From positions 1,612,001 to 1,676,000 of the forward strand of contig NZ_CP091508.1 in assembly GCF_022870865.1 (NCBI RefSeq): 64,000 nt of DNA, in the 5' to 3' direction. Of the stretch, positions 1 through 64,000 are shown piece after piece. Origin of the DNA: Uruburuella testudinis (GTDB lineage Bacteria; Pseudomonadota; Gammaproteobacteria; Burkholderiales; Neisseriaceae). Within the stretch, counting starts at the first letter, position 1, and every line of letters starts with the position of its first letter. Below the pieces are notes generated by a model. It was given only the letters and a program-made list of their open reading frames with translations, made no database searches and was not told the origin of the DNA. The translations under genes were made by a program, and so were the position numbers.

Positions 1-1555
1 CGTTTTGGGCAAACTCGCGTGCCACCTGAATCACCAGCTCGGGTTTCACGCCGGTATGCTTCTCTTGCCATGCCGGGGTGTAAGGTTTGTCGTCGAAATA
101 GTCTTTAGCACAATTTTCGTCGTTTTGACCGTTTTCGATACCGTAGTTGGCCACCATCAAATCGAATACAGTGGCCACAAGAGCGGTTTCGCCGTTGGCC
201 AGCGCAATGCGTTTGGCCGGCACTTTGCGGTAAACCAAATCATCGTGTTCGCCGCCGAAGTAGGTAAAGCCGACGCTGGCAATGTCATCAGCCGAATTTT
301 TCAGGCTCAATGCCGCACGGGTGTCTTTGCCTTGGGCGCGTTCTTCGAGGTTCCATTTCCGGCTGCCGTCCCAACGGAAGCCGACCGAGCCGTTGGGCAC
401 GCCCAGGCTGTCGGCGGTTTCGTCCCAAGTAAGGGTTTTCCATTCGGTGTTTTCGGTTTCGCCGAGGCTGCCGTCGATATCGGAAGCACGTAGGAAGTAT
501 TGCGGCTCATAGCCGGCGGCGGTTTTTTCCAAGCGCACCAGCATCGGCATGTCGGTATATTGGCGGATGTAGTCGGTGAAGTAGGCCGACGGATTATCGA
601 GGTGGAATTCCTTCATAATCACATGCCCCATGGCCATTGCCAATGCAGCATCGGTGCCTTGTTTCGGCGCCAGCCAGATATCGCCGAATTTGGCCATCTC
701 GCCGAAATCGCTCGAAACGGCTACGGTTTTGGTGCCTTTGTAGCGCACTTCGGTATAGAAGTGGGCATCGGGCGTGCGCGTCATCGGCACGTTGGAGCCC
801 CATACCATCAGATAATTCGAGTTGTACCAGTCGGCTGATTCGGCCACATCGGTTTGCTCACCCCAAACTTGCGGGCTGGCGGGCGGCAAATCGCAATACC
901 AGTCGTAAAACGAAAGCGGTACGCCGCCGATCAGGCCCAGATAGCGCGCACCGGCGGCGTAGCTCACCATCGACATGGCAGGAATCGGTGAGAAGCCGAT
1001 AACGCGGTCGGGGCCGTAGTTTTTAATGGTGTAGGCATTGGCGGCGGCCACCATTTCATTGGCTTCTTCCCAATCGGCGCGCACAAATCCGCCCAAGCCG
1101 CGTTGGGTTTTGTAGGCTTTGCTGCGTTCTTCGTTTTCAACAATGTATGCCCAAGCTTCTACCGGCGACATGGTTTGACGCGCATTGCGCCACATTTCGG
1201 CCAATACGCCGCGAATCATCGGGTATTTCACACGTTGGGCGGAATACACATACCAGCTGTAAGACGCACCGCGCGGGCAGCCGCGCGGCTCATGGTTGGG
1301 CAGGTCGGGGCGGGTGCGCGGGTAGTCGGTTTGCTGGGTTTCCCAGGTAATCAGGCCGTTTTTCACATAAACTTTCCAGCTACAGGAGCCGGTGCAGTTA
1401 ACGCCGTGGGTGGAGCGCACAACTTTATCGTGCTGCCAGCGGCTGCGGTAGGCGTTTTCCCATTTGCGGTCTTCTTCGGTCAGTACGCCGTGGCCGTTGG
1501 CAAACGGCTCGTGTTTGTTGCTGAAAAATTTCAGACGGTCTAAAAAGTGGCTCAT
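1..1555 (-). CDS. narG: Respiratory nitrate reductase alpha subunit, 5' part (runs off the window)
   Basis: Catalytic subunit of the membrane-bound, cytoplasm-facing nitrate reductase that reduces nitrate to nitrite with quinol electrons. The frame is open from the ATG at 1555 to the window edge (518 codons, no stop), so only the N-terminal part (the full protein is normally about 1200 residues) is present. Near the N-terminus HGVNCTGSCSW followed by EPRGCPRGASYSWY gives the His/Cys set that binds the FS0 [4Fe-4S] cluster. Further on NVPMTRTPDAHF matches the region holding the Asp ligand of molybdenum. A GAGGG ribosome site lies about 8 bases before the ATG. narH, narJ and narI would be expected beyond position 1. 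It needs the cofactor made by moaDE-mobA-moeA nearby and is probably controlled by NarXL. Family assignment is firm. Confidence 0.96.
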   Translation of the reverse strand, partial: MSHFLDRLKFFSNKHEPFANGHGVLTEEDRKWENAYRSRWQHDKVVRSTHGVNCTGSCSWKVYVKNGLITWETQQTDYPRTRPDLPNHEPRGCPRGASYSWYVYSAQRVKYPMIRGVLAEMWRNARQTMSPVEAWAYIVENEERSKAYKTQRGLGGFVRADWEEANEMVAAANAYTIKNYGPDRVIGFSPIPAMSMVSYAAGARYLGLIGGVPLSFYDWYCDLPPASPQVWGEQTDVAESADWYNSNYLMVWGSNVPMTRTPDAHFYTEVRYKGTKTVAVSSDFGEMAKFGDIWLAPKQGTDAALAMAMGHVIMKEFHLDNPSAYFTDYIRQYTDMPMLVRLEKTAAGYEPQYFLRASDIDGSLGETENTEWKTLTWDETADSLGVPNGSVGFRWDGSRKWNLEERAQGKDTRAALSLKNSADDIASVGFTYFGGEHDDLVYRKVPAKRIALANGETALVATVFDLMVANYGIENGQNDENCAKDYFDDKPYTPAWQEKHTGVKPELVIQVAREFAQN

Positions 1556-1913
1556 TGGAGTGTCCCTCACTTTGCGCTTTATAAATAAAGCTGTTCTCAA
1601 AACCTTTTTGGTTAAGCTGTAATATAAAGTAGCCGCGTGTCAAAAAATATGCGCCTAAAGGGCTTTGCAGAAAATCATTGGAATAGGGTTCAGACGGCCT
1701 GATAGAGTAGGGGGCGTAATGCTTTCGGATTAGGGTATTCTGACAATTCGATTGATGGCAGCTTTTGGCCGCTGAAAACACTTCCACACACACGTTAAAA
1801 GCATTAAGATGCCGTACAGCATTTGCTCATACTGCATCGGCAGGCAGGCTTGCAGACAGGTATGACAGGCCGTCTGAACAATCAAAGGCCGTCTGAAAAA
1901 GGAAAATCAACAC
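1556..1913. other. narG/mop divergent intergenic region
   Basis: This 358-base stretch separates two divergent genes and must hold both promoters. It contains a scrambled left end of repeat family A (from 1731), and two direct uptake sequences at about 1867 and 1888 just before mop. I see no convincing FNR palindrome or NarL heptamer pair. A TTGACA on the minus strand near 1635 could be a -35 box, but no well-spaced -10 follows. Confidence 0.5.
1731..1812 (+). repeat. Family A repeat, partial copy
   Basis: Begins TAGGGTATTCTGACAATTCGA, close to the left end of the full copies at 3708 and 57469, then continues with a diverged body (GCTGAAAACAC) and loses similarity after about 1812. No right terminus is visible, so this is a truncated or decayed copy. 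Confidence 0.6.
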
Positions 1914-2342
1914 ATGAAAACCAGTGCACGCAACCAGCTTTCGGGTGTGGTCGCTTCAATCGGCAAGAGGGCGGAAACATGCGCGGTGGCGGTGGCACTG
2001 CCCGGCGGCCAAACGCTCACGGCAGCAATCACGCCCGAGTGTTGTGATGATTTGGCCTTGCGGCCGGGCAGCGCGGTTATCGTGTTGGTTAAATCGACTG
2101 ATGTGTTGGTTGCCACTGATTTGGCCAACATCAAACTCTCGGCATGCAACCGGCTCGACGGCATCATCAGCCATATCGACCGCGGCGCGGTCAATTCGGT
2201 GGTTGCCCTTGATGTGGGCGGCGGCATGATGATAACGGCCGGCATCACCATGCAGAGCACCGAGCAGCTTGATCTGCATCCGGGGCAGAAAGCGGCGGCA
2301 GTGTTTCAGTCGGGCAGCGTGATTTTGGGGGTATTGGCGTAA
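1914..2342 (+). CDS. mop: Molybdate-binding protein with two Mop domains (molbindin-like)
   Basis: A 142-residue protein made of two tandem Mop/TOBE-type domains: SARNQLSGVV starts the first near residue 4 and SACNRLDGII starts the second near residue 77, each followed by the usual run of beta strands ending in an L-x-PG turn (LRPGSAVIV, LHPGQKAAAV). Proteins of this family bind molybdate or tungstate in the cytoplasm as a store or buffer. There is no DNA-binding HTH, so it is not a full ModE. It lies between narG and the molybdopterin operon, which fits a role in supplying metal to nitrate reductase. The start has a weak AGGAAAA site; an inverted uptake-sequence terminator follows. Family certain, exact role inferred. 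Confidence 0.85.
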   Translation: MKTSARNQLSGVVASIGKRAETCAVAVALPGGQTLTAAITPECCDDLALRPGSAVIVLVKSTDVLVATDLANIKLSACNRLDGIISHIDRGAVNSVVALDVGGGMMITAGITMQSTEQLDLHPGQKAAAVFQSGSVILGVLA

Positions 2343-2396
2343 AAGTTACTTTAATTTATTGAATTTTTTTATATTACTGCAATATGAAATTTATAT

Positions 2397-2431
2397 GGCC
2401 GTCTGAAACAATGGTTGATTTTCAGACGGCC
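2397..2431 (+). terminator. Uptake-sequence inverted-repeat terminator after mop
   Basis: GGCCGTCTGAA and TTCAGACGGCC face each other across a 13-base loop, 54 bases after the mop stop. Such paired uptake sequences are common transcription terminators in Neisseria. Confidence 0.75.
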
Positions 2432-2574
2432 TTGTTATATTCTCACGCAAACACACTAAAATTTACACATAAAAATTAAAGTGTTCCGGTTCCGCCACCT
2501 ACCGACCTTGTTGCTTTTAGCATGGATTGCAGAATGCCCGCTGCCGCACCCGCGCGGGCGATAGGGAGAAGATG

Positions 2575-2709
2575 ATGACACCGTTGTTTCTCGGCCAATC
2601 TTTGGGGTCGCACCTGTTGGCCACCTGCATATTTCTGATTTTTTTAATGTGCTTGGCCTGGTTGTTGGCGGCAGTGATGCCCGTTCGTGAAAAACCGGAC
2701 GATGAGTAG
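2575..2709 (+). CDS. Small single-pass membrane peptide, unknown function
   Basis: A 44-residue frame. Two ATGs are adjacent (2572, 2575); GGGAG at 2564-2568 is better spaced for the second. An upstream ATG at 2527 would add a poorly hydrophobic, Arg-rich leader with no ribosome site. The peptide has one strongly hydrophobic segment of about 25 residues (LLATCIFLIFLMCLAWLLAA), then a short charged tail (EKPDDE). It is not recognised. The GC-rich hairpin GCCCGC...GCGGGC just before the ribosome site (about 2536-2560) may affect expression. It may be a small accessory subunit of a membrane enzyme or transporter, but no partner is adjacent. It could also be non-coding. Confidence 0.45.
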   Translation: MTPLFLGQSLGSHLLATCIFLIFLMCLAWLLAAVMPVREKPDDE

Positions 2710-2836
2710 GTAAACGGCGATTGCTGATATCCGTTGCCAAACCGCGTTGGCTTAAATGCTGGCAAACGGGCGGTATGCTTCTGCGTTGAAGTCTGAATCA
2801 ACTCACAAAATATGCCGAATCATCAGGTAAATAAAT

Positions 2837-2908
2837 ACGGGTATCTTGCGGGTGTTTTTAACGCAGCAGATGTGCTTTTAGCATAAAAAAGATGATGATA
2901 TATGACGC
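2837..2908 (+). repeat. Family A repeat, right-half fragment
   Basis: ATCTTGCGGGTGTTTTTAAC followed by GCAGCAGATGTGCTTTTAGC and AAAAAAGATGATGATATATGA matches the right half of the copy at 57469-57634 almost base for base. Both termini are missing. Confidence 0.75.
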
Positions 2909-2921
2909 ATTAAAACACCCA

Positions 2922-2961
2922 AAGGCCGTCTGAAAAGAAAATCTGCTTTTCAGACGGCCTT
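2922..2961 (-). terminator. Uptake-sequence inverted-repeat terminator after thiE
   Basis: AAGGCCGTCTGAAAAG pairs with CTTTTCAGACGGCCTT across a short loop, 22 bases beyond the thiE stop on the minus strand. It could also end transcription arriving from the plus strand. Confidence 0.8.
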
Positions 2962-2983
2962 AGTGTATGGGCACAGCGGCACA

Positions 2984-3670
2984 TTATCTTGATGCCGCTT
3001 CCGGTTTGCCTGTTTTTAATTCGCGGATGGTTTGCGCCACATCTTGGGATTGGGCAATCACAGAAATAACGGCTATGCCGTCAGCCGCGCCGGTGGCGTA
3101 AATTTCATGCACGTTGTGGGGTTTGATGCCGCCGATGGCCACTAATGGTTTGTCAATGCCTGCGCGGCGGATTTCCTGCAAACGTTTGGCGCCGGCCAAG
3201 GGATTGGGTTTGGCTTTGGATTGGGTGGGAAACATCGGGCCGACACCGAAATAATCGATGGCGGTATAACGGCTGCCCTGCTGCGCCTGCTCAACGGTGT
3301 TGGTCGACAAACCGATCATCAGTTTGCCGCCGCACAATCGGATAACTTCCTCAACCGGCATATCTTCTTGGCCTACATGGATGCCGTCTGCGCCGATTTT
3401 CAAGGCCAAATCGACATTGTCGTCAATAAAAAACGGCACGCGGTGCCGGCGGCACAGAGCCAGGCAGGCGCGGGCAAGCGCCTCTATGGCTGCGGCATCT
3501 GCCAGCGAGTGGGCTTCTTTTTCACGCAATTGGAAACAGGTAATACCGTTTGCGAGCGCCTGCTCCAGGCAGTCGAGCAGGGCTTGGCTGCGATCGCCTT
3601 CTGCATGGCGGAAATCTTGAGTGCCGGCGATAAAGTAAAGCGACAGCATATTTTTGATGTTTTGCGGCAT
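2984..3670 (-). CDS. thiE: Thiamine-phosphate synthase
   Basis: Joins HMP-pyrophosphate and HET-phosphate to give thiamine phosphate in the cytoplasm. The 228-residue TIM-barrel protein shows the family motifs ITCFQLREK, FFIDDNVDLALKIGADGIHVGQ (split by its loop), GLSTNT, DYFGVGPMFPT and VAIGGI, covering the phosphate- and pyrimidine-binding sites. I chose the ATG at 3670 because the same frame runs on upstream only through a family A repeat, whose translation is not part of any ThiE. No thi partner gene adjoins and no TPP riboswitch is seen upstream: the space to narL is filled by the repeat. The neighbours narL and mop suggest that thiE is here by rearrangement rather than function. Confidence 0.93.
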   Translation of the reverse strand: MPQNIKNMLSLYFIAGTQDFRHAEGDRSQALLDCLEQALANGITCFQLREKEAHSLADAAAIEALARACLALCRRHRVPFFIDDNVDLALKIGADGIHVGQEDMPVEEVIRLCGGKLMIGLSTNTVEQAQQGSRYTAIDYFGVGPMFPTQSKAKPNPLAGAKRLQEIRRAGIDKPLVAIGGIKPHNVHEIYATGAADGIAVISVIAQSQDVAQTIRELKTGKPEAASR

Positions 3671-3686
3671 GGCGGTTGGTTCTCCG

Positions 3687-3735
3687 ATAAATGAATGGTC
3701 AGGACACCCTAGGGTGTCCGGACAATTCGATTTAC
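3687..3735. repeat. Head-to-head termini of two family A repeats
   Basis: An ATAAATGAATGGTC right end and a GACAATTCGATTTAC left end meet at the perfect 18-base palindrome GGACACCCTAGGGTGTCC (3702-3719). The left partner has no body: only its terminus is left, 17 bases before the thiE start on the minus strand. Confidence 0.75.
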
Positions 3736-3874
3736 GGGTGTATTTTGCCCCTGAAAACGCATCTGCTGCGTTAAAAAGCCTCGCAAGATGTCCAATCTTG
3801 CTGCGTTTTTTGCCTGGCATCTGCATTTTCAGGAACAAAAATCCCCTCATAAACGAATTGTCAGGACACCCTAG
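3708..3874 (+). repeat. Family A repeat, full copy
   Basis: About 167 bases from CCTAGGGTGTCCGGACAATTCG to CGAATTGTCAGGACACCCTAG: the two ends are inverted copies. The inner halves also form an imperfect inverted repeat (TGAAAACGCATCTGC against the complement of GCATCTGCATTTTCA). The last bases CTAG overlap the stop codon of narL. No coding potential of its own; its minus strand stays open in frame with thiE. Confidence 0.85.
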
Positions 3875-4527
3875 CTGCCCGGCTGCGGCACTTTATGCTG
3901 CACGGCATACACGGCTGCCTGCACGCGGCTGCTTAATTCGAGCTTGCGCAAAATATTCTGAACATGCACTTTGATGGTGGATTCGGCCAAATCAAGATGA
4001 CGGGCAATCACTTTATTGCTGTGGCCGGAAGCCAAATAGCCCAAAATTTCCAATTCGCGCGGGGTCAGGCTGGCCAATTCGTTGTTTTTCGGCGGTGCAG
4101 CCGGGGAAATCAGCGATTGCACCAGCCGTGCGGTCATTTCGGGGGAAAACACATTGTCGCCGTCTACGGCTTTGCGGATGCTTTCCAGTAGAAAATCGGC
4201 GTTGATGTTTTTCAGCAAAAAGCCGCGCGCGCCGATGCGCATGCATTCGGTGAGATCGTCGCTGTCTTCCGACACGGTGAGCATCACCACGGTTTGCTGG
4301 GGGTTGGCGCTCAAGATTTGCGCCAATGCTTCGCGGCCGTTCATCACCGGCATGTCCAAATCGAGCAACACGATATCGGGGCTGAGCTGTTCGGCCAGTT
4401 TCACGCCGGAAAGGCCGTCGGCCGCTTCGCCGATCACCTCTAAATCGTCTTGGCGGGAGAGCAGGGCTTTGATGCCGCTGCGAAACAGGGTGTGGTCGTC
4501 AACCAGAATAATTTTGATTTTGCTCAT
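3871..4527 (-). CDS. narL: Nitrate/nitrite response regulator NarL (NarP-like)
   Basis: Two-component response regulator of 218 residues. The receiver domain (about 1-120) has the acidic pair DD at 10-11, the phosphorylation site in VLLDLDMPVMNG and the conserved Lys in FLLKN. A C-terminal LuxR/NarL-type HTH follows (about 150-212: LTPRELEILGYLASGHSNK, IKVHVQNILRKL). It is expected to be phosphorylated by NarX in nitrate or nitrite and to control nar, nir and related promoters. The ATG overlaps the narX stop by four bases (ATGA), so the pair is translationally coupled. The stop TAG lies in the terminal CTAG of a family A repeat, so insertion may have trimmed or rebuilt the last codons. NarL and NarP are hard to separate by sequence alone. 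Confidence 0.92.
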   Translation of the reverse strand: MSKIKIILVDDHTLFRSGIKALLSRQDDLEVIGEAADGLSGVKLAEQLSPDIVLLDLDMPVMNGREALAQILSANPQQTVVMLTVSEDSDDLTECMRIGARGFLLKNINADFLLESIRKAVDGDNVFSPEMTARLVQSLISPAAPPKNNELASLTPRELEILGYLASGHSNKVIARHLDLAESTIKVHVQNILRKLELSSRVQAAVYAVQHKVPQPGS

Positions 4528-6416
4528 GTGGCCGTTCTCTTTTGGTGTGGCAGCGTTAATGTAATTGTAGTGCCTTGTAATGGCGTGGATTGTACCTCAA
4601 GTCGGGCGTGGATGCGACGGGCCCGTTCATGCATGATGCCCAGCCCGACATGCTCGCCCGAAAGATTGTTCAGACGGCCTGTGTCGAAACCGATGCCGTT
4701 GTCGCAAATATTCAGGGTGAAATCCTGTTCGTTGGTAATTTTGAGCCGCACTTGTTTGGCTTGGGCGTGTTTGCGGATGTTGGACAGGCTTTCCTGCAAA
4801 ATAAAAATCACCTGCAATTGCTCATCGGCGCTTAGCGGCATGCCGTGGCCGACCCAGTCGGTGTCGACGGGAATCTGGGTTTGCTGCTCGAAACGTTTCA
4901 CGAGTGTGCGCACCGCATCGGGAAATTCTTTTTTGCTGATTTTGGTGCGGAAATTCAACAGCAGCTCACGCACGTCGTCGTAGCATTCCTGCACGCCCTC
5001 TTTGATGAAGCGCATGTTTTCCGCCACTTGCTCTTTTTCGCCGGCAGCCACGGCGCTTTCGAGCATTTGCACTTGCAGGTTGAGGAAGGTCAGCGTTTGC
5101 GCAATACTGTCGTGCAGGCCTTGCGCCATCAGGTTGCGCTCCTGCAATACAGCCAATTGCTGGTTTTCGGAAGCCAGCCGGCTGTTGGCAATCGACACGC
5201 CCAGCTGGTCGCAAAGTGCGTGCAGCAGCTCGGTATCGCCCGGCGCCAGCTTGCGGCCGTCTGAAAAATAAAGCGTGAAAATGCCGAGCTCTTGGTCTTT
5301 ATAGCGGATGGGGAACACGGCCACATCGTCAAAGCCTGCATGTTCGCACAGGGTGGCGGTGTTTTGCGGCGTGTGGGTGTCAAAAAAATAAACCGGTTGT
5401 TCATCGGTTTTCTGCGCTGCGGCACCGCACAGGCATTCTTCCAGGCGCTCGCATTGTTCGGCGGTTTGCAGCTTTTCGGGCAGGCCGCTGCTGGCGGCCA
5501 GATCCATGCGTTTGCGGTCGAAATCGAGCAGCCTCACGCTGCCGGCATCGGCGGCGATTTCAGGCAGAACCCGCGCCAGAAAATCTTCGGCGGCGGTGGT
5601 GGCGGTGTGGCTTTGGTGTAAATCGCGGGTGGTTTGGTAGAGGGTTTCGAGCTCGCGGTTTTTGTTGGCCAGATTTTGCGTTTGCAGCGCCACTTGCCCT
5701 TCCAAATCGGTGTAAAGTGTTTTCAAGTGGGCGCTCATCTGGTTGAAACCATTGCCGAGCTGGGCAAATTCAGCCACATTGCCGGTGGTTACCTGTGCGC
5801 CGAAACGGCCGCGGCGGATGGCCTGCATGCCGTCGCGGAGCACATCAATCGGGCGGATAACCCATAAATAAAGCAACACCACCATCACGCCGGCGCCCAT
5901 CATCACCATCGCCATCAAGGCCGTCTGAAACAGGCGCAGCCATTCGGTGTTGCGCGCGTTGACGGTTTCAACCGACAGCACAAAGCTGTCGATCAGGCTG
6001 ACAAACTGGCGCAACTGCTCGCTGTCGGGCGGGCCGTTTTCCATCAGCGGCTTGATCACGCGGTACCAATGGTTCACGATGGCCTGCATTTTTTCGTGCA
6101 CTTCCGGTTTGTCGGGCAAAAACAGCGGCCGGGCAGGGTCGCCGCGTTCGATGGTGTGCATGGTTTGTTCAAACGAATGGATTTGCGCCCGCAGGGTGGC
6201 CGGGGCAGCCTGCCGGTTCACCAAATAGGCCAGCCGGTAAGTGCGCATGCGCAGGCTGCCCGCATCGTTGATGGCTGCCCCCGCGCCTTCTAGCCGCCAC
6301 GACAAAACCAGCGTAAAGGCGATGGAAAACAGCGCCGCACCCACCCACAAGCAGGTGAGCAGCTTGAGGCGGGCGGAAAGGCTGGTGCCGAAACGGTTGA
6401 TGACAGGTGGTTTCAT
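4524..6416 (-). CDS. narX: Nitrate/nitrite sensor histidine kinase NarX
   Basis: Inner-membrane sensor kinase of 630 residues. In order: first membrane segment (about 20-38), periplasmic helical domain opening with the nitrate-binding P-box (NDAGSLRMRTYRLA), second membrane segment (about 167-187), HAMP linker (RPIDVLRDGMQAIRRG), coiled coil, a GAF-like central module (about 260-410) with several Cys, then a HisKA_3 dimerisation domain with the phosphorylated His in GLHDSIAQTL, and a HATPase_c domain (N-box NIRKHAQ, G1 DNGIGFD). This architecture is typical of NarX/NarQ. It is first in the narXL operon and its partner overlaps its stop. It supplies nitrate input for the nitrate respiration genes on both sides. 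Confidence 0.94.
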   Translation of the reverse strand: MKPPVINRFGTSLSARLKLLTCLWVGAALFSIAFTLVLSWRLEGAGAAINDAGSLRMRTYRLAYLVNRQAAPATLRAQIHSFEQTMHTIERGDPARPLFLPDKPEVHEKMQAIVNHWYRVIKPLMENGPPDSEQLRQFVSLIDSFVLSVETVNARNTEWLRLFQTALMAMVMMGAGVMVVLLYLWVIRPIDVLRDGMQAIRRGRFGAQVTTGNVAEFAQLGNGFNQMSAHLKTLYTDLEGQVALQTQNLANKNRELETLYQTTRDLHQSHTATTAAEDFLARVLPEIAADAGSVRLLDFDRKRMDLAASSGLPEKLQTAEQCERLEECLCGAAAQKTDEQPVYFFDTHTPQNTATLCEHAGFDDVAVFPIRYKDQELGIFTLYFSDGRKLAPGDTELLHALCDQLGVSIANSRLASENQQLAVLQERNLMAQGLHDSIAQTLTFLNLQVQMLESAVAAGEKEQVAENMRFIKEGVQECYDDVRELLLNFRTKISKKEFPDAVRTLVKRFEQQTQIPVDTDWVGHGMPLSADEQLQVIFILQESLSNIRKHAQAKQVRLKITNEQDFTLNICDNGIGFDTGRLNNLSGEHVGLGIMHERARRIHARLEVQSTPLQGTTITLTLPHQKRTAT

Positions 6417-6581
6417 AATGATGCAAATGGTTGGAACTAGTTATAAAGTATCATCTCATGGAAGTATATTCAATCCGCCGAAAGGCTAGGTGTTTATTCG
6501 CTGAATGGGGCTGGGTTTTGGTGTAAAATTCTGTCAATATCTTTTCCAACAGCAGTTTCTTTTCAGACGGCCCATTCCAAC

Positions 6582-6830
6582 ATGATTACAATTCTCTATT
6601 TCGGCGTGCTCAAGCAGCGCCTCAATACCGCCCAAGAGCAAATCAGCTGGCCGGGCGGCAACGGCACCGATTTGCTGGCGCTGCTGCACGGGCGCGGCGA
6701 AGAGTGGCAAACCGCCTTGGCGCCCGGGCAGATTTTCCGCCTGGTTATCAATAAAAAAATCAGCACCTGGCAGGATGAGATTCCCGATGGCGCCGAAGTC
6801 GGCCTGCTGCCGCCGGTAACGGGAGGATGA
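6582..6830 (+). CDS. moaD: Molybdopterin synthase small subunit, sulfur carrier
   Basis: An 82-residue beta-grasp protein ending in GG, the C-terminus that is activated as thiocarboxylate and carries sulfur into precursor Z. VNKK-like and LPPVTGG motifs are typical (here VINKKIS and LLPPVTGG). It is the first gene of the operon moaD-moaE-mobA-moeA. The TGA stop lies within the moaE ribosome site/start region. An uptake sequence (TTCAGACGGCCC) sits just before the start and may form part of the leader. It works with MoaE in the cytoplasm; MoaA/MoaC/MoeB are not in the window. Confidence 0.93.
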   Translation: MITILYFGVLKQRLNTAQEQISWPGGNGTDLLALLHGRGEEWQTALAPGQIFRLVINKKISTWQDEIPDGAEVGLLPPVTGG

Positions 6831-6832
6831 CG

Positions 6833-7297
6833 ATGCAAGCCGTGATCCGCGTTCAAACCGCCGACTTCAACCTGCAACAGGAATATCAGGCCTTGCTGGC
6901 TTCGGGCGGCAATATCGGTGCCGTGGTAAGCTTTACCGGCCTCGTGCGCGACCGCGATACCGACACGCCGTTGTCGCATCTTTATCTCGAGCATTTCCCC
7001 GAAGTAACCGAAGCCGAAATCGCCCGCATTGTGCAAACGGCTGCCGGCCGCTGGCCGCTGAGCGCCTGCACCGTTATCCACCGTGTCGGCCGGCTGGCTG
7101 CCGACGAGCAGATTGTGTTGGTGCTGACCGCCTCCGAACACCGCCAAGCGGCCTTTGAGGCCGCCGAATATCTGATGGACTATTTAAAAACAGAAGCGCC
7201 TTTCTGGAAGCAGGAAGCTTTTTCAGACGGCCGCGAACAGTGGGTAGCGGCCAAGCAAAGCGATTGCGCCGCCGCCGCACAATGGGAACAACCATGA
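6833..7297 (+). CDS. moaE: Molybdopterin synthase catalytic subunit
   Basis: Forms molybdopterin by inserting two sulfurs from MoaD-thiocarboxylate. The 154-residue protein has the conserved GAVVSFTGLVRD, LEHFPEVTEAE, VIHRVGRLAADEQIV and, near residue 115, MDYLKTEAPFWKQE with the two catalytic lysines. Two in-frame ATGs lie at 6827 and 6833; GGGAGG at 6821-6826 is correctly spaced only for the second. The stop overlaps the mobA ATG (ATGA), indicating coupling. The C-terminal segment contains an uptake sequence in frame (SDG of FSDGREQW). Confidence 0.94.
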   Translation: MQAVIRVQTADFNLQQEYQALLASGGNIGAVVSFTGLVRDRDTDTPLSHLYLEHFPEVTEAEIARIVQTAAGRWPLSACTVIHRVGRLAADEQIVLVLTASEHRQAAFEAAEYLMDYLKTEAPFWKQEAFSDGREQWVAAKQSDCAAAAQWEQP

Positions 7298-7878
7298 ATG
7301 TCAGCGCATTGATTTTGGCCGGCGGCGAAGGGCGGCGCATGAGCGGCCGCGACAAAGGCTTGATCGAATGGCAGGGCCGGGCGTTTGTCGACCATGTTAT
7401 CGGCCGCATCCGCCCGCAAGTGGGGCACATCGCCATCAGCGCCAACCGCAACCTTGAAGAATATGCCGCCCGCAGCGCCCACGTTTTTGCCGATGCCCGC
7501 CAATGGCAGGGGCTGGGCCCGCTGGCCGCTTTGTGCACATCGGCCAGCGATATCCAACTGGCCAAAGCCGATTGGCTGCTGGTGGTGCCGTGCGACACCT
7601 TATACCTGCCCGAAAATCTGGTGCAGGTGTTTCAGGCCGCCGCGCAACGTTCGCCGCTTTGCAGTGCTTTTTACGCCCAAACCGACAACCAACAGCATTA
7701 CAGCGTGATGTTTTTCCGCCCGCAGCTGCTGCCCAGCTCCATCGCCTACCTGAATGCCGGCATGCGCACCATCCGCGGCTGGTTGCAGCAGCAACGCGCC
7801 CGTTCAGTGCAGTTTGCGGCGGATGCCTGTTTTGCCAACTATAATTCACCACAAGATATGGACACCCCGCCATGCTAG
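7294..7878 (+). CDS. mobA: Molybdenum cofactor guanylyltransferase
   Basis: Transfers GMP from GTP to molybdenum cofactor to make the bis-MGD form that NarG requires. The 194-residue Rossmann-like nucleotidyltransferase begins with the signature LILAGGEGRRMSGRDKGL and has LVVPCDTLYLP, the metal-binding Asp region, and SVMFFR. The ATG at 7294 overlaps the moaE stop; a longer frame upstream (from 7240) would re-read the end of moaE and is not needed. Its last seven bases overlap moeA. Presence of bis-MGD synthesis beside narG fits the use of a DMSO-reductase-family enzyme. Confidence 0.93.
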   Translation: MNVSALILAGGEGRRMSGRDKGLIEWQGRAFVDHVIGRIRPQVGHIAISANRNLEEYAARSAHVFADARQWQGLGPLAALCTSASDIQLAKADWLLVVPCDTLYLPENLVQVFQAAAQRSPLCSAFYAQTDNQQHYSVMFFRPQLLPSSIAYLNAGMRTIRGWLQQQRARSVQFAADACFANYNSPQDMDTPPC

Positions 7879-9071
7879 ATTTCAATACCGCCCGCCAACA
7901 ACTGCTCGACACCCATGCCTGCACATTGGGCAGCGCCAATCTTGCCCTGGCCGAAGCCGCCAACCGCATTTTAGCGGCGCCGCTGCCGGCACAATATCCC
8001 AGCCCCATGTTTGACAACAGCGCCATGGACGGCTATGCCGTATGCGATACGCAAGGCCGTCTGAAAGACTTTACCGTTATCAGCCGCGTGCAGGCCGGCG
8101 AATGCGCTGCCGCACCGCTGCAACACGGAGAAGCCGTGCGCATTTTTACCGGCGCGCCGCTGCCCGAAAACACCACCGCCGTGGTGCCGCAGGAGCAAAC
8201 CGAAATCGAAAACGGCGCGTTGCACATTCTTGCCGACATCGCTCCCGGCCAACACATGCGCCTGAGAGCCGAAGAAATCGAAGTGGGGCAGGAATTGCTG
8301 GCGCAGGGCAGCAAGCTCAACGCCGCCGCGTTGGGGCTGGCCGCTTCGCAAGGCTATAAAAACGTGCCGGTTTACGAAAAACTGAAAGTGATCGTATTTT
8401 CCAGTGGCAACGAAATCATCGAGCCCGGCGAACCGGCGGCAGAAGGTAAAATTTACGATGCCAACCGCTACCAGCTGATTGCCTGGCTGAAAACACGCGG
8501 TGCCGAAGTGATGGACGGCGGCATTCTGCCCGACGACCTGAGCCGCACCGAAACCGCGCTGGGTTATGCCGCCAAAAAATTCGACGTTATCATCACCAGC
8601 GGCGGCGCCTCAGTGGGCGAAGCCGATTATCTCAAGCAAGCCATTGAAAATGTGGGCACACTCACCACCCACACCTTGGCCATCAAGCCCGGCAAACCTT
8701 TTGCCTGGGGCAGCATCGGCAACACCAAAGTGTTTATCCTGCCCGGCAACCCGGTAGCCACTTTCGTCACTGCCCACATGCTGCTGTTTCCGGTGTTAAA
8801 CAAACTGATGGGTAAATATCCGCGCTATTGGAATCTGCCCAACTTTACTGTTAAAGCCGCATTTGATACCCGCAAAGCCATTAAGCGCCGTGAATTTCTG
8901 CGGGTGTGCGTCGAAGTAGATGATGCCGGCGAAACCGTCGCGGTGTTGCTGCCGAACCAAGGCTCCGCCATGCTCAGCACCTGCGCTCGTGCCAATGCAT
9001 TATGCGAAGTGCCGCCCGGCGAAACCGTTGCCGCAGGGCAGCATGTGAAAGTGCATATATTGCCGACTTGA
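7872..9071 (+). CDS. moeA: Molybdopterin molybdenumtransferase
   Basis: Inserts molybdate into adenylylated molybdopterin. The 399-residue protein has the family's four-domain layout: N-terminal linker, domain with SPMFDNSAMDGYAV, the MPT-binding domain (about 180-320) with SSGNEI, YDANRYQL, TSGGASVGEADY, KPGKPFAWG and LPGNPVATFV, and a C-terminal beta domain from about 330. Last gene of the moaD-moaE-mobA-moeA unit; the start overlaps the mobA end. An inverted uptake sequence pair directly downstream probably ends both this operon and the convergent nirBD operon. Confidence 0.95.
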   Translation: MLDFNTARQQLLDTHACTLGSANLALAEAANRILAAPLPAQYPSPMFDNSAMDGYAVCDTQGRLKDFTVISRVQAGECAAAPLQHGEAVRIFTGAPLPENTTAVVPQEQTEIENGALHILADIAPGQHMRLRAEEIEVGQELLAQGSKLNAAALGLAASQGYKNVPVYEKLKVIVFSSGNEIIEPGEPAAEGKIYDANRYQLIAWLKTRGAEVMDGGILPDDLSRTETALGYAAKKFDVIITSGGASVGEADYLKQAIENVGTLTTHTLAIKPGKPFAWGSIGNTKVFILPGNPVATFVTAHMLLFPVLNKLMGKYPRYWNLPNFTVKAAFDTRKAIKRREFLRVCVEVDDAGETVAVLLPNQGSAMLSTCARANALCEVPPGETVAAGQHVKVHILPT

Positions 9072-9090
9072 TGCTTTGTCGAAACACCCG

Positions 9091-9124
9091 GGCCGTCTGA
9101 AAGCAAATAGTTTTCAGACGGCCT
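9091..9124. terminator. Uptake-sequence terminator between moeA and nirD
   Basis: GGCCGTCTGAAAGCA and TTTTCAGACGGCC form a hairpin 20 bases after the moeA stop. nirD converges from the other side, about 90 bases away, so it may serve both. A further single uptake sequence lies near 9194. Confidence 0.75.
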
Positions 9125-9210
9125 GCTATTTCTTGCACAATCAGCAGACAGGCCGCAAAGCTGCCGGTGTGTTTTTGCGCATGGGTATGTCAGGCCGTCT
9201 GAAAACTGCT

Positions 9211-9552
9211 TTATACGGCAACAAACACTGCGCCGTTTTCCACTTTCACGGGGTATACGCCGATTTGATAATCATCGCCGGAGAGGCAGCGGCCGTCTTC
9301 AAGCGAATAGGTTTTTTTGTGGAACGGGCAGGCCACTTTGGGGATATGCTTGCCCGATTCATCGCATACCGAGCCCAGCATGCCGCGTGCCAGCGCCATT
9401 TGCTGTTTGTGCGGGCAGAGGTTGTCGGTGGCATACCATTTGCCGCGGCGGGCAAAATGGAACACGGCAATCTGTTTGCCGGCTACTTCGGCGCAGGCGC
9501 CGCCGTCTTCGGGAAAATCGGCGGTGGTGCCGACCGGGTGCCATTGGGTCAT
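9211..9552 (-). CDS. nirD: Nitrite reductase (NADH) small subunit
   Basis: A 113-residue Rieske-fold partner of NirB. Both halves of the [2Fe-2S] binding pattern are seen: C-P-H in NLCPHKQ and C-P-F-H in VACPFHKK. The start at 9552 follows AAAGGACAAACTC, a good ribosome site; an upstream frame reaching 9645 overlaps the nirB end and is Lys-rich, unlike the family. nirD follows nirB by 49 bases, in the same transcript. Together they reduce nitrite to ammonium in the cytoplasm using NADH, removing the nitrite made by NarGHI. Confidence 0.94.
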   Translation of the reverse strand: MTQWHPVGTTADFPEDGGACAEVAGKQIAVFHFARRGKWYATDNLCPHKQQMALARGMLGSVCDESGKHIPKVACPFHKKTYSLEDGRCLSGDDYQIGVYPVKVENGAVFVAV

Positions 9553-9601
9553 GAGTTTGTCCTTTCGCTGATTAGTTTTGAGGCCGTCTGAACCGGCATG
9601 C

Positions 9602-12163
9602 TTATGAGGCGGTTTCTTTTTCTTTGCTGTTTTCTGTTTCGTCATGCCAATCGGCAGGCCGTTTCATCTCGCGCATAGGGATAAAGCGGATGGTTTCGTC
9701 TTTGGCATCAGAATTAACAAAGTGGCGGAAACGTTTGCGTTTTTCAGGGTCGGAAACGGCATCTTTCCATTCGCACACGTAAGTGGCTATGTGGTGCTGC
9801 ATTTGCTCGTCGAGGTCGGCACAGATGCCGAGGCTGTCGCGGATAATCACGTCTTTCAGGTATTCGATGCCGCCTTCGAGTTTGTTGAGCCACGGCGCGG
9901 TACGTTGCAGCGGCTCGGCGGTTTGGGCGTAAAACATCAAAAAACGGTCGATATAGCGCATGGCGGTATCGCTGTCGACATCGGCGGCGAGCAGGGTGGC
10001 GTGTTGCGGTTTGGCACCGCCGTTGCCGCCGACATAAATATTCCAGCCTTTTTCGGTGGCGATGATGCCGAAATCTTTGCTTTGTGCTTCGGCACATTCG
10101 CGCACGCAGCCGGATACTCCGGATTTGAATTTGTGCGGCGTGCGCAAGCCTTTGTAGCGGTTTTCCAAATCAATGGCAAAACCTACCGAATCTTGTACGC
10201 CGTAGCGGCACCAGGTGCTGCCCACGCAGGATTTTACCGTGCGCAGCGATTTGCCGTAGGCGTGGCCGCTCTCAAAGCCGGCGGCGATTAATTCTTCCCA
10301 AATCGCCGGTAAATCGCCGACATGGGCGCCAAACATATCGATGCGCTGGCCGCCGGTGATTTTGGTGTAGAGATCGTATTTTTTTGCCACTTGAGCAATC
10401 ACCAGCAATTTGTCGGGGGTGATTTCGCCGGCGGGAATGCGCGGTACCACCGAATAAGTGCCGCCTTTTTGAATATTGGCCAAAAAGCGGTCGTTGGTAT
10501 CTTGGGCAATATCGTTGCCTTTGGTGAGAATCGGGTCGTTCCAGAGTGTGGCCAGAATTGAAGCCACCAGCGGTTTACAGAGCTCGCAACCGTCGCCGTG
10601 GCCGGCATGGTCGAGCACTTCATTGTAGCTGTGCCAGCCTTTGACTTTAATCATGTGGTAAAGCTCTTGCCGGCTGTAGTCGAAATGCTCGCATACGGTG
10701 TTTTTCACCACCCGTCCCATCGATTTCAGCGTGGTGTCGAGCAAATCTTTCAGCATCGGCAAACAGCCGCCGCAGCCGGTGCCGGCCTTGGTGCAGGTTT
10801 TAAGCGCGGCAATGTCTTCGTTGCCGGTTTTGACTGCTTCTACAATTGCGCCTTTGCTCACACTTTCACACGAACAAATTAGCGCACTATCAGGCAAATC
10901 GGCCACGCTCATGCCGGCGGCGGCGCCCTCGCTTTGCGGCAGAATCAGGCGCTCGGGGTTGGCCGGCAGCTTCATATTGTTGGCATACATTTGCTGCAAA
11001 ATGCCGTATTCGGCAGCGTCACCCACCAACAAACCGCCCAACAGGCGCCTGCCGTCGAGGCTGATATTGATGCGTTTGTAAAAGCCTTTGCCGGTGTCTT
11101 CATAAATAATCGGCAGGGCGGGCTCGGGGCTGGAAGGGTCGGCAAACGGATTGCCGAAGCTGCCCACATCAGTGCCGATAAGCTTGAGTTTGGTTGATAA
11201 ATCTGCGCCTTTAAAAAGCTTGGCATGGCTTTCTCCCGCCAAACTGTTGCCGACCAAATTGTGCGCCAACACTTCGGCCATATCGTAGCCGGGCGCCACT
11301 AAGCCGTAAATCATACCGCCGTGCAGGGCACATTCGCCGATGGCATACACATGCGGCGCACTGGTCTGCATGGCATCGTTAACCACAATACCGCCGCGGT
11401 TGTCCACTTTGATACCGGCCTCACGGGCCAGACTGTCGTTGGGCACGATGCCGGCAGACACCACCAGCATATCTACTTTCAAACGGCTGCCATCGCTGAA
11501 ACGCATCGACTGCATGTATTCGCGGCCTTCGATTTCTTCGGTAACGCGTGAAAGATGCACCTGCACGCCGCCGGCTTCGATTTTCTGTTTCAACAGCCCG
11601 GCACCGCGGTCGTCAAGCTGGCGCGTCATCAGGCGGGGCGCGAACTCCACAACATGCGTTTCCAGCTGTAAATCGAGTAGGGCGCGGGCAGCTTCAAGGC
11701 CGAGCAGGCCGCCGCCAAGCACCGCCGCGCTTTTGCAATTATCGGCATAGCGGATGATGTCGTTCAAATCATCAATGGTGCGGTAGGGAAATACCCCTTG
11801 TTTTTCAGCACCTTGAATATCGGGCATAAAACAGGAAGAGCCGGTGGCAAAAACCAGCTCGTCATATTCACACACCCGCCCCGAACGGCTGGATACCGTT
11901 TTACGGCTCAAATTGATTTCGGTAACCCGATCATTCAGAATCAATTCGATACCACGCTCGGCATACCATTCAAGCGGGCTCATCGATAATTTTCCGGCAT
12001 CATGATGGCTGAAATATTCGGAAAGATGCACACGATCATAAGCATGCAAGCGTTCCGCACCAAACACCGTCAGCGAAAATTGATTTAAGCCGCCTTTTTC
12101 AGCCAGCTTCTCACAAAACTTGTAGCCGACCATGCCGTTACCGATAAGCACTATTTTCTTCAT
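9602..12163 (-). CDS. nirB: Nitrite reductase (NADH) large subunit
   Basis: Sirohaem and FAD enzyme of 853 residues. In order: FAD/NAD(P)H oxidoreductase fold (VLIGNGMVGYKF at 4-15, second nucleotide fold AAVLGGGLLGLEAA near 145), BFD-like [2Fe-2S] domain (CSCESVSKG ... CTKAGTGCGGC), then the nitrite/sulfite reductase ferredoxin half and the sirohaem/[4Fe-4S] domain with TVKSCVGSTWCRYG and SGVSGCVRECAEAQ (C-x5-C ... C-x3-C). The ATG at 12163 begins MKKIVLIGNGM, the family's usual start; 21 extra codons upstream are AT-rich leader. First gene of nirBD. Upstream lies a pair of TTGTYTACAATTT repeats that may be an operator. Confidence 0.96.
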   Translation of the reverse strand: MKKIVLIGNGMVGYKFCEKLAEKGGLNQFSLTVFGAERLHAYDRVHLSEYFSHHDAGKLSMSPLEWYAERGIELILNDRVTEINLSRKTVSSRSGRVCEYDELVFATGSSCFMPDIQGAEKQGVFPYRTIDDLNDIIRYADNCKSAAVLGGGLLGLEAARALLDLQLETHVVEFAPRLMTRQLDDRGAGLLKQKIEAGGVQVHLSRVTEEIEGREYMQSMRFSDGSRLKVDMLVVSAGIVPNDSLAREAGIKVDNRGGIVVNDAMQTSAPHVYAIGECALHGGMIYGLVAPGYDMAEVLAHNLVGNSLAGESHAKLFKGADLSTKLKLIGTDVGSFGNPFADPSSPEPALPIIYEDTGKGFYKRINISLDGRRLLGGLLVGDAAEYGILQQMYANNMKLPANPERLILPQSEGAAAGMSVADLPDSALICSCESVSKGAIVEAVKTGNEDIAALKTCTKAGTGCGGCLPMLKDLLDTTLKSMGRVVKNTVCEHFDYSRQELYHMIKVKGWHSYNEVLDHAGHGDGCELCKPLVASILATLWNDPILTKGNDIAQDTNDRFLANIQKGGTYSVVPRIPAGEITPDKLLVIAQVAKKYDLYTKITGGQRIDMFGAHVGDLPAIWEELIAAGFESGHAYGKSLRTVKSCVGSTWCRYGVQDSVGFAIDLENRYKGLRTPHKFKSGVSGCVRECAEAQSKDFGIIATEKGWNIYVGGNGGAKPQHATLLAADVDSDTAMRYIDRFLMFYAQTAEPLQRTAPWLNKLEGGIEYLKDVIIRDSLGICADLDEQMQHHIATYVCEWKDAVSDPEKRKRFRHFVNSDAKDETIRFIPMREMKRPADWHDETENSKEKETAS

Positions 12164-12308
12164 CACCGTGTTCCTAGTGTTTAATAAAGTTTGACAAAAT
12201 AATGGCAAGAAAACAAAGAAGTTCAAATAAGCAAAAAGGAGTATAAGATTATTATATATTTGAATTTAAATATTATTTATTTTATAAACCTCTTTAGCCT
12301 TATATGTT

Positions 12309-12343
12309 TTGTTTACAATTTTATAATTTATTGTCTACAATTT
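12309..12343 (-). promoter_or_regulatory. Paired direct repeat upstream of nirB, possible operator
   Basis: TTGTTTACAATTT (12309-12321) and TTGTCTACAATTT (12331-12343) are 12-of-13 identical and start 22 bases apart, about two helical turns. Each is itself near-palindromic (TTGTNTACAA). They lie 146-180 bases before the nirB ATG. The regulator is unknown; this does not match the classical FNR or NarL consensus. Confidence 0.4.
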
Positions 12344-12428
12344 AATGAGGGCGAGATTGAAATAAGAATTTAGGCAGCCTTGCAATCCGGTGGAGATAAA
12401 TGGCTGGTCTGTGCGCAGGGATAAATAA

Positions 12429-12479
12429 AATGCCGTCTGAAAATTAAAGCCGTCTGAAAATTAATTTCAGACGGCATTT
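12429..12479. repeat. Triple uptake sequence cluster
   Basis: ATGCCGTCTGAA and AGCCGTCTGAA in the same direction are followed by TTCAGACGGCAT facing them, giving a choice of two hairpins. The ATG dialect is used here rather than the AG form that prevails elsewhere in the window. Confidence 0.6.
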
Positions 12480-12949
12480 CGGATGCTCGGAAAATACCCG
12501 ACAATGGCTGAATCACTAGGCCGTCTGAAGCATTTAATATTTCCAGAATGAAACCATCTTACTGATGCACGCCGGAGGATTAAGTTTCCCCAATAATGCT
12601 GTAACAAAAAGCCATCTGAATGATTGGCAAACATGCCAAGCCATTCAGACGGCCTTATTCAGAATTCAAACGGCCTTATCAATATATTTATATATAGAGC
12701 TATACATAAATCGGGCGGAGTATCCAAGTTATCTCTCTATATTAAAAATTTAACATAATATACATTATGCGAAATTATGGTTACCATCTTTTCCCAAGTT
12801 TGCCTCAGGCCTTCTGGTATTTCAGACGGCCAGTGGTATTCCAGACGGCCTGAGATCTTTGTCAAATACTTCCTGCTCAAGTATTCAGTCGCACTGAAAC
12901 AACGTTAGCTGCACAATTATTGCTTGCCTCAACAGAATAAGAAACTGCT

Positions 12950-13405
12950 TTATTGATAAAGCACGCCGTTGTGTTTTAGCCATCCGTCGATATGGCGGTG
13001 CTGCGGGTCGTGATGTGTCCAATGAATGACGCCGCCTTGTTGCGACCATTCGTATTCACCGTAAAACTCGACGGCATCGCCTTTTTTCAAGCCTTTGATT
13101 TTAGGAGACAAATCTATATTATGGGCAACCAGTAAGGTTTGACCGCTGTCGAGCTTGAGGACAAAACGCTGGTGGCGCGAGCCTTTGTTGTCATCCGGTA
13201 AAGTTTTGCTGACTATGCCGCGGCCTTGTATTTGCAGATTGTTTTGCTTTTGCTTAAAGGCCGTCTGAAGCCTTTGATTGCTTTGGGCTGCGGCCGATTC
13301 AACAGCGTTTTGCGGTGGTTCGGCGGGTTGCTGCCACTGTTGGTAGCCGTATAAGGCTCCGATGAGCGCTATCAGCAACAATAGTTTTTTCATTTTTATT
13401 TTCAA
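12950..13405 (-). CDS. DUF3465 family exported protein
   Basis: A 151-residue protein with an N-terminal signal or anchor (KKLLLLIALIGALYGY), a Gln-rich linker and a C-terminal domain of about 100 residues that matches the DUF3465 type: GRGIVSKTLPDD, RHQRFVLKLDSGQTLLVAHNIDL, GDAVEFYGEYEW, GGVIHWTHHDP, GWLKHNGVLY. These proteins are periplasmic or secreted with an OB-like fold; no activity is established that I know of. Starts at 13405 or 13393 are both possible; neither has a strong ribosome site. It stands 11 bases after the next gene upstream, so the two are probably cotranscribed. Confidence 0.75.
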   Translation of the reverse strand: MKIKMKKLLLLIALIGALYGYQQWQQPAEPPQNAVESAAAQSNQRLQTAFKQKQNNLQIQGRGIVSKTLPDDNKGSRHQRFVLKLDSGQTLLVAHNIDLSPKIKGLKKGDAVEFYGEYEWSQQGGVIHWTHHDPQHRHIDGWLKHNGVLYQ

Positions 13406-13416
13406 AAGTTTAATGC

Positions 13417-14250
13417 TTATCGGCGTTTAAATTTGAGGCTGTATCTGATTTCAGACATCACGGCTTTCAGGTTATATTCGAGAATTTCATCTACCAAGGC
13501 CGGGGTTTGTTCGTTAAGGCTTTGTTGCAGCTGGTAAGTCAGTGCCGCCGCTTGTTTCTGCACCGCCACACGCACCATACCGGTAACCGCATCGGTAAGG
13601 TGCGGTCGCAAACGTTGGGTCAGACGCTCTATCAGCTCTTTTTCAGATAAGCACATTACCGGCAGGCGGGGGTTGACCTGTGGGTCGATCACTTGCACGC
13701 TCACCGGTATTTGCTCGGCTTCGGCAAACAAATCTTCTCCGGCTGCGGCGCCCTCTTCTTGTGCCGTCGTGGCGGCTTCGGGCTGTGTTTGTGCGCGTTT
13801 GGCGTTCAACCAGACGGTTCGTGTGTGCTGAATATGTTCGTCATCGGCCGTTTGCAGAGAAGTTTGCGCGTTCAGCCAATCTTCTTGCAGCAACACGCTG
13901 GCATCGGCTTCTTCTGCTTGGGCGTTGTCGTTTTCAAATGGCTCGTTATGCGCTTGCTGCCACTGTTGCAGATATTCGCGCAATATTTTTTCACGCAAAG
14001 CGGCATCCGGCTTGCGTGCAACAGCCGGCTCCGACGCCTGAGGTTGGCGTGTCGGGGTGGAAAAATCGGGCGCGGCAATGTGAACATCGGTATGCGCTGC
14101 TTCTGCATGTAGGGGTGTTTGGCGTTTTTCGCGCAGCTGCTCCAAACCGCGCTCCCAGTCGAATTCTTCTTGGGCTTGCGGTTCTTTTTGAGATTCGGCG
14201 GTTTCTTCGAGGGTAAAAGTGAGATCGGGTATCGGGCGTTCGTTGCTCAT
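13417..14250 (-). CDS. Unrecognised acidic, Gln/Ala-rich protein
   Basis: A 277-residue soluble protein I cannot assign. The first 200 residues are low in structure, acidic and rich in Gln, Glu and Ala, with a repeated W-x-x-A/Q-LN theme (EDWLNAQTS, TVWLNAKRA). The last 75 residues look folded and amphipathic (LIERLTQRLRPHLTDAV, VAVQKQAAALTYQLQ, LVDEILEYNLKAVMSEIRY), reminiscent of the C-terminal helices of beta-proteobacterial DUF2486-type proteins, but this is only a resemblance. No signal peptide or membrane segment. It precedes the DUF3465 gene and diverges from the 83-residue coiled-coil gene. Confidence 0.6.
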   Translation of the reverse strand: MSNERPIPDLTFTLEETAESQKEPQAQEEFDWERGLEQLREKRQTPLHAEAAHTDVHIAAPDFSTPTRQPQASEPAVARKPDAALREKILREYLQQWQQAHNEPFENDNAQAEEADASVLLQEDWLNAQTSLQTADDEHIQHTRTVWLNAKRAQTQPEAATTAQEEGAAAGEDLFAEAEQIPVSVQVIDPQVNPRLPVMCLSEKELIERLTQRLRPHLTDAVTGMVRVAVQKQAAALTYQLQQSLNEQTPALVDEILEYNLKAVMSEIRYSLKFKRR

Positions 14251-14384
14251 TATAGAATCTTTCTTTTCATTTTTCGGCCTGCTGCTTTATGCTTTAATGT
14301 GGCAGCGGTATGCCGGTAAAAATATGCGGCACCGGCAGGTTTGCTATAATGTGCGTATTCTAACAGATTCTTAAAGGAAAAATC

Positions 14385-14636
14385 ATGAACAGCCTCGAAC
14401 AACGCCTCGATTATCTGGAAGAAGCCAATGATGTGCTGCGCATGCAAAACCATGTGTTGTCTACGGCTTTTAAAGGCATGATTCGCGCCCTGCCCGCCGA
14501 CATCGCGCAAGATGTGGTGGAATCGGTGCAGCTGGCTTTTGAAGACGCATTGGCTGAGTTGAATTATGAAGACAGCCCGCATACAGATTTATTTCATGAT
14601 GTCACCTATGCTTTTTTCCGTGAAAAAGAGCGTTGA
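14385..14636 (+). CDS. Small coiled-coil protein, unknown function
   Basis: An 83-residue acidic protein. The N-terminus is a coiled coil (LEQRLDYLEEANDVLRMQN), then an amphipathic segment (GMIRALPADIAQDVVESV) and a charged tail (FFREKER). It follows a good AAAGGAAAAATC ribosome site. The layout recalls small trimeric or tetrameric helical proteins such as SlyX, but the sequence is not convincingly SlyX. An uptake sequence begins at the stop codon (TGAGGCCGTCTGAA). Likely real because of clean start and codon use; function unknown. Confidence 0.6.
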   Translation: MNSLEQRLDYLEEANDVLRMQNHVLSTAFKGMIRALPADIAQDVVESVQLAFEDALAELNYEDSPHTDLFHDVTYAFFREKER

Positions 14637-14759
14637 GGCCGTCTGAAACATTGTCTCTGTATTTTCGGGCAAAAATCCGCTAGGCAAAATATGGACAGCC
14701 TACTTTGTTTTGTAAAATTATGCTAAACTAAACCATCAATTGTTTTCAGGAATGTGACC

Positions 14760-15551
14760 ATGAATATGAAAAAATGGCTTGCCGCCGCCCTCACCTGCTC
14801 TGCTTTGGCTTTAGGCGGTTGCGGCGGAAGTAACAACGACCAGGCGGCAACGGCAGCCGATGCCGATGCCGATAAAGTTTATCGTGTGGCCATGAATGCT
14901 GAATTTGCGCCGTTTGAGTCGCTTGATTCGGCCAATCAGGTGCAGGGCTTTGATGTGGATTTGGTGAATGCGATGGCAAAAGCCGGCAATTTCAAGGTCG
15001 AATTCAAACACCAACCGTGGGACAGCCTGTTCCCCGCTCTGGCCAACGGCGATGCGGATATTCTGGCTTCGGCAGTAACCATCACCGATGACCGCAAGCA
15101 AACCATGGATTTTACCGAGCCTTATTTTGAAATCACCCAGGTGATTTTGGTGCCGCAAGGCAAAAGCATCAAATCGGTAGAAGATTTGAAAAATGCACAG
15201 CGTGTAGGCGTGGTAACCGGCAATACCGGTGATTTTGCCGCCTCGCAAATTTTGGGCAACAACAGCCCAAAAATCGCCCGCTTTGAAAATCTGCCACTGC
15301 TGATTAAAGAGCTGGAAAGCGGCGGCCTCGATGCCGTGGTCAGCGACAGCGCCGTGGTCGGAAATTATATTAAAAACAACGGCGACAAAGGCTTCAGCAT
15401 GGTGGCTGTGCCCGACTTTACGGTAGAAAACTACGGTATGGCGGTGCGCAAAGGCGATAGCGCTACTTTGAATATGCTGAATGAAGCATTAAAACAAGTG
15501 CGCGCCAATGGCGAATATGATCAGATTTACAGCAAATATTTTGCCAAATAA
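14760..15551 (+). CDS. Amino-acid ABC transporter substrate-binding lipoprotein
   Basis: Lipoprotein of about 263 residues, SBP_bac_3 family. A signal peptide ends in the lipobox LGGC (Cys near 21), followed by a Gly/Ser/Asn linker. The fold motifs are YRVAMNAEFAPFE, GFDVDLVNAMAK, WDSLFPALANGDADILASA and FTEPYFE, typical of polar amino-acid or cystine binding proteins. ATG at 14760 is preferred (AGG about 9 bases upstream) over a GTG two codons earlier. No permease or ATPase gene adjoins, so the transporter is either encoded elsewhere or the gene stands alone, as often seen in Neisseria. Ligand cannot be told from sequence. Confidence 0.9.
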   Translation: MNMKKWLAAALTCSALALGGCGGSNNDQAATAADADADKVYRVAMNAEFAPFESLDSANQVQGFDVDLVNAMAKAGNFKVEFKHQPWDSLFPALANGDADILASAVTITDDRKQTMDFTEPYFEITQVILVPQGKSIKSVEDLKNAQRVGVVTGNTGDFAASQILGNNSPKIARFENLPLLIKELESGGLDAVVSDSAVVGNYIKNNGDKGFSMVAVPDFTVENYGMAVRKGDSATLNMLNEALKQVRANGEYDQIYSKYFAK

Positions 15552-15570
15552 GCAGATGTAAAAATATTGA

Positions 15571-15599
15571 AAAAGCCCGATTGTTTATCGGGTTTTTTT
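15571..15599 (+). terminator. Rho-independent terminator after the binding-protein gene
   Basis: AAGCCCGA and TCGGGTTTTTTT form a stem with a seven-base loop and a T run, 20 bases after the stop. It is a classical terminator, not built from uptake sequences. Confidence 0.85.
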
Positions 15600-15708
15600 A
15601 TATTTCAGACGGCCTGATGACTGTTGCTACATTCTTGTTCCGGCCGAAATCCGGGATGGGTTAACAAAATGGCTTCGACAAGCTTGGCTGCTTGAATTTT
15701 AAGATAAA

Positions 15709-15747
15709 CAGGCCGTCTGAAACCAAATCATGTTTTCAGACGGCCTG
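15709..15747 (-). terminator. Uptake-sequence terminator after the aminotransferase gene
   Basis: CAGGCCGTCTGAAA and TTTTCAGACGGCCTG form a hairpin 25 bases beyond the stop of the minus-strand aminotransferase gene. Confidence 0.75.
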
Positions 15748-15771
15748 TGTTTGCTTTATGAAACCTATCTA

Positions 15772-16962
15772 TTACAACACTTTAACAATGCTTTCGCACA
15801 AATATCGGATATTGGCGGCGGTGATGCCGGCCACATTAATCCGGCCGGAGCGGACGGCATAAATGGCGAATTCGTCTTTCAGGCGGTCTACTTGATCGGC
15901 ACTCAGGCCGCTGAATGAAAACATGCCGTTTTGGTTCACAATAAAGCTGAAATCCTGCTCTGCACCGTATTCTTTCAGCAAGTCGACAAACTGTTGGCGC
16001 ATTTCTTTGATGCGGCTGCGCATTTCGTCCAATTCGGCCACCCATTGTGCTTTCAGTCCCTCATCTTGCAAAACGATGGCTACGGCACTGCCGCCGTGTG
16101 AAGACGGGTTGGAATACAGCGTGCGGATGATGGTTTTTACCTGGCTGAATGCGCGCACGGCGGTTTCTTCATCGGCAGCAACCAGTGTAAACGCGCCTAC
16201 CCGCTCATTATAAAGACCGAAGTTTTTCGAGTATGAGCTGGCCACCAGCATTTCTTGATGATTGGCGGCAAAGGCGCGCAAACCCACAGCATCTTGCTCC
16301 AAACCGTTGGCAAAACCTTGATAAGCAAAGTCAAACAGCGGCAGCCAGCCTTTTTCGGCCGACATTTCAGCCAAAGTCGCCCATTGCTCCGGTGTGGGGT
16401 CGATGCCGGTGGGGTTGTGGCAGCAGCCGTGCAGCAATACCACATCACCGGCTTGCGCTTGCGACAAATCTTCAATCATGCCGTCCCAGTCCAAATTGTG
16501 GCCGGTTTTGTTGTAATAGCGATAATCGCGGATATTGATATCTACGGCTTTGAAAATGGCGTTATGATTCGGCCAGGTGGGCGCACTGATCCAAACGTTT
16601 TTGGCTTCGGTTTGGCGTTTGATAAATTCGGCAGCCACACGTAAAGCGCCGGTGCCGCCCAGGCTTTGCGCGGTTTTGGCGCGTTTACTGCGCACGATTT
16701 CACTATCGGCGCCAAACAGCAGTTTTTGAGTTTCGGCATTGAATGCGGCCACGCCGTCGATGCCGAGATAATTTTTGGTGTTTTCTGTTTCCAGCAGGCG
16801 TTTTTCTGCTTCTTTAACGGCTTTAACAATCGGGGTTTGGCCGTCGGCATCTTTATACACGCCGATACCGAGATTGACTTTGCCTTCGCGCGTGTCGGCT
16901 TTAAACGCTTCGCCCAAGCCCAAAATCGGATCGGCGGGCGCTGCCTGGATTTTTTCAAACAT
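15772..16962 (-). CDS. tyrB: Aromatic/aspartate aminotransferase
   Basis: PLP-dependent class I aminotransferase of 396 residues, AspC/TyrB subgroup: [11 protein letters not shown] near 31, [45 protein letters not shown] and the PLP lysine in [13 protein letters not shown]; the C-terminal substrate Arg lies in RSGRINVAG. It interconverts aspartate, tyrosine and phenylalanine with their 2-oxo acids. ATG at 16962 follows AAAGGTG; six extra upstream codons are not needed. AspC and TyrB cannot be told apart with certainty; Neisseria copies are usually called tyrB. Confidence 0.9.
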
Positions 16963-17174
16963 AATGACACCTTTCTGCAATGAAAACGGGATAAAAATAA
17001 GGAAATCCAGCTTGGAATCTTACCCCTTTTAAAAGGGGTTGGAAACAATTTCAGGCAGATTATTTGGCTTATATCATGAATGCCTTTCAAAGCGGTGTTC
17101 TCTGATTGCCGGCTTTACAAATCAGCGATAAACCCACAAAATCGGTTTTCCGTAAATCTGCAAAGGAAACACTG

Positions 17175-17459
17175 ATGTTAAAAGTAAACCAGTATTTTGA
17201 TGGCAAAGTGGCCTCTATCGCGTTGAACACTGCCACATTGCCGGCAACGGTGGGGGTGATGCTGCCGGGCGAATATACTTTCGGCACCCAACAATTTGAA
17301 ACGATGACCGTTATCAGCGGTGCGTTAACCGTGCTGCTGCCGGGTGCGGCGCAATGGCAGACTTTTGCGGACGGCGACAGTTTTACTGTGGCGGCAAATC
17401 AGGAATTTAAAGTGCAGGTAGCGGCGGATACGGCTTATTTTTGTACTTATGGAGAATAA
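17175..17459 (+). CDS. ppnP: Pyrimidine/purine nucleoside phosphorylase
   Basis: A 94-residue single-domain cupin of the PpnP (YaiE, DUF1255) family, which phosphorolyses several nucleosides. Family features: [11 protein letters not shown] at 4-14, [23 protein letters not shown] in the core and the end [12 protein letters not shown] at 17175 has AAAGGA nine bases before it; a longer frame from 17106 has no support. A partial family A repeat starts three bases after the stop. Confidence 0.9.
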
Positions 17460-17461
17460 GT

Positions 17462-17540
17462 CTAGTGTGTTCTGATCACTCGATTTACAAGTGCTTTTTG
17501 CCTCTGAAAATGCATCTGTTTTTTTCCGAATGAGTATCAT
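17462..17540 (+). repeat. Family A repeat, left-half fragment
   Basis: CTAGTGTGTTCTGATCACTCG then ATTTACAAGTGCTTTTTGCC and CTGAAAATGCATCTG match the left half of the full copies. The right half is missing and is replaced by the palindromic terminator. Confidence 0.7.
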
Positions 17541-17543
17541 AAA

Positions 17544-17571
17544 AAACGGCATACCATATGGTATGCCGTTT
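17544..17571 (-). terminator. Perfect 28-base palindrome, terminator of bfrB
   Basis: AAACGGCATACC, centre ATAT, GGTATGCCGTTT: a perfect palindrome. On the minus strand it is followed by a run of T, 43 bases beyond the bfrB stop, as expected for a rho-independent terminator. The plus strand lacks a T run. Confidence 0.75.
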
Positions 17572-17613
17572 GCTTGGGGTTGAGAACCTCTGTATTTGGC
17601 AGTGGTTTGTGTT

Positions 17614-18087
17614 TTAGTCCTCTTGCGCCCCGTGTTGCAGGTAGTTGGGCAAGCCCATGCCTGCAATCAATTCTTGCTGTGTTTCCAGCCAATCGATATG
17701 CTCTTCATTGGTGTTTTTCTGCTTTTCCAACAGGCTGCGGCTGACGTAGTCTTGCTTTTCTTCGCATATGGCAATTGCAGCCACCAGCGCTTCATGTTTT
17801 TCACGCTCTTTGGTCAAATCGCACTGAATGATTTCTTCAGTGTTTTCACCAATCAGCAATTTACCCAATTCTTGCAGGTTCGGCAGGCCTTCCAGCAACA
17901 GAATGCGCTCGATAATATCATCAGCGGCTTTCATTTCCACAATAGACTGCTTGTAAAAATGCTCGCCCAGCTCTTCCAAACCCCAGTTTTTCAAAATACG
18001 GGCGTGCAGAAAATACTGGTTGATGGTCACCAGCAGCAAACCCAAATTTTTATTCAGTTCGCGGTTAACAATGGGATCGCCCTTCAT
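17614..18087 (-). CDS. bfrB: Bacterioferritin, haem-ligand subunit type
   Basis: A 157-residue four-helix ferritin subunit. Aligned by eye to E. coli Bfr it keeps Met52, the axial haem ligand, but has Leu at position 18 and Ala at 54 in place of the ferroxidase Glu and His. So it should bind haem at dimer faces yet lack a complete di-iron site. This matches the Neisseria BfrB type, which co-assembles with BfrA into a mixed 24-mer for iron storage and peroxide protection. AAAGGAGCCTGTT precedes the ATG. It follows bfrA by 45 bases in one operon. Confidence 0.93.
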
Positions 18088-18132
18088 AACAGGCTCCTTT
18101 TTAATGTGATGTGTATCAGGGTGCAGTTCGGT

Positions 18133-18597
18133 TTACAGCTGGCTTTGCAGGTAGTTTTGCAAACCCAAAAGCTCGATCAGGCGCAGTTGCTGCTCCAACC
18201 AATGTGCGTGGTCTTCTTCAGTGTCTTTTAATTGTGCCACCAGCATATCGCGGGTCACATAATCCTGTTTTTCTTCGCACAGTTTGACGCCTTTTTTCAA
18301 ATTGGCGCGTACTTCATATTCAGTATTTAAATCAGCTTTAAGCATGGCCGGCACATCTGCACCGATATTCAATGCATCAGGCGTCATTTTCGGCGTGCCT
18401 TCCAGCATCAAAATGCGGCGGATAAAATCTTCGGCATGCTGGGTTTCTTCTTCCATTTCATGATTGATGCGCTCGAAAAGCTTGTTGTAGCCCCATTCGG
18501 CATACATGCGCGAATGAATAAAATATTGATCGCGCGCTGCCAGCTCGCCGGCCAGCAATTCGTTCATATAATCGATAACAGCTTTATCGCCCTTCAT
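18133..18597 (-). CDS. bfrA: Bacterioferritin, ferroxidase subunit type
   Basis: A 154-residue bacterioferritin whose ferroxidase residues are intact (Glu18, Glu51, His54, and the EEDHAHWLE pair late in the protein), while position 52 is Thr instead of the haem ligand Met. It is thus the complement of BfrB: iron oxidation here, haem there. ATG at 18597 (MKGDKAV) is the family start; the long upstream frame is leader. First gene of bfrA-bfrB. Minus-strand TACAAT near 18685 is a possible -10. I see no clear Fur box. Confidence 0.93.
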
Positions 18598-18962
18598 TTG
18601 ATATCCCTTTCTTGATGCAGCCGCAACGCTAAAAAAATGGTGCGGTTTGAAGTTAATAGGGTTGTTGCCAACCTGATGAAGCATATTGTAGCAATATTTC
18701 CCTGATTGTGAAATTTTCTGTTTAAAATACAAACAATTATCAACAGCAAGCCCATGCCTGAAAAGGCCGTCTGAAAAGTTACATGGTTGTTTTATTTTGA
18801 TTTTTATTGAATACTATATTGATAATCTATCACAATTAGAATTTTTATTTACAAAGTTTAACTGCCTCATGGTGTTGCATCTGCAATTACACACAGATTT
18901 GCCACAAAAGCATGCTATAATCTGCGGTTACTTATTGATACCAGCTAAGGCACATTGACGCC
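18598..18962. other. bfrA/typA divergent intergenic region
   Basis: Holds the promoters of bfrAB (minus) and typA (plus). There is one uptake sequence (AGGCCGTCTGAA near 18763) and AT-rich DNA. GATAATCTATC near 18821 is a small inverted repeat that faintly recalls a Fur half site, not enough to call. Confidence 0.4.
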
Positions 18963-20774
18963 ATGAAACAAATCCGCAACATCGCCATTATCGCCCACGT
19001 CGATCACGGCAAAACCACCCTCGTAGACCAACTCTTACGCCAATCAGGCACATTCCGCGCCAACCAGCAGGTTGACGAGCGCGTGATGGACAGCAACGAT
19101 CTTGAAAAAGAACGCGGCATTACCATTTTGGCCAAAAACACCGCCATCGAATACGAAGGCTACCACATCAATATCGTCGACACCCCCGGACACGCCGATT
19201 TCGGCGGCGAAGTGGAACGCGTTTTAGGCATGGTCGATTGCGTGGTATTGCTGGTTGATGCACAAGAAGGCCCGATGCCGCAAACCCGTTTTGTGACCAA
19301 AAAAGCACTGGCGCTCGGCCTGAAGCCGATTGTTGTCATCAACAAAATCGACAAACCGAGTGCGCGCCCGAGCTGGGTAATCGACCAAACATTTGAATTG
19401 TTCGACAAACTCGGTGCCACCGACGAACAGCTCGATTTCCCCATCGTTTATGCTTCAGGCTTGAGCGGCTTTGCCAAGCTGGAAGAAGAAGACGCCAGCG
19501 ACGACATGCGCCCGCTGTTCGAAACCATTTTGAAACACACCCCCGCACCGAGCGGCAATGTTGATGCACCGCTGCAATTGCAGATTTCCCAACTCGATTA
19601 CGACAACTACACCGGCCGTCTCGGCATCGGCCGCATTCTGAACGGCCGCATCAAGCCCGGCCAGGCAGTTGCCGTAATGAATCATGACAAACAAGTGGCG
19701 CAGGGCCGCATCAACCAGCTTTTAGGTTTTAAAGGCTTGGAACGTGTGCCGCAAGACGAAGCCGAAGCCGGCGAAATCGTGATTATTTCCGGTATCGACG
19801 ACATCGGCATCGGTGTAACCATCTGCGAAAAAGACAACCCTGCCGGCCTGCCGATGCTCAGCGTGGACGAGCCCACACTGACCATGGACTTTATGGTCAA
19901 CACTTCGCCGCTGGCCGGCACCGAAGGCAAGTTTGTCACTTCGCGCCAAATCCGCGACCGCCTGCAAAAAGAGCTGCTGACCAACGTTGCCCTGCGCGTG
20001 GAAGACACCGATGATGCCGATGTATTCCGCGTATCCGGCCGCGGCGAACTGCATCTGACCATCTTGCTGGAAAACATGCGCCGCGAAGGTTACGAGCTGG
20101 CCGTGGCCAAACCGCGCGTGGTTTACCGTGACATCGACGGCCAAAAATGCGAACCGTATGAAAACCTGACGGTTGACGTGCCGGACGAAAACCAAGGCGC
20201 AGTAATGGAAGAGTTGGGCCGCCGCCGTGGCGAACTCACCAACATGGAAAGCGACGGCCAAGGCCGCACCCGTGTTGAATACCACATTCCCGCGCGCGGC
20301 CTGATTGGCTTTCAAGGCGAATTCATGACCCTCACCCGCGGCACCGGCCTGATGAGCCACGTGTTTGACGACTACGCCCCGGTAAAACCCGACATGCCCG
20401 GCCGCCACAACGGCGTTTTGGTATCGCAGGAAAATGGCGAAGCTGTGGCTTATGCCCTGTGGAATCTGGAAGACCGCGGCCGCATGTTTGTATCGCCCGG
20501 CGACAAAATTTATGAAGGCATGATTATCGGCATTCACAGCCGCGACAACGACTTGGTGGTCAACCCGCTCAAAGGCAAAAAGCTCACCAACGTACGCGCC
20601 AGCGGCACCGATGAAGCCGTGCGCCTGACCACGCCCATCAAGCTCACGCTCGAAAGCGCAGTTGAATTTATCGATGACGATGAATTGGTAGAAATTACCC
20701 CGCAATCTATCCGTCTGCGCAAACGCTGGCTGCAAGAGCACGAACGCCGCAAACATTTTAAAAAGCTTGATTAA
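18963..20774 (+). CDS. typA: Translational GTPase TypA/BipA
   Basis: Ribosome-binding GTPase of 603 residues used in ribosome assembly and stress or cold growth. Domains in order: G domain with [15 protein letters not shown], the RGITI switch, DTPGHADF and NKIDK; EF-Tu-like domain II; EF-G-like domains III and V; and the BipA-specific C-terminal domain (HNGVLVSQE..., [20 protein letters not shown]). Length is normal. Monocistronic: promoter in the divergent gap from bfrA, paired uptake-sequence terminator 17 bases after the stop. Confidence 0.97.
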
Positions 20775-20791
20775 TCGGTTTTTTACCATCA

Positions 20792-20826
20792 AAGGCCGTC
20801 TGAAACACTATTTTCAGACGGCCTTT
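20792..20826 (+). terminator. Uptake-sequence terminator after typA
   Basis: AAGGCCGTCTGAAA and TTTCAGACGGCCTTTT form a hairpin ending in a short T run, directly after typA. Confidence 0.85.
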
Positions 20827-20968
20827 TATCGCTTGAGGCAAAACGGCAGATACCCGTTCGAAATAAAAATTTCTTTACCATACTGCCCGCAGCACTCTTG
20901 ATAAATCGCCTTTCTGCCCGATATTGAGGCCATCTCAAACTTTCTTTTTTTACGGAAAACACAACACC

Positions 20969-21562
20969 ATGAAAAAACTGATTGCCCTTGCCGCCCTCTC
21001 CGCTTTCGCGCTGGCCGCCTGCAAAGACAATACCCAAGCACAGCTGCAAGAGCAGCAAAAACAAATCGAAGCCCTGCAACAGCAGCTGGCACAGCAAAAC
21101 ACCAATGCCCAGCAAGACAACACCGTTTACGAGCTGACCACCGACGCTGTGAAAGATACCATTCCGGCCGAATTTCAGGCTAACGGCAACAACGGCGAGC
21201 CGGTTACCGGCACCGACGGCCAACAATATATTTATGACCAATCAACCGGCAGCTGGCTGTTGCAAAGCCTGATCGGTGCTGCCGCCGGTGCTTTTATCGG
21301 CAATGCCTTGGCCAATAAATTTCAAAAAGCCAAGGCCGACACCCCCGCCGCCCGCCGTGCACAAGCGAATTATTACCAGTCAAGCCAATACCGCGGCCAA
21401 ACCAGCCAGCAGTTGAACACCCGCAGTGTGCCCGCACAAAATGCAGCAGCAGCCAACGCCAACAGCCAAAACCGCGCCGCCACGCCGAATTACCGTCAAG
21501 CCAACAAAGCGCCGTCAAACTATCGCAAGCCGGCACGCCGCGGTTTCGGGCGCCGCCGCTGA
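20969..21562 (+). CDS. Putative lipoprotein with Gly-zipper segment
   Basis: A 197-residue predicted lipoprotein: signal peptide with lipobox LAAC (Cys near 18), a Gln-rich coiled coil (QLQEQQKQIEALQQQL), a middle part with YIYDQSTGSWLLQ, a Gly/Ala membrane-active stretch (LIGAAAGAFIGNALA) and a long basic, Asn/Gln/Arg-rich tail ending RRGFGRRR. The Gly-zipper is typical of proteins that insert in or pack on membranes; the basic tail may bind cell-wall polymers or nucleic acid. ATG at 20969 starts a normal signal peptide; 15 upstream codons are AT-rich leader. Conserved-looking in Neisseria but I do not know a function. Confidence 0.7.
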   Translation: MKKLIALAALSAFALAACKDNTQAQLQEQQKQIEALQQQLAQQNTNAQQDNTVYELTTDAVKDTIPAEFQANGNNGEPVTGTDGQQYIYDQSTGSWLLQSLIGAAAGAFIGNALANKFQKAKADTPAARRAQANYYQSSQYRGQTSQQLNTRSVPAQNAAAANANSQNRAATPNYRQANKAPSNYRKPARRGFGRRR

Positions 21563-21669
21563 TGCAAAAGCCGTCTGAAGGCAGTTTTTCCGGCATAGGA
21601 AAAACCCGCAGCGAAAGATAAAGCTACGCTATCAAGCTTTCAGACGGCCTGTTTCAATAGTACAATCGG

Positions 21670-21833
21670 GGGCATCCTAACCATTCGATTTATGAGTGCC
21701 TTTGGCCGCAAAAAACGCATCTGCCACATCAAAAGTTTTGTAAGATGCCCAATGCTGCTGCGTTTTTTTGCCTGACATCTGCATTTTCAGGAACAAAAAT
21801 CTCTCCATAAACGAATGGTCAGAACACCCTAGA
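21670..21833 (+). repeat. Family A repeat, full copy
   Basis: Runs from GCATCCTAACCATTCGATTTA to AACGAATGGTCAGAACACCC plus TAG. The body carries the same ordered blocks as the copy at 3708 (AACGCATCTGC, GTAAGATGCCCAAT, GCTGCGTTTTTTTGCCTG, CATCTGCATTTTCAGGAAC). It fills most of the 313-base gap between the lipoprotein gene and trxB; the rest is a loose pair of uptake sequences around 21571 and 21641. Confidence 0.8.
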
Positions 21834-21866
21834 GCATGAAATCAAACAAGCATATTAGCATATTAA

Positions 21867-22826
<960 letters not shown>

Positions 22827-22843
22827 AACGATTATCATTGTTC

Positions 22844-22877
22844 AGGCCGTCTGAAACCTCAATTTTTCAGACGGCCT
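22844..22877 (+). terminator. Uptake-sequence terminator after trxB
   Basis: AGGCCGTCTGAAA and TTTCAGACGGCCT pair across an eight-base loop 18 bases after the stop. Confidence 0.8.
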
Positions 22878-22938
22878 TGAAGAATCACCGCCCCACCCCA
22901 TTTCTATCAAATCCAACCCTCTTTAAAAAGGATGCTTC

Positions 22939-23430
22939 ATGATTAAACTGCACACCAACTTCGGCACAATCGGTATCGAGCTCGACCATGAAAAAGCACC
23001 GGCTACCGCCGCCAATTTCGAACAATATGTTAAAGACGGCTTTTACGACGGCGTAATTTTCCACCGCGTGATTAAAGGCTTTATGATTCAGGGCGGCGGC
23101 ATGGATGAAAACATGAACGAAAAAGCCACCCGCGAGCCGATTCAAAACGAAGCCCAAAACGGCCTCAAAAACGACAAATACACCATCGCCATGGCCCGCA
23201 CCCAAGCCCCTCATTCGGCTTCGGCGCAATTTTTCATCAACACCAAAGACAACACCTTTTTGAACCACACCGAGCCGAGCATGCACGGTTGGGGTTATGC
23301 CGTATTCGGTAAAGTGGTAGAAGGCCAAGATGTGGTTGATGCCATCGAAGGCGTGGCCACCAAACGCCATGGTTATCATGATGACGTGCCGGCAGATGCG
23401 GTCGTGATTACCAAAGCAGAAATCGTTTAA
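22939..23430 (+). CDS. ppiB: Peptidyl-prolyl cis-trans isomerase B (cyclophilin)
   Basis: Cytoplasmic cyclophilin of 163 residues without a signal peptide. Catalytic and binding motifs: [13 protein letters not shown] (Arg/Phe/Gln active site residues near 48-58), [18 protein letters not shown] and [14 protein letters not shown]. Catalyses X-Pro isomerisation during folding. AAAAGGATGCTTC is the ribosome site. Both repeat families lie downstream. Confidence 0.95.
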
Positions 23431-23501
23431 GCCCGAGCCGTTGCACGACAAGCGCGGCGCAAGCCGGAAATTTTTGCCCCTCTGAAGTCAAGTCATCTGA
23501 T

Positions 23502-23557
23502 TAATACCCATTCATAAAGGCGGCGAACCGTTAGATTATTTTTGTGCATGGGTATTA
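23502..23557. repeat. Family B repeat, short form
   Basis: TAATACCCATTCATAAAGGC ... TTTTTGTGCATGGGTATTA: inverted ends with about 20 bases between, containing GGCGGCGAACCGTTAG. One of the shortest copies. Confidence 0.75.
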
Positions 23558-23559
23558 AG

Positions 23560-23598
23560 AAGGCCGTCTGAAAGTATTTTTAACTTTCAGACGGCCTT
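23560..23598 (+). terminator. Uptake-sequence hairpin between the two repeats
   Basis: AAGGCCGTCTGAAAGT pairs with ACTTTCAGACGGCCTT. It is 130 bases after ppiB, directly between a B copy and a decayed A copy. Confidence 0.65.
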
Positions 23599-23604
23599 CT
23601 TTTA

Positions 23605-23760
23605 TAGGGTGTTCCCGATCTCCGCTTACATTTTACATCATTAGAAAATGCAAACTGGCTCAGTGGAAAATGCAGTCAGTGGAAAATGCAGTAAGATTGG
23701 ATATCTTGCAGTTACTTGGCGTTAGGGTATCCTGACCCATTCAGAATGATTCAGAATAAT
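23605..23760 (+). repeat. Family A repeat, decayed copy with internal tandem duplication
   Basis: Left end TAGGGTGTTCCCGATC and right end TTAGGGTATCCTGACCCATT flank a body with AAGATTGGATATCTTGCAG. The 16-base unit CAGTGGAAAATGCAGT is present twice in tandem at 23661-23692 with no mismatch. The right end is about 10-25 bases from the glnB stop. Confidence 0.6.
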
Positions 23761-23769
23761 CTGATTACC

Positions 23770-24120
<351 letters not shown>

Positions 24121-24347
24121 TTAATAGATTGATCGGTTTATTTCACGATAAAATTAACATAAAGCTTTATTTTATTCAATCAACTTTCAAGCATCTGCCA
24201 AAGAGGCCCAACAAGCCGCTTGAGGCCGTCTGAAAGTTGCTTTTGCAGCCCCCTGTTTTAATATTACGGCATCAAAATTCCCAAGCAGCACACATCAATT
24301 TGGCGTACAATTCGGGTTCTTTCCAACCGCATCTGTGAGCCGAATCC

Positions 24348-27300
24348 ATGTCTGTCGTTTTACCCTTGCGCGGCGCTACTGCCTTATCTGATTTCCGTGT
24401 TGAAAAATTATTACAAAAAGCCGCAGCCGCCGGTTTGCCCGAAGCCGGATTAAGCAGCGAATTTTGGTATTTTGCCAGCAGCACCACCGCGCCGGATGCC
24501 GACACCGTTGCCAAATTGCAGGCCCTTCTTGCTGCCGAAAGTGTTCCCCAAACCCCCGCAGCTTCAGACGGCCTGCATTTATTTTTGATTACCCCGCGCA
24601 TCGGCACCATTTCGCCTTGGGCATCGAAAGCCACCGATATCGCCCGCAACTGCGGCCTTGCGCATATCGAGCGCATCGAACGCGGCATGGCAGTTTGGAT
24701 TGAAGGCAGCCTTACCGATGAGCAGAAGCAGCAATGGGCGGCGCTGCTGCACGACCGCATGACCGAAAGCGTATTGCCCGACTTTCAGACGGCCTCTGCA
24801 CTGTTTGCCCACCCGCAGGCGCAAACCTTTGCCACGGTTGACGTATTGGGCGCAGGCCGAGAGGCCTTGGTGCAAGCCAACCGCGAATTGGGCTTGGCGC
24901 TCTCGCCCGATGAAATCGACTATCTGGTTGAAAACTACCAAATCCTCAAGCGCAATCCCAGCGATGTCGAGCTGATGATGTTTGCTCAAGCAAATTCCGA
25001 ACATTGCCGCCACAAAATTTTCAATGCCGATTTTATTCTTGACGGTGAAACACAGCCCAAATCATTGTTCGGCATGATACGCGACACCCACAACGCCCAT
25101 CCCGAAGGCACGGTAGTGGCCTATAAAGACAATTCCTCCGTGATCGAAGGCGCCAAAATCGAGCGTTTCTATCCGAGCGCTGCCGAAGGCCAGGCTTACC
25201 GCTTCCATGAAGAAGACACCCACATCATCATGAAAGTGGAAACCCACAACCACCCCACCGCCATCGCGCCGTTTGCCGGCGCAGCCACCGGTGCGGGCGG
25301 TGAAATCCGCGATGAAGGCGCCACCGGCAAAGGTTCGCGTCCGAAAGCCGGCCTCACCGGTTTTTCCGTGTCCAACCTCAACATCCCCGGCGCAGAGCAG
25401 CCGTGGGAGCAATACAGCGCCACAGAAACCGCTTACGGCAAACCCGGCCACATCAGCAGCCCGCTCGACATCATGCTCGAAGGCCCGATTGGCGGCGCGG
25501 CGTTTAACAACGAATTCGGCCGCCCCAACCTGCTCGGCTATTTCCGCACCTTTGAAGAACAACACAACGGCCAGATGCGCGGCTACCACAAGCCCATTAT
25601 GATTGCCGGCGGCTTGGGCAGCATTCAGGCGCAGCAAACACATAAAGACGAAATCCCCGCCGGGGCGCTGCTGATCCAACTCGGCGGCCCGGGCATGCTC
25701 ATCGGCTTAGGCGGCGGCGCGGCTTCCAGCATGGACACCGGCACCAACAAATCTGATCTCGATTTCAACTCGGTGCAACGCGGCAACCCCGAAATCGAAC
25801 GCCGTGCACAAGAAGTGATCGACCGCTGCTGGCAATTGGGCAGTAACAACCCGATTATCTCGATTCACGATGTCGGCGCGGGGGGGTTGAGCAACGCCTT
25901 TCCCGAGCTGGTAAACGATGCCGGGCGCGGCGCGGTGTTTAAGCTGCGTGATGTGCCGCTGGAAGAACACGGTTTGAGCCCGATGCAGATTTGGTGCAAC
26001 GAAGCGCAAGAGCGTTATGTGTTGGCCATTCTCAAAAAAGATTTGAGCACTTTCCGCACCATCTGCGAGCGCGAACGTTGCCCGTTTGCCGTGGTCGGCA
26101 CCGCTACCGACGACGGCCATCTGCAAGTGCGCGATGATTTGTTTGACAACAACCCGGTTGACCTGCCGCTGAATGTGCTGCTCGGCAAACCGCCCAAAAC
26201 CACCCGCAGCGACAGCAAACAGATGCCGTCTGAAAGCACGTTTGATGCCGGCCAATACGATTTGCGCGAATCTGCCTACCGTGTGTTGCGTCTGCCCACC
26301 GTGGCCGGCAAAAACTTCCTCATTACCATCGGCGACCGCAGTGTCGGCGGCCTGACCCACCGCGACCAAATGGTCGGCCGCTTCCAAACCCCCGTAGCCG
26401 ATGCCGCTGTTACCATGATGGGTTTCCACACCTACCAAGGCGAAGCCATGAGCATGGGCGAAAAACCCACTGTCGCCTTGTTTGACGCCCCCGCATCAGG
26501 CCGCATGGCCGTGGGCGAGGCCATCACCAACATCGCCGCCGTGAATATCGGCAGCATGGGCAATATCAAACTTTCCGCCAACTGGATGGCCGCTTGCGGC
26601 AACGCCGGTGAAGATGAAAAACTCTACCGCACCGTTGAGGCCGTATCACAGCTTTGTCAAACGTTGGACTTGAGTATTCCGGTAGGCAAAGATTCCTTGT
26701 CGATGAAAACCGTGTGGCAGGATGGCGGCGCGCAAAAATCGGTGGTTTCCCCCCTATCGCTGATTATTTCCGCTTTTGCCGCGGTGATCGATGTGCGTAA
26801 AACCATCACACCCGAGCTGGAAAACCGGCCCGACAGCGCCATTTTTGCCATCGACTTGGGTTTCGGCCGCAGCCGTATGGGCGGCAGCGCCTTGGGGCAG
26901 GTGTGGAAAAACATCAGCGGTGTCGCCCCTGATTTAGACAATGCCGCCCACCTGGCCGCATTTTATCAAACCATACAAACGCTGCTGGCCGACGGCAAGC
27001 TTTTGGCCTATCACGACCGCGGCGACGGCGGCCTGTTTGCCACGCTGGCCGAAATGAGCTTTGCCTCACACTTGGGCATGAACCTGGATTTGGCCGTAAT
27101 GATCGAGCAGGCACGGGCCTGTAGCGATAACAGCAAGCTGCAAGATGCCGCCGTGCGTACCTTGTTTAATGAAGAATTGGGCGCCGTCATCCAAGTGGCG
27201 GCCGAAGATATCGAAACGGTTCAGACGGCCTTTGCCCAAGCCGGCCTTGCTGCTGCACTGCATCAAATCGGCAGCATCAACCACAGCGAGCGCCTGCTGA

Positions 27301-28286
27301 TTCAAAACGGCAACACCGTTTTGCTGAATGAAGACCGTCTCGACCTGCAAAAAGCCTGGAGCGAAACCAGTTGGCAGATGCAACGCCTGCGCGACAATCC
27401 CGCCTGTGCCGACAGCGAATACGCATTATTGAGTGATGATAAACGCAGCGCCCTGTTTGCCGATTTGACTTTTGATGTCAACCAAAACATCGCCGCACCG
27501 TTTATCAATAAAGGTGCCCAGCCGAAAATCGCTGTTTTGCGCGAACAAGGCGTTAACGGCCAAATCGAAATGGCCGCCGCCTTTACCCGCGCGGGCTTCG
27601 ATGCCTACGATGTGCACATGAGCGATTTGATGGCAGGCCGTGTGAATCTGCGCGGGTTTAATATGTTAACGGCCTGCGGCGGCTTCAGCTACGGCGATGT
27701 ATTGGGCGCCGGCGAAGGTTGGGCAAAATCGATTTTGTTCCACCCCCAATTGCGCGATATGTTCAGCGCCTTTTTCGAGCGCGCCGACACCCTCACGTTG
27801 GGCGTGTGTAACGGCTGCCAGATGGTGAGCAACTTGGCCGAAATCATTCCCGGCACACAAGTCTGGCCGAAGTTTAAACGCAATGCCAGCGAGCAGTTTG
27901 AAGCACGCTTGAGCATGGTTCACATTCCGAAATCGCCCTCGCTGATTCTGGCCGAAATGGCCGGCAGCAGCCTGCCGGTGGTGGTCAGCCACGGTGAAGG
28001 CCGTGCCGACTTTACCCATTTGGGCGGCAACATTTCAGACGGCCTCAACATTGCTTTGCAATATGTCGACGGTCAAAACCAAATCACCGAGACCTACCCA
28101 CTCAACCCCAACGGCTCGCCGCAAGGTATTGCCGGTGTCACCACTGCCGACGGCCGCGTAACCATCATGATGCCGCACCCCGAGCGCGTATACCGCACCG
28201 CACAGATGAGCTGGGCGCCCGAAGGCTGGGATGAGCTTTCCGGCTGGTATCGCCTGTTTGCCGGCGCACGCAAAGCTCTGGGCTGA
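24348..28286 (+). CDS. purL: Phosphoribosylformylglycinamidine synthase (single-chain)
   Basis: Large purine enzyme of 1312 residues converting FGAR, glutamine and ATP to FGAM. Order: N-terminal PurS-like domain and linker ([13 protein letters not shown] near 220), two FGAM synthase core domains ([41 protein letters not shown]), and the C-terminal glutaminase with the nucleophile Cys in [12 protein letters not shown] and the His/Glu of [10 protein letters not shown]. Full length, no frameshift. ATG at 24348. An uptake sequence lies inside at several places (for example SDGLH near residue 73), as is common in large Neisseria genes. Ends at a paired uptake terminator. Confidence 0.97.
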
Positions 28287-28311
28287 TGCTTCATCATCTG
28301 TAACCAAACCA

Positions 28312-28340
28312 CAGGCCGTCTGAACGTTTCAGACGGCCTG
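28312..28340 (+). terminator. Uptake-sequence terminator after purL
   Basis: CAGGCCGTCTGAAC and GTTTCAGACGGCCTG form a tight hairpin 26 bases after the purL stop. Confidence 0.8.
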
Positions 28341-28379
28341 TATCTTTAAAAACCCTTTAAAACATTTATGGAGCCCATA

Positions 28380-29258
28380 ATGACTGCGCCGCTCAAGCTT
28401 ACCGCCAAAACCGCCGATGTGGGCGGCATTCCCGTTGCCCGCGTTTTACCGCAAGCCAAAAAGCGCACCATCGGTGCCTGGTGCTTTCTCGACCATGCCG
28501 GCCCCAGCATATTTGCCGAAGGCGAACCGGGTCTGCAAGTCGGCAGCCACCCGCACACCCACCTGCAAACCTTTACCTGGATGCTGGCCGGTGAAGTGCT
28601 GCATCAAGACAGCCTCGGCAACAAAATACTGATTCGCAGCAAACAGGTTAATCTGATGACGGCAGGCACCGGCATCTGCCACACCGAGCAAACCCCGCCC
28701 GAAAGCCGCAAACTGCATGCCGTGCAGTTGTGGATAGCCCTACCCAAAAACCAGACCATTGCCCCTGCGTTCCAACATTACCCCAAATTGCCCGAATGGC
28801 AGGACAGCGGCGCCGATTATATTCTCACCACCGGCAGCTTCGATGGCCGCACCGCGCCCACACTGCAATACAGCCCCATTGTCGGCGTGGATATCCGCTA
28901 CCGCAACGGCGGCAGCCATTACCATCCGCTCAACCCCGATTTCGAATACGGCATATTGGTGATACAAGGCCGTCTGAACATCGGCAACGAAAGCTTCGGC
29001 CCCAATGATTTGGCCTACCTTCCCACCGGCACAAACGATATCGGGCTGGCAGCCGAGGCCGATACCCATATCATGCTGATTGGCGGTAAGCCGCTGGATT
29101 TCGAACCGGTTATCTGGTGGAACTTCGTTGCCGCCGAGCGCGCCGAAATCGAACGTGCCACCGCTGAATGGAATGCCCACAGCAAACGCTTCGGCAGCAT
29201 CGATACCGAGCTGCAACGCCTGAACGCCCCTGAAGTGCCTTGGGCAAAGCAAAAATAA
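28380..29258 (+). CDS. Pirin family protein
   Basis: Bicupin protein of 292 residues. The N-terminal cupin holds the metal-binding set of pirins: GSHPHTHLQTFTWMLAGEVLH with three His and a Glu, and MTAGTGICHTEQTP before the second domain. Pirins bind iron or another metal; some act as quercetinases, others as redox-sensing co-regulators; the role here is open. ATG at 28380 sits five bases after GGAGCCCATA; an earlier in-frame ATG (28368) overlaps that ribosome site. Single gene, ending at a paired uptake sequence of the ATG dialect. Confidence 0.88.
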   Translation: MTAPLKLTAKTADVGGIPVARVLPQAKKRTIGAWCFLDHAGPSIFAEGEPGLQVGSHPHTHLQTFTWMLAGEVLHQDSLGNKILIRSKQVNLMTAGTGICHTEQTPPESRKLHAVQLWIALPKNQTIAPAFQHYPKLPEWQDSGADYILTTGSFDGRTAPTLQYSPIVGVDIRYRNGGSHYHPLNPDFEYGILVIQGRLNIGNESFGPNDLAYLPTGTNDIGLAAEADTHIMLIGGKPLDFEPVIWWNFVAAERAEIERATAEWNAHSKRFGSIDTELQRLNAPEVPWAKQK

Positions 29259-29270
29259 CCGTTAATATCC

Positions 29271-29305
29271 ATGATGCCGTCTGAAAACTTTTCAGACGGC
29301 ATCAT
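29271..29305 (+). terminator. Uptake-sequence terminator after the pirin gene
   Basis: ATGATGCCGTCTGAAAA and TTTTCAGACGGCATCAT: a 17-base stem made of the ATGCCGTCTGAA dialect, 12 bases after the stop. Confidence 0.8.
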
Positions 29306-29628
29306 TGCATTTAATTAAAATGTATTTGCAACCCCTGTATTTGCAACACCTGCATTTGCTTCACTAAAAAGCATGCCTATTGATAAAAGCCAGTGCATCA
29401 AGCAACAGGTAGAAATCCTTATCGACAGTACGGCACCCGCTTAACGTGCACTTCAGCGCCCGATAAAACAACGCTCATCAAGCCGAATGAAACCGGTTCA
29501 GCCCCATCATGCACTCCGCTGCCTCGCCTTCGCTCAAAGAGAATGGGTGTTACCGCGGTGCTGAAATATAGTGAAATAAAAGAAAAACGGATAAATAAAT
29601 TTCAAATCGTGCATCGCGTATATGCCCT

Positions 29629-29670
29629 TAGGGTGTCCTGACCATTCAGAATTATTCAGATTTCGGGCTT
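29629..29670 (+). repeat. Family A repeat, left terminus only
   Basis: CTTAGGGTGTCCTGACCATTCAG followed by ATTATTCAGATT: only the terminal 25 or so bases match. It is close to the 3' end of the pRiA4b-like gene. Confidence 0.55.
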
Positions 29671-29680
29671 ACTTATTGCA

Positions 29681-29710
29681 TGCCGTCTGAAACTTCCATT
29701 TCAGACGGCC
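29681..29710 (-). terminator. Uptake-sequence terminator of the pRiA4b-like gene
   Basis: TGCCGTCTGAAA and TTTCAGACGGCC face each other 13 bases beyond the minus-strand stop; the outermost pair does not match, mixing the two dialects. Confidence 0.7.
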
Positions 29711-29723
29711 TCATAGCATCAGC

Positions 29724-30428
29724 TCAGTTTTCGTCTATTTCCTGTTTAATCACAGCTGCCATGGCTTTGCCTGCTTCAGTAAGCGAGACCACCTCATCGG
29801 GCTGTTTGCAGGGCGTAACCCAGCCTTGATCGACAAAAAATTCATCCAGTCCTTCTTCCTGCAAATCGCCCCATAATATTTCACCATAACATTGCGGCTC
29901 AGCCAAAGCCATCAATACAGCTTCTTGATTATTTTCCCACACGCTGTCTTCACTATATTGCGGCGGTGATTTGCCTACTCTTTTCGCAGTGCGGCAATAC
30001 CAACCGTCGCTGTCGGGATCATCATCATTAATCTGAAAAATCTTTTCCAGCCGCAGCCGGTGCATCCAGTCGTCGCCGAAGTCGAACCAATAATGGATGA
30101 TGTCTTTTTCCTGTAATCCGGCATCGGCAATGGTAAATTGGGCGGCATTATGTACGGTAGTATTGCCATGACCGGGTACCGGGTCGAGCAGGCTGACTTC
30201 TTCGTGCCGGCCGTATAGCTCTTGCTCATTTTTGATGTCTTGACGGGTCAGCAAAAATTTGAACATATGCGGGTCAAAGCGGTCGAATGCCTCAAAAATT
30301 TCTTCGTGCAACATGGCAAACGGTGCATTGCCGTCCACTTCAATAATGCGGTGCAGTTTGTTGATAGGCTGGCCGCGCTCGCCGATAAGCGATACTTTGA
30401 AACGATACATGGTTACTTTTTTTGACAT
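29724..30428 (-). CDS. pRiA4b ORF-3-like (IS1096 TnpR-like) family protein
   Basis: A 234-residue soluble, acidic protein. The family mark is the aromatic-Asp segment HYWFDFGDDWMHRLRLEKI near residue 115, and the N-terminal YRFKVSLIG strand that opens this fold. Members are found on plasmids, beside transposases and alone on chromosomes; no enzymatic activity is established, though the name recalls a passenger gene of IS1096. No transposase or inverted repeat of an IS flanks it here. A related but distinct member lies at 31620-32228 on the other strand, with an aldo/keto reductase gene between. Confidence 0.75.
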   Translation of the reverse strand: MSKKVTMYRFKVSLIGERGQPINKLHRIIEVDGNAPFAMLHEEIFEAFDRFDPHMFKFLLTRQDIKNEQELYGRHEEVSLLDPVPGHGNTTVHNAAQFTIADAGLQEKDIIHYWFDFGDDWMHRLRLEKIFQINDDDPDSDGWYCRTAKRVGKSPPQYSEDSVWENNQEAVLMALAEPQCYGEILWGDLQEEGLDEFFVDQGWVTPCKQPDEVVSLTEAGKAMAAVIKQEIDEN

Positions 30429-30533
30429 GGTTTACCTCACTGTTTGCCGACATCGTATGATGGGCAAGTTTAACAATTTGTTTGTGATTACACCCATCAA
30501 ACCCTGTGCTGCTTTGGGTGTATTTGCCGTTTT

Positions 30534-31376
30534 TTATTCGACATCCAGCGGCACTCTGCCGTCGGGCACGGGAAACGCCTGATTCAACGCGCCGAACTGC
30601 TCGGCACTCAGGCTGATGGCCAGACAATCGGCAATTTCTTTCATATGTGCCGGTTTGCCGGTGCGCGGGATGGATACCATATTGCTTTGCGACAAGGTAA
30701 AGCACAGCAGCACTTGGTAGACGCTGATGTTTAATTCGGCGGCAATTTGCTGCACGGCGGGGTGGTTGGTTAACCCGCGTTGCAATGCGCCGGCTTGTGC
30801 CAGCGGGCAGTAGGCAATGGTGGGAATGTGGCGTTGGTCTTGCCAAGGCTTCAGCGCCACTTCGATGCCGCGCGAACCGAGGTGGTACAGCACTTGGTTA
30901 GCCCGGCAATGGCTGCCGTTGGCTTCGGCCAGCAATTCCTGCATATCTTCCAAATCAAAATTGGAGACGCCCCAAGCTTTGATTTTGCCTTTTTCTGCCA
31001 TTTTTTCAAAAGTATCGATGGTTTCTGCCAAGGGCGTGCCGCCGCGCCAATGATAAAGATACATATCCAGATAATCGGTTTGCAATGCTTTCAACGAGGC
31101 ATCGAGGCTTTGCTCAAGATAGCGGCGGTTGGCATTTTGGGGCAATACTTTGGAAATAATGTATAAATGTTCGCGCGGATACGGGGCAACGGCTTCACCC
31201 ACCAGGTTTTCCGAACGACCGCTGCCATACATTTCGGCGGTGTCGATGATGGCAATACCGCGCTCGATGCCGTAACGCAGAGCGGCGATTTCTTCGGTGC
31301 GCGTGGCGCTGCTGTCGCCCAGTTTCCATGTGCCCATGCCCAATTTGCCGTGCTGCAATAATGTTTGTGTGGCCAT
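30534..31376 (-). CDS. Aldo/keto reductase
   Basis: NADPH-dependent oxidoreductase with a TIM barrel, 280 residues. The catalytic tetrad is visible: Asp in AIIDTAEMYGSGRSE with Tyr, Lys in YIISKVLPQNA, and His in DMYLYHWRGG; the coenzyme region is AYCPLAQAG and SIPRTGKPAHMKE. Belongs to the bacterial AKR group close to YeaE/2,5-diketogluconate reductases; substrate unknown. Both neighbours are pRiA4b ORF-3-like proteins; the gene is 105 bases upstream of one in the same direction and may share its transcript. Confidence 0.88.
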   Translation of the reverse strand: MATQTLLQHGKLGMGTWKLGDSSATRTEEIAALRYGIERGIAIIDTAEMYGSGRSENLVGEAVAPYPREHLYIISKVLPQNANRRYLEQSLDASLKALQTDYLDMYLYHWRGGTPLAETIDTFEKMAEKGKIKAWGVSNFDLEDMQELLAEANGSHCRANQVLYHLGSRGIEVALKPWQDQRHIPTIAYCPLAQAGALQRGLTNHPAVQQIAAELNISVYQVLLCFTLSQSNMVSIPRTGKPAHMKEIADCLAISLSAEQFGALNQAFPVPDGRVPLDVE

Positions 31377-31619
31377 TTGTCTGCCTTGATGGTGAAGTGG
31401 AAGATAAAGCTATTGTAGCATTGTGCCGGCTTGATGCTTGTCGGGAAGATTAAATGGCGGCCGTCTGAAACGCTTGTGTTCATTCAAAAGCAAAACGCGG
31501 CCGGATGATGTTTTGAATAAATATGAAAATTTGTTGTTCAGACGGCATTACTTTTTATGGCTATTTCCCATACAATCGCACCAACAGATGAAACAATCAT
31601 ATCGTAATAAAGGATTTTT

Positions 31620-32228
31620 ATGAGAATTTACAAGCGCCCAAAAGCACCGCAACTGGTTTACCAACTGCATATTCGTTTGATGGATTCCGAACCGGAAATC
31701 TGGCGGCGGATATTGGTATCGGCAGATATTGATTTGAACAATTTTCACCGGGTGATTCAAGAAGCGTTTGAATGGGAAGGTTACCACCTGTTCCGCTTCA
31801 GCCAATACGAACCTTGGAGCGGCAATGTGGTTTTCCCGCCCACAGATGAATACGGTGCGATAAAGATGCCGAACGAAATGGGAATATATGATGCCCCGCC
31901 ATTGCTGCGCGATGTGTTAGAGGTTGGCGGCCGTTTGTTTTATGTTTACGATTTCGGCGATGACTGGCAACATGAAATTTTGTGTGAAGCGCTGATGATA
32001 AAGCCGCCCAAAATCCGGCTGCCGCTGTGCACAGACGGTGCCAACCATGCGGCTTTTGAAGATGTGGGCGGTGTAGGCGGTTATATGGATATCGTGCATA
32101 CTATCGCCAATCAAGATAAGCCTGAATATCAGCATGCAGTGGCTGAATTAATCGATGCATACGGCAAACGGATTTTGAAGTTTGATGCTGCTGCATTTGA
32201 TCCGAAAAAAGTTAAGTTTTCACGTTAA
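31620..32228 (+). CDS. pRiA4b ORF-3 family protein
   Basis: A 202-residue classical member: LVYQLHIRLMDSEPEIWRRI (near 12-31), FHRVIQEAFEWEGYHLFRF, then the core FYVYDFGDDWQHEI near 105 and CTDGANHAAFEDVGGVGGY in the C-terminal half. Predicted soluble; function unknown. It is more typical than its relative at 29724-30428 and shares mainly the FDFGDDW segment with it. An AAAGGATTTTT ribosome site precedes the ATG. Divergent from the aldo/keto reductase gene; the gap holds two uptake sequences. Confidence 0.82.
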   Translation: MRIYKRPKAPQLVYQLHIRLMDSEPEIWRRILVSADIDLNNFHRVIQEAFEWEGYHLFRFSQYEPWSGNVVFPPTDEYGAIKMPNEMGIYDAPPLLRDVLEVGGRLFYVYDFGDDWQHEILCEALMIKPPKIRLPLCTDGANHAAFEDVGGVGGYMDIVHTIANQDKPEYQHAVAELIDAYGKRILKFDAAAFDPKKVKFSR

Positions 32229-32466
32229 GTGCCACGGGAACAGTTTGCCGTATAGATTATAGGTAATATCCGATGCCGTCTGAAATCCTTTGAAGATTTT
32301 GTAAAATTCCTGTTGTGTCAGCAGAAATGGTTCGGTGGAATGCTTTCACACTGAAAAAGTATTTTGCAAAAGTGCTGTTGGGGTTTCAGACGGCATGGTT
32401 TTACCATAGGCTGCGTTTGAGGCCGTCTGAAAACAGGCCGATAGGTGATGGAGATATGGCAACATA

Positions 32467-32496
32467 AAAAAGCATATCCGGCAGGATATGCTTTTT
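32467..32496. terminator. Bidirectional rho-independent terminator
   Basis: AAAAAGCATATCC, loop GGCA, GGATATGCTTTTT: a perfect stem with A run before and T run after, so it works on either strand. It stands between the plus-strand pRiA4b gene (stop 32228) and the minus-strand argH (stop 32704). Before it lie two uptake sequences of the ATG dialect 115 bases apart (about 32272 and 32385) and one AG form near 32420; nothing else is seen in 32229-32540. Confidence 0.8.
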
Positions 32497-32540
32497 GTGT
32501 AATTTGTTCGTCAACAAGAGACTTATAGAAAAACCATCGA

Positions 32541-32697
32541 TCTAGGTATCTTAACGTCGTTTACAAGGGGCTTTTACCCATGAAAATACAGAATGAACAA
32601 AAATCCATAAAAATTCAATATGTTGCGAGATTTTTTGAATACAGAAAATGCGTTTTCAGGGAAAATACCCGTAAGCCGAATAGTCAGAATGCGCTAG
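32541..32697 (+). repeat. Family A repeat, diverged full-length copy
   Basis: TCTAGGTATCTTAACGTCG at the left and GAATAGTCAGAATGCGCTAG at the right, with recognisable inner blocks (AAAATCCATAAA, GTTGCGAGATTTTTTG, AAAATGCGTTTTCAGGG). It ends seven bases from the argH stop. Confidence 0.65.
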
Positions 32698-32703
32698 AAC
32701 ATG

Positions 32704-34086
32704 CTAACCGAGCAGCTGTGTCCGCCAGCGCCGGGCTTGCAGGCGCACTTGTTCGGGTGCGGTGCCGCCCAAATGGTTGCGTGCATTCAAACTGCCTTCG
32801 GGTGTGAGCACATCATAGACATCGTTTTCAATCAAATCAGAAAAGCCCTGTAACGTTTCCAGCGCCAGTTCGCTCAAATCCACGCCCTGCCCGTCGGCAT
32901 GGCGCACGGCCAAGGCGACGACTTCGTGACTGTCGCGGAACGGCATGCCTTTTTTCACCAGATAATCGGCCAAATCGGTGGCGGTGGCAAAACCCTGCAT
33001 CACGGCGGCGCGCATGTTTTCAGGCTTCACGCTGACACCGCGCATCATGTCGGCATAAATACGCAAGGTGTCGATTAAGGTGTCTACCGTATCAAACATC
33101 GGCTCTTTGTCTTCCTGATTGTCTTTGTTATAGGCCAACGGTTGTGATTTCATTAGCATAATCAAGCCGGTTAGATGGCCGATAACACGGCCTGATTTTC
33201 CGCGCACTAGCTCGGGCACGTCGGGGTTTTTCTTTTGCGGCATGATGCTGGAGCCGGTGCAGAAGCGGTCGGCAATATCGATAAAACCGAAGCGCGGGCT
33301 CATCCATAAAATCAACTCTTCCGACAAGCGGCTCAGATGCACCATCAGCAATGAGGCGGCGGCGGTGAACTCGATGGCAAAATCGCGGTCTGATACGGCA
33401 TCCAGCGAATTTTGGCAAATTTGTTCGAAGCCCAGCAGCTCGGCGGTGGTTTCACGTCGGATCGGATAGGTGGTGCCGGCCAGCGCGGCGGCGCCCAGAG
33501 GCATGCGGTTGACCCGCTTGCGGCAATCGGCCATGCGTTCGTCGTCGCGGCCGAGCATTTCCACATAAGCCAGCATGTGGTGGCCGAAACTTACCGGCTG
33601 TGCAACTTGCAGATGGGTAAAACCGGGCATCACCACTTCGGCGTTTTGTTCGGCCAAATCCACCAGCGCCATTTGCAGATTTTGAATCAAACCCCGAATT
33701 CGGGTGATTTCGTCGCGCAGCCACAACCGGATATCGGTGGCTACTTGATCGTTGCGACTGCGGCCGGTATGCAAACGTTTGCCGGCATCGCCGATTTTAT
33801 CGGTCAGGCGGCGTTCGATGTTCATATGGACATCTTCCAAATCCAATGACCAAGGCATTTTGCCGGCATCGATTTCTGCTATAATGGCGGCCATTCCCTC
33901 ACGGATGGCGGTTAAGTCGTCTGCGCTCAACACGCCCGCCTGATGCAGCATTTGTGCATGTGCTAATGATCCTTGTATGTCCCACTTTGCCAGGCGCTTG
34001 TCGAAATCTATTGATCCGGTATATTTTTTGACCAGCTCCGACACAGGTTCGTTAAACCGGCCCGACCAAGTTTTGCTATCATTCAT
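32704..34086 (-). CDS. argH: Argininosuccinate lyase
   Basis: Last step of arginine synthesis: splits argininosuccinate into arginine and fumarate. The 460-residue protein has the aspartase/fumarase superfamily signature [12 protein letters not shown], the region [20 protein letters not shown] and the catalytic His of [23 protein letters not shown] at 34086 is taken in place of a GTG four codons earlier; the spacing from GTGGA suits the ATG. The gene diverges from the sensor kinase, 43 bases apart. No other arg gene nearby. Confidence 0.95.
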
Positions 34087-34129
34087 TTTATCGTCCACTA
34101 TCGGTTATCTCTAGAATAAGGTGTTACTC

Positions 34130-35167
34130 ATGCCCATTATACGTCAAATCATGTCTCGGTTTGCAGTGCCCGACATGCGAAATTTTGGCACTATTTTGCG
34201 CCTGATTCTTTCCAGCACCGCCGTATTGCTTCTTTTCCCCTTAATCAGCGCCTCACCATACAGCTATTTGGAACAAGTTTACCAGCACGCGAGCTGGGGC
34301 GCCCCCACCTTGCTGATTATTTTGATTGAAGGCTATCTGACTGCCGAAATTTTTCAAAAAATCAAAATACAAGCTTATGCTGTGGCAGTGGCCCATTTGC
34401 TGAACACCTTTATTTTTGTGATGGTGGATTATGTGATTTTGGGCACACGGCAAAGCTTTTGGCAGCATTTCTTTTTGTTTAACTTTGTTGCACTGGCCTT
34501 TATGTATACCGAAGCCACCCGCCGGCAGAGCCTGGTGCCTTCGCTTTCGGAAGCACGGTTGAGCGCGCTTACCGCCCGCATCCGCCCGCATTTTTTGTTT
34601 AACAGCCTCAACGCCGCCATCAGCTTAATCAGACTGCGCCCGTATGATGCGGAAACATTGCTGGAAAACCTGGCCAATCTTTTCCGCGCACAATTGCGCG
34701 ACGGCAGCCAAAGCAGCACGCTGGGGCAGGAAATCGAATGGGCGCAGGAATATATCGCCATCGAGCAAATCCGCATGGGGCATACGCGCGTGCAGGTGAT
34801 GTGGCAGCATAAAGCGCCCGATGATGCAGAAACGCCGCACCTGCTGTTGCAGCCCCTGTTGGAAAATGCAGTATTTCACGGCATCGAATCAGCCCACCGG
34901 CCGGGCTATATTTCGGTGCTCACCGCGCGCCAGAACCATTGGATTTATATCCGCATCGAAAACCCTTATATCCCGACCGAAAGCAACGAAAACGCCAAAC
35001 CGCACAAAGGCAATTCAATGGCCTTGCAAAATTTGCAGGAGCGTTTGTCGCTGATGTATGACAACGATGCAAAAATCAGAAGCCGCAGCTTGGACGGCGT
35101 GTTCCGTGTCGATATCCGCCTGCCCTACCGCAAAAAATCATCCGATTTGGCCAAACTGTTCGGCTGA
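34130..35167 (+). CDS. LytS/AlgZ-type sensor histidine kinase
   Basis: Inner-membrane kinase of 345 residues. Four hydrophobic segments occupy about the first 130 residues with no periplasmic domain of size. The His_kinase (PF06580) domain follows: phospho-acceptor His in IRPHFLFNSLNAAISLI, then the ATPase region LLLQPLLENAVFHGIE and a degenerate G motif (RIENPYIP). AlgZ/FimS proteins share this build. A LytTR response regulator is normally adjacent, but none is in the window. ATG at 34130 has AAGGTG seven bases before; a GTG at 34121 overlaps that site. Signal unknown. Confidence 0.85.
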   Translation: MPIIRQIMSRFAVPDMRNFGTILRLILSSTAVLLLFPLISASPYSYLEQVYQHASWGAPTLLIILIEGYLTAEIFQKIKIQAYAVAVAHLLNTFIFVMVDYVILGTRQSFWQHFFLFNFVALAFMYTEATRRQSLVPSLSEARLSALTARIRPHFLFNSLNAAISLIRLRPYDAETLLENLANLFRAQLRDGSQSSTLGQEIEWAQEYIAIEQIRMGHTRVQVMWQHKAPDDAETPHLLLQPLLENAVFHGIESAHRPGYISVLTARQNHWIYIRIENPYIPTESNENAKPHKGNSMALQNLQERLSLMYDNDAKIRSRSLDGVFRVDIRLPYRKKSSDLAKLFG

Positions 35168-35309
35168 GGCAAACAGCCATCCGGCAGATTTCTTTAACAC
35201 AGGGGCTGCCGCTCAGGTCGTGCTGCTCCTGCCCCGCAATTCAGCATTATCCCGAATCGGGAATCTGGGTTAAAATAAGCGCTTTCCTCTATTGAAATAT
35301 TTGGTTTAA

Positions 35310-36101
35310 ATGGCCCAACACCCCTACCGCCGCTTGCGTGCACAACGGTTCGAAATGCCCGAAGTCGGTATTTCAGAAGAAGGCAATATCCGTTCGCTGC
35401 ACTTGGGCAGCGCCACCATTCAAAGCTCGATGAACCTCGATCATCCGGCCGAGCTGGTGCTTTCATACAGCCGCGCCATGATGGGCTGGCTGCTGTTTGC
35501 CGACCACACGCCCACCCACATCACCCAAATCGGCTTGGGTGGCGGATCATTTGCCCGCTGGATTGACGCCTACCTGCCGGCCACCCGTCAAACTGCCGTC
35601 GATATCAACCCGCAAGTGATTAATGTGGCACGCAGCCTGTTTGAATTGCCTTTTGAAGACGAACATTTTGAAATTATCGAAGCCGACGGCGCCGAATACA
35701 TCAAAACCGTGCGCGGCGGCACTGATGTGATTTTGGTTGACGGTTTTGATGGCGAGCAAATCATCGATGCCCTGGTAGACGAGCCGTTTTTCCGCAACTG
35801 CCGCCGCGCGCTCTCGCCGGAAGGTGTGTTTGTAACCAACTGGTGGAGCGGCGACAAGCGCTATCAGCGTTTTGTCGAACGGTTGTTAGACGTATTTGAA
35901 GGGCGCGTGCTGGAGTTGCCCGCTGAAAGCCACGGCAATATGGCCGTATTTGCGTTTCAAAACACGCCGCAAGAGCAACGTTTGGACACATTGAAAAAAC
36001 GTGCTGAAAAACTAAGCAACCAATACGGCTTAGATTTCAAGCGTATGTTTGCCGATTTTAAAGCCCACAATCAAAATAACGGCAAATCTTTTTGCTTGTA
36101 A
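35310..36101 (+). CDS. Spermidine synthase-like methyltransferase-fold protein
   Basis: A 263-residue Rossmann protein of the spermidine synthase (SpeE) superfamily: SAM/dcSAM site QIGLGGGSFARW near 78, acidic AVDINPQVINVARSLF, EADGAEYI and VILVDGFDGEQI, then FFRNCRRALSPEGVFVTNWW. It lacks the typical N-terminal beta barrel of true SpeE and the substrate motifs are incomplete, so aminopropyl transfer is not assured; it may be a methyltransferase or structural homolog. No speD/speC neighbours. Starts 142 bases after the kinase gene. Confidence 0.7.
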   Translation: MAQHPYRRLRAQRFEMPEVGISEEGNIRSLHLGSATIQSSMNLDHPAELVLSYSRAMMGWLLFADHTPTHITQIGLGGGSFARWIDAYLPATRQTAVDINPQVINVARSLFELPFEDEHFEIIEADGAEYIKTVRGGTDVILVDGFDGEQIIDALVDEPFFRNCRRALSPEGVFVTNWWSGDKRYQRFVERLLDVFEGRVLELPAESHGNMAVFAFQNTPQEQRLDTLKKRAEKLSNQYGLDFKRMFADFKAHNQNNGKSFCL

Positions 36102-36150
36102 GGCCGTCTGAAGCCTGTATAAATTATAAATGGGTAAGGCCGTCTGAAAC

Positions 36151-36318
36151 CCTAGGGTTTCCTGATGTGTCGTTTATGAGGGAATTTTTGTTCCTGGAAA
36201 TGCAGATGCAAGGCAAAAAACGCAGCCAGATTGGACATCTTGCAAGGCTTTTTAATGCAGCAGATGCGTTTTCAGGGGCAAAAAACGCCCTTAAAACGAA
36301 TGTTCAGGATACCCTAGG
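36151..36318 (+). repeat. Family A repeat, full copy
   Basis: CCTAGGGTTTCCTGATGTGTCG to GAATGTTCAGGATACCCTAGG, 168 bases, in inverted orientation relative to the copy at 3708 (its inner blocks read TTTTTGTTCCTGGAAATGCAG first). An uptake sequence abuts the left end. An open frame through it encodes the same peptide, HLARLFNAADAFSGAK, as the false extension of thiE, which shows how well the element is kept. Confidence 0.85.
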
Positions 36319-36354
36319 CCACCGCGCCCAATACCACATTAAGAAAGCAAACCC

Positions 36355-36681
36355 ATGAGCTATTTCGAACGCCACCTTTTTATTTGCACCAACGCCCGCC
36401 ACGATGCTTGCAAACAAAGCTGCAACGATAATGGTGAAGGCGATGCCGCCGTCGATTTTTTAAAAGGCCATGCCAAGCAACTCGGCCTGATCGGCCCCGG
36501 CAAACTGCGTATCAGCAGCACCAGCTGTCTCGGCCGCTGCGAATCCGGCCCCGCTATGGTGATTTACCCCGAAGCGCGCTGGTATACTTATGTTGATGAA
36601 GAAGATTTGCAAGATATACTCGATCAAGATTTAAGCAACGGCGAAGTGGTAACACGTTTGCTGATTGATGCGCCCAAATAA
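36355..36681 (+). CDS. Thioredoxin-fold [2Fe-2S] ferredoxin
   Basis: A 108-residue Shethna-type ferredoxin. Cluster cysteines: Cys11 (LFICTN), Cys23 (KQSC), Cys58 and Cys62 (STSCLGRC), giving the pattern C-x11-C ... C-x3-C. These small proteins carry electrons and are related to the NuoE 24-kDa subunit; partner unknown. It is boxed in by a family A copy 36 bases upstream and a family B copy directly downstream, so it is probably transcribed alone. Confidence 0.9.
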   Translation: MSYFERHLFICTNARHDACKQSCNDNGEGDAAVDFLKGHAKQLGLIGPGKLRISSTSCLGRCESGPAMVIYPEARWYTYVDEEDLQDILDQDLSNGEVVTRLLIDAPK

Positions 36682-36743
36682 AATAACAGCCATTCACAAA
36701 CGGCGTTGACCGTCTTGTTGGCTTACTTTGGTGAATGGGTATT
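36682..36743. repeat. Family B repeat, short form
   Basis: AATAACAGCCATTCACAAAC ... TTTGGTGAATGGGTATTA: inverted ends around a GCGTTGACCGTCTTGTTGGCTTAC core. Starts at the ferredoxin stop codon. Confidence 0.75.
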
Positions 36744-36765
36744 ACAACTGACATTTGTTGCCGCA

Positions 36766-36793
36766 AGGCCGTCTGAAAGCTTTCAGACGGCCT
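36766..36793 (+). terminator. Uptake-sequence hairpin between two B repeats
   Basis: AGGCCGTCTGAAAG and CTTTCAGACGGCCT, a perfect 28-base palindrome with no loop, 85 bases after the ferredoxin stop. Confidence 0.8.
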
Positions 36794-36841
36794 CTGGCAA
36801 AACCAAGCTTTACATGCCGACGGTCGGATAACTGAATATCG

Positions 36842-36953
36842 AATAATGCCCATTCACAAAAAACAACCTAACGGCGGTGATTCGCCTTACCCTGCGTGCG
36901 TACTGTCGTCGGCTCGCCGATTTGTTCGCTTACTTTTATGAATGGGTATAATC
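36842..36953. repeat. Family B repeat, medium form
   Basis: AATGCCCATTCACAAAAAAC ... TTTTATGAATGGGTATAATC, about 112 bases. The inside has GTGCGTACTGTCGTCGGCTC followed by GCCGATTTGTTCGCTTAC, seen again in the long copies. It ends 40 bases before the hydrolase start and may contain its promoter. Confidence 0.75.
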
Positions 36954-36992
36954 AGAAAGCCTCAGCACTTGGGGCAAACCGAAAGAAAAATA

Positions 36993-37631
36993 ATGATGCT
37001 GAAATCTCAAAACCAACACTTAATCGAAGGCCCCGCCGGCAAGCTTGAAACGCTTTACCTGGCGGCCCAGGGCCGTGAGCGCGGCGTGGCGGTCATCAAC
37101 CACCCCAACCCCCGGCATGGCGGCACCAATACCAATAAAGTGATTCAAACCGCAGCCAAAGCATTGAGCCAACTCGGTTTTCATTGCTATCTGCCCAACC
37201 TTCGCGGTGTCGGCAACAGCGATGGCGAGCATGATTATGGCCGGGGCGAAACCGATGACTGTATCGCCGTTATCGACTATGCCCGCGCCCGCCATCCCGA
37301 TGCCGCGCAGTTTGTGCTAAGCGGTTTTTCCTTCGGCGGCTATGTTGCTTTGTTTACTGCCCAACAGCGCCGCCCCGATTTGCTGCTGTTACTGGGGCCG
37401 GCAGTAGGCATATATGACCGCACAGAACCGATGGCCGCCGATGCAGCCAAAACCCTGCTGATACATGGCGAAACAGATGATATTGTGCCATTGCAAAATG
37501 CTTTCCGCTGGGCGGCGCCCCAAGATTTGGCCGTGGTGGTTTTGCCGGATGCATCGCATTTTTTCCATGGCAAACTGATTTTGCTGCGCGACACGATTTC
37601 CCGGCAGGCTGTTTCGTTTTTAAATGATTAA
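36993..37631 (+). CDS. Alpha/beta hydrolase
   Basis: Hydrolase of 212 residues close to the KPN_/YheT-small group that acts on short acyl or related esters. Core: INHPNPRHGGTNTNKVIQT, nucleophile Ser in LSGFSFGGYVAL, acid loop near LIHGETDDIVP and His in DASHFFHGK. ATG at 36993 (or 36996) is chosen; the longer frame from 36942 begins inside the terminal ATGGGTATAATC of the family B copy and has no ribosome site. The family is often annotated only as hypothetical; substrate unknown. Confidence 0.85.
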   Translation: MMLKSQNQHLIEGPAGKLETLYLAAQGRERGVAVINHPNPRHGGTNTNKVIQTAAKALSQLGFHCYLPNLRGVGNSDGEHDYGRGETDDCIAVIDYARARHPDAAQFVLSGFSFGGYVALFTAQQRRPDLLLLLGPAVGIYDRTEPMAADAAKTLLIHGETDDIVPLQNAFRWAAPQDLAVVVLPDASHFFHGKLILLRDTISRQAVSFLND

Positions 37632-37681
37632 TTCGATAGGATTCAACATCATAGCTAGAAAATGCCATATATAAATTCTGC

Positions 37682-37743
37682 ATATCCATTCAAAAAATAA
37701 GCTGACAGCGTTGACTTGCCAGCTTATTTTGTGAATGGGTATT
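37682..37743. repeat. Family B repeat, short form
   Basis: ATATCCATTCAAAAAATAAGC ... GCTTATTTTGTGAATGGGTAT, with a longer inner stem (AATAAGCTG against CAGCTTATT), 50 bases after the hydrolase stop. It can fold into a nearly complete hairpin. No other signal is seen in 37744-37885. Confidence 0.75.
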
Positions 37744-37885
37744 TTGTGCACGGTTTAAAAATATTCTGGAAATTCAAACCATTGAGCCGGTTAGCACCAT
37801 CATGTAGAAATAGCAGGCCTTGGAAAATCCGGCTCACATGAGCTCATGCTTGGTGCGAGCTTGCCGATGTTGTTTGCGCCGGCGA

Positions 37886-38266
37886 TCAAGATTCATCAAA
37901 CAAATCATTTTCAAACAAATCGCGTGCTTGCATACGGGCATTGCAGTCGATTTCAATCGGCTCGGTTACCCGGCAGCAGCACGGCAGAATTTCATTGGGG
38001 CCGATAAACGCCAGCGGCAAATCGTGATACGCCACTTTGCCCGATAGCAGTTTTACCCGGCAAGAACCGCAATAGCCGCTCCGGCATTGGTATTCCACAT
38101 CATGGCCGGTGCGCTCCAGCCCTTCGAGCAGTGTTTCGCCCTCTTGCAGTTCAAAAATTTTATCGCGGGTGGTGATTAAAGTCATGTGTGGTTTCAAATA
38201 CTGCAACATCGCCGCCAGCAAACGCCCGGGCAATGTGGCTGCATCATGATAAAAATCAATTCGCAC
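37886..38266 (-). CDS. yfaE: YfaE-like [2Fe-2S] ferredoxin of ribonucleotide reductase
   Basis: Plant-type ferredoxin that in E. coli maintains the diferric-tyrosyl cofactor of NrdB. The four cluster Cys lie in YQCRSGYCGSC and in ILPCCCR. Length 126 residues is longer than usual (about 85-90): a GTG at 38266 with AAGGAACA just upstream gives an extra 27-residue leader before the usual Met (38185), which has no ribosome site of its own. The leader reads as coding (LPGRLLAAMLQYLKPH). Near nrdB and nrdA on the same strand, in the order nrdA-nrdB-yfaE, as in enterobacteria. Confidence 0.88.
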   Translation of the reverse strand: MRIDFYHDAATLPGRLLAAMLQYLKPHMTLITTRDKIFELQEGETLLEGLERTGHDVEYQCRSGYCGSCRVKLLSGKVAYHDLPLAFIGPNEILPCCCRVTEPIEIDCNARMQARDLFENDLFDES

Positions 38267-38349
38267 GGCTGTTCCTTATGGTTTCAGACGGCCTATTGAT
38301 CATACAGGCCGGTTGTAACAGCATAGAAAAAACCGATGACAATTTAATG

Positions 38350-38408
38350 AATTACCCATTTATCAAAACAAGCTGCCGTCTTGTCAGCTTGGTGTATAAG
38401 CGGGTATA
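38350..38408. repeat. Family B repeat, decayed short form
   Basis: ATTACCCATTTATCAAAACAAG ... AGCTTGGTGTATAAGCGGGTAT: ends are still inverted but with several mismatches. Confidence 0.55.
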
Positions 38409-38409
38409 A

Positions 38410-38448
38410 AGGCCTTCTGAAATAATACGGAACATTTTCAGACGGCCT
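38410..38448 (-). terminator. Uptake-sequence hairpin after nrdB
   Basis: AGGCCTTCTGAAAT, with one mismatch to the uptake sequence, faces TTTTCAGACGGCCT, 98 bases beyond the nrdB stop. Confidence 0.6.
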
Positions 38449-38545
38449 CAGATGTGATACCTACCCAAAAGGTCGAAACCGCCCTGCTCTAATGAGCAAC
38501 CGGCGGTATATCCGAGCCTTTATGGCCATGCAGTCATGCCATGCT

Positions 38546-39700
38546 TTACAACTCGAAATCGCCCAAGTCTTCGGCTTTGACTTCCGCATCGATTTGACCG
38601 ATCAGATAAGAGCTGATTTCCACTTCCTGTGGGGCGACCTGTACATTATCCGATGACAACCAAGCGTTAATCCACGGAATCGGGTTTTGATTGGCGCCTT
38701 CGAATGCGGGTTTCAAGCCCACCGCCGCCATGCGCAGATTGGTGATGTATTCCACATATTGGCCGAGAATTTCTTTGTTCAGGCCGATCATCGAACCATC
38801 TTTAAATAAATATTCCGCCCATTCTTTTTCCTGCAAAGCCGCCAGCTTAAACAGCTCGAAACATTCTTGTTCGGATTCGGCGGCAATTTCAGCCATTTCC
38901 GGGTCGTCCACACCGCTGCGCATCAGGTTGAGCATGTGCTGGGTGCCGGTAAGATGCAGCGCTTCATCGCGGGCAATCAGTTTGATGATTTTGGCGTTGC
39001 CCTCCATCAGCTCACGTTCTGCGAAAGCAAACGAGCAGGCAAAGGAAACATAAAAGCGGATGGCTTCCAATACGTTGACGCACATCAGGCACAGATAAAG
39101 CTTTTTCTTCAGTGCACGCAGGCTGATGGTGACGGTTTTGCCGTTGATTTGGTGTTGGCCTTCGCCCAGCAGATTATAGTATTGCGTGTGCTCGATTAAA
39201 TCGTCATAGTAGCAGGCAATGTCTTCTGCACGTTTGATGATGTATTCGTTATCAACAATATCGTCAAACACAATCGAAGGATCATTAACGATATTGCGGA
39301 TAATATGGGTGTAGGAGCGGGAGTGGATGGTTTCGGAAAACGACCAGGTTTCAATCCAGGTTTCCAGCTCGGGAATCGACACCAACGGCAGCAAGCCGAC
39401 ATTGGGGCTGCGTCCTTGAATCGAATCAAGCAGGGTTTGGTATTTCAGATTGCTGATAAAGATATGTTGTTCGTGCACCGGCAGGTTTTGATAATCGATA
39501 CGGTCGCGCGACACATCGATTTCTTCCGGGCGCCAGAAAAAAGACAATTGTTTTTCAATCAGTTTTTCAAAAATTTCGTATTTTTGCTGGTCATAACGCG
39601 CCACATTCACCGGCTGGCCGAAAAACATCGGCTCCAGCAAAGCATTGTTTTTTTCTTTACTGAAAGTGCTGTAAGACATCACTAAATGTTCACACGACAT
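38546..39700 (-). CDS. nrdB: Ribonucleotide reductase class Ia, beta subunit
   Basis: Radical-generating subunit (384 residues) for dNTP synthesis under oxygen. Di-iron and tyrosyl residues as in E. coli Nrd[17 protein letters not shown] with Glu, His and the radical Tyr, and [14 protein letters not shown] with Glu and His. The C-terminus ends [16 protein letters not shown], the tail that docks on NrdA. Two starts are possible: ATG 39700 with GGAAA eight bases upstream adds seven residues to the usual [11 protein letters not shown] at 39679, which lacks a ribosome site; the first is preferred. A family B repeat separates it from nrdA. Confidence 0.95.
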
Positions 39701-40007
39701 GATTTGATTTCCAATATATTTTCAGACGGCCTCATTGGCCGCATGATTGATGATTTCAGGCGGAACCAATGTTCCGCCCTATTTACTTGATTTATCTCGG
39801 GTGCTGATATTTTATCTGTAATACCCATTCACAAAACAGCCTAACCACGTTCGTTCGCTTGTGCTTGAAGAGAATCGGTTTTGCTAAGGCGCTGAAGCAC
39901 CAAATCAACCAACCTTGTATTCGCTGCACTGTCTCCAGCCCGCCGCTTTGTCCGCTTACTTGAGTGAATAGATATAAGAATCACCCGTCCGCCACCTGAG
40001 TAGTTTC
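39701..40007. other. nrdA/nrdB spacer
   Basis: The 307 bases hold one uptake sequence near 39720, a long family B copy (39819-39977), and no gene. The usual nrdA-nrdB spacing is much shorter, so the repeat has widened the operon; whether nrdB has its own promoter is not evident. Confidence 0.6.
39819..39977. repeat. Family B repeat, long form
   Basis: TAATACCCATTCACAAAACAGC to TTGAGTGAATAGATATAA, about 159 bases. The interior carries GAAGAGAATCGGTTTTGCTA, GGCGCTGAAGCACC and GCTGCACTGTCTCCAGCC, all shared with the long copies at 58964 and 61542. Confidence 0.8.
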
Positions 40008-42287
40008 TTAAATCTTACATGCTCCGCCTGCACAACCGTCGTCTTGCAGATCAACTTGGGTATCGTCGGCACCATCGCGGGTGTTGTGGTAATACAGGGT
40101 TTTCACGCCGAATTTATAGGCGGTGAGCAAGTCTTTCAGCATTTGCTTCATCGGCACACGGCCGCCTTCGAAACGCTGCGGATCATAACTGGTGTTGGAC
40201 GAAATAGCCTGATCGACAAATTTCTGCATCACTCCCACCAGCTTCAGATAACCATCGTTGCCCGGCAATTGCCACAGCAGCTCGTATTGATCTTTCAAAC
40301 GTCCGAATTCGGGCACCACTTGTTTCAAAATACCGTCTTTAGAAGCTTTTACCGATACCAGGCCGCGCGGCGGTTCAATGCCGTTGGTGGCGTTGGCAAT
40401 TTGCGAACTGGTTTCAGACGGCATCAGCGCCGTCAGCGTGGAATTGCGCAATCCGTGTTGCACAATATCGGCGCGCAGGCTTTCCCAATCCAGATGCAAA
40501 GGCTCTTGGCAGACGGCATCCAAATCTTTTTTGTAAGTATCAATCGGCAGCTTGCCCTGCGCATAAGTGGTTTCGTGAAACAGCGGGCAGGCGCCGTATT
40601 CTTTGGCCAGGCTCACCGAGGCTTTGAGCAGGTAATATTGAATCGCTTCAAAGGTGCGGTGGGTCAGGCCGATGGCAGAGTCATCGCTGTAGCGTACACC
40701 GTTTTTGGCCAGATAGTAAGCATAGTTAATCACGCCGATGCCGAGGGTGCGGCGGTTCATGGTGGCGATTTGCGCTGCCTTAATCGGATAATCTTGGTAA
40801 TCTAGCAAGGCATCCAGCGCGCGTACCGCCAAATCGGCCAACTCTTCCAACTCGTCGAGGCTGTTCAACGCGCCCAAGTTAAAGGCCGACAAGGTGCACA
40901 GGGCGATTTCGCCGTTTTCATCGTTGATGTCGTTTAAGGGCTTGGTCGGCAGCGCGATTTCCAAACACAGATTGGACTGGCGGACCGGCGCCACACTCGG
41001 ATCAAACGGGCTGTGGGTGTTGCAGTGATCAACGTTTTGAATGTAGATGCGGCCGGTGCCGGCGCGCTCCTGCATCAGCAAGGAAAACAGCTCGGTGGCG
41101 GGTACAATGCGCTTGCGGATGGCCGGGTCCTGCTCATATTGGGTGTAGAGGCGTTCGAATTCGTCTTGATCGGCGAAAAATGCATCATACAGGCCGGGAA
41201 CTTCGTGCGGTGAAAACAACGCAATATCGCCGCCTTTAATCAGGCGGGTATACAGCAGCCGGTTGATTTGTACACCGTAATCCAGATGGCGTACACGGTT
41301 ATCTTCCACACCGCGGTTGTTTTTCAGCACCAGCAGGCTTTCCACTTCGATGTGCCATAACGGGTAAAATAAAGTGGCTGCACCGCCGCGCACCCCGCCC
41401 TGTGAGCAGGATTTCACCGCAGCTTGGAACATTTTGAAAAATGGAATACAGCCGGTGTGTTGCGCTTCGCCGCCACGGATTTCACTACCCAAGCCACGGA
41501 TGCGGCCGGCGTTGATACCGATACCGGCGCGTTGCGACACATATTTGACAATCGCGCTGGTGGTTGCATTGATGCTGTCGAGGCTGTCGTCGCATTCAAT
41601 CAATACGCAGCTGGAAAATTGGCGGGTGGGAGTGCGCACACCGCTCATTATCGGTGTGGGCAGGGAAATTTTGAATTGGCTGGTGGCATCATAGAATTTT
41701 TTCACATAAGCCAAACGGGTGTTGCGCGGATATTTGGCAAACAGGCACATAGCCACCAGCATATACAGAAACTGAGGGGTTTCGTAGATTTCACGGCTGA
41801 CGCGGTTTTGCACCAGATACTTGCCCTCGAGCTGCTTAACGGCGCCATAAGAAAAGCTCATATCGCGCTCATGGTCAATATAAGCATTGAGCTCGTCAAA
41901 TTCTTCACGGCTGTAATCGGCCAACAAGTGGCGGTCGTATTTACCTGCCTCGGTCAGCTTGCGGACATGCTCAAGCAGGTGTGGCGGCTCGAATTCGCCG
42001 TAAGCGATTTTACGCAGGTGGAAAATCGCCAAACGTGCCGCCAGATATTGGTAATCGGGTGTTTCTTGTGAAATCAGGTCGGCAGCGGCTTTGATGATGG
42101 TTTCATGGATATCGTCGGTACGGATGCCGTTGTAAAACTGGATATGCGATTTCAGCTCAACCTGAGAGACGGAAACATTGTCTAAGCCCTCGGCCGCCCA
42201 AGTGATGACACGGTGGATTTTATCAAGATTGATGTCTTCCAAACGCCCGTCACGCTTGGTTACTTTCAGATTGCTGGTTACGTTCAT
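40008..42287 (-). CDS. nrdA: Ribonucleotide reductase class Ia, alpha subunit
   Basis: Catalytic subunit of 759 residues. An ATP-cone (LKVTKRDGRLEDINLDKI at the N-terminus) gives dATP feedback control. Active site: Cys in FSSCVLIEC, radical Cys in QSNLCLEIALP, and Cys in EIALCTLSAFN; the C-terminal redox pair lies in CAGGACKI. Aligned with E. coli NrdA the start is MNVTSNLKVTK at 42287; 62 more upstream codons in this frame are leader and cross two likely NrdR boxes. First gene of nrdA-nrdB-yfaE. Confidence 0.96.
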   Translation of the reverse strand: MNVTSNLKVTKRDGRLEDINLDKIHRVITWAAEGLDNVSVSQVELKSHIQFYNGIRTDDIHETIIKAAADLISQETPDYQYLAARLAIFHLRKIAYGEFEPPHLLEHVRKLTEAGKYDRHLLADYSREEFDELNAYIDHERDMSFSYGAVKQLEGKYLVQNRVSREIYETPQFLYMLVAMCLFAKYPRNTRLAYVKKFYDATSQFKISLPTPIMSGVRTPTRQFSSCVLIECDDSLDSINATTSAIVKYVSQRAGIGINAGRIRGLGSEIRGGEAQHTGCIPFFKMFQAAVKSCSQGGVRGGAATLFYPLWHIEVESLLVLKNNRGVEDNRVRHLDYGVQINRLLYTRLIKGGDIALFSPHEVPGLYDAFFADQDEFERLYTQYEQDPAIRKRIVPATELFSLLMQERAGTGRIYIQNVDHCNTHSPFDPSVAPVRQSNLCLEIALPTKPLNDINDENGEIALCTLSAFNLGALNSLDELEELADLAVRALDALLDYQDYPIKAAQIATMNRRTLGIGVINYAYYLAKNGVRYSDDSAIGLTHRTFEAIQYYLLKASVSLAKEYGACPLFHETTYAQGKLPIDTYKKDLDAVCQEPLHLDWESLRADIVQHGLRNSTLTALMPSETSSQIANATNGIEPPRGLVSVKASKDGILKQVVPEFGRLKDQYELLWQLPGNDGYLKLVGVMQKFVDQAISSNTSYDPQRFEGGRVPMKQMLKDLLTAYKFGVKTLYYHNTRDGADDTQVDLQDDGCAGGACKI

Positions 42288-42310
42288 CGCCAAATCCCGG
42301 TTAGTCAGAA

Positions 42311-42358
42311 ACACAAGATACGGTAGTATCTCGCCGTGTGGAACACAATATAATGTAT
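42311..42358 (-). promoter_or_regulatory. Pair of NrdR-box-like sites upstream of nrdA
   Basis: ACACAAGATACGGTAG (42311-42326) and ACACAATATAATGTAT (42343-42358) start 32 bases apart, three helical turns. Read on the minus strand they end in TATCTTGTGT and TATATTGTGT, close to the NrdR consensus (ACACnATATnnTGTGT-type). NrdR pairs with this spacing repress nrd operons in many bacteria. They lie 24-71 bases before the nrdA ATG, where a promoter is expected. Confidence 0.6.
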
Positions 42359-42642
42359 TTTCTGGCACTCTGCCAGTCTTGACAAACCGCTTGCTTTTGC
42401 GTGGATGGTGCGCTCTGATGAGGCCGTTTTTGATAGTGCCTTGAGTATTCAGCCATTGCCGTATTTTTGACACAATGTTTGCCTAAAAATGGTGCAGTAG
42501 TTAATTATTGTAAACCCTTTGTTGACCTTTTTCGCTTGCCAAATATGTTTGCACGACAATTTATGCCAAATAACAATATTATATGTACATCAATGCAATC
42601 AGGTTGTTTTTTATCCCCCGGTTCCACCAATTCACAATATAA

Positions 42643-42675
42643 AAATACCTTACCGAGAGCAACGGTAAGGTATTT
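42643..42675 (-). terminator. Rho-independent terminator of hfq
   Basis: AAATACCTTACC and GGTAAGGTATTT form a perfect 12-base stem, followed on the minus strand by TTTT, 12 bases beyond the hfq stop. The rest of the nrdA-hfq gap (42359-42642) is AT-rich without features. Confidence 0.85.
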
Positions 42676-42687
42676 AAAGTAAACGGC

Positions 42688-42963
42688 TTATTCTGCGGTT
42701 TGGGTTTCCACTTGCACCGGTGCGGCAGCCTGCTGCTTCTCATGCTGAAGGCTGACGGCCCGAGCCGGTACAATAGTTGAAATCGCATGTTTGTAAACCA
42801 TTTGTGTGACCGAGGTGTTGCGCAACAACACCACATATTGGTCGAATGACTCTACCTGGCCTTGTAATTTGATACCGTTAACCAGGTAAATAGAAACCGG
42901 CACATGCTCTTTACGCAAGGCGTTCAAAAAAGGATCTTGTAACATTTGTCCTTTAGCTGTCAT
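42688..42963 (-). CDS. hfq: RNA chaperone Hfq
   Basis: Hexameric Sm-like protein of 91 residues that pairs small RNAs with mRNAs. Sm1 spans about 10-45 ([36 protein letters not shown]) and Sm2 has VYKHAIST with the Lys-His of the uridine pocket. A short Gln/Ala/Val tail of about 25 residues follows. It is not adjacent to miaA as in gammaproteobacteria; der lies 343 bases upstream. Confidence 0.97.
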
Positions 42964-43305
42964 ATTTTTAACTCCGTTATTATGGTTCTAGGGTTTCGGG
43001 AAAGTACGTGCCGATTGTAGCCCCGAATGCCGCTTTTTACCAATACTTTTCGGTAAGAATGTGCAAACGTCGTGTTTCCATCCATTCGAAAAAAACAGCC
43101 GGCAAGAAGAGCTACATAGTCAGATTAATCTTTTCGAATCGGTATGATGCCGCAACCGCATGAGTTTAGATGCCTATGCCGTCTGAAAGTTTCCGTTTTT
43201 TTCAGACGGCCTGAAAAATCATGCTGGCAAACAAGTTTGATGTTTTTCCAAAATGGTTTTTATCAAACGACAGGCCGTCTGAAATAGGTTTCAGACGGCC
43301 TTCTG
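42964..43305. other. der/hfq intergenic region
   Basis: Holds the hfq promoter region and two uptake-sequence hairpins, one at about 43177-43213 pairing an ATG-form with an AG-form copy, the other the der terminator. Nothing else recognised. Confidence 0.5.
43272..43301 (-). terminator. Uptake-sequence terminator of der
   Basis: AGGCCGTCTGAAA and TTTCAGACGGCCT face each other across a short loop, five bases beyond the der stop codon. Confidence 0.8.
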
Positions 43306-44763
43306 TTATTTGCTGTGTTGTTTTTTCACGCTGACTTTGGTTTTCTTTTTGAAGCGGCTTTTTTCTTCTTTGCGCCCTTCCCGCTTTTCAATGCGGTTAC
43401 TTAGAGCCACCCGGCGCAGCGGTTTTTTCTTCGGTTTGTCATCCGCTTCTTCATAAGGGTTTTCAGAAACATTATATTGAATCCGCAGCGGCGTGCCTTG
43501 CAGGTTGAAGGCTTTGCGGAAGGTTTGGGTCAGATAGCGGGTATATGAATCCGAGATATGATGCAGCGAATTGCCATGCACAACGATAACCGGCGGATTC
43601 ATGCCGCCTTGGTGGGCATAGCGCATTTTAGGGCGCACCAAGCCGGCTCTGGGCGGCTGTTGGCGCTCGATGGCGCTTTGCAGCACCCGGGTAATTTTCG
43701 GTGTCGGCATTTTAATCATGGCGGCGTTATAAGCCGATTGGATGCTGTCAAACAAGCCATCAATGCCGCGCTCTTTTAATGCGGAAATATAATGGAATTT
43801 GGCAAATTCGAGAAAATACAGTTTGCGGGCGATATCGCGCTTGACTTGCTCTTTACGCTCGTCACCGATGTTGTCCCATTTGTTTACAGCTACTACCAGC
43901 GCCCTGCCCGCTTCCAGCGCAAATCCGGCAATGGTGGCATCTTGGTCGGCAATATCTTGCTGCGCATCCAGCACCAATACCGCCACATTCGCCGCTTCAA
44001 CGGCCTGCATGGCTTTAATCACCGAAAATTTTTCTACCGCTTCATCCACTTTGCCGCGACGGCGCACGCCTGCGGTATCAATGATGGTAAACGGCTTGCC
44101 TTCACGTTCAAAGTCGATATGGATACTGTCACGCGTGGTGCCGGCCATGTCGAACGCAATCACGCGCTCTTCGCCGAGGATGGCGTTGACCAGTGTCGAC
44201 TTGCCCACATTCGGGCGGCCGATAATGGCAAACACAGGGTGTTTGGGCTGTTCGGTTTCTTCTTCGGCATCGGGAAAATGTTCCAACACTTCTTCAATCA
44301 GGTGATAAACACCGTCACCGTGCGCACCGGAAATAACAGTCGGCTCGCCCAAAGCCAGTTCGTAAAATTCAGCAGCCAGCACGGCCTGATTGGCGCCTTC
44401 CCCTTTATTCACCGCCAGAAAGACCGGGCGCGTACTTTGGCGCAAACGGTCGGCAATGATTTTGTCTTGCGGGGTAACACCGTTGCGGCCGTCGACCAGA
44501 AACACGACTGCATCTGCTTCATCAATGGCTTGCAGTGTGTGTTTGGCCATTTCGTGCAAAATGCCGCTGTCAACCACCGGCTCGAAGCCGCCGGTATCGA
44601 TTACCAGATAAGGCTTGCTGCCCACACGGCCATGCCCGTAGTGCCGGTCGCGTGTCAGCCCGGGCATGTCGGCGACCAATGCATCTTTGGTACGGGTGAG
44701 CCGGTTAAATAAAGTGGATTTGCCGACATTCGGGCGGCCGACCAAAGCTATTGTGGGTTTCAT
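43306..44763 (-). CDS. der: Ribosome assembly GTPase Der (EngA)
   Basis: Essential GTPase of 485 residues for 50S subunit assembly. Two tandem G domains, each with its P-loop ([12 protein letters not shown] at 8-19 and [12 protein letters not shown] near 187), DTGGFE / [10 protein letters not shown] and NKGE / NKWD base-binding motifs, then the KH-like C-terminal domain and a very basic tail ([13 protein letters not shown]). In most relatives it follows bamB in the hisS-yfgM-bamB-der row; here bamB is absent. Confidence 0.96.
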
Positions 44764-45214
44764 GTGCGTCTCTAAAATGGTTTCAGACGGCCTACATATC
44801 GGCAGGCGGCCAAGAAAAAGTTAAGGGCTTGTAAAAAGCAATCTCCTTTTTACAAGCTGCCCAGGGCTTTTTGACTATGCAGAATTATTCAGATTGTTTG
44901 TGATGCAAATATAGATGCAGGGTGAAATGCAGCAGATGTACTTGTCAGCAAACAAAAAGATAATGATATGTGAATAATCAAAAGGCCTGCGGCGGTTTAT
45001 ACCCAATCGGGCTGTCTGTAGGCAGAAACGGATATTCGACAAAGCTGTTTGCAGCATCTTTTCTTGTACTGCTACAAAAAATCATCCGACTGCACCGGCT
45101 TGCCGTCTTATCCGTTTATATTTAATCGGCGTTATGTTATGCAATTGTTGTTTTATTGCCGTAATTACCCGCTATTGCCGAACAGATGTTTTTAAAATGC
45201 CAACCGTTTGGTTT
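44764..45214. other. Empty bamB position between yfgM and der
   Basis: 451 non-coding bases. There is one uptake sequence next to der, a decayed family A-like stretch (44866-44985), and AT-rich DNA to 45214. No frame, on either strand, shows WD40/PQQ-type repeats or a lipobox, so no bamB remnant is recognisable. BamB is known to be lacking in Neisseria, and this gap is where it sits in other proteobacteria. Confidence 0.65.
44866..44985 (+). repeat. Family A repeat, strongly decayed
   Basis: AGGGCTTTTTGACTATGCAGAA ... GCAAATATAGATGCAGGGTG ... AAATGCAGCAGATGTACTTGT ... AAAAAGATAATGATATGTGAA follows the order of blocks of the copy at 57469 (AAAAAAGATGATGATATATGA at its end), with many changes. 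Confidence 0.5.
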
Positions 45215-45844
45215 TTATTTCAACTGATCAGCCTTAAGTTGCAGCAACTCACGATTACCGGCTTCTTTAGGCAATTTGTTCAAGGTTTGCTCGTATGCAG
45301 CCAATGCTTCTTTGGCTTTTCCTTCAGCCGCATAAACATCGCCTTTGGTTTCCAGCAGCAGCGGTTCGAAATCAGCGTCAACAGGAGTATCCAAAGCTGT
45401 CAGCGCTTCGGTGTATTTTTTCTGCTGCAGATACACAATGGCCAAGCGTTGGGCGGCAAGCGCCTGAACCAGTGGGGCTTTTTGGTTTTTCAGCACCCAA
45501 TTCAGATGGCCTTCGGCCACATCATATTTGCCATTGTCAAATTCAGTGGCGGCTGCCATTAACGTGCCTTGTGCAGCGGCAATACTACCGGGATAATTTT
45601 GCTGCAAATCGGCCAAATCGGCACGAATGGCGTTTTGATCGCCCTGATTTTGTGCTTTTTCAACCATTTGAGCTAATACTTCGGCTGCTTGTTGGTCTTT
45701 TTTGAGTTGGTGGTTTTGATACCATACGTGGCCGAGATAGGCTAAAGCGACCAGCACCAATACGGTAAACAGCCAGCGCCCCCAGCTTTTCCAAAAATAT
45801 TTGAAATTTTCGAGCTCTTCCTGATCTTGAATATGTGTTGCCAT
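45215..45844 (-). CDS. yfgM: YfgM-family tetratricopeptide membrane protein
   Basis: A 209-residue inner-membrane protein: short cytoplasmic start (HIQDQEELENFKYFWKSWG), one membrane helix (about 24-43), then a periplasmic part of TPR helices (AAQGTLMAAATEFDNGKYD, QRLAIVYLQQKKYTEALTAL, GDVYAAEGKAKEALAAYEQ). YfgM in E. coli attaches to SecYEG and PpiD and hands substrates to periplasmic chaperones. Its ATG follows the hisS stop with no gap, so both are cotranscribed, as is usual for the family. Confidence 0.9.
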   Translation of the reverse strand: MATHIQDQEELENFKYFWKSWGRWLFTVLVLVALAYLGHVWYQNHQLKKDQQAAEVLAQMVEKAQNQGDQNAIRADLADLQQNYPGSIAAAQGTLMAAATEFDNGKYDVAEGHLNWVLKNQKAPLVQALAAQRLAIVYLQQKKYTEALTALDTPVDADFEPLLLETKGDVYAAEGKAKEALAAYEQTLNKLPKEAGNRELLQLKADQLK

Positions 45845-47140
45845 TTATGCCTGTTTCCATGTTTTTAAAGTATTCGATAATTCTGCAGCCGGCACAGTAA
45901 TCTGCCCCAAACCGCCCTGCAAGTCTTTCAGCGTTACTTCGCCTTTGAGCAATTCGTCTTGTGCCACAATCAGTGCAAAACGTGCCTGGCTGCCGTCGGC
46001 TTTTTTCATTTGCGCCTTCAGGCTCTGATAGCCCGAATGCTGCAACACGTTAAAGCCTTCCCGGCGCAAATCGGCGGCATATTGCAATACTTGCAAGGCC
46101 GCACCTTCGCCTTGGTGCATGGCATAGACATCGGGAGCGGCATAATCATCCAGTGAGCCGTATTCATGCACCAGCAGCAGCAAGCGCTCAATGCCCATTG
46201 CAAAGCCGATAGAAGGCGCACTTTTGCCGCCCAGCTCTTCTATCAGGCCGTTGTAACGGCCGCCGCCGCAAACCGTGGCTTGGGCGCCGAGTTTGTCGGT
46301 GGTCCATTCGAAAACGGTGAGATTATAATAATCCAAGCCGCGCACAAGCCGTGGGTTTTCTACATAAGCAATGCCCATACCGTCGAGCATGGTTTTAAAT
46401 TGCCGGTAATGCGTGTGCGAAGCTTCGCCGAGATAGTCAATCAGGCTTGGCGCACCATTACAAATATCCTGTAAATCAGGGTTTTTGCTATCGAGTACCC
46501 GCAGCGGGTTGGTATGCAGACGCCGTTTGCTGTCGTCATCCAGCAAGTGTTCATAGCTGCTGAGATATCCGACCAGCGCGGCGCGGTGTGCGGCACGTTC
46601 TTCACGATTCCCCAGGCTGTTGATTTCTAACGTAAGGTGTTCGCTTATTCCTAATTCCCGCCATAAATCGGCCGACATGGCAACGATTTCCGCATCAATA
46701 TCGGGCCCTTCAAAACCCAATGCTTCGATGCCCACTTGGTGAAACTGGCGGTAACGGCCTTTTTGCGGGCGTTCGCGCCGAAACATCGGCCCCATATACC
46801 AAAGCTTCTGAGGGCTGTTATAGAGCAGATTATGTTCGACAACGGCACGCAGGCAGGAAGCTGTGCCTTCGGGGCGCAAGCTCAAACTCAAAGAGTCGTT
46901 AGAATCGGAAAAGGTGTACATTTCTTTGCCGACCACATCGGTTTCTTCGCCGATCGAGCGCACAAACAAGCCGGTTTGCTCAACAATCGGTGTGCGGATT
47001 TGACGGTAGCCGAAACGGCGGGTCCAGCGCACAACCGTATCTTCAAAGGCCTGCCAAAATGATGAGGTTAATTGAAAGTCTTTTTGCGCTATCGGCAGCA
47101 AATCATTCATGCCTTTTACAGCTTGGATTTTCTTTCCCAT
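45845..47140 (-). CDS. hisS: Histidine-tRNA ligase
   Basis: Class II aminoacyl-tRNA synthetase of 431 residues. Motif 1 region GMNDLLP..., motif 2 [16 protein letters not shown], histidine-specific [15 protein letters not shown] and [14 protein letters not shown], and motif 3 [13 protein letters not shown], then the anticodon-binding domain (about 330-430). Start [13 protein letters not shown] at 47140; the upstream frame crosses the uptake-sequence terminator of ispG and is not coding. Head of hisS-yfgM. Confidence 0.96.
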
Positions 47141-47171
47141 GGTTGTCTTTAAACTGTCCATTTGCAATAAC

Positions 47172-47209
47172 AAGGCCGTCTGAAAAACCATTAAACATTC
47201 AGACGGCCT
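47172..47209 (-). terminator. Uptake-sequence hairpin between ispG and hisS
   Basis: AAGGCCGTCTGAA and TTCAGACGGCCT frame a 13-base loop, 11-48 bases beyond the ispG stop. It splits the long minus-strand row, so hisS may have its own promoter or depend on read-through. Confidence 0.7.
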
Positions 47210-47219
47210 CATCTGATGA

Positions 47220-48491
47220 TTATGAGGCTTTAATCGGAATAATACGGATAGACGAGCGCTTGGCACCGCCTTCACCATAATGGGTTTCCACATATTCTTG
47301 CACAATCGCCAAAAACTCGGCGGCCATATTGTCGCCTTTCAGTGTGACTTTGCGCTGACCGTCGACATAAACAGGGGCGACAGGTGTTTCACCGGTACCG
47401 GGCAGGCTGATGCCGATATCGGCTAATTTGCTCTCACCGGGGCCATTGACCACACACCCCATCACGGCGACATTCAAACTTTCGACCCCCGGATATTGCG
47501 CGCGCCAAACCACCATCTGTTCACGCAAATATTGCTGGATATCGCGTGCCAGCTCTTGAAAAACTGTGCTGGTGGTACGGCCGCAACCGGGGCAGGCAGT
47601 AACCATCGGTGTAAACGAACGCAAGCCCATGGTTTGCAAAATTTCCTGCCCCACCACCACTTCCTGAGTGCGCGGGCTGCCCGGTTCGGGCGTGAGGGAA
47701 ATGCGGATAGTGTCGCCTATGCCTTCTTGAAGCAATACGGCCAACGCCGCAGTGGATGCGACAATGCCTTTACTGCCCATGCCTGCTTCAGTCAGGCCCA
47801 AATGCAGCGGATAACGACAACGTGCACCCAAATCACGATAGACTTGAATCAAATCCTGCACCGCGCTCACTTTGCACGACAAAATGATTTTGTTTTCCGG
47901 CAAGCCCAAATCAACCGCTTTTTGGGCGGATTCCAAGGCCGATACAATCAAGGCTTCTTTCATCACTTCATCAGGTGATTTCGGGTTGGCGGAAGCCAAA
48001 TTGGCATCCATCATCCGTTTGGCCAAGCTTTGATCGAGGCTGCCCCAATTGACACCGATGCGTACGGCTTTATCATGCTCTGCGGCAGTGCGGATCATAT
48101 AGGCAAATTTTTCATCGCCTTTCACCCCCTTGCCGACATTGCCGGGGTTGATGCGGTATTTTGACAACGCCTTAGCGCAATCCGGAAACTCTTGCAGCAG
48201 GCGCTCGCCATTAAAGTGGAAATCGCCAATCAATGGGGTGTTACAGCCCATATCATCAAGACGCCGGCGGATTTCGGCTACTTTGCCGGCCGCTTCGGGG
48301 CTGTTTACCGTGATGCGGACCATTTCCGAGCCAGCATCGCTGAGCGCTTTGATTTGCTGCGCGGTGCCTGCTGCATCGGCAGTGTCGGTGTTGGTCATCG
48401 ACTGAACGATTACCGGCGATTCAGAGCCCACGGCAATGTGGTCGATTTGTACTTGGTGTGTGTTCCTGCGTATTGGTGCTTGCGTGCTCAT
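47220..48491 (-). CDS. ispG: 4-hydroxy-3-methylbut-2-enyl diphosphate synthase
   Basis: Iron-sulfur enzyme of the MEP isoprenoid pathway, 423 residues. N-terminal TIM barrel ([41 protein letters not shown]) and C-terminal reductase-like domain with the [4Fe-4S] Cys in [13 protein letters not shown] and [10 protein letters not shown]. The ATG overlaps the rodZ stop (TAATG). In the row rlmN-pilW-rodZ-ispG-hisS-yfgM, conserved from gammaproteobacteria to Neisseria. Confidence 0.96.
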
Positions 48492-49366
48492 TATTGGCCT
48501 GCTTTGAATGATGAGGTTTTTTGGCTCACCATATGGTTGGATACGGCAATATTTTGGCCGCCATAACTGGCCGTCGCGCCAATGGCGTAGCCAATCCATA
48601 CATCATAGGGCGCCGCGCCTTGAAAGCGGTGTTCGCTGCCCGCCGGCACAATCCGGTTAACCACAAACTGCCCGTCCTTGTCTTTAATCACCAGATTGGA
48701 GCGATAGCGAACCTTAACCACCAACTCATCAGCCGCCGCTACGGGTTCGCCGGCAGCCGACGCCGCTTGCGAAGCTGCCGCAGACGGTGCGCTGGCGGCA
48801 GAAGCCGTTATCGTTTGCTCGGCATCACTGCTCATGGCCACCACCGAAACATTGCTGGCCTGAAGATTGGGCGCAGCCACTTCATTCAAAGCCGTGCTGC
48901 TGCTGTCGGCTTGTTTTTCATTTTCGGCATTGGATTTGCTTTGCCAGGCATAAACGCCACCGGCAATGGCCGCCAACAGCAATATGCCGAAAACCCATTT
49001 GGGAAATGATTTTTTAATTTCGGTTTGCTGATAATTTAATGATTCGGCATGCTTACGCTCAGCTGCGTAAACATTGTGCCGACTTTGCGGCATGATGCGG
49101 TCGAGATAGCCGGCCACTTCATTATCATCAAGCTCGAGAAAACGGGCATATGTACGCAAAAAACCGCGCACGAACACCAATTCGGGCAGCCCTTCGTAAT
49201 TTCCGCTTTCCAAGCCTTCTATCTGGCGTGCCGGCAGCTTGAGGCGTTCAGCTACTTCCCCAATGGAAAATCCGCGCTTTTCACGGGCAATCCGCAGCTT
49301 TTCACCTAACTCGGTTGCTGCATCGACTGTGCTGTCGGGTTCGTTATATCGTTTATTATCACTCAT
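48491..49366 (-). CDS. rodZ: RodZ-like cell-shape protein
   Basis: A 291-residue membrane protein of the RodZ/YfgA family. Cytoplasmic HTH (about 15-80: [39 protein letters not shown]), one membrane helix near 125-143 ([18 protein letters not shown]), an Ala/Ser-rich periplasmic linker ([16 protein letters not shown]) and a C-terminal beta domain of the DUF4115 type ([36 protein letters not shown]). Couples MreB to wall synthesis in rods; cocci without MreB may keep it for other reasons. Its start overlaps the pilW stop by one base. Confidence 0.88.
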
Positions 49367-50130
49367 TACAAGCGTCCTGTTGTAATTGATTGCAATTCTT
49401 CAGAGTAAGGAAAGTTTGCCCGCAATTGGGCTTCGTATTCATAAGCCGCCTGCATATTGCCGAGCGATCGCGACAAGCGCCACCCCAACAGCAAATCATC
49501 TGCTGTCAGCACATCGATTTTACTTTGATACTGACGGAAGTAATAATCTGCATCATTTAAATGGCCTGCCAGCATTTTTGTTCGTGCCAGCTCTTTTAAT
49601 GCCGGAAAAAAGCCCGGATCGGCTGCTAAAGAACGCTCCAAATAAGCTTCCGATAAAGCATATTGCCCCATTTTAGCGCTGCATATGCCTTTATTCAGAT
49701 AAGCTACTTGTGGATTCGGATAAGTAGGATCGGCCAAAGCCGTATCAAAATAAGCAATCGACTCGGCAGGCTGGTTTACCTGACTGCACAAAAACCAGCC
49801 GTAATTATTATTGGTTTCTGCGCTGGCAGGGTTAATTGCCAAGGCCTTCAGAAAGCTTTCCCGCGCTTTATCGGGCACTTTCAGATATTGGTAAATTTGG
49901 GCGCGCACCAGCCATGCATTTTCATTTTTGCTGTTGGAAACCAATGCTTCTTCAATGCTGGTGGTTGCCTGACGGTAATCTTTTGCCCGCATATATTCAA
50001 CGGCCAGTTGGGTTTTGATATTGGACACCTCAATTGCGCGCTCACGTGTGCTGGGTTTTGAACCACCGGTGCCTGCGCAGGCGCTGACCAGCAATGCCAG
50101 CAACAAAGGCTGCCAAATTGTTAACTTCAT
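49366..50130 (-). CDS. pilW: Type IV pilus biogenesis/stability lipoprotein PilW
   Basis: Outer-membrane lipoprotein of 254 residues (PilF in Pseudomonas) needed for stable multimers of the PilQ secretin and for functional pili, hence natural transformation in this uptake-sequence-rich genome. Signal peptide with lipobox VSAC (Cys near 18), then about six TPR units (QLAVEYMRAKDYRQATTSI, NNYGWFLCSQVNQPAESI, PALKELARTKMLAGHLNDAD). Starts four bases after rlmN. Firm family call by both sequence and gene order. Confidence 0.92.
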   Translation of the reverse strand: MKLTIWQPLLLALLVSACAGTGGSKPSTRERAIEVSNIKTQLAVEYMRAKDYRQATTSIEEALVSNSKNENAWLVRAQIYQYLKVPDKARESFLKALAINPASAETNNNYGWFLCSQVNQPAESIAYFDTALADPTYPNPQVAYLNKGICSAKMGQYALSEAYLERSLAADPGFFPALKELARTKMLAGHLNDADYYFRQYQSKIDVLTADDLLLGWRLSRSLGNMQAAYEYEAQLRANFPYSEELQSITTGRL

Positions 50131-50133
50131 CGC

Positions 50134-51228
50134 TTAACCTTGTTGTTCTATTAAAATCTGCTGCCATTTTTGTTGGCGGCGGGTTTTATCTTTAACCTGC
50201 CCGGCAAGCTGGCCGCAGGCGGCATCAATATCGTCACCGCGGGTTTTGCGTACCGTAACCACCAAGCCGGCCTGTTGCAGAATATCACGGAATACGCGGA
50301 TGTTTTCATTACTGGAGCGTTCGTAACCTGAGCTTGGAAACGGATTAAACGGAATCAGGTTAAATTTGCAGGGCACATCGCGCACCAGCTCAAGCAATTC
50401 CCGTGCATGTTGCGGCTTGTCATTGATGCCGTCAAGCATGACATATTCAAAAGTAATAAAATCACGCGGTGCTTTCACCAGATAACGCTGGCAAGCAGCC
50501 ATCAGCGCTTTGAGCGGGTATTTTTTATTCAGCGGCACGATTTCATCACGCACGGCGTCATTTGAAGCATGCAGGGAAACGGCCAACGCAACCGGCATCA
50601 CATCTTTCAAGCGGTCCATTTGCGGCACCATACCGGAGGTAGAAACCGTTACCCGACGGCGCGACAAACCATAGCCGTGATCATCCAGCATAATACCCAG
50701 TGCGGTCACTACGTTATCGAAATTGGCCAACGGCTCGCCCATGCCCATCATCACCACATTGGAAATTACCCGCTCGTTTTTAGGGGTTACCCCCATGGCC
50801 TTATTGGCCCACCACAGCTGGCCGATGATTTCGGCGGCAGTCAGATTTCGGTTGAAACCTTGGCGGCCGGTTGAGCAAAACGTGCATTCCAGCGCACAGC
50901 CGACCTGAGAAGAAATACACAACGTGCCCCGTTCGGATTCCGGGATAAATACGGTTTCTACACCGTTTCCGGTGCCGACATCAAGCAGCCATTTTCGGGT
51001 GCCGTCTGAAGATTTTTGCGAAGTCATCAAGTCGGGAACAATAATGTCGGCTTGGGCTTGCAGCTTGGCACGCAGTGATTTTGCCAAATCGGTCATTTCA
51101 TTGAAATCGCAGGCACCACTTTGATGCATCCAGCGCATCACTTGCTTGGCGCGAAACGGCTTTTCGCCCATTTCGGCAAAATGGGCGGTCAGGCCGTTCA
51201 AATCAAAATTCAGTAAATTGGTTTTCAT
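50134..51228 (-). CDS. rlmN: Dual-specificity RNA methyltransferase RlmN
   Basis: Radical-SAM enzyme that methylates A2503 of 23S rRNA and A37 of some tRNAs. The 364-residue protein has the cluster Cys111-x3-Cys115-x2-Cys118 ([12 protein letters not shown]), the RNA-binding N-terminal domain, [31 protein letters not shown] and the second methyl-bearing Cys near the C-terminus ([10 protein letters not shown]). First gene of rlmN-pilW-rodZ-ispG; ndk lies 162 bases upstream, separated by an uptake-like hairpin. Confidence 0.96.
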
Positions 51229-51342
51229 GTGTTCTTTTATAATGAAAAGCTTTTAAATTAAAGCTGTTGTCACTTTGCATTGTACTGAAATTATGGTCAT
51301 CGCACCATGCAGAATCACCACAGATTTAATTTAAAAACCTAT

Positions 51343-51371
51343 AGGCCGCCTGAAAATTCAGGCAGCCTGAA
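51343..51371 (-). terminator. Hairpin of unusual uptake dialects after ndk
   Basis: AGGCCGCCTGAA (51343-51354) faces TTCAGGCAGCCTGAA (51357-51371). The latter reads AGGCAGCCTGAA on the plus strand and AGGCTGCCTGAA on the minus strand, which are the Kingella and Simonsiella dialects, not the local one. It sits 20 bases beyond the ndk stop and probably ends its transcript. Confidence 0.7.
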
Positions 51372-51390
51372 GGATTTTTAATCACCCGGG

Positions 51391-51816
51391 TTAACGCGAG
51401 CAGATTTCGCTTTGGCTGAAAAAGTAAGCGATTTCAATCGCTGCATTTTCAGCGCTGTCCGAGCCGTGTACAGCATTGGCATCAATTGATTCGGCGAAGT
51501 CGGCACGGATGGTACCGGCGGCAGCCTCTTTCGGATTGGTCGCACCCATCAGCTCACGATTTTTGGCAACGGCGTTATCACCTTCCAACACCTGAATCAT
51601 GACCGGACCGCTGGTCATGAATTCCACTAGAGCGGCAAAAAACGGGCGCTCTTTGTGCACGGCATAAAAATCTTGGGCTTCTTTGGTGCTCAAATGCTTC
51701 ATTTTGGCTGCGATGACACGCAAGCCGTTGTTTTCAAAACGGCTGTAAATTTGGCCGATAACGTCTTTAGCAACGGCATCGGGTTTGATAATTGAAATAG
51801 TGCGCTCAATGGCCAT
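51391..51816 (-). CDS. ndk: Nucleoside diphosphate kinase
   Basis: Balances NTP and dNTP pools by phosphate transfer through His117 ([12 protein letters not shown]). The 141-residue protein starts [14 protein letters not shown] and has [17 protein letters not shown]. Normal length for the family. Follows zapE by 68 bases on the same strand. Confidence 0.97.
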
Positions 51817-51884
51817 TTATTTTCCTTAAATATTTGTTCAGTAAAAAACCGCTGCGTATTCTAACAAGTTTCCTTGTATTTTTG

Positions 51885-53048
51885 TTAACCGTAATGGCTT
51901 TTTTTCTTCAACTCCGACAAAGTCAGATGGGGCAACCCCAAATACTCTTCCGACTGCATCTCGGTCATGCGGCTGACTGTGCGTACAAATTCATTGGCAA
52001 AATCACCTTCTATATAAATTTCTTCAGCCGCCACTTCGCTGGTGGCACAAAACTTCACCCGGAAATCATATAAAACATCAATCAGCCATGTTAGGCGCCG
52101 CGCCTCTGCGCGCTCGGCCGTGCTTAATTTTTCAATCCCCGACACAAATATCATTTCATAGCGCTCAGCCAGATAAAGATAATCTGCCTGGGATCGCGGC
52201 CCGAAGCACAGCACACGGAAATCAAACCAAATAGCCTTGTCGGCTTGGGCATTACACATCAGCTCACGGCCGTGAATGCTGATGGTTTGTGGCTTTTTTT
52301 GTGTCCCATGCGTCATTTGGGCAAATAATTCTGCAAGCTTTTGCTCGTTTTCCTCATTTGCCGGCACATAAAATACTTCAGCCGGTCGCAAAGTTCTCAA
52401 GCGGTAATCCTCGCCGCCATCCACATTCAAAGTGGTTAATTTTTCTTCAATCAATGCAATGGTCGGCAAAAAACTGCTGCGGTTCTGCCCTTGAGGATAC
52501 AGCTCGGAAGGTGCGTAATTGGAAGTGGCCACCAACACCACGCCGTCTTCAAACAAATTTTCCAGCAGGCGCCCTAAAATCATGGCATCGGCAATATCAC
52601 TGACATGAAATTCATCAAAACACAGCACTCGCGTTTCTTTGGCGATTTCTGAAGCCACTGCTTTGAGCGGATCTGCTTCGCTTTTGAGTGCCTTCATGCG
52701 TTTGTGCACCTCGGCCATAAAGGCGTGGAAATGTACGCGGCGTTTGCGGCGGTATGGCAGGCAGCCGTAAAACACATCCATCAAAAAGCTTTTACCGCGG
52801 CCGACACCGCCGTAAAAATACAGCCCTTTCGGCAACTGCGGCGAGCGCAGGCTGCGGCCCAGAAAGCGGTTGCGCTTGCGCTTGAACATCATTAATTCGG
52901 TCCAAAGCTTGTCTAAATACTCAATTGCTTTGGCTTGCGCGGCATCCCGGATAAACGCAGGCTGCTGTGCGGCTGCCTGATACCAGGTTAACGGGCTGTG
53001 GTTGGTAAAGTTTGGTGCTATAAAACGGTTGTCGTTATTCTTGTTCAT
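51885..53048 (-). CDS. zapE: Cell division ATPase ZapE (AFG1 family)
   Basis: AAA-like ATPase of 387 residues, AFG1 family, which in E. coli joins the Z-ring late in division. Walker A GGVGRGKSFLMD near 83, Walker B VLCFDEFHVSDIADAM, sensor region LVATSNYAPSELYP, and a C-terminal AFG1 domain (WFDFRVLCFGPRSQADYL, RRLTWLIDVLYDFRVKF). ATG at 53048 (MNKNNDNR) chosen; an ATG three codons earlier is possible, and the longer frame crosses uptake sequences. Confidence 0.92.
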   Translation of the reverse strand: MNKNNDNRFIAPNFTNHSPLTWYQAAAQQPAFIRDAAQAKAIEYLDKLWTELMMFKRKRNRFLGRSLRSPQLPKGLYFYGGVGRGKSFLMDVFYGCLPYRRKRRVHFHAFMAEVHKRMKALKSEADPLKAVASEIAKETRVLCFDEFHVSDIADAMILGRLLENLFEDGVVLVATSNYAPSELYPQGQNRSSFLPTIALIEEKLTTLNVDGGEDYRLRTLRPAEVFYVPANEENEQKLAELFAQMTHGTQKKPQTISIHGRELMCNAQADKAIWFDFRVLCFGPRSQADYLYLAERYEMIFVSGIEKLSTAERAEARRLTWLIDVLYDFRVKFCATSEVAAEEIYIEGDFANEFVRTVSRMTEMQSEEYLGLPHLTLSELKKKSHYG

Positions 53049-53150
53049 GGTAACCATTCTTAAAGAGAATATGTCCGCCATTATAAAGGATTTCAGACGG
53101 CCTCGAACCATTTTCATGAGAAAAGGCCGTCTGAAAGTATCAATATAAAA

Positions 53151-53174
53151 AAACGCCGCAATCATGCGGCGTTT
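53151..53174 (-). terminator. Rho-independent terminator of ihfB
   Basis: AAACGCCGCA and TGCGGCGTTT form a perfect 10-base stem with four-base loop; the minus strand continues with seven T. It ends rpsA-ihfB, 12 bases beyond the stop. Between it and zapE are two uptake sequences pointing away from each other (53090-53137). Confidence 0.9.
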
Positions 53175-53185
53175 CTCACACTAAA

Positions 53186-53500
53186 CTACTTGGCGTTGTT
53201 TTGCAAAGTTTGATCGACGCGTTCGCGCAATTCCTTACCCGGTTTGAAATGGGGCACATACTTCTCAGGCACCTCCACTTTTTCACCGGTTTTCGGATTG
53301 CGGCCGATTCGTGCAGGACGGTGGTTCAAATCAAAGCTGCCGAAACCGCGAATCTCAATCCGTTGCCCTTTGGCGAGCGAGCGTGTCATGGTATCTACCA
53401 ATACCTTTACGCTGTACTCGACATCTTTGGCGACCAATTGAGCGCCGTTTTTTTCAGCAAATACTTCTGCCAAACGAACCATTAACTCAGATTTGGTCAT
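53186..53500 (-). CDS. ihfB: Integration host factor beta subunit
   Basis: DNA-bending protein of 104 residues; pairs with IhfA. HU/IHF fold with the arm [19 protein letters not shown] and the Pro at the tip that inserts between base pairs; [10 protein letters not shown] precedes it. Nine bases after rpsA, the order rpsA-ihfB being conserved in proteobacteria. That it is IHF-beta and not HU is supported by this order and by the [13 protein letters not shown] region. Confidence 0.96.
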
Positions 53501-53509
53501 GACCGCGCC

Positions 53510-55195
53510 TTATTCCTGATCACCGGAAAGCTTGGCTTTCAGCAGATCGCCAAGGCTGGTAGTGCCGGCGCTGGCTGTTGCTGAAGCATTTACCGAGTTG
53601 AGTGCATCACGGTTTTCTTTGGCATCTTTGGCTTTCACAGACAGGCGGATGCTGCGATTTTTGCGGTCGACAGTAGCCACGACAGCTTCTACTTCATCGC
53701 CTTCTTTCAACACGTTGCGCAAATCTTCTACGCGCTCGCTAGACCATTCGGCAGCAGGCAGATAGCCTTCTACTTCGTCAGACAGAGCAATCACCGCGCC
53801 TTTGGCATCGATAGATTTCACAGTGCCTTTTACCAGCGAACCTTTGTCGTTCACGCTGATGAAGTTGCCGAAGGGGTCGCCTTCCAGCTGTTTGATGCCC
53901 AAAGAGATGCGCTCTTTTTCAACATCAATCGCCAATACCACGGCTTCAACTTCTTCGCCTTTTTTGTATTTGCGCACAGCTTCTTCGCCAGACTCGGTCC
54001 AAGACAGATCAGACAAGTGCACCAGGCCGTCGATACCGCCGGGCAGGCCTACGAATACGCCGAAATCAGTGATGGATTTAACAGCACCTGAGAGTTTATC
54101 GCCTTTATTGTGGCTGGCTTCGAAATCTTCCCACGGATTAGCTTGGCATTGTTTCATGCCCAAGCTGATGCGGCGGCGGTCTTCGTCGATTTCGAGAATC
54201 ATCACTTCTACTTCGTCACCCAATTGAACTACTTTGCTCGGATGTACGTTTTTGTTGGTCCAATCCATTTCGGAAACGTGCACCAAGCCTTCGATGCCTT
54301 GCTCGATTTCCACAAATGCGCCGTAGTCGGTCAGGTTGGATACTTTGCCGAACAGGCGGGTGCTTTGCGGGTAGCGGCGAGCCAAGCCGTTCCACGGATC
54401 TTCGCCCAATTGTTTCATACCCAAAGATACGCGTTGTTTTTCTTGGTCGAATTTCAGCACTTTGGCTTCAACTTCCTGACCCACTTCCAACACTTCGCTC
54501 GGGTGTTTCACGCGGCGCCATGCCAGGTCGGTGATGTGCAGCAGGCCGTCGATGCCGCCCAAATCAACGAATGCACCGTAATCGGTGATGTTTTTAACGA
54601 TACCTTTAACCACTGCACCTTCTTGCAGGTTTTCCAGCAGCGCTTTGCGCTCTTCGCCCAAAGTGGCTTCCAAAACCGCGCGGCGTGATACCACCACGTT
54701 GTTGCGTTTTTTATCCAGCTTGATCACTTTGAATTCGATTTCTTTGCCTTCAAAGTGTGAGGTGTCTTTTACGGGGCGGACATCAACCAGTGAGCCCGGC
54801 AGGAATGCGCGGATGCTGTTGATCATAACGGTCAGGCCGCCTTTAACTTTACCGTTGATTACGCCTGAAAGGATGTCGCCGTTTTCCATGGCTTCTTCCA
54901 GCGCAATCCAATCGGCAGCGCGTTTGGCTTTCTCGCGCGACAGTTTGGTTTCGCCGAAGCCGTTTTCTACAGACTCGATGGTAACGGTAACAAAATCACC
55001 TACTTTAACTTCAATCTCGCCCTGTGCGTTTTTGAATTCGCTTACGTCAATCAGAGACTCTGATTTCAAACCGGCGTTTACGGTAACGAAGTTGTTGTCG
55101 ATTGCCACCACTTCGGCAGTAATCACTTCACCGGGGTTCATCTCTTGAAGGGTAAAGCTTTCTTCCAATAACTGGGCAAAATTTTCCATAGTCAT
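53510..55195 (-). CDS. rpsA: 30S ribosomal protein S1
   Basis: mRNA-binding ribosomal protein of 561 residues with six S1 (OB) domains: two divergent N-terminal ones that bind the ribosome and four typical RNA-binding ones, each with the [10 protein letters not shown] or [14 protein letters not shown] core followed by GLVHVSEM or [11 protein letters not shown] at 55195 (MTMENFAQ) matches Neisseria S1 proteins; nine more upstream codons are not conserved. Sits between cmk and ihfB, as usual. Confidence 0.97.
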
Positions 55196-55352
55196 ATCTA
55201 ACTCTTTTCGATACACCGCCAAGGGGTGCGGGTCTGGTTGGGAAACGCTTGCTGCCCTTGGCGCAACAAGCGGTTACTGCATAATATTTTCAGACGGCCT
55301 CTGTGAAAACAAGGCCGTCTGAACGGGATAAATACGAATTATACAGCAGATT

Positions 55353-56012
55353 TTATTTTTTGCCATACCAATCAAGCACTTTTTTTACTGCCTCGTCAAT
55401 CCCCATCTCGGAAGTGTCTAATAATTCGGCATCGGGCAGCTGCACCAGCGGTGCCACCGGGCGGCGGCGGTCGGCCTCATCGCGTGCTTCGATGTCGGCG
55501 AGAATACGCTCAAACGCTACCCCTTCGCACGGCGAGCCCAATTGCTTGGCCCGGCGCTCGGCGCGTACTTGTGCGCTGGCGGTTAAAAACACTTTTAAAG
55601 CCGCATTGGGAAAAATAACCGAGCCCATATCACGGCCGTCGCCCACCAAGCCTTGTTTGGTCAGAAAATCGCGCTGGCGTTGTAACAGTGCTTCGCGCAC
55701 CTGCGGCAGCTGTGCTACGGCGGAAGCGCCCATACCGATGGCTTCGGTGCGGATGGCTTCGGATACGTCTTCGCCGTCCAGCCACACCGTTTGCCCTTCA
55801 AACACAATGGGCAGCGACTGCGCCAGTTTTGTCACGCCGGTTTCATCGTTCCATTCGATATGCTGTTTTTGTGCATACAAGGCCGTCAGGCGGTAAAGCG
55901 CACCCGAATCCAGATAATGAAAACCCAGCGCCGCGGCCACCCGTGAAGCCACTGTGCCCTTGCCGGAAGCGCTGGGGCCGTCGATTGCGATTACTTTATG
56001 GTTTAAATCCAT
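55353..56012 (-). CDS. cmk: Cytidylate kinase
   Basis: Phosphorylates CMP and dCMP. The 219-residue protein has the P-loop DGPSASGKGT at 11-20, the CMP-binding LDSGALYRLTAL, GRDMGSVIFPNA and the lid DIEARDEADRRR. Head of cmk-rpsA-ihfB on the minus strand; 157 bases, with paired uptake sequences pointing away from each other (about 55288-55323), separate it from rpsA, so rpsA may have its own promoter. Divergent from aroA. Confidence 0.96.
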   Translation of the reverse strand: MDLNHKVIAIDGPSASGKGTVASRVAAALGFHYLDSGALYRLTALYAQKQHIEWNDETGVTKLAQSLPIVFEGQTVWLDGEDVSEAIRTEAIGMGASAVAQLPQVREALLQRQRDFLTKQGLVGDGRDMGSVIFPNAALKVFLTASAQVRAERRAKQLGSPCEGVAFERILADIEARDEADRRRPVAPLVQLPDAELLDTSEMGIDEAVKKVLDWYGKK

Positions 56013-56122
56013 CGTTATCTCTATATATAATGTGTTCGACTGAAAAAATTATTGGCATAATAGCAATTCTTAACCGTTTTCTCCATACCGCCGTGTGCGG
56101 TTGACTGCATAAAGAAAAGTAA

Positions 56123-57415
56123 ATGACTGAATCTATCCGATTGCCCGCCGCCGCGCTCAAACCGGCCACCGTAGCCCTTCCCGGCTCCAAAAGCATCAGT
56201 AACCGCACCCTACTGCTGGCCGCTTTGTCTGACAATACTTGTGAAATCCGTTCGTTATTAAAGTCTGACGACACCGACCGCATGCTTGAAGCGCTCGCCA
56301 AACTCGGCGTGCAATTTGAGAGAACGGATGAAGGCCGTCTGAAAGTTTATGGCAGCGGCGGCATTTTTCCCAACCGCCAAGCCGATTTGTTTCTTGGCAA
56401 TGCCGGCACGGCTTTCCGCCCGTTAACGGCGGTGCTGGCGATATTGGGCGGTGATTATCATCTGCACGGCGTGGCACGTATGCACGAGCGCCCGATCGGC
56501 GATTTGGCAGACGCATTGCGCCTGGCCGGTGCCGATGTGCAATATTTGGGCAATGAGGGCTATCCGCCGCTGCAAATCAACACGCGCACTGATAATGGTG
56601 TGCGCGTGATTCCGATTAAAGGCAATGTGTCCAGCCAGTTTCTGACCGCCCTGCTGATGGCGCTGCCGCTGACCGGCGAAGCGTTTGAAATTCACATGGT
56701 GGGCGAGTTGATTTCCAAACCTTATATCAACATTACCTTGAAGCTGATGGCGCAATTCGGTGTAGTTGTAGAAAATCAAAATTATCAGATTTTCAAACTG
56801 CCTGCCGCTGCGTGCTACCATGCGCCCGATGTGCTACCCGTAGAGGGCGATGCTTCCAGCGCATCTTATTTTCTTGCTGCCGGCCTGCTGTCAGGCGCCC
56901 CTATCCGCGTGACCGGCATCGGCCGCAACAGTATTCAGGGCGATGTGGCCTTTGCACACGAGCTTGAAAAAATCGGCGCAACGGTGATATGGGGTGATGA
57001 CTTTATCGAAGTTTCCCGCGCAGAAGGCACAGCTGTCCGGCCTTTTGATTTGGATGCCAACCACATCCCCGACGCTGCCATGACCTTGGCCGTAGTAGCA
57101 TTGGCCGCAGGCGCGCCCTGCACTTTGCGCAATATCGGCAGCTGGCGTGTTAAAGAAACAGACCGCATCGCCGCCATGGCCGCCGAATTACGCAAAGTGG
57201 GCGCAGAAGTGGTTGAAGAGGCGGAAGCCATTCACATCACCCCGCCTGCCGCACTCACTGCCGATGCCGAAATCGACACTTATGACGACCACCGCATCGC
57301 CATGTGTTTTTCTTTGGTATCACTGCTCGGTGTACCCGTGGTAATTAATGACCCGAAATGCACACATAAAACCTTTCCCACTTATTTCGATGTATTCGCT
57401 TCATTGAGAAGTTAA
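56123..57415 (+). CDS. aroA: 3-phosphoshikimate 1-carboxyvinyltransferase (EPSP synthase)
   Basis: Sixth step of the shikimate pathway, adding PEP to shikimate-3-phosphate. The 430-residue protein shows [17 protein letters not shown] at 19-35, [15 protein letters not shown] with the PEP-binding loop, [14 protein letters not shown], and [15 protein letters not shown] near 385 with the Asp/His/Arg set. The sequence around residue 95 ([10 protein letters not shown]) is the class I, glyphosate-sensitive form. Divergent from cmk, 110 bases apart. An uptake sequence is read in frame at EGRLKVYG. Confidence 0.96.
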
Positions 57416-57421
57416 CATCAA

Positions 57422-57470
57422 AAGGCCGTCTGAAAGGGTTTGGCAAATGCACCAACTTTTCAGACGGCCT
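57422..57470 (+). terminator. Uptake-sequence hairpin after aroA
   Basis: AAGGCCGTCTGAAAG and CTTTTCAGACGGCCT frame a 20-base loop, seven bases after the aroA stop. Its right arm is fused to the left end of a family A repeat (GGCCTAGGGTG). Confidence 0.75.
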
Positions 57471-57634
57471 AGGGTGTCCTGATGTGTCGTTTATGAGGGG
57501 ATTTTTGTTCCTGAAAATGCAGATGCAAGGCAAAAAACGCAGCAAGATTGGACATCTTGCGAGGCTTTTTAACGCAGCAGATGTGCTTTTATCGCAAAAA
57601 AGATGATGATATATGAATTGTCAGGACAGCCTAA
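57469..57634 (+). repeat. Family A repeat, full copy
   Basis: CTAGGGTGTCCTGATGTGTCG to ATGAATTGTCAGGACAGCCTA, 166 bases, same inner order as the copy at 36151 up to GCGAGGCTTTTTAACGCAGC; the last third differs (TTTTATCGCAAAAAAGATGA) and equals the fragment at 2837. So there are at least two body subtypes. Nothing more than one uptake sequence (near 57684) is seen from 57635 to 57790. Confidence 0.85.
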
Positions 57635-57790
57635 TATTCATTCGAAAAATTTCCACCAAATTTTTACATTCCGATACATAATTTTCAGACGGCCGTCATC
57701 ATTCAAACATTGAAATTTCATATCATTACCTGCACATGTTGAAGATGTTGCTATAATAATTTCTGTTGTTTGTTATCACGGAACACATTT

Positions 57791-58552
57791 ATGAGCCCTT
57801 CTCCCATTGTCATCGCCACCTACAATATGCATAAAGGCATGTCTGCCCTTAACCGCAAAGTGCAGGTAGACAGCATGGCAGAAGCGTTGCAGGCGTTAAA
57901 GCCAGATGTTTTGTTTTTGCAGGAAGTGCAAGGCGAAAACCTGCGCCGAAAACTCAAACTCCCCGCCTTTCCCAGCCAGCCGCACTACGATATTTTGAGC
58001 GAATATTTATCGTTTAACAGCAGCTATGGCAAAAACGCCACCTACCCGGAGCGCCATCACGGCAACGCCATTCTCAGCCATTTGCCGATCGAAACCCGTA
58101 ACAACCTAAACATCAGCGTCAACAAACTTGAACAGAGAGGCGTATTGCATTGCGAAATCCAGCCCGAAGGTTGGCCGTTTCCGCTGGTTTGCCTGTGCGC
58201 CCATCTGAATCTGCGCGAGCCTGACCGGATGAAACAATATCAGGCCATCTTTGAATATGTGAGTAAACATGTTGATCCGATGAGCCCGCTGATTATTGCG
58301 GGGGACTTCAACGACTGGCGTCAAAAATCCTGCCTTTCACTCGGCAATGCCTTGGATTTGCAAGAAGTATTTGTCAACGCCAACGGCAAACGCCCGAAAA
58401 CATTCCCTGCCCGCCTGCCGCTGTTGAGCCTCGACCGTATCTACACCCGCAATCTTGATGTGCTGGATGCGCAAATTCATAAAGAAAAACAATGGCAATT
58501 ATTGTCTGATCACCTGCCGTTAAGCGCCAAAGTGATACCGCGCTACCGCTGA
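57791..58552 (+). CDS. Endonuclease/exonuclease/phosphatase family protein
   Basis: Metal-dependent phosphodiesterase of 253 residues, EEP superfamily. Motifs: TYNMHKGMS at 9-17, catalytic Glu in LFLQEVQGEN, HHGNAILSHLPI, IIAGDFNDWR, LDRIYTRNL and the closing SDHLPLSA. No signal peptide, so cytoplasmic. In proteobacteria close relatives sit beside cardiolipin synthase genes; none is adjacent here. Could act on nucleic acid, phospholipid or inositol-like phosphates. ATG at 57791 follows ACGGAACA; seven upstream codons are doubtful. Confidence 0.87.
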   Translation: MSPSPIVIATYNMHKGMSALNRKVQVDSMAEALQALKPDVLFLQEVQGENLRRKLKLPAFPSQPHYDILSEYLSFNSSYGKNATYPERHHGNAILSHLPIETRNNLNISVNKLEQRGVLHCEIQPEGWPFPLVCLCAHLNLREPDRMKQYQAIFEYVSKHVDPMSPLIIAGDFNDWRQKSCLSLGNALDLQEVFVNANGKRPKTFPARLPLLSLDRIYTRNLDVLDAQIHKEKQWQLLSDHLPLSAKVIPRYR

Positions 58553-58558
58553 GCAATC

Positions 58559-58688
58559 CTGTGCTTTTCAGCGATAATCCGATTGACGGGTGCTTTGTGC
58601 TTCTGAAAACGTATCTGCTGCAATCTGCATGTTTAGAAACAAAAATCTGCGGGTCGATACACTCATTCAATCATCAGAAAACCCTAAG
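58559..58688 (+). repeat. Family A repeat, decayed copy
   Basis: CTGTGCTTTTCAGCGATAATCC at the left, then ATTGACGGGTGCTTTGTGCTTC, TGAAAACGTATCTGCTGC, GCATGTTTAGAAACAAAAAT, ending ATCAGAAAACCCTAAGG. Block order as in the copy at 3708 but with a deletion in the middle. It begins about 6 bases after the nuclease-family stop. Confidence 0.6.
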
Positions 58689-58720
58689 GCCGTCTGAACC
58701 ACAGCATTCAGACGGCCTTA
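58686..58720. terminator. Uptake-sequence hairpin
   Basis: AAGGCCGTCTGAA and TTCAGACGGCCTT across a nine-base loop, 134 bases after the nuclease-family gene, behind the A copy. Confidence 0.65.
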
Positions 58721-58721
58721 T

Positions 58722-58777
58722 ATCATTCACAAAAACAAGCTGATGAGACGGCAGACCGCAGACAATACAGGCAGAAA
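58722..58777. repeat. Family B repeat, left part only
   Basis: ATCATTCACAAAAACAAGCTG then AGACGGCAGACCGCAGACAATACAG resembles the left half of the copy at 60341 (TAAGCTAACAAGGCGGCGAG, GAAGACAGTACAG). No right terminus. Confidence 0.5.
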
Positions 58778-58963
58778 GCTCTCGGGCAGAGCCCGCGCTA
58801 CGCCTGCATTATCAACCGTCCCCCGCAACTTCATTAAAACAAGGCCGCCTGAAACTGCGCTTCCACCGTTTTCAGACGGCCTCAACCTATCGGCAAACAC
58901 TTAGCCGGTGTCAACCAACACCCATTCGGTATAGCTGCGGGCGGTGATGATGGGCAGCATACG

Positions 58964-59117
58964 TTCCCATTCATAAAATAATCTCACCGCGTTGGCTCGC
59001 CTGAGCTCAAAGTGGGCCGGTTCGCTAAGGTGCCGAAGCGCCAAGCCGACCGGCTCCGTGCCAACTGCACTGTCTTCGACTCGCCGCCTTGTTAGCTTAC
59101 TTTTGTGCATGAATACT
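58964..59117. repeat. Family B repeat, long form
   Basis: TTCCCATTCATAAAATAATC to TTACTTTTGTGCATGAATAC, about 154 bases; interior GGTTCGCTAAGGTGCCGAAG, CGCCAAGCCGACCGG and ACTGTCTTCGACTCGCCGCC shared with the copies at 39819 and 61542. Terminal mismatches show age. Ends 71 bases before the next gene. Confidence 0.75.
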
Positions 59118-59188
59118 GGTGCAGATTGGTATTGAATCGCAGATTATTCCGCTATATATTTACCACATCCGTTTATTGGAATTTATGA

Positions 59189-59509
59189 ATGATGGATTAT
59201 CTGAAACGCATGCCTTTTACCATCGTGTTTATCGATCAAAAAGGCCGCACATACCAAGACAGCAGCGAAGCGCTAAACCGGTATATCGAGCGCCACCCGA
59301 TGGCTGTGCCGCGCCTGCACCAACCGCACTTTGCCGCCAAAATACTCGAAATGGCCGCCCACAGCTGCGGCATGCGCGTTGTGCGCCGTCTGCCCGACAG
59401 CCGGGTTAAGCGCGAGCTTTATTATGTGGTCCGCAACACCATGTTTCAGTCGGAAGAAGCCATGTGGGCATTTATCAACAACCCTGATAATCTAAACATT
59501 GTGCGCTAA
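59189..59509 (+). CDS. Conserved-type small protein, unknown function
   Basis: A 106-residue basic, soluble protein: beta-hairpin-like start (FTIVFIDQKGRTYQD), then helices (SSEALNRYIERHPMAVPRL, AAKILEMAAHSCGMRVVRR) and LYYVVRNTMFQSEEAMWAFINNP. No motif I know. ATG 59189 follows GGA by eight bases; an internal ATG (59210) would give the compact form MPFTIVFID. An uptake hairpin half follows. Coding by composition; function unknown. Confidence 0.6.
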   Translation: MMDYLKRMPFTIVFIDQKGRTYQDSSEALNRYIERHPMAVPRLHQPHFAAKILEMAAHSCGMRVVRRLPDSRVKRELYYVVRNTMFQSEEAMWAFINNPDNLNIVR

Positions 59510-59649
59510 AAACGCTATAATCTTTTTTCAGACGGCCTCTTGCTGCCGGGCGCACGGCAGCAAGCGCCTAACGGCTTTCCAGTCAAATAACGTGCTTACA
59601 GAGCAACAAACGTCCCAACCGACACCCCTGCCATTGCGAAAGAAACGCC

Positions 59650-60240
59650 ATGCTTCTCATGATTGATAACTACGACAGCTTTACCTACAACATTGTTCAA
59701 TATTTTGCCGAGCTGGGCGAAGAAGTGGCAGTACGCCGCAACGATGACATCACGCTTGAAGAAATTGCCGCATTAAATCCCCAATACCTGGTTATCGGCC
59801 CCGGCCCCTGCTCACCCAAAGAGGCAGGCATTTCTGTGGCTGCGATTCAGCACTTTGCCGGCAAAATACCGATGATGGGTATCTGCCTCGGCCATCAAGC
59901 CATCGGTGAAGCCTTCGGCGGCAAAATTATCCGCGCTCAAACCCTGATGCACGGCAAAGTGTCGCCGGTCGCCCACCACAACAGCGGCATGTTTGCCGGC
60001 CTGCCCAATCCGGTTACCTGCACCCGCTACCACAGCCTGGTTATCGAACGCAGCAGCCTGCCCGACTGCCTTGAAATCACCGCCCAAACCGACGATGGCG
60101 AAATTATGGGGGTGCGCCACAAACACCATCCCATAGAAGGCGTGCAGTTTCACCCGGAAGCACTGCTGACCGAATACGGACATGATATGTTGAATAATTT
60201 TCTGCTGGAATTTAAAAATTTTCCAACAGCCGCAGCCTGA
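59650..60240 (+). CDS. trpG: Anthranilate/aminodeoxychorismate synthase glutaminase subunit
   Basis: Class I glutamine amidotransferase of 196 residues that supplies ammonia to TrpE (and, if shared, PabB). Catalytic Cys79 in [13 protein letters not shown], His and Glu in [14 protein letters not shown]; start [19 protein letters not shown] is typical. trpD lies 246 bases on, separated by a family B copy. TrpG and PabA cannot be told apart by sequence; trpD next door favours trpG. Confidence 0.93.
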
Positions 60241-60340
60241 TAAACCGTTGGAACATCGTGAAAAAGCATATCAATCCGGCTCTCGAAAATATGGAAACAA
60301 ATTCGGTGCCGCAACCATAGAATCAGCGTAGTTTCACGAT

Positions 60341-60447
60341 AATACCCATTCACAAAAGTAAGCTAACAAGGCGGCGAGCCGAAGACAGTACAGCTAGTAC
60401 GGCAAGGCGAGCCAACGCTGTTAGGTTATTTTTGTGATTTGGTATAA
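60341..60447. repeat. Family B repeat, medium form, between trpG and trpD
   Basis: AATACCCATTCACAAAAGTAAG to TTTTTGTGATTTGGTATAAC, 107 bases. The interior is a clean example: CTAACAAGGCGGCGAGCC, GAAGACAGTACAGC, TAGTACGGCAAGGCGAGCC, AACGCTGTTAGG; the flanks CTAACAAGGCG and CGCTGTTAG are themselves inverted. It lies 34-140 bases before the trpD ATG. Confidence 0.85.
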
Positions 60448-60486
60448 CAACAGTCGTATTCTATTCATCCAAACAAGGGAACCATC

Positions 60487-61521
60487 ATGATTACCCCCCA
60501 ACAAGCCCTTAGCCGGCTGATTGACAATAATGAGCTTTTTTACGACGAAATGAGCGACCTGATGCGCCAAATTATGCGCGGCGAAGTGGCACCGGAGCTG
60601 ATTGCCGCCATTCTTACCGGTTTGCGCATCAAAGTGGAGAGTGTGTCTGAAATTGCCGCGGCCGCTGCGGTTATGCGTGAGTTTGCCGCAGCCGTGCCGG
60701 TGCAAAACACACGCAATCTCGTCGACATCGTGGGCACCGGTGGTGATGGCGCCCATACCTTCAATATTTCCAGCACCGCTATGTTTGTTGCCGCAGCCGC
60801 CGGTGCCAAAGTAGCCAAACACGGCGGACGCTCGGTTTCTTCTTCCAGCGGTGCCGCCGACATCATGGAACAAATGGGCGCTTCACTCTCGCTCTCCCCC
60901 CAACAAGTGGGCACCTGCATCGATCAAACCGGCATAGGCTTTATGTTTGCCCCCAACCACCACAGCAGCATGCGCCATGTGGCGCCGGTACGCAAAGCGC
61001 TCGGCGTCCGCACCATCTTCAATATTCTCGGCCCGTTGACCAACCCCGCTGCCGCGCCCAATCAGGTGTTGGGTGTATTTCATATTGATTTGGTCGGTAT
61101 TTTGTCGCGCGTATTGCAGCAATTGGGTTCGGAGCATGTTTTGGTGGTGCACGGCAGTGATGGCCTGGATGAAATCACCATCACCGGCAACAGCCGTGTC
61201 GCCGAATTGAAAAACGGCAAAATCGGTGAGTTCGACATCCACCCCGAGCATTTCGGCATTCCTGTTTACGCTAATCTCGACGATATCAAAGTATCCGACA
61301 GCCGCGAATCGCTCATGAAAATGCAAAGTGTGCTCAACGGCGAACCGGGAGCCGCCCGCGATATCGTCTTGCTGAATGCCGCCGCCACAATTTATGCCGG
61401 CAACGTTACCGACTCGCTGGAAGACGGCGTAGCTGCGGCTCGCGAAGCGATCGACTCCGGTAAAGCCAAAGCTAAACAACAGGAATTTATCACCGCCAGC
61501 CAACAATTATCGGCCGCATAA
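60487..61521 (+). CDS. trpD: Anthranilate phosphoribosyltransferase
   Basis: Second committed step of tryptophan synthesis: PRPP plus anthranilate to phosphoribosyl-anthranilate. The 344-residue protein has the PRPP loop [14 protein letters not shown] near 80, [41 protein letters not shown] and [14 protein letters not shown], all typical. AAGGGAACCATC is the ribosome site. Ends with TAA at which a composite A/B repeat begins. Confidence 0.96.
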
Positions 61522-61710
61522 GGTGCCCTGACCATTCGATTTATACCCCATTCACAAAAGTAAGCTAACAAGGCGGTACAAGTAGTGGGGGCTGGTTGGC
61601 TTGGCGCTTCAGCACCTTAGCGAAACCAGTCCTCTTCGAGTTCAGGCCAGCCAACGCCGTTAGATGATTTTTGCGAATGGGTATAAATCGAATGGCCAAG
61701 GCATCCTAAA
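61522..61710. repeat. Family A termini enclosing a B copy (composite)
   Basis: Left GGTGCCCTGACCATTCGATTTA and right TAAATCGAATGGCCAAGGC + ATCCTA are inverted A ends, but all of the A body is replaced by a B copy at 61542-61686. The A part begins directly after the trpD stop. Confidence 0.8.
61542..61686. repeat. Family B repeat, long form, inside an A element
   Basis: TATACCCCATTCACAAAAG to TTTTTGCGAATGGGTATAA, 145 bases; the interior has TAAGCTAACAAGGCGG, GGCTTGGCGCTTCAGCACC, TTAGCGAAACCAGTCCTCTT and GCCAACGCCGTTAGATG. Confidence 0.85.
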
Positions 61711-61713
61711 TAA

Positions 61714-61754
61714 CATCAGGCCGTCTGAAAAATAATCTTTCAGACGGCCTGATG
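61714..61754. terminator. Uptake-sequence terminator between trpD and panD
   Basis: CATCAGGCCGTCTGAAA and TTTCAGACGGCCTGATG: a 17-base stem between convergent genes, 12 bases beyond the panD stop on the minus strand. Confidence 0.85.
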
Positions 61755-61766
61755 TTTTATTGATGC

Positions 61767-62150
61767 TTACAACACGGTATGCGGCGGCTCATAATGGATA
61801 ATGCCGCGGATTTTGTTTTGTTCGTTGACCAGCACCACTTTGGGCTCGTGGTTTTTGGCTTCTTCGTTGCTCATCAAGATATACGACATGATAATCACAA
61901 TATCGCCTTTCTGCACCAGCCGTGCGGCGGCGCCGTTGAGACAGATAACACCGCTGCCGCGCTCGCCGGGAATGGTATAGGTTTCCAGCCGCGCGCCGTT
62001 GTTGTTGTTGACGATTTGCACTTTCTCGTTCACGCAGATGCCTGCGGCGTCGAGCAGGTCTTGGTCGACGGTAATGCTGCCGACGTAGTTCAAATCGGCT
62101 TCGGTAACGGTGGCGCGGTGGATTTTGCCGCCGAGCATGGTGCGAAACAT
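61767..62150 (-). CDS. panD: Aspartate 1-decarboxylase precursor
   Basis: Pyruvoyl enzyme making beta-alanine for pantothenate. The 127-residue precursor has the self-cleavage site Gly24-Ser25 in NYVGSITVD; Tyr and Lys of the active site are in [15 protein letters not shown], and [21 protein letters not shown] follows. Start at 62150 (MFRTMLGGK) is the family's; 28 extra upstream codons cover a non-coding leader. Follows cutA by 106 bases, separated by an uptake hairpin. Confidence 0.96.
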
Positions 62151-62208
62151 GGTTTTCTTTCTTTTAATCAAATGGTTCAAAGCGTTATCAGTATGCAAAC
62201 GGCTGTTT

Positions 62209-62253
62209 GAGGCCGTCTGAATCATAGTGTGCATGATGCGTTTCAGACGGCCT
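62209..62253 (-). terminator. Uptake-sequence hairpin between cutA and panD
   Basis: AGGCCGTCTGAA and TTTCAGACGGCCT frame a 20-base loop, directly beyond the cutA stop. Confidence 0.7.
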
Positions 62254-62256
62254 GTA

Positions 62257-62580
62257 TTATAAACCCAAAGCGGCTTTTGCCCATCTTAAATATGGTGCAA
62301 AACCTCTACTGACCGGCTGCATCAGAATCTGCGGGCATTCGTAGCTGTGCAGCTGTAAAATGGTTTTTTCGATGGCGCGGTAATGGCAGCGGGATGATTT
62401 GACGGTAAGGCGGATTTCTTCATCGCAATGCAGTTCGCCCTGCCAAACATATTGGCTGGTAATGGTTTCGTATTGCACACAGGCAGCCAGCTTGTGCGCC
62501 AACAGCGCCGCGCCGATACGCCGCGCTTCTTCGAGATTGGGCGCGGTGGTGGTCACGGTAACGGGTTTGTATTGCGGCAT
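62257..62580 (-). CDS. cutA: Divalent-cation tolerance protein CutA
   Basis: Trimeric PII-like-fold protein of 107 residues. Characteristic segments: [41 protein letters not shown] and the end [20 protein letters not shown]. The role in metal tolerance is uncertain even in E. coli. It is 11 bases after the HAD phosphatase gene with an uptake sequence between, so the unit hda-phosphatase-cutA is likely. Confidence 0.93.
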
Positions 62581-62591
62581 TTCAGACGGCC

Positions 62592-63260
62592 TTATTTGAA
62601 ATTCAACACCGGCCAGCCTTTTTCGGCGGCTTCTTTGAGCAATGCTTCATCGGGATTCACGGCCACGGGGTCGGATACGATGCGCAACAGCGGCAAATCG
62701 TTTTGGGAATCGCTGTAAAAATAGGTTTTGCCGTAACCAGCAATGGTTTCGCCGCGCGCTTCCAGCCATTGGTTAAGGCGGGTGATTTTGCCCTCTTTCA
62801 GGCTCGGGGTGCCGATATGGCGGCCGGTGTAGCGGCCGTCGGCGCTGATTTCGAGCTGGGTGCCGATAATGTTTTCGATACCGAAAAGGCGGCAGATGGG
62901 GGTGATGATAAATTCGTTGGTAGACGAAATCACCAGCAATTCATCGCCGGCATCACGGTGGCCTTGCACCAGCATTTTTGCCATCGGGCTGATGTGCGGC
63001 AGAATGAATTCTCGTGTGAATTCGCGATGCATTTCGGCCAATTCGTCCATGCTGAAACGGCTCAGCGGCGCCAAATGAAAAGCCAGAAATTCATCGATAT
63101 TGAGGCAGCCGTTGCAGTAGTCTTGATAGAATTTGTCGTTTTGGGTGCGGGTGTATTCTGCATCGACCACGCCTTTTTTGATCAGATATTGCGGCCAGGC
63201 GTGATCGGAATCGGTGTTGATCAGTGTGTTGTCGAGATCGAAAATGGCGAGGTTTTTCAT
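62592..63260 (-). CDS. HAD-IB family phosphatase (SerB-like)
   Basis: Phosphatase of 222 residues. HAD motifs: nucleophile and general acid Asp in FDLDNTLIN at 7-15, Ser/Thr motif in LLVISSTNEFI, Lys in GTPSLKEGKI, and acidic SDSQNDLPLL near 185. The subfamily holds phosphoserine phosphatase and related small-molecule phosphatases; several Neisseria copies are just called HAD-IB hydrolases. The ATG overlaps the hda stop (ATGA), so the genes are translationally coupled. Substrate unknown. Confidence 0.88.
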   Translation of the reverse strand: MKNLAIFDLDNTLINTDSDHAWPQYLIKKGVVDAEYTRTQNDKFYQDYCNGCLNIDEFLAFHLAPLSRFSMDELAEMHREFTREFILPHISPMAKMLVQGHRDAGDELLVISSTNEFIITPICRLFGIENIIGTQLEISADGRYTGRHIGTPSLKEGKITRLNQWLEARGETIAGYGKTYFYSDSQNDLPLLRIVSDPVAVNPDEALLKEAAEKGWPVLNFK

Positions 63261-63925
63261 TCGGTTTCCTGTTGTTTCAAAAGCTGGCGCAATAAAGGCA
63301 GCGTGATGCGTTTGCCCATCATCACGGCGTAGTTGTCGAGGGTGTCGAGCATCTGCATCAGGCTGTCCATATCGCGGCGCCAGTGGTTGAGCAGATAGGC
63401 AAAAATGTCGGCATCAATCGTGAGCTGACGTGCTGCGGCCATGCTCACCAGCGCATCGATTTTTTCTTGATCGCTCAGCGGTTTCACATCATAAATCAGG
63501 CAGTAGCCCATGCGGGTGCGCAAATCTTCGCGGATCACCAGCTGTTGCGGCGGCACATCGGCTGAGAGCAGCAGAAAGCCTTGGCCGCTGTTGCGAAACT
63601 GGTTAAACACGGCAAACAGCAGCGCTTGCTCGTCGTCGTTTAATTTATCAACCTGGTCGATGGCCAGATAATCGGCCTCAAAGGCTTTGTCGGTAAGCGG
63701 CGATTGGGCGGCATCGACATACACGGCCCGGTGCCCGGCTTGCAGCGCCTGCGCCACCCATGCCTGCAAAAGATGGCTTTTGCCCGAGCCTTCCTGCCCC
63801 CACACATAAATAAACTGGCCGTGCTGCTGTTGCAGCACGTGCAGCAGCTCGGCGTTGGCCGTGCCCAGAAATTTATCAAATCCGGGGTAGGCTTGGGCGG
63901 CAAAATCAAAAATAAGCTGGTTCAC
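63257..63925 (-). CDS. hda: DnaA regulatory inactivator Hda
   Basis: AAA+ DnaA homolog of 222 residues that, with the DNA-loaded beta clamp, promotes hydrolysis of ATP on DnaA and prevents re-initiation. Starts NQLIFDF, the clamp-binding motif being at the N-terminus; Walker A WGQEGSGKSHLLQ near 43, Walker B YLAIDQVDKL, sensor II region in the C-terminal part. Start is a GTG at 63925, with GGAAAG about 7 bases upstream. Overlaps the frame of the partial gene at the window edge. Confidence 0.93.
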   Translation of the reverse strand: MNQLIFDFAAQAYPGFDKFLGTANAELLHVLQQQHGQFIYVWGQEGSGKSHLLQAWVAQALQAGHRAVYVDAAQSPLTDKAFEADYLAIDQVDKLNDDEQALLFAVFNQFRNSGQGFLLLSADVPPQQLVIREDLRTRMGYCLIYDVKPLSDQEKIDALVSMAAARQLTIDADIFAYLLNHWRRDMDSLMQMLDTLDNYAVMMGKRITLPLLRQLLKQQETE

Positions 63926-64000
63926 AGAAAAATCTTTCCGCAGGCATCAGGGCGGTTAATTGTACGTTGTTTTCACGCATGGCAGCAAGCCGCGCCGTTT
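63906..64000 (-). CDS. Possible 3' end of the gene upstream of hda (partial)
   Basis: One minus-strand frame is open from the window edge to a TGA at 63906-63908, overlapping the hda GTG start by 20 bases; the other two frames have early stops. It encodes about 31 residues with the end NNVQLTALMPAERFF. Too short to identify, and it could be chance. A close overlap with a GTG-started downstream gene would fit coupling. Confidence 0.3.
   Translation of the reverse strand, partial: TARLAAMRENNVQLTALMPAERFFCEPAYF

Follow-up and report, generated by a model that had tools for sequence, protein, structure and literature searches.

A dispersed 166-bp hairpin repeat with the ends of an IS5-family element and a core that recurs under other ends

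Results

The repeat in the window and in the genome

The window, which is the whole 64,000-nucleotide stretch analyzed here, corresponds to bases 1612001-1676000 of the single-contig, 2.95-Mb genome G000. At 3709-3874 it holds the reference copy of a dispersed repeat, which runs for 166 bp from CTAG to CTAG and not from position 3708 as given in the first-pass annotation. At 3871-3873 a 218-aa ORF ends on a TAG that comes from the element's CTAG. The core of the reference copy contains the internal-loop blocks CTGCGTT and GCCTGG (elsewhere commonly GCCTTG) and the apical stem GCAAGAT/ATCTTGC. A profile built from 76 elements was used to search the window; its training set took in three window copies and four from G002, a relative of the same genus. 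The best match in the reversed window (E 0.19) served as the control. The search returned four near-complete copies (E ≤ 7e-37), a further five that are decayed or incomplete (E ≤ 3e-7), and four weak remnants (Table 1). Twelve of the 13 places listed at first pass scored clearly above the control; the remaining one, at 61522, roughly equaled it. Two weak matches near control level, at 14652-14701 (E 0.09) and 49628-49692 (E 0.11), were absent from that list. At 61519-61700, the MITE-like ends CCATTCGATTTATACCC and GGGTATAAATCGAATGG flank a piece of another dispersed repeat in place of the usual core.

Table 1. Copies and remnants of the repeat in the window, and examples of a second dispersed repeat at other loci
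Feature	Position	Strand	Remarks
Reference full-length MITE	3709-3874	+	body 3712-3871; TA duplications 3710-3711 and 3872-3873; E ≤ 7e-37, in training set
Conserved core, model R1	3751-3834	+	covarying stems
End fragment of second copy	3684-3712	+	CTAG common with 3709-3874, tandem arrangement
Full-length copy, one side TGTGTC end type	36152-36317	-	profile match, E ≤ 7e-37, in training set
Full-length copy, mosaic arms	57469-57634 (profile match to 57633)	-	profile match, E ≤ 7e-37, in training set
Near-complete copy	21670-21832	+	profile match, E ≤ 7e-37
Decayed copy	32553-32697	-	profile match, E ≤ 3e-7
Partial copy, about half	2839-2920	-	profile match, E ≤ 3e-7
Partial, decayed copy	1731-1812	+	profile match, E ≤ 3e-7
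Partial copy, left end	17462-17518	+	profile match, E ≤ 3e-7
Internally deleted copy	58573-58686	+	pieces 58573-58621 (E 2e-7) and 58623-58686 (E 0.0055)
Weak decayed remnant	44863-44934	-	E 2e-4
Weak remnant	23666-23744	-	core piece 23666-23709 (E 0.0012); end 23723-23744 (E 3.9 alone)
End remnant	29629-29663	-	E 0.0036
End-like remnant	61519-61544	+	E 0.17, about equal to best control
Second dispersed repeat	L209:18143-18335		
Second dispersed repeat	L216:7297-7449		
Second dispersed repeat	L239:5846-5949		

The end CTAGGGTGTCCTGA occurred 16 times in the window at ≤3 mismatches, with 1.8 matches expected. In the whole of G000 the extended end pattern had 505 matches at ≤3 mismatches and the TGTGTC end had 146, counts that overlap because the first tolerates three mismatches; both reversed patterns had 0. 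The inverted ends noticed at first pass are common to the copies. Forty evenly spaced 20-kb stretches (800 kb) of G000 contained 125 copies, 84 of them near-full, which made up 2.08% of the DNA sampled and extrapolate to ∼460 copies and 2.1% of the DNA for the genome. Short, without a transposase gene and with terminal inverted repeats common to its copies, the repeat has the form of a MITE.

Of 147 distinct near-full copies assembled from G000, some of them from loci retrieved because they matched the reference copy best, 85 were exactly 166 bp long. Three copies of 111 bp were present in the first copy set. The copies have two arm types on each side and two inner end types (CNATTC and TGTGTC). 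The arms were combined as L1R1 in 92 copies, L2R2 in 22, L2R1 in 17 and L1R2 in 16 (Fisher odds ratio 7.4, p 2e-6), L1R1 being over-represented because some loci were fetched by similarity to an L1R1 reference. The copies are mosaics with an excess of cognate arm pairs. Mean fold energies were -66/-77 and -64/-69 kcal/mol for the cognate arm pairs vs -55/-49 and -51/-57 kcal/mol for the non-cognate ones. The reference copy was predicted to fold end to end into a single hairpin on both strands (-77.8 and -86.8 kcal/mol; z -11 and -12).

With a simple end test, the end of a neighboring element was found directly to the left of 26 and directly to the right of 17 of the 147 copies, one CTAG being common to both elements. 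Seventy of 73 near-full sampled copies lay between ORF proxies and three inside one, a count in which a gene-breaking insertion would also appear as lying between. Stop-side distances fell within -6 to 10 bp in 12 of 79 cases, and relative to co-directional neighbor genes 20 elements were oriented with and 28 against. At 12 junctions of the 147 copies the uptake sequence GCCGTCTGAA directly followed the element's CTAG.

Target site

The left tetramer of the 147 copies was CTAG in 86 and TTAG in 32, and the right one was CTAG in 101 and CTAA in 10. The outer bases were changed one-sidedly (T..G in 36 copies, C..A in 16, T..A in one) and the inner G/C was kept, which argues for the duplication of TA at an NTAN target rather than for a 4-bp duplication. 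When 145 joined flanks were compared with the fetched part of G000, a spanning match was obtained for 41 of them, mostly to tandem copies or with gaps. Four flanks (L019, L044, L221:6500 and L234:18351) were joined across one TA and aligned gap-free near the junction, over 109-156 bp at 83-95%; L087, L017, L218 and L230:593 are among several others in which gaps lie at the junction or close to it. The four gap-free cases sit in dispersed repeats whose uninterrupted paralogues carry a single TA. These empty sites are paralogous and not orthologous. When the 145 joined flanks were aligned to stretches of G002, every match was either paralogous or imperfect; L044 and L221:6500 matched uninterrupted copies there, apart from small gaps farther from the junction. 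In 19 relatives, no usable orthologous empty site was obtained for the right flank of 3709-3874, because the intergenic DNA is too diverged. A second dispersed repeat of ∼150 bp (..GGCGCTTCAGCGCCTTAGCGAAACCAG..), present in many copies in G000 and G002, also receives insertions of the MITE (examples in Table 1).

The IS5-family partner

A 128-bp relic in G000 (L075:1377-1504) carries the ends of the MITE, and its translation resembles the end of an IS5-type transposase. Among 60 genomes including G000, the relic DNA matched only G000 and G002, and the same two carry these MITE ends. G002 carries an 877-bp IS (L097:732-1608) whose 26-bp inverted ends are perfect and whose uninterrupted frame spans 282 codons from stop to stop, or 250 from the first ATG. 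Its protein matched NF033580 (251 bits, cut-off 110; E 1e-74) and PF01609, so that an IS5-family DDE transposase match lies between inverted ends. The IS adjoins a core-bearing MITE (L097:561-735) with which it has one CTAG in common. The CTAG target had suggested an IS630-type parentage, but the L075 relic and the transposase profiles point to IS5.

The terminal bases of the IS and the G002 MITE were identical at 19/19 positions of one end and 18/19 of the other. Beyond these ∼19 bases no match exceeded 10 bp, so the MITE did not arise from this IS by internal deletion. The end variant agrees between IS and MITE within each species, being of the GGCTTCC type in G002 and of the GGTGTCC type in G000, where it is decayed in the IS; G002 MITEs also carry GGTTTCC and GGCATCC. 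One sizeable IS copy of 876 bp with a broken frame was found in G000 in addition to the relic. An intact partner IS was not found in G000, and the MITE family may therefore be immobile there now. A transposase gene with matching ends, the first-pass annotation's proposed check, exists with an uninterrupted frame in G002 and in decayed form in G000. Judged from these sequences, the autonomous partner is likely an IS5-family element.

Other end types and their IS matches

Further IS/MITE end matches were found with other end types. IS5-family elements of ∼818 bp with (C)TAGGGTCTGTCGACATTCAAG or a near variant at their ends occur in G021, G015 and G032 (D type), and MITEs of G025, G029 and G031 have closely related ends; the IS of G021 and the MITE of G025, which come from different genomes, were identical at 20/21 bases of one end. 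In G163 both partners occur in the same genome. The IS is 1254 bp long with a 410-codon frame matching NF033581 (242 bits, cut-off 140), is flanked on both sides by ataa and ends in GGGCACCTCTATTTAGTG; the core-bearing MITE starts GGGCACCTCTATTTATTC.

Among 30 IS5-type loci from 13 Neisseria genomes, the D type alone matched a MITE end, and among 16 loci from 13 distant genomes (including G294, which is without a reported core) a two-sided transposase end match was found in G163 alone. One-sided end matches also lay near transposase genes, for instance at L314 of G363 (2 mismatches), L316 of G120 and L311 of G374. At the loci examined, no IS with matching ends was found for most end types, namely B, C and the types present in G007, G010, G030 and G063. 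An IS5_3-type element of G010 (L161, L170, L177) occurs in ∼22 near-identical copies with the ends CGTGTTCATAGTCT, which do not match the core-bearing elements of that genome.

Spread of the core

The inner part of the element matched 15 of the 18 other genomes of the genus, with 76-91% identity for the best core match per genome. Recognizable ends in 24 of 30 such loci gave a length of 156-167 bp; the other six gave different values or none that was convincing. The end types within the genus differ (TAGGGAGTGTAGTCAGAAAG, TAGGGTCTGTTGACCATTC, TAGGGTCTGTCGATATTCAA, CAGGGCGAACTGACTATTC, CAGGGGTTGCGGAGATTCAG, CAGGGCGATCCGACCATTC and AGAACCTGCATTCGC). For G035, G021 and G015 the core was 89-91% identical, a figure subject to best-of-many bias, vs 80-81% for the gene beside the reference copy.

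With the covariance model R1, the ∼84-bp core was found in 36 of the 83 Neisseriaceae genomes, belonging to 6 of 12 genera, and in 36 of the 274 genomes sampled from the class (32 of 222 genera), G000 being included in both sets. This recurrence across the class with other ends had not been foreseen at first pass. The numbers of R1 matches per genome are lower bounds, as at most 54 candidates (Neisseriaceae) or 16 (class sample) were scored. Five Neisseriaceae genomes (G064, G067, G074, G078 and G013) had between 29 and at least 54 core matches each. At the distant loci, inverted ends scoring at least 11 at an element length of 153-170 were found in 10 of 18 cases vs 0 of 108 displaced controls; eight loci scored below 11, and a 19th was too near the contig end to examine. 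The distant end types included GGAACCTCTGATCAATTC and GGGCACCTCTATTTATTC. Four loci (L297, L301, L303 and L304) carry another apical stem (e.g. CATTTAC..GTAAACTC) atop the same lower stems and internal loop. Plasmids (three queries) and E. coli genomes (one query) gave no match.

Structure and covariation of the core

The core was analyzed in two alignments. A1, the source of model R1, comprised 30 of 48 core rows picked for diversity. A2 comprised all 46 model matches, including six antisense, secondary or decayed rows that were left out of the counts of loop blocks and mismatches, and was aligned to the model and hence leans towards it. In A1, 94.7% of the cells paired vs 83.3% after shuffling and 35-57% after sliding, and the covariation score was 0.318 vs 0.115. 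Double changes were present at 9 of 20 pairs (shuffled mean 6.8, reached by 23/500); the further pair types, 21 vs 19.6 in shuffled alignments and reached by 158/500, were not outstanding. In A2, 93.1% vs 71.3% of the cells paired, and double changes were present at 18 of 20 pairs vs 11.3.

Between the covarying stems lie unpaired conserved blocks, typically a CTGCGTT/GCCTTG internal loop. Exact CTGCGTT was present in 19/30 rows of A1 and 10/19 distant rows, the relaxed form C[TGC]G[CT]GTT in 25/30 and 17/19, and GCCTTG in 20/30 and 15/19, a conservation that is partly ascertainment because the model scores those letters. On the modelled strand, G.T and A.C mismatches numbered 7 v 18 in A1, 19 v 34 in A2 and 6 v 19 in the distant rows. 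As G.T was not commoner than A.C, RNA of the modelled strand is not favored; the opposite strand or folded DNA is possible. The same comparison for full-length G000 copies was discarded, since their structure had been predicted with G-U allowed. A structured RNA-level repeat had been the other possibility named at first pass: the structured nature is borne out by the full-length fold of either strand and the compensated core pairs, and the mismatch counts do not favor RNA of the modelled strand. Rfam gave 0 matches in the window at the gathering score, the best at the element reaching 17.6 bits (E 0.44), and a published description of the core was not found in the literature searched, which lay mostly outside subscription journals.

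Discussion

We are highly confident that the repeat is a MITE of an IS5-family element. Its inverted ends, the TA duplication, the single TA at uninterrupted paralogous sites and the IS5-family element with the same ends all uphold the suggestion of a MITE made at first pass. With the IS5 elements of the NF033580 group it has in common the terminal 19 bp, identical or nearly so, and the CTAG at the ends; it differs from them in being without a transposase gene and in an interior that is not derived from the IS. In the mechanism that we propose from sequence comparison, an IS5-family transposase would move the MITE in trans, recognizing its ∼19-bp terminal inverted repeats and inserting it at NTAN, mostly CTAG and also TTAG or CTAA, with duplication of TA. 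The interior, which does not stem from that IS, is a full-length imperfect palindrome around a ∼84-bp core from a class-wide superfamily. This superfamily keeps its core and approximate length and varies its ends by lineage, each presumably adapted to the local IS5-family transposase. The core may be retained through an internal-loop motif recognized on the folded single strand, either as a DNA hairpin or as a transcript.

Bacterial MITEs are usually regarded as remnants of a single IS, with which they have their ends in common. Here the interior spreads wider than the ends, through half of the Neisseriaceae genera searched and about one in seven genera of the class sample. The elements are palindromes of similar length where their ends are recognizable, and in each of the three cases with an IS match the IS5-family element concerned is a different one. 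The recurrence of the core in other bacteria with different ends suggests that the center matters in its own right. We put forward, as a tentative proposal that is somewhat less likely than not but is our preferred account of the conservation, that the elements may be a class-wide superfamily of ∼160-bp hairpin parasites of IS5-family transposases, in which the ends are swapped to suit the transposases available and a structured core with a conserved internal loop is kept. This core would be a functional nucleic-acid module, recognized as a folded single strand, and the real unit of inheritance. The function of a MITE interior becomes a testable question, the covariance model can be used for annotating such intergenic repeats, and the natural IS/MITE end pairs are offered for the study of co-evolution between transposases and ends.

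A possible but somewhat doubtful alternative is that horizontal spread and gene conversion between copies alone account for the presence of the core in several lineages, and that the core is functionless and owes its compensated pairs to the correction of palindromes at replication. The mosaic arms, which indicate that copies recombine, are in line with this, as are the mismatch counts, the many transversion types among the double changes (36/69 in A1, 94/166 in A2) and the incomplete, partly ascertained conservation of the loop. However, pure correction would pair the loop blocks, which in the distant rows are mismatched yet recognizable, and the unrelated end types imply that the core outlives its ends.

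It appears unlikely that the copies are kept by an RNA function at gene ends, whether as terminators active in both directions or as stems for RNase III-type processing, and that their mobility is incidental. The full-length hairpin with its extreme z values, the terminator-like matches that the apical stem and its T runs give on either strand, the position of most copies between ORF proxies and of some close to stops, and the excess of cognate arm pairs would all agree with such a role. Against it stand the lack of a clear orientation bias and the fate of the T runs, which in D-type and distant relatives become TTTCC and the like with pairing kept; moreover, amplification to hundreds of copies would be impossible by RNA function alone. 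A terminator was not retained as the main explanation because the T runs are not conserved.

Movement by a Y1 (RAYT) transposase that acts on hairpins, as for elements of the REP/REPIN type, would also fit a hairpin with conserved unpaired bases, but this is very improbable, as the ends match IS5-family elements in three cases and REPs are given as 20-40 bp in the available part of their description (PMC3733652). A variant of the Correia element (NEMIS/CREE), which would be of the same genus, similar size and palindromic with TA termini, can be dismissed at the level of the ends, the Correia ends having four matches at ≤3 mismatches vs 2.2 expected and 0 at the copies, as the first-pass annotation had held.

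The accessible portions of the Correia literature describe a mostly intergenic Neisseria MITE with TA termini and long stem-loop transcripts (PMC2229807, PMC5039591), with 26-bp inverted repeats, its own core region and lengths of 69-151 bp (PMC5039591), for which a role of the IS1106 (IS5 family) transposase has been suggested (PMC3898611). The MITE of the window resembles it in its occurrence in Neisseria, mostly intergenic position, TA termini and stem-loop. The two are set apart by their ends: the 26-bp inverted ends TATAGTGGATTAA..., taken from the excerpted PMC5039591, are unrelated to those of the MITE and are not what the element carries. The dRS3/NIME pattern ATTCCC(N8)GGGAAT, as printed in the available text of PMC3898611, had 0 matches at ≤1 mismatch, again as had been stated at first pass.

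Among enterobacterial repeats, ERIC (RU-1, 127 bp) and YPAL (RU-2, ∼168 bp) appear in the consulted part of PMC2759123 as small mobile palindromic sequences, and TA termini and duplications are described there for such repeats. As small mobile palindromes, both resemble the MITE. YPAL, in the section available from PMC2229807, is without TA termini and duplicates 3-26 bp, and its sequence as printed, inspected by eye, differs from the MITE in being without the TGCGTT core. QMITE2 of Coxiella, a gammaproteobacterial MITE of 150-190 bp, is distinguished by its description in the available extract of PMC5896051, with direct repeats of 7-11 nt and a GTAG REP inside.
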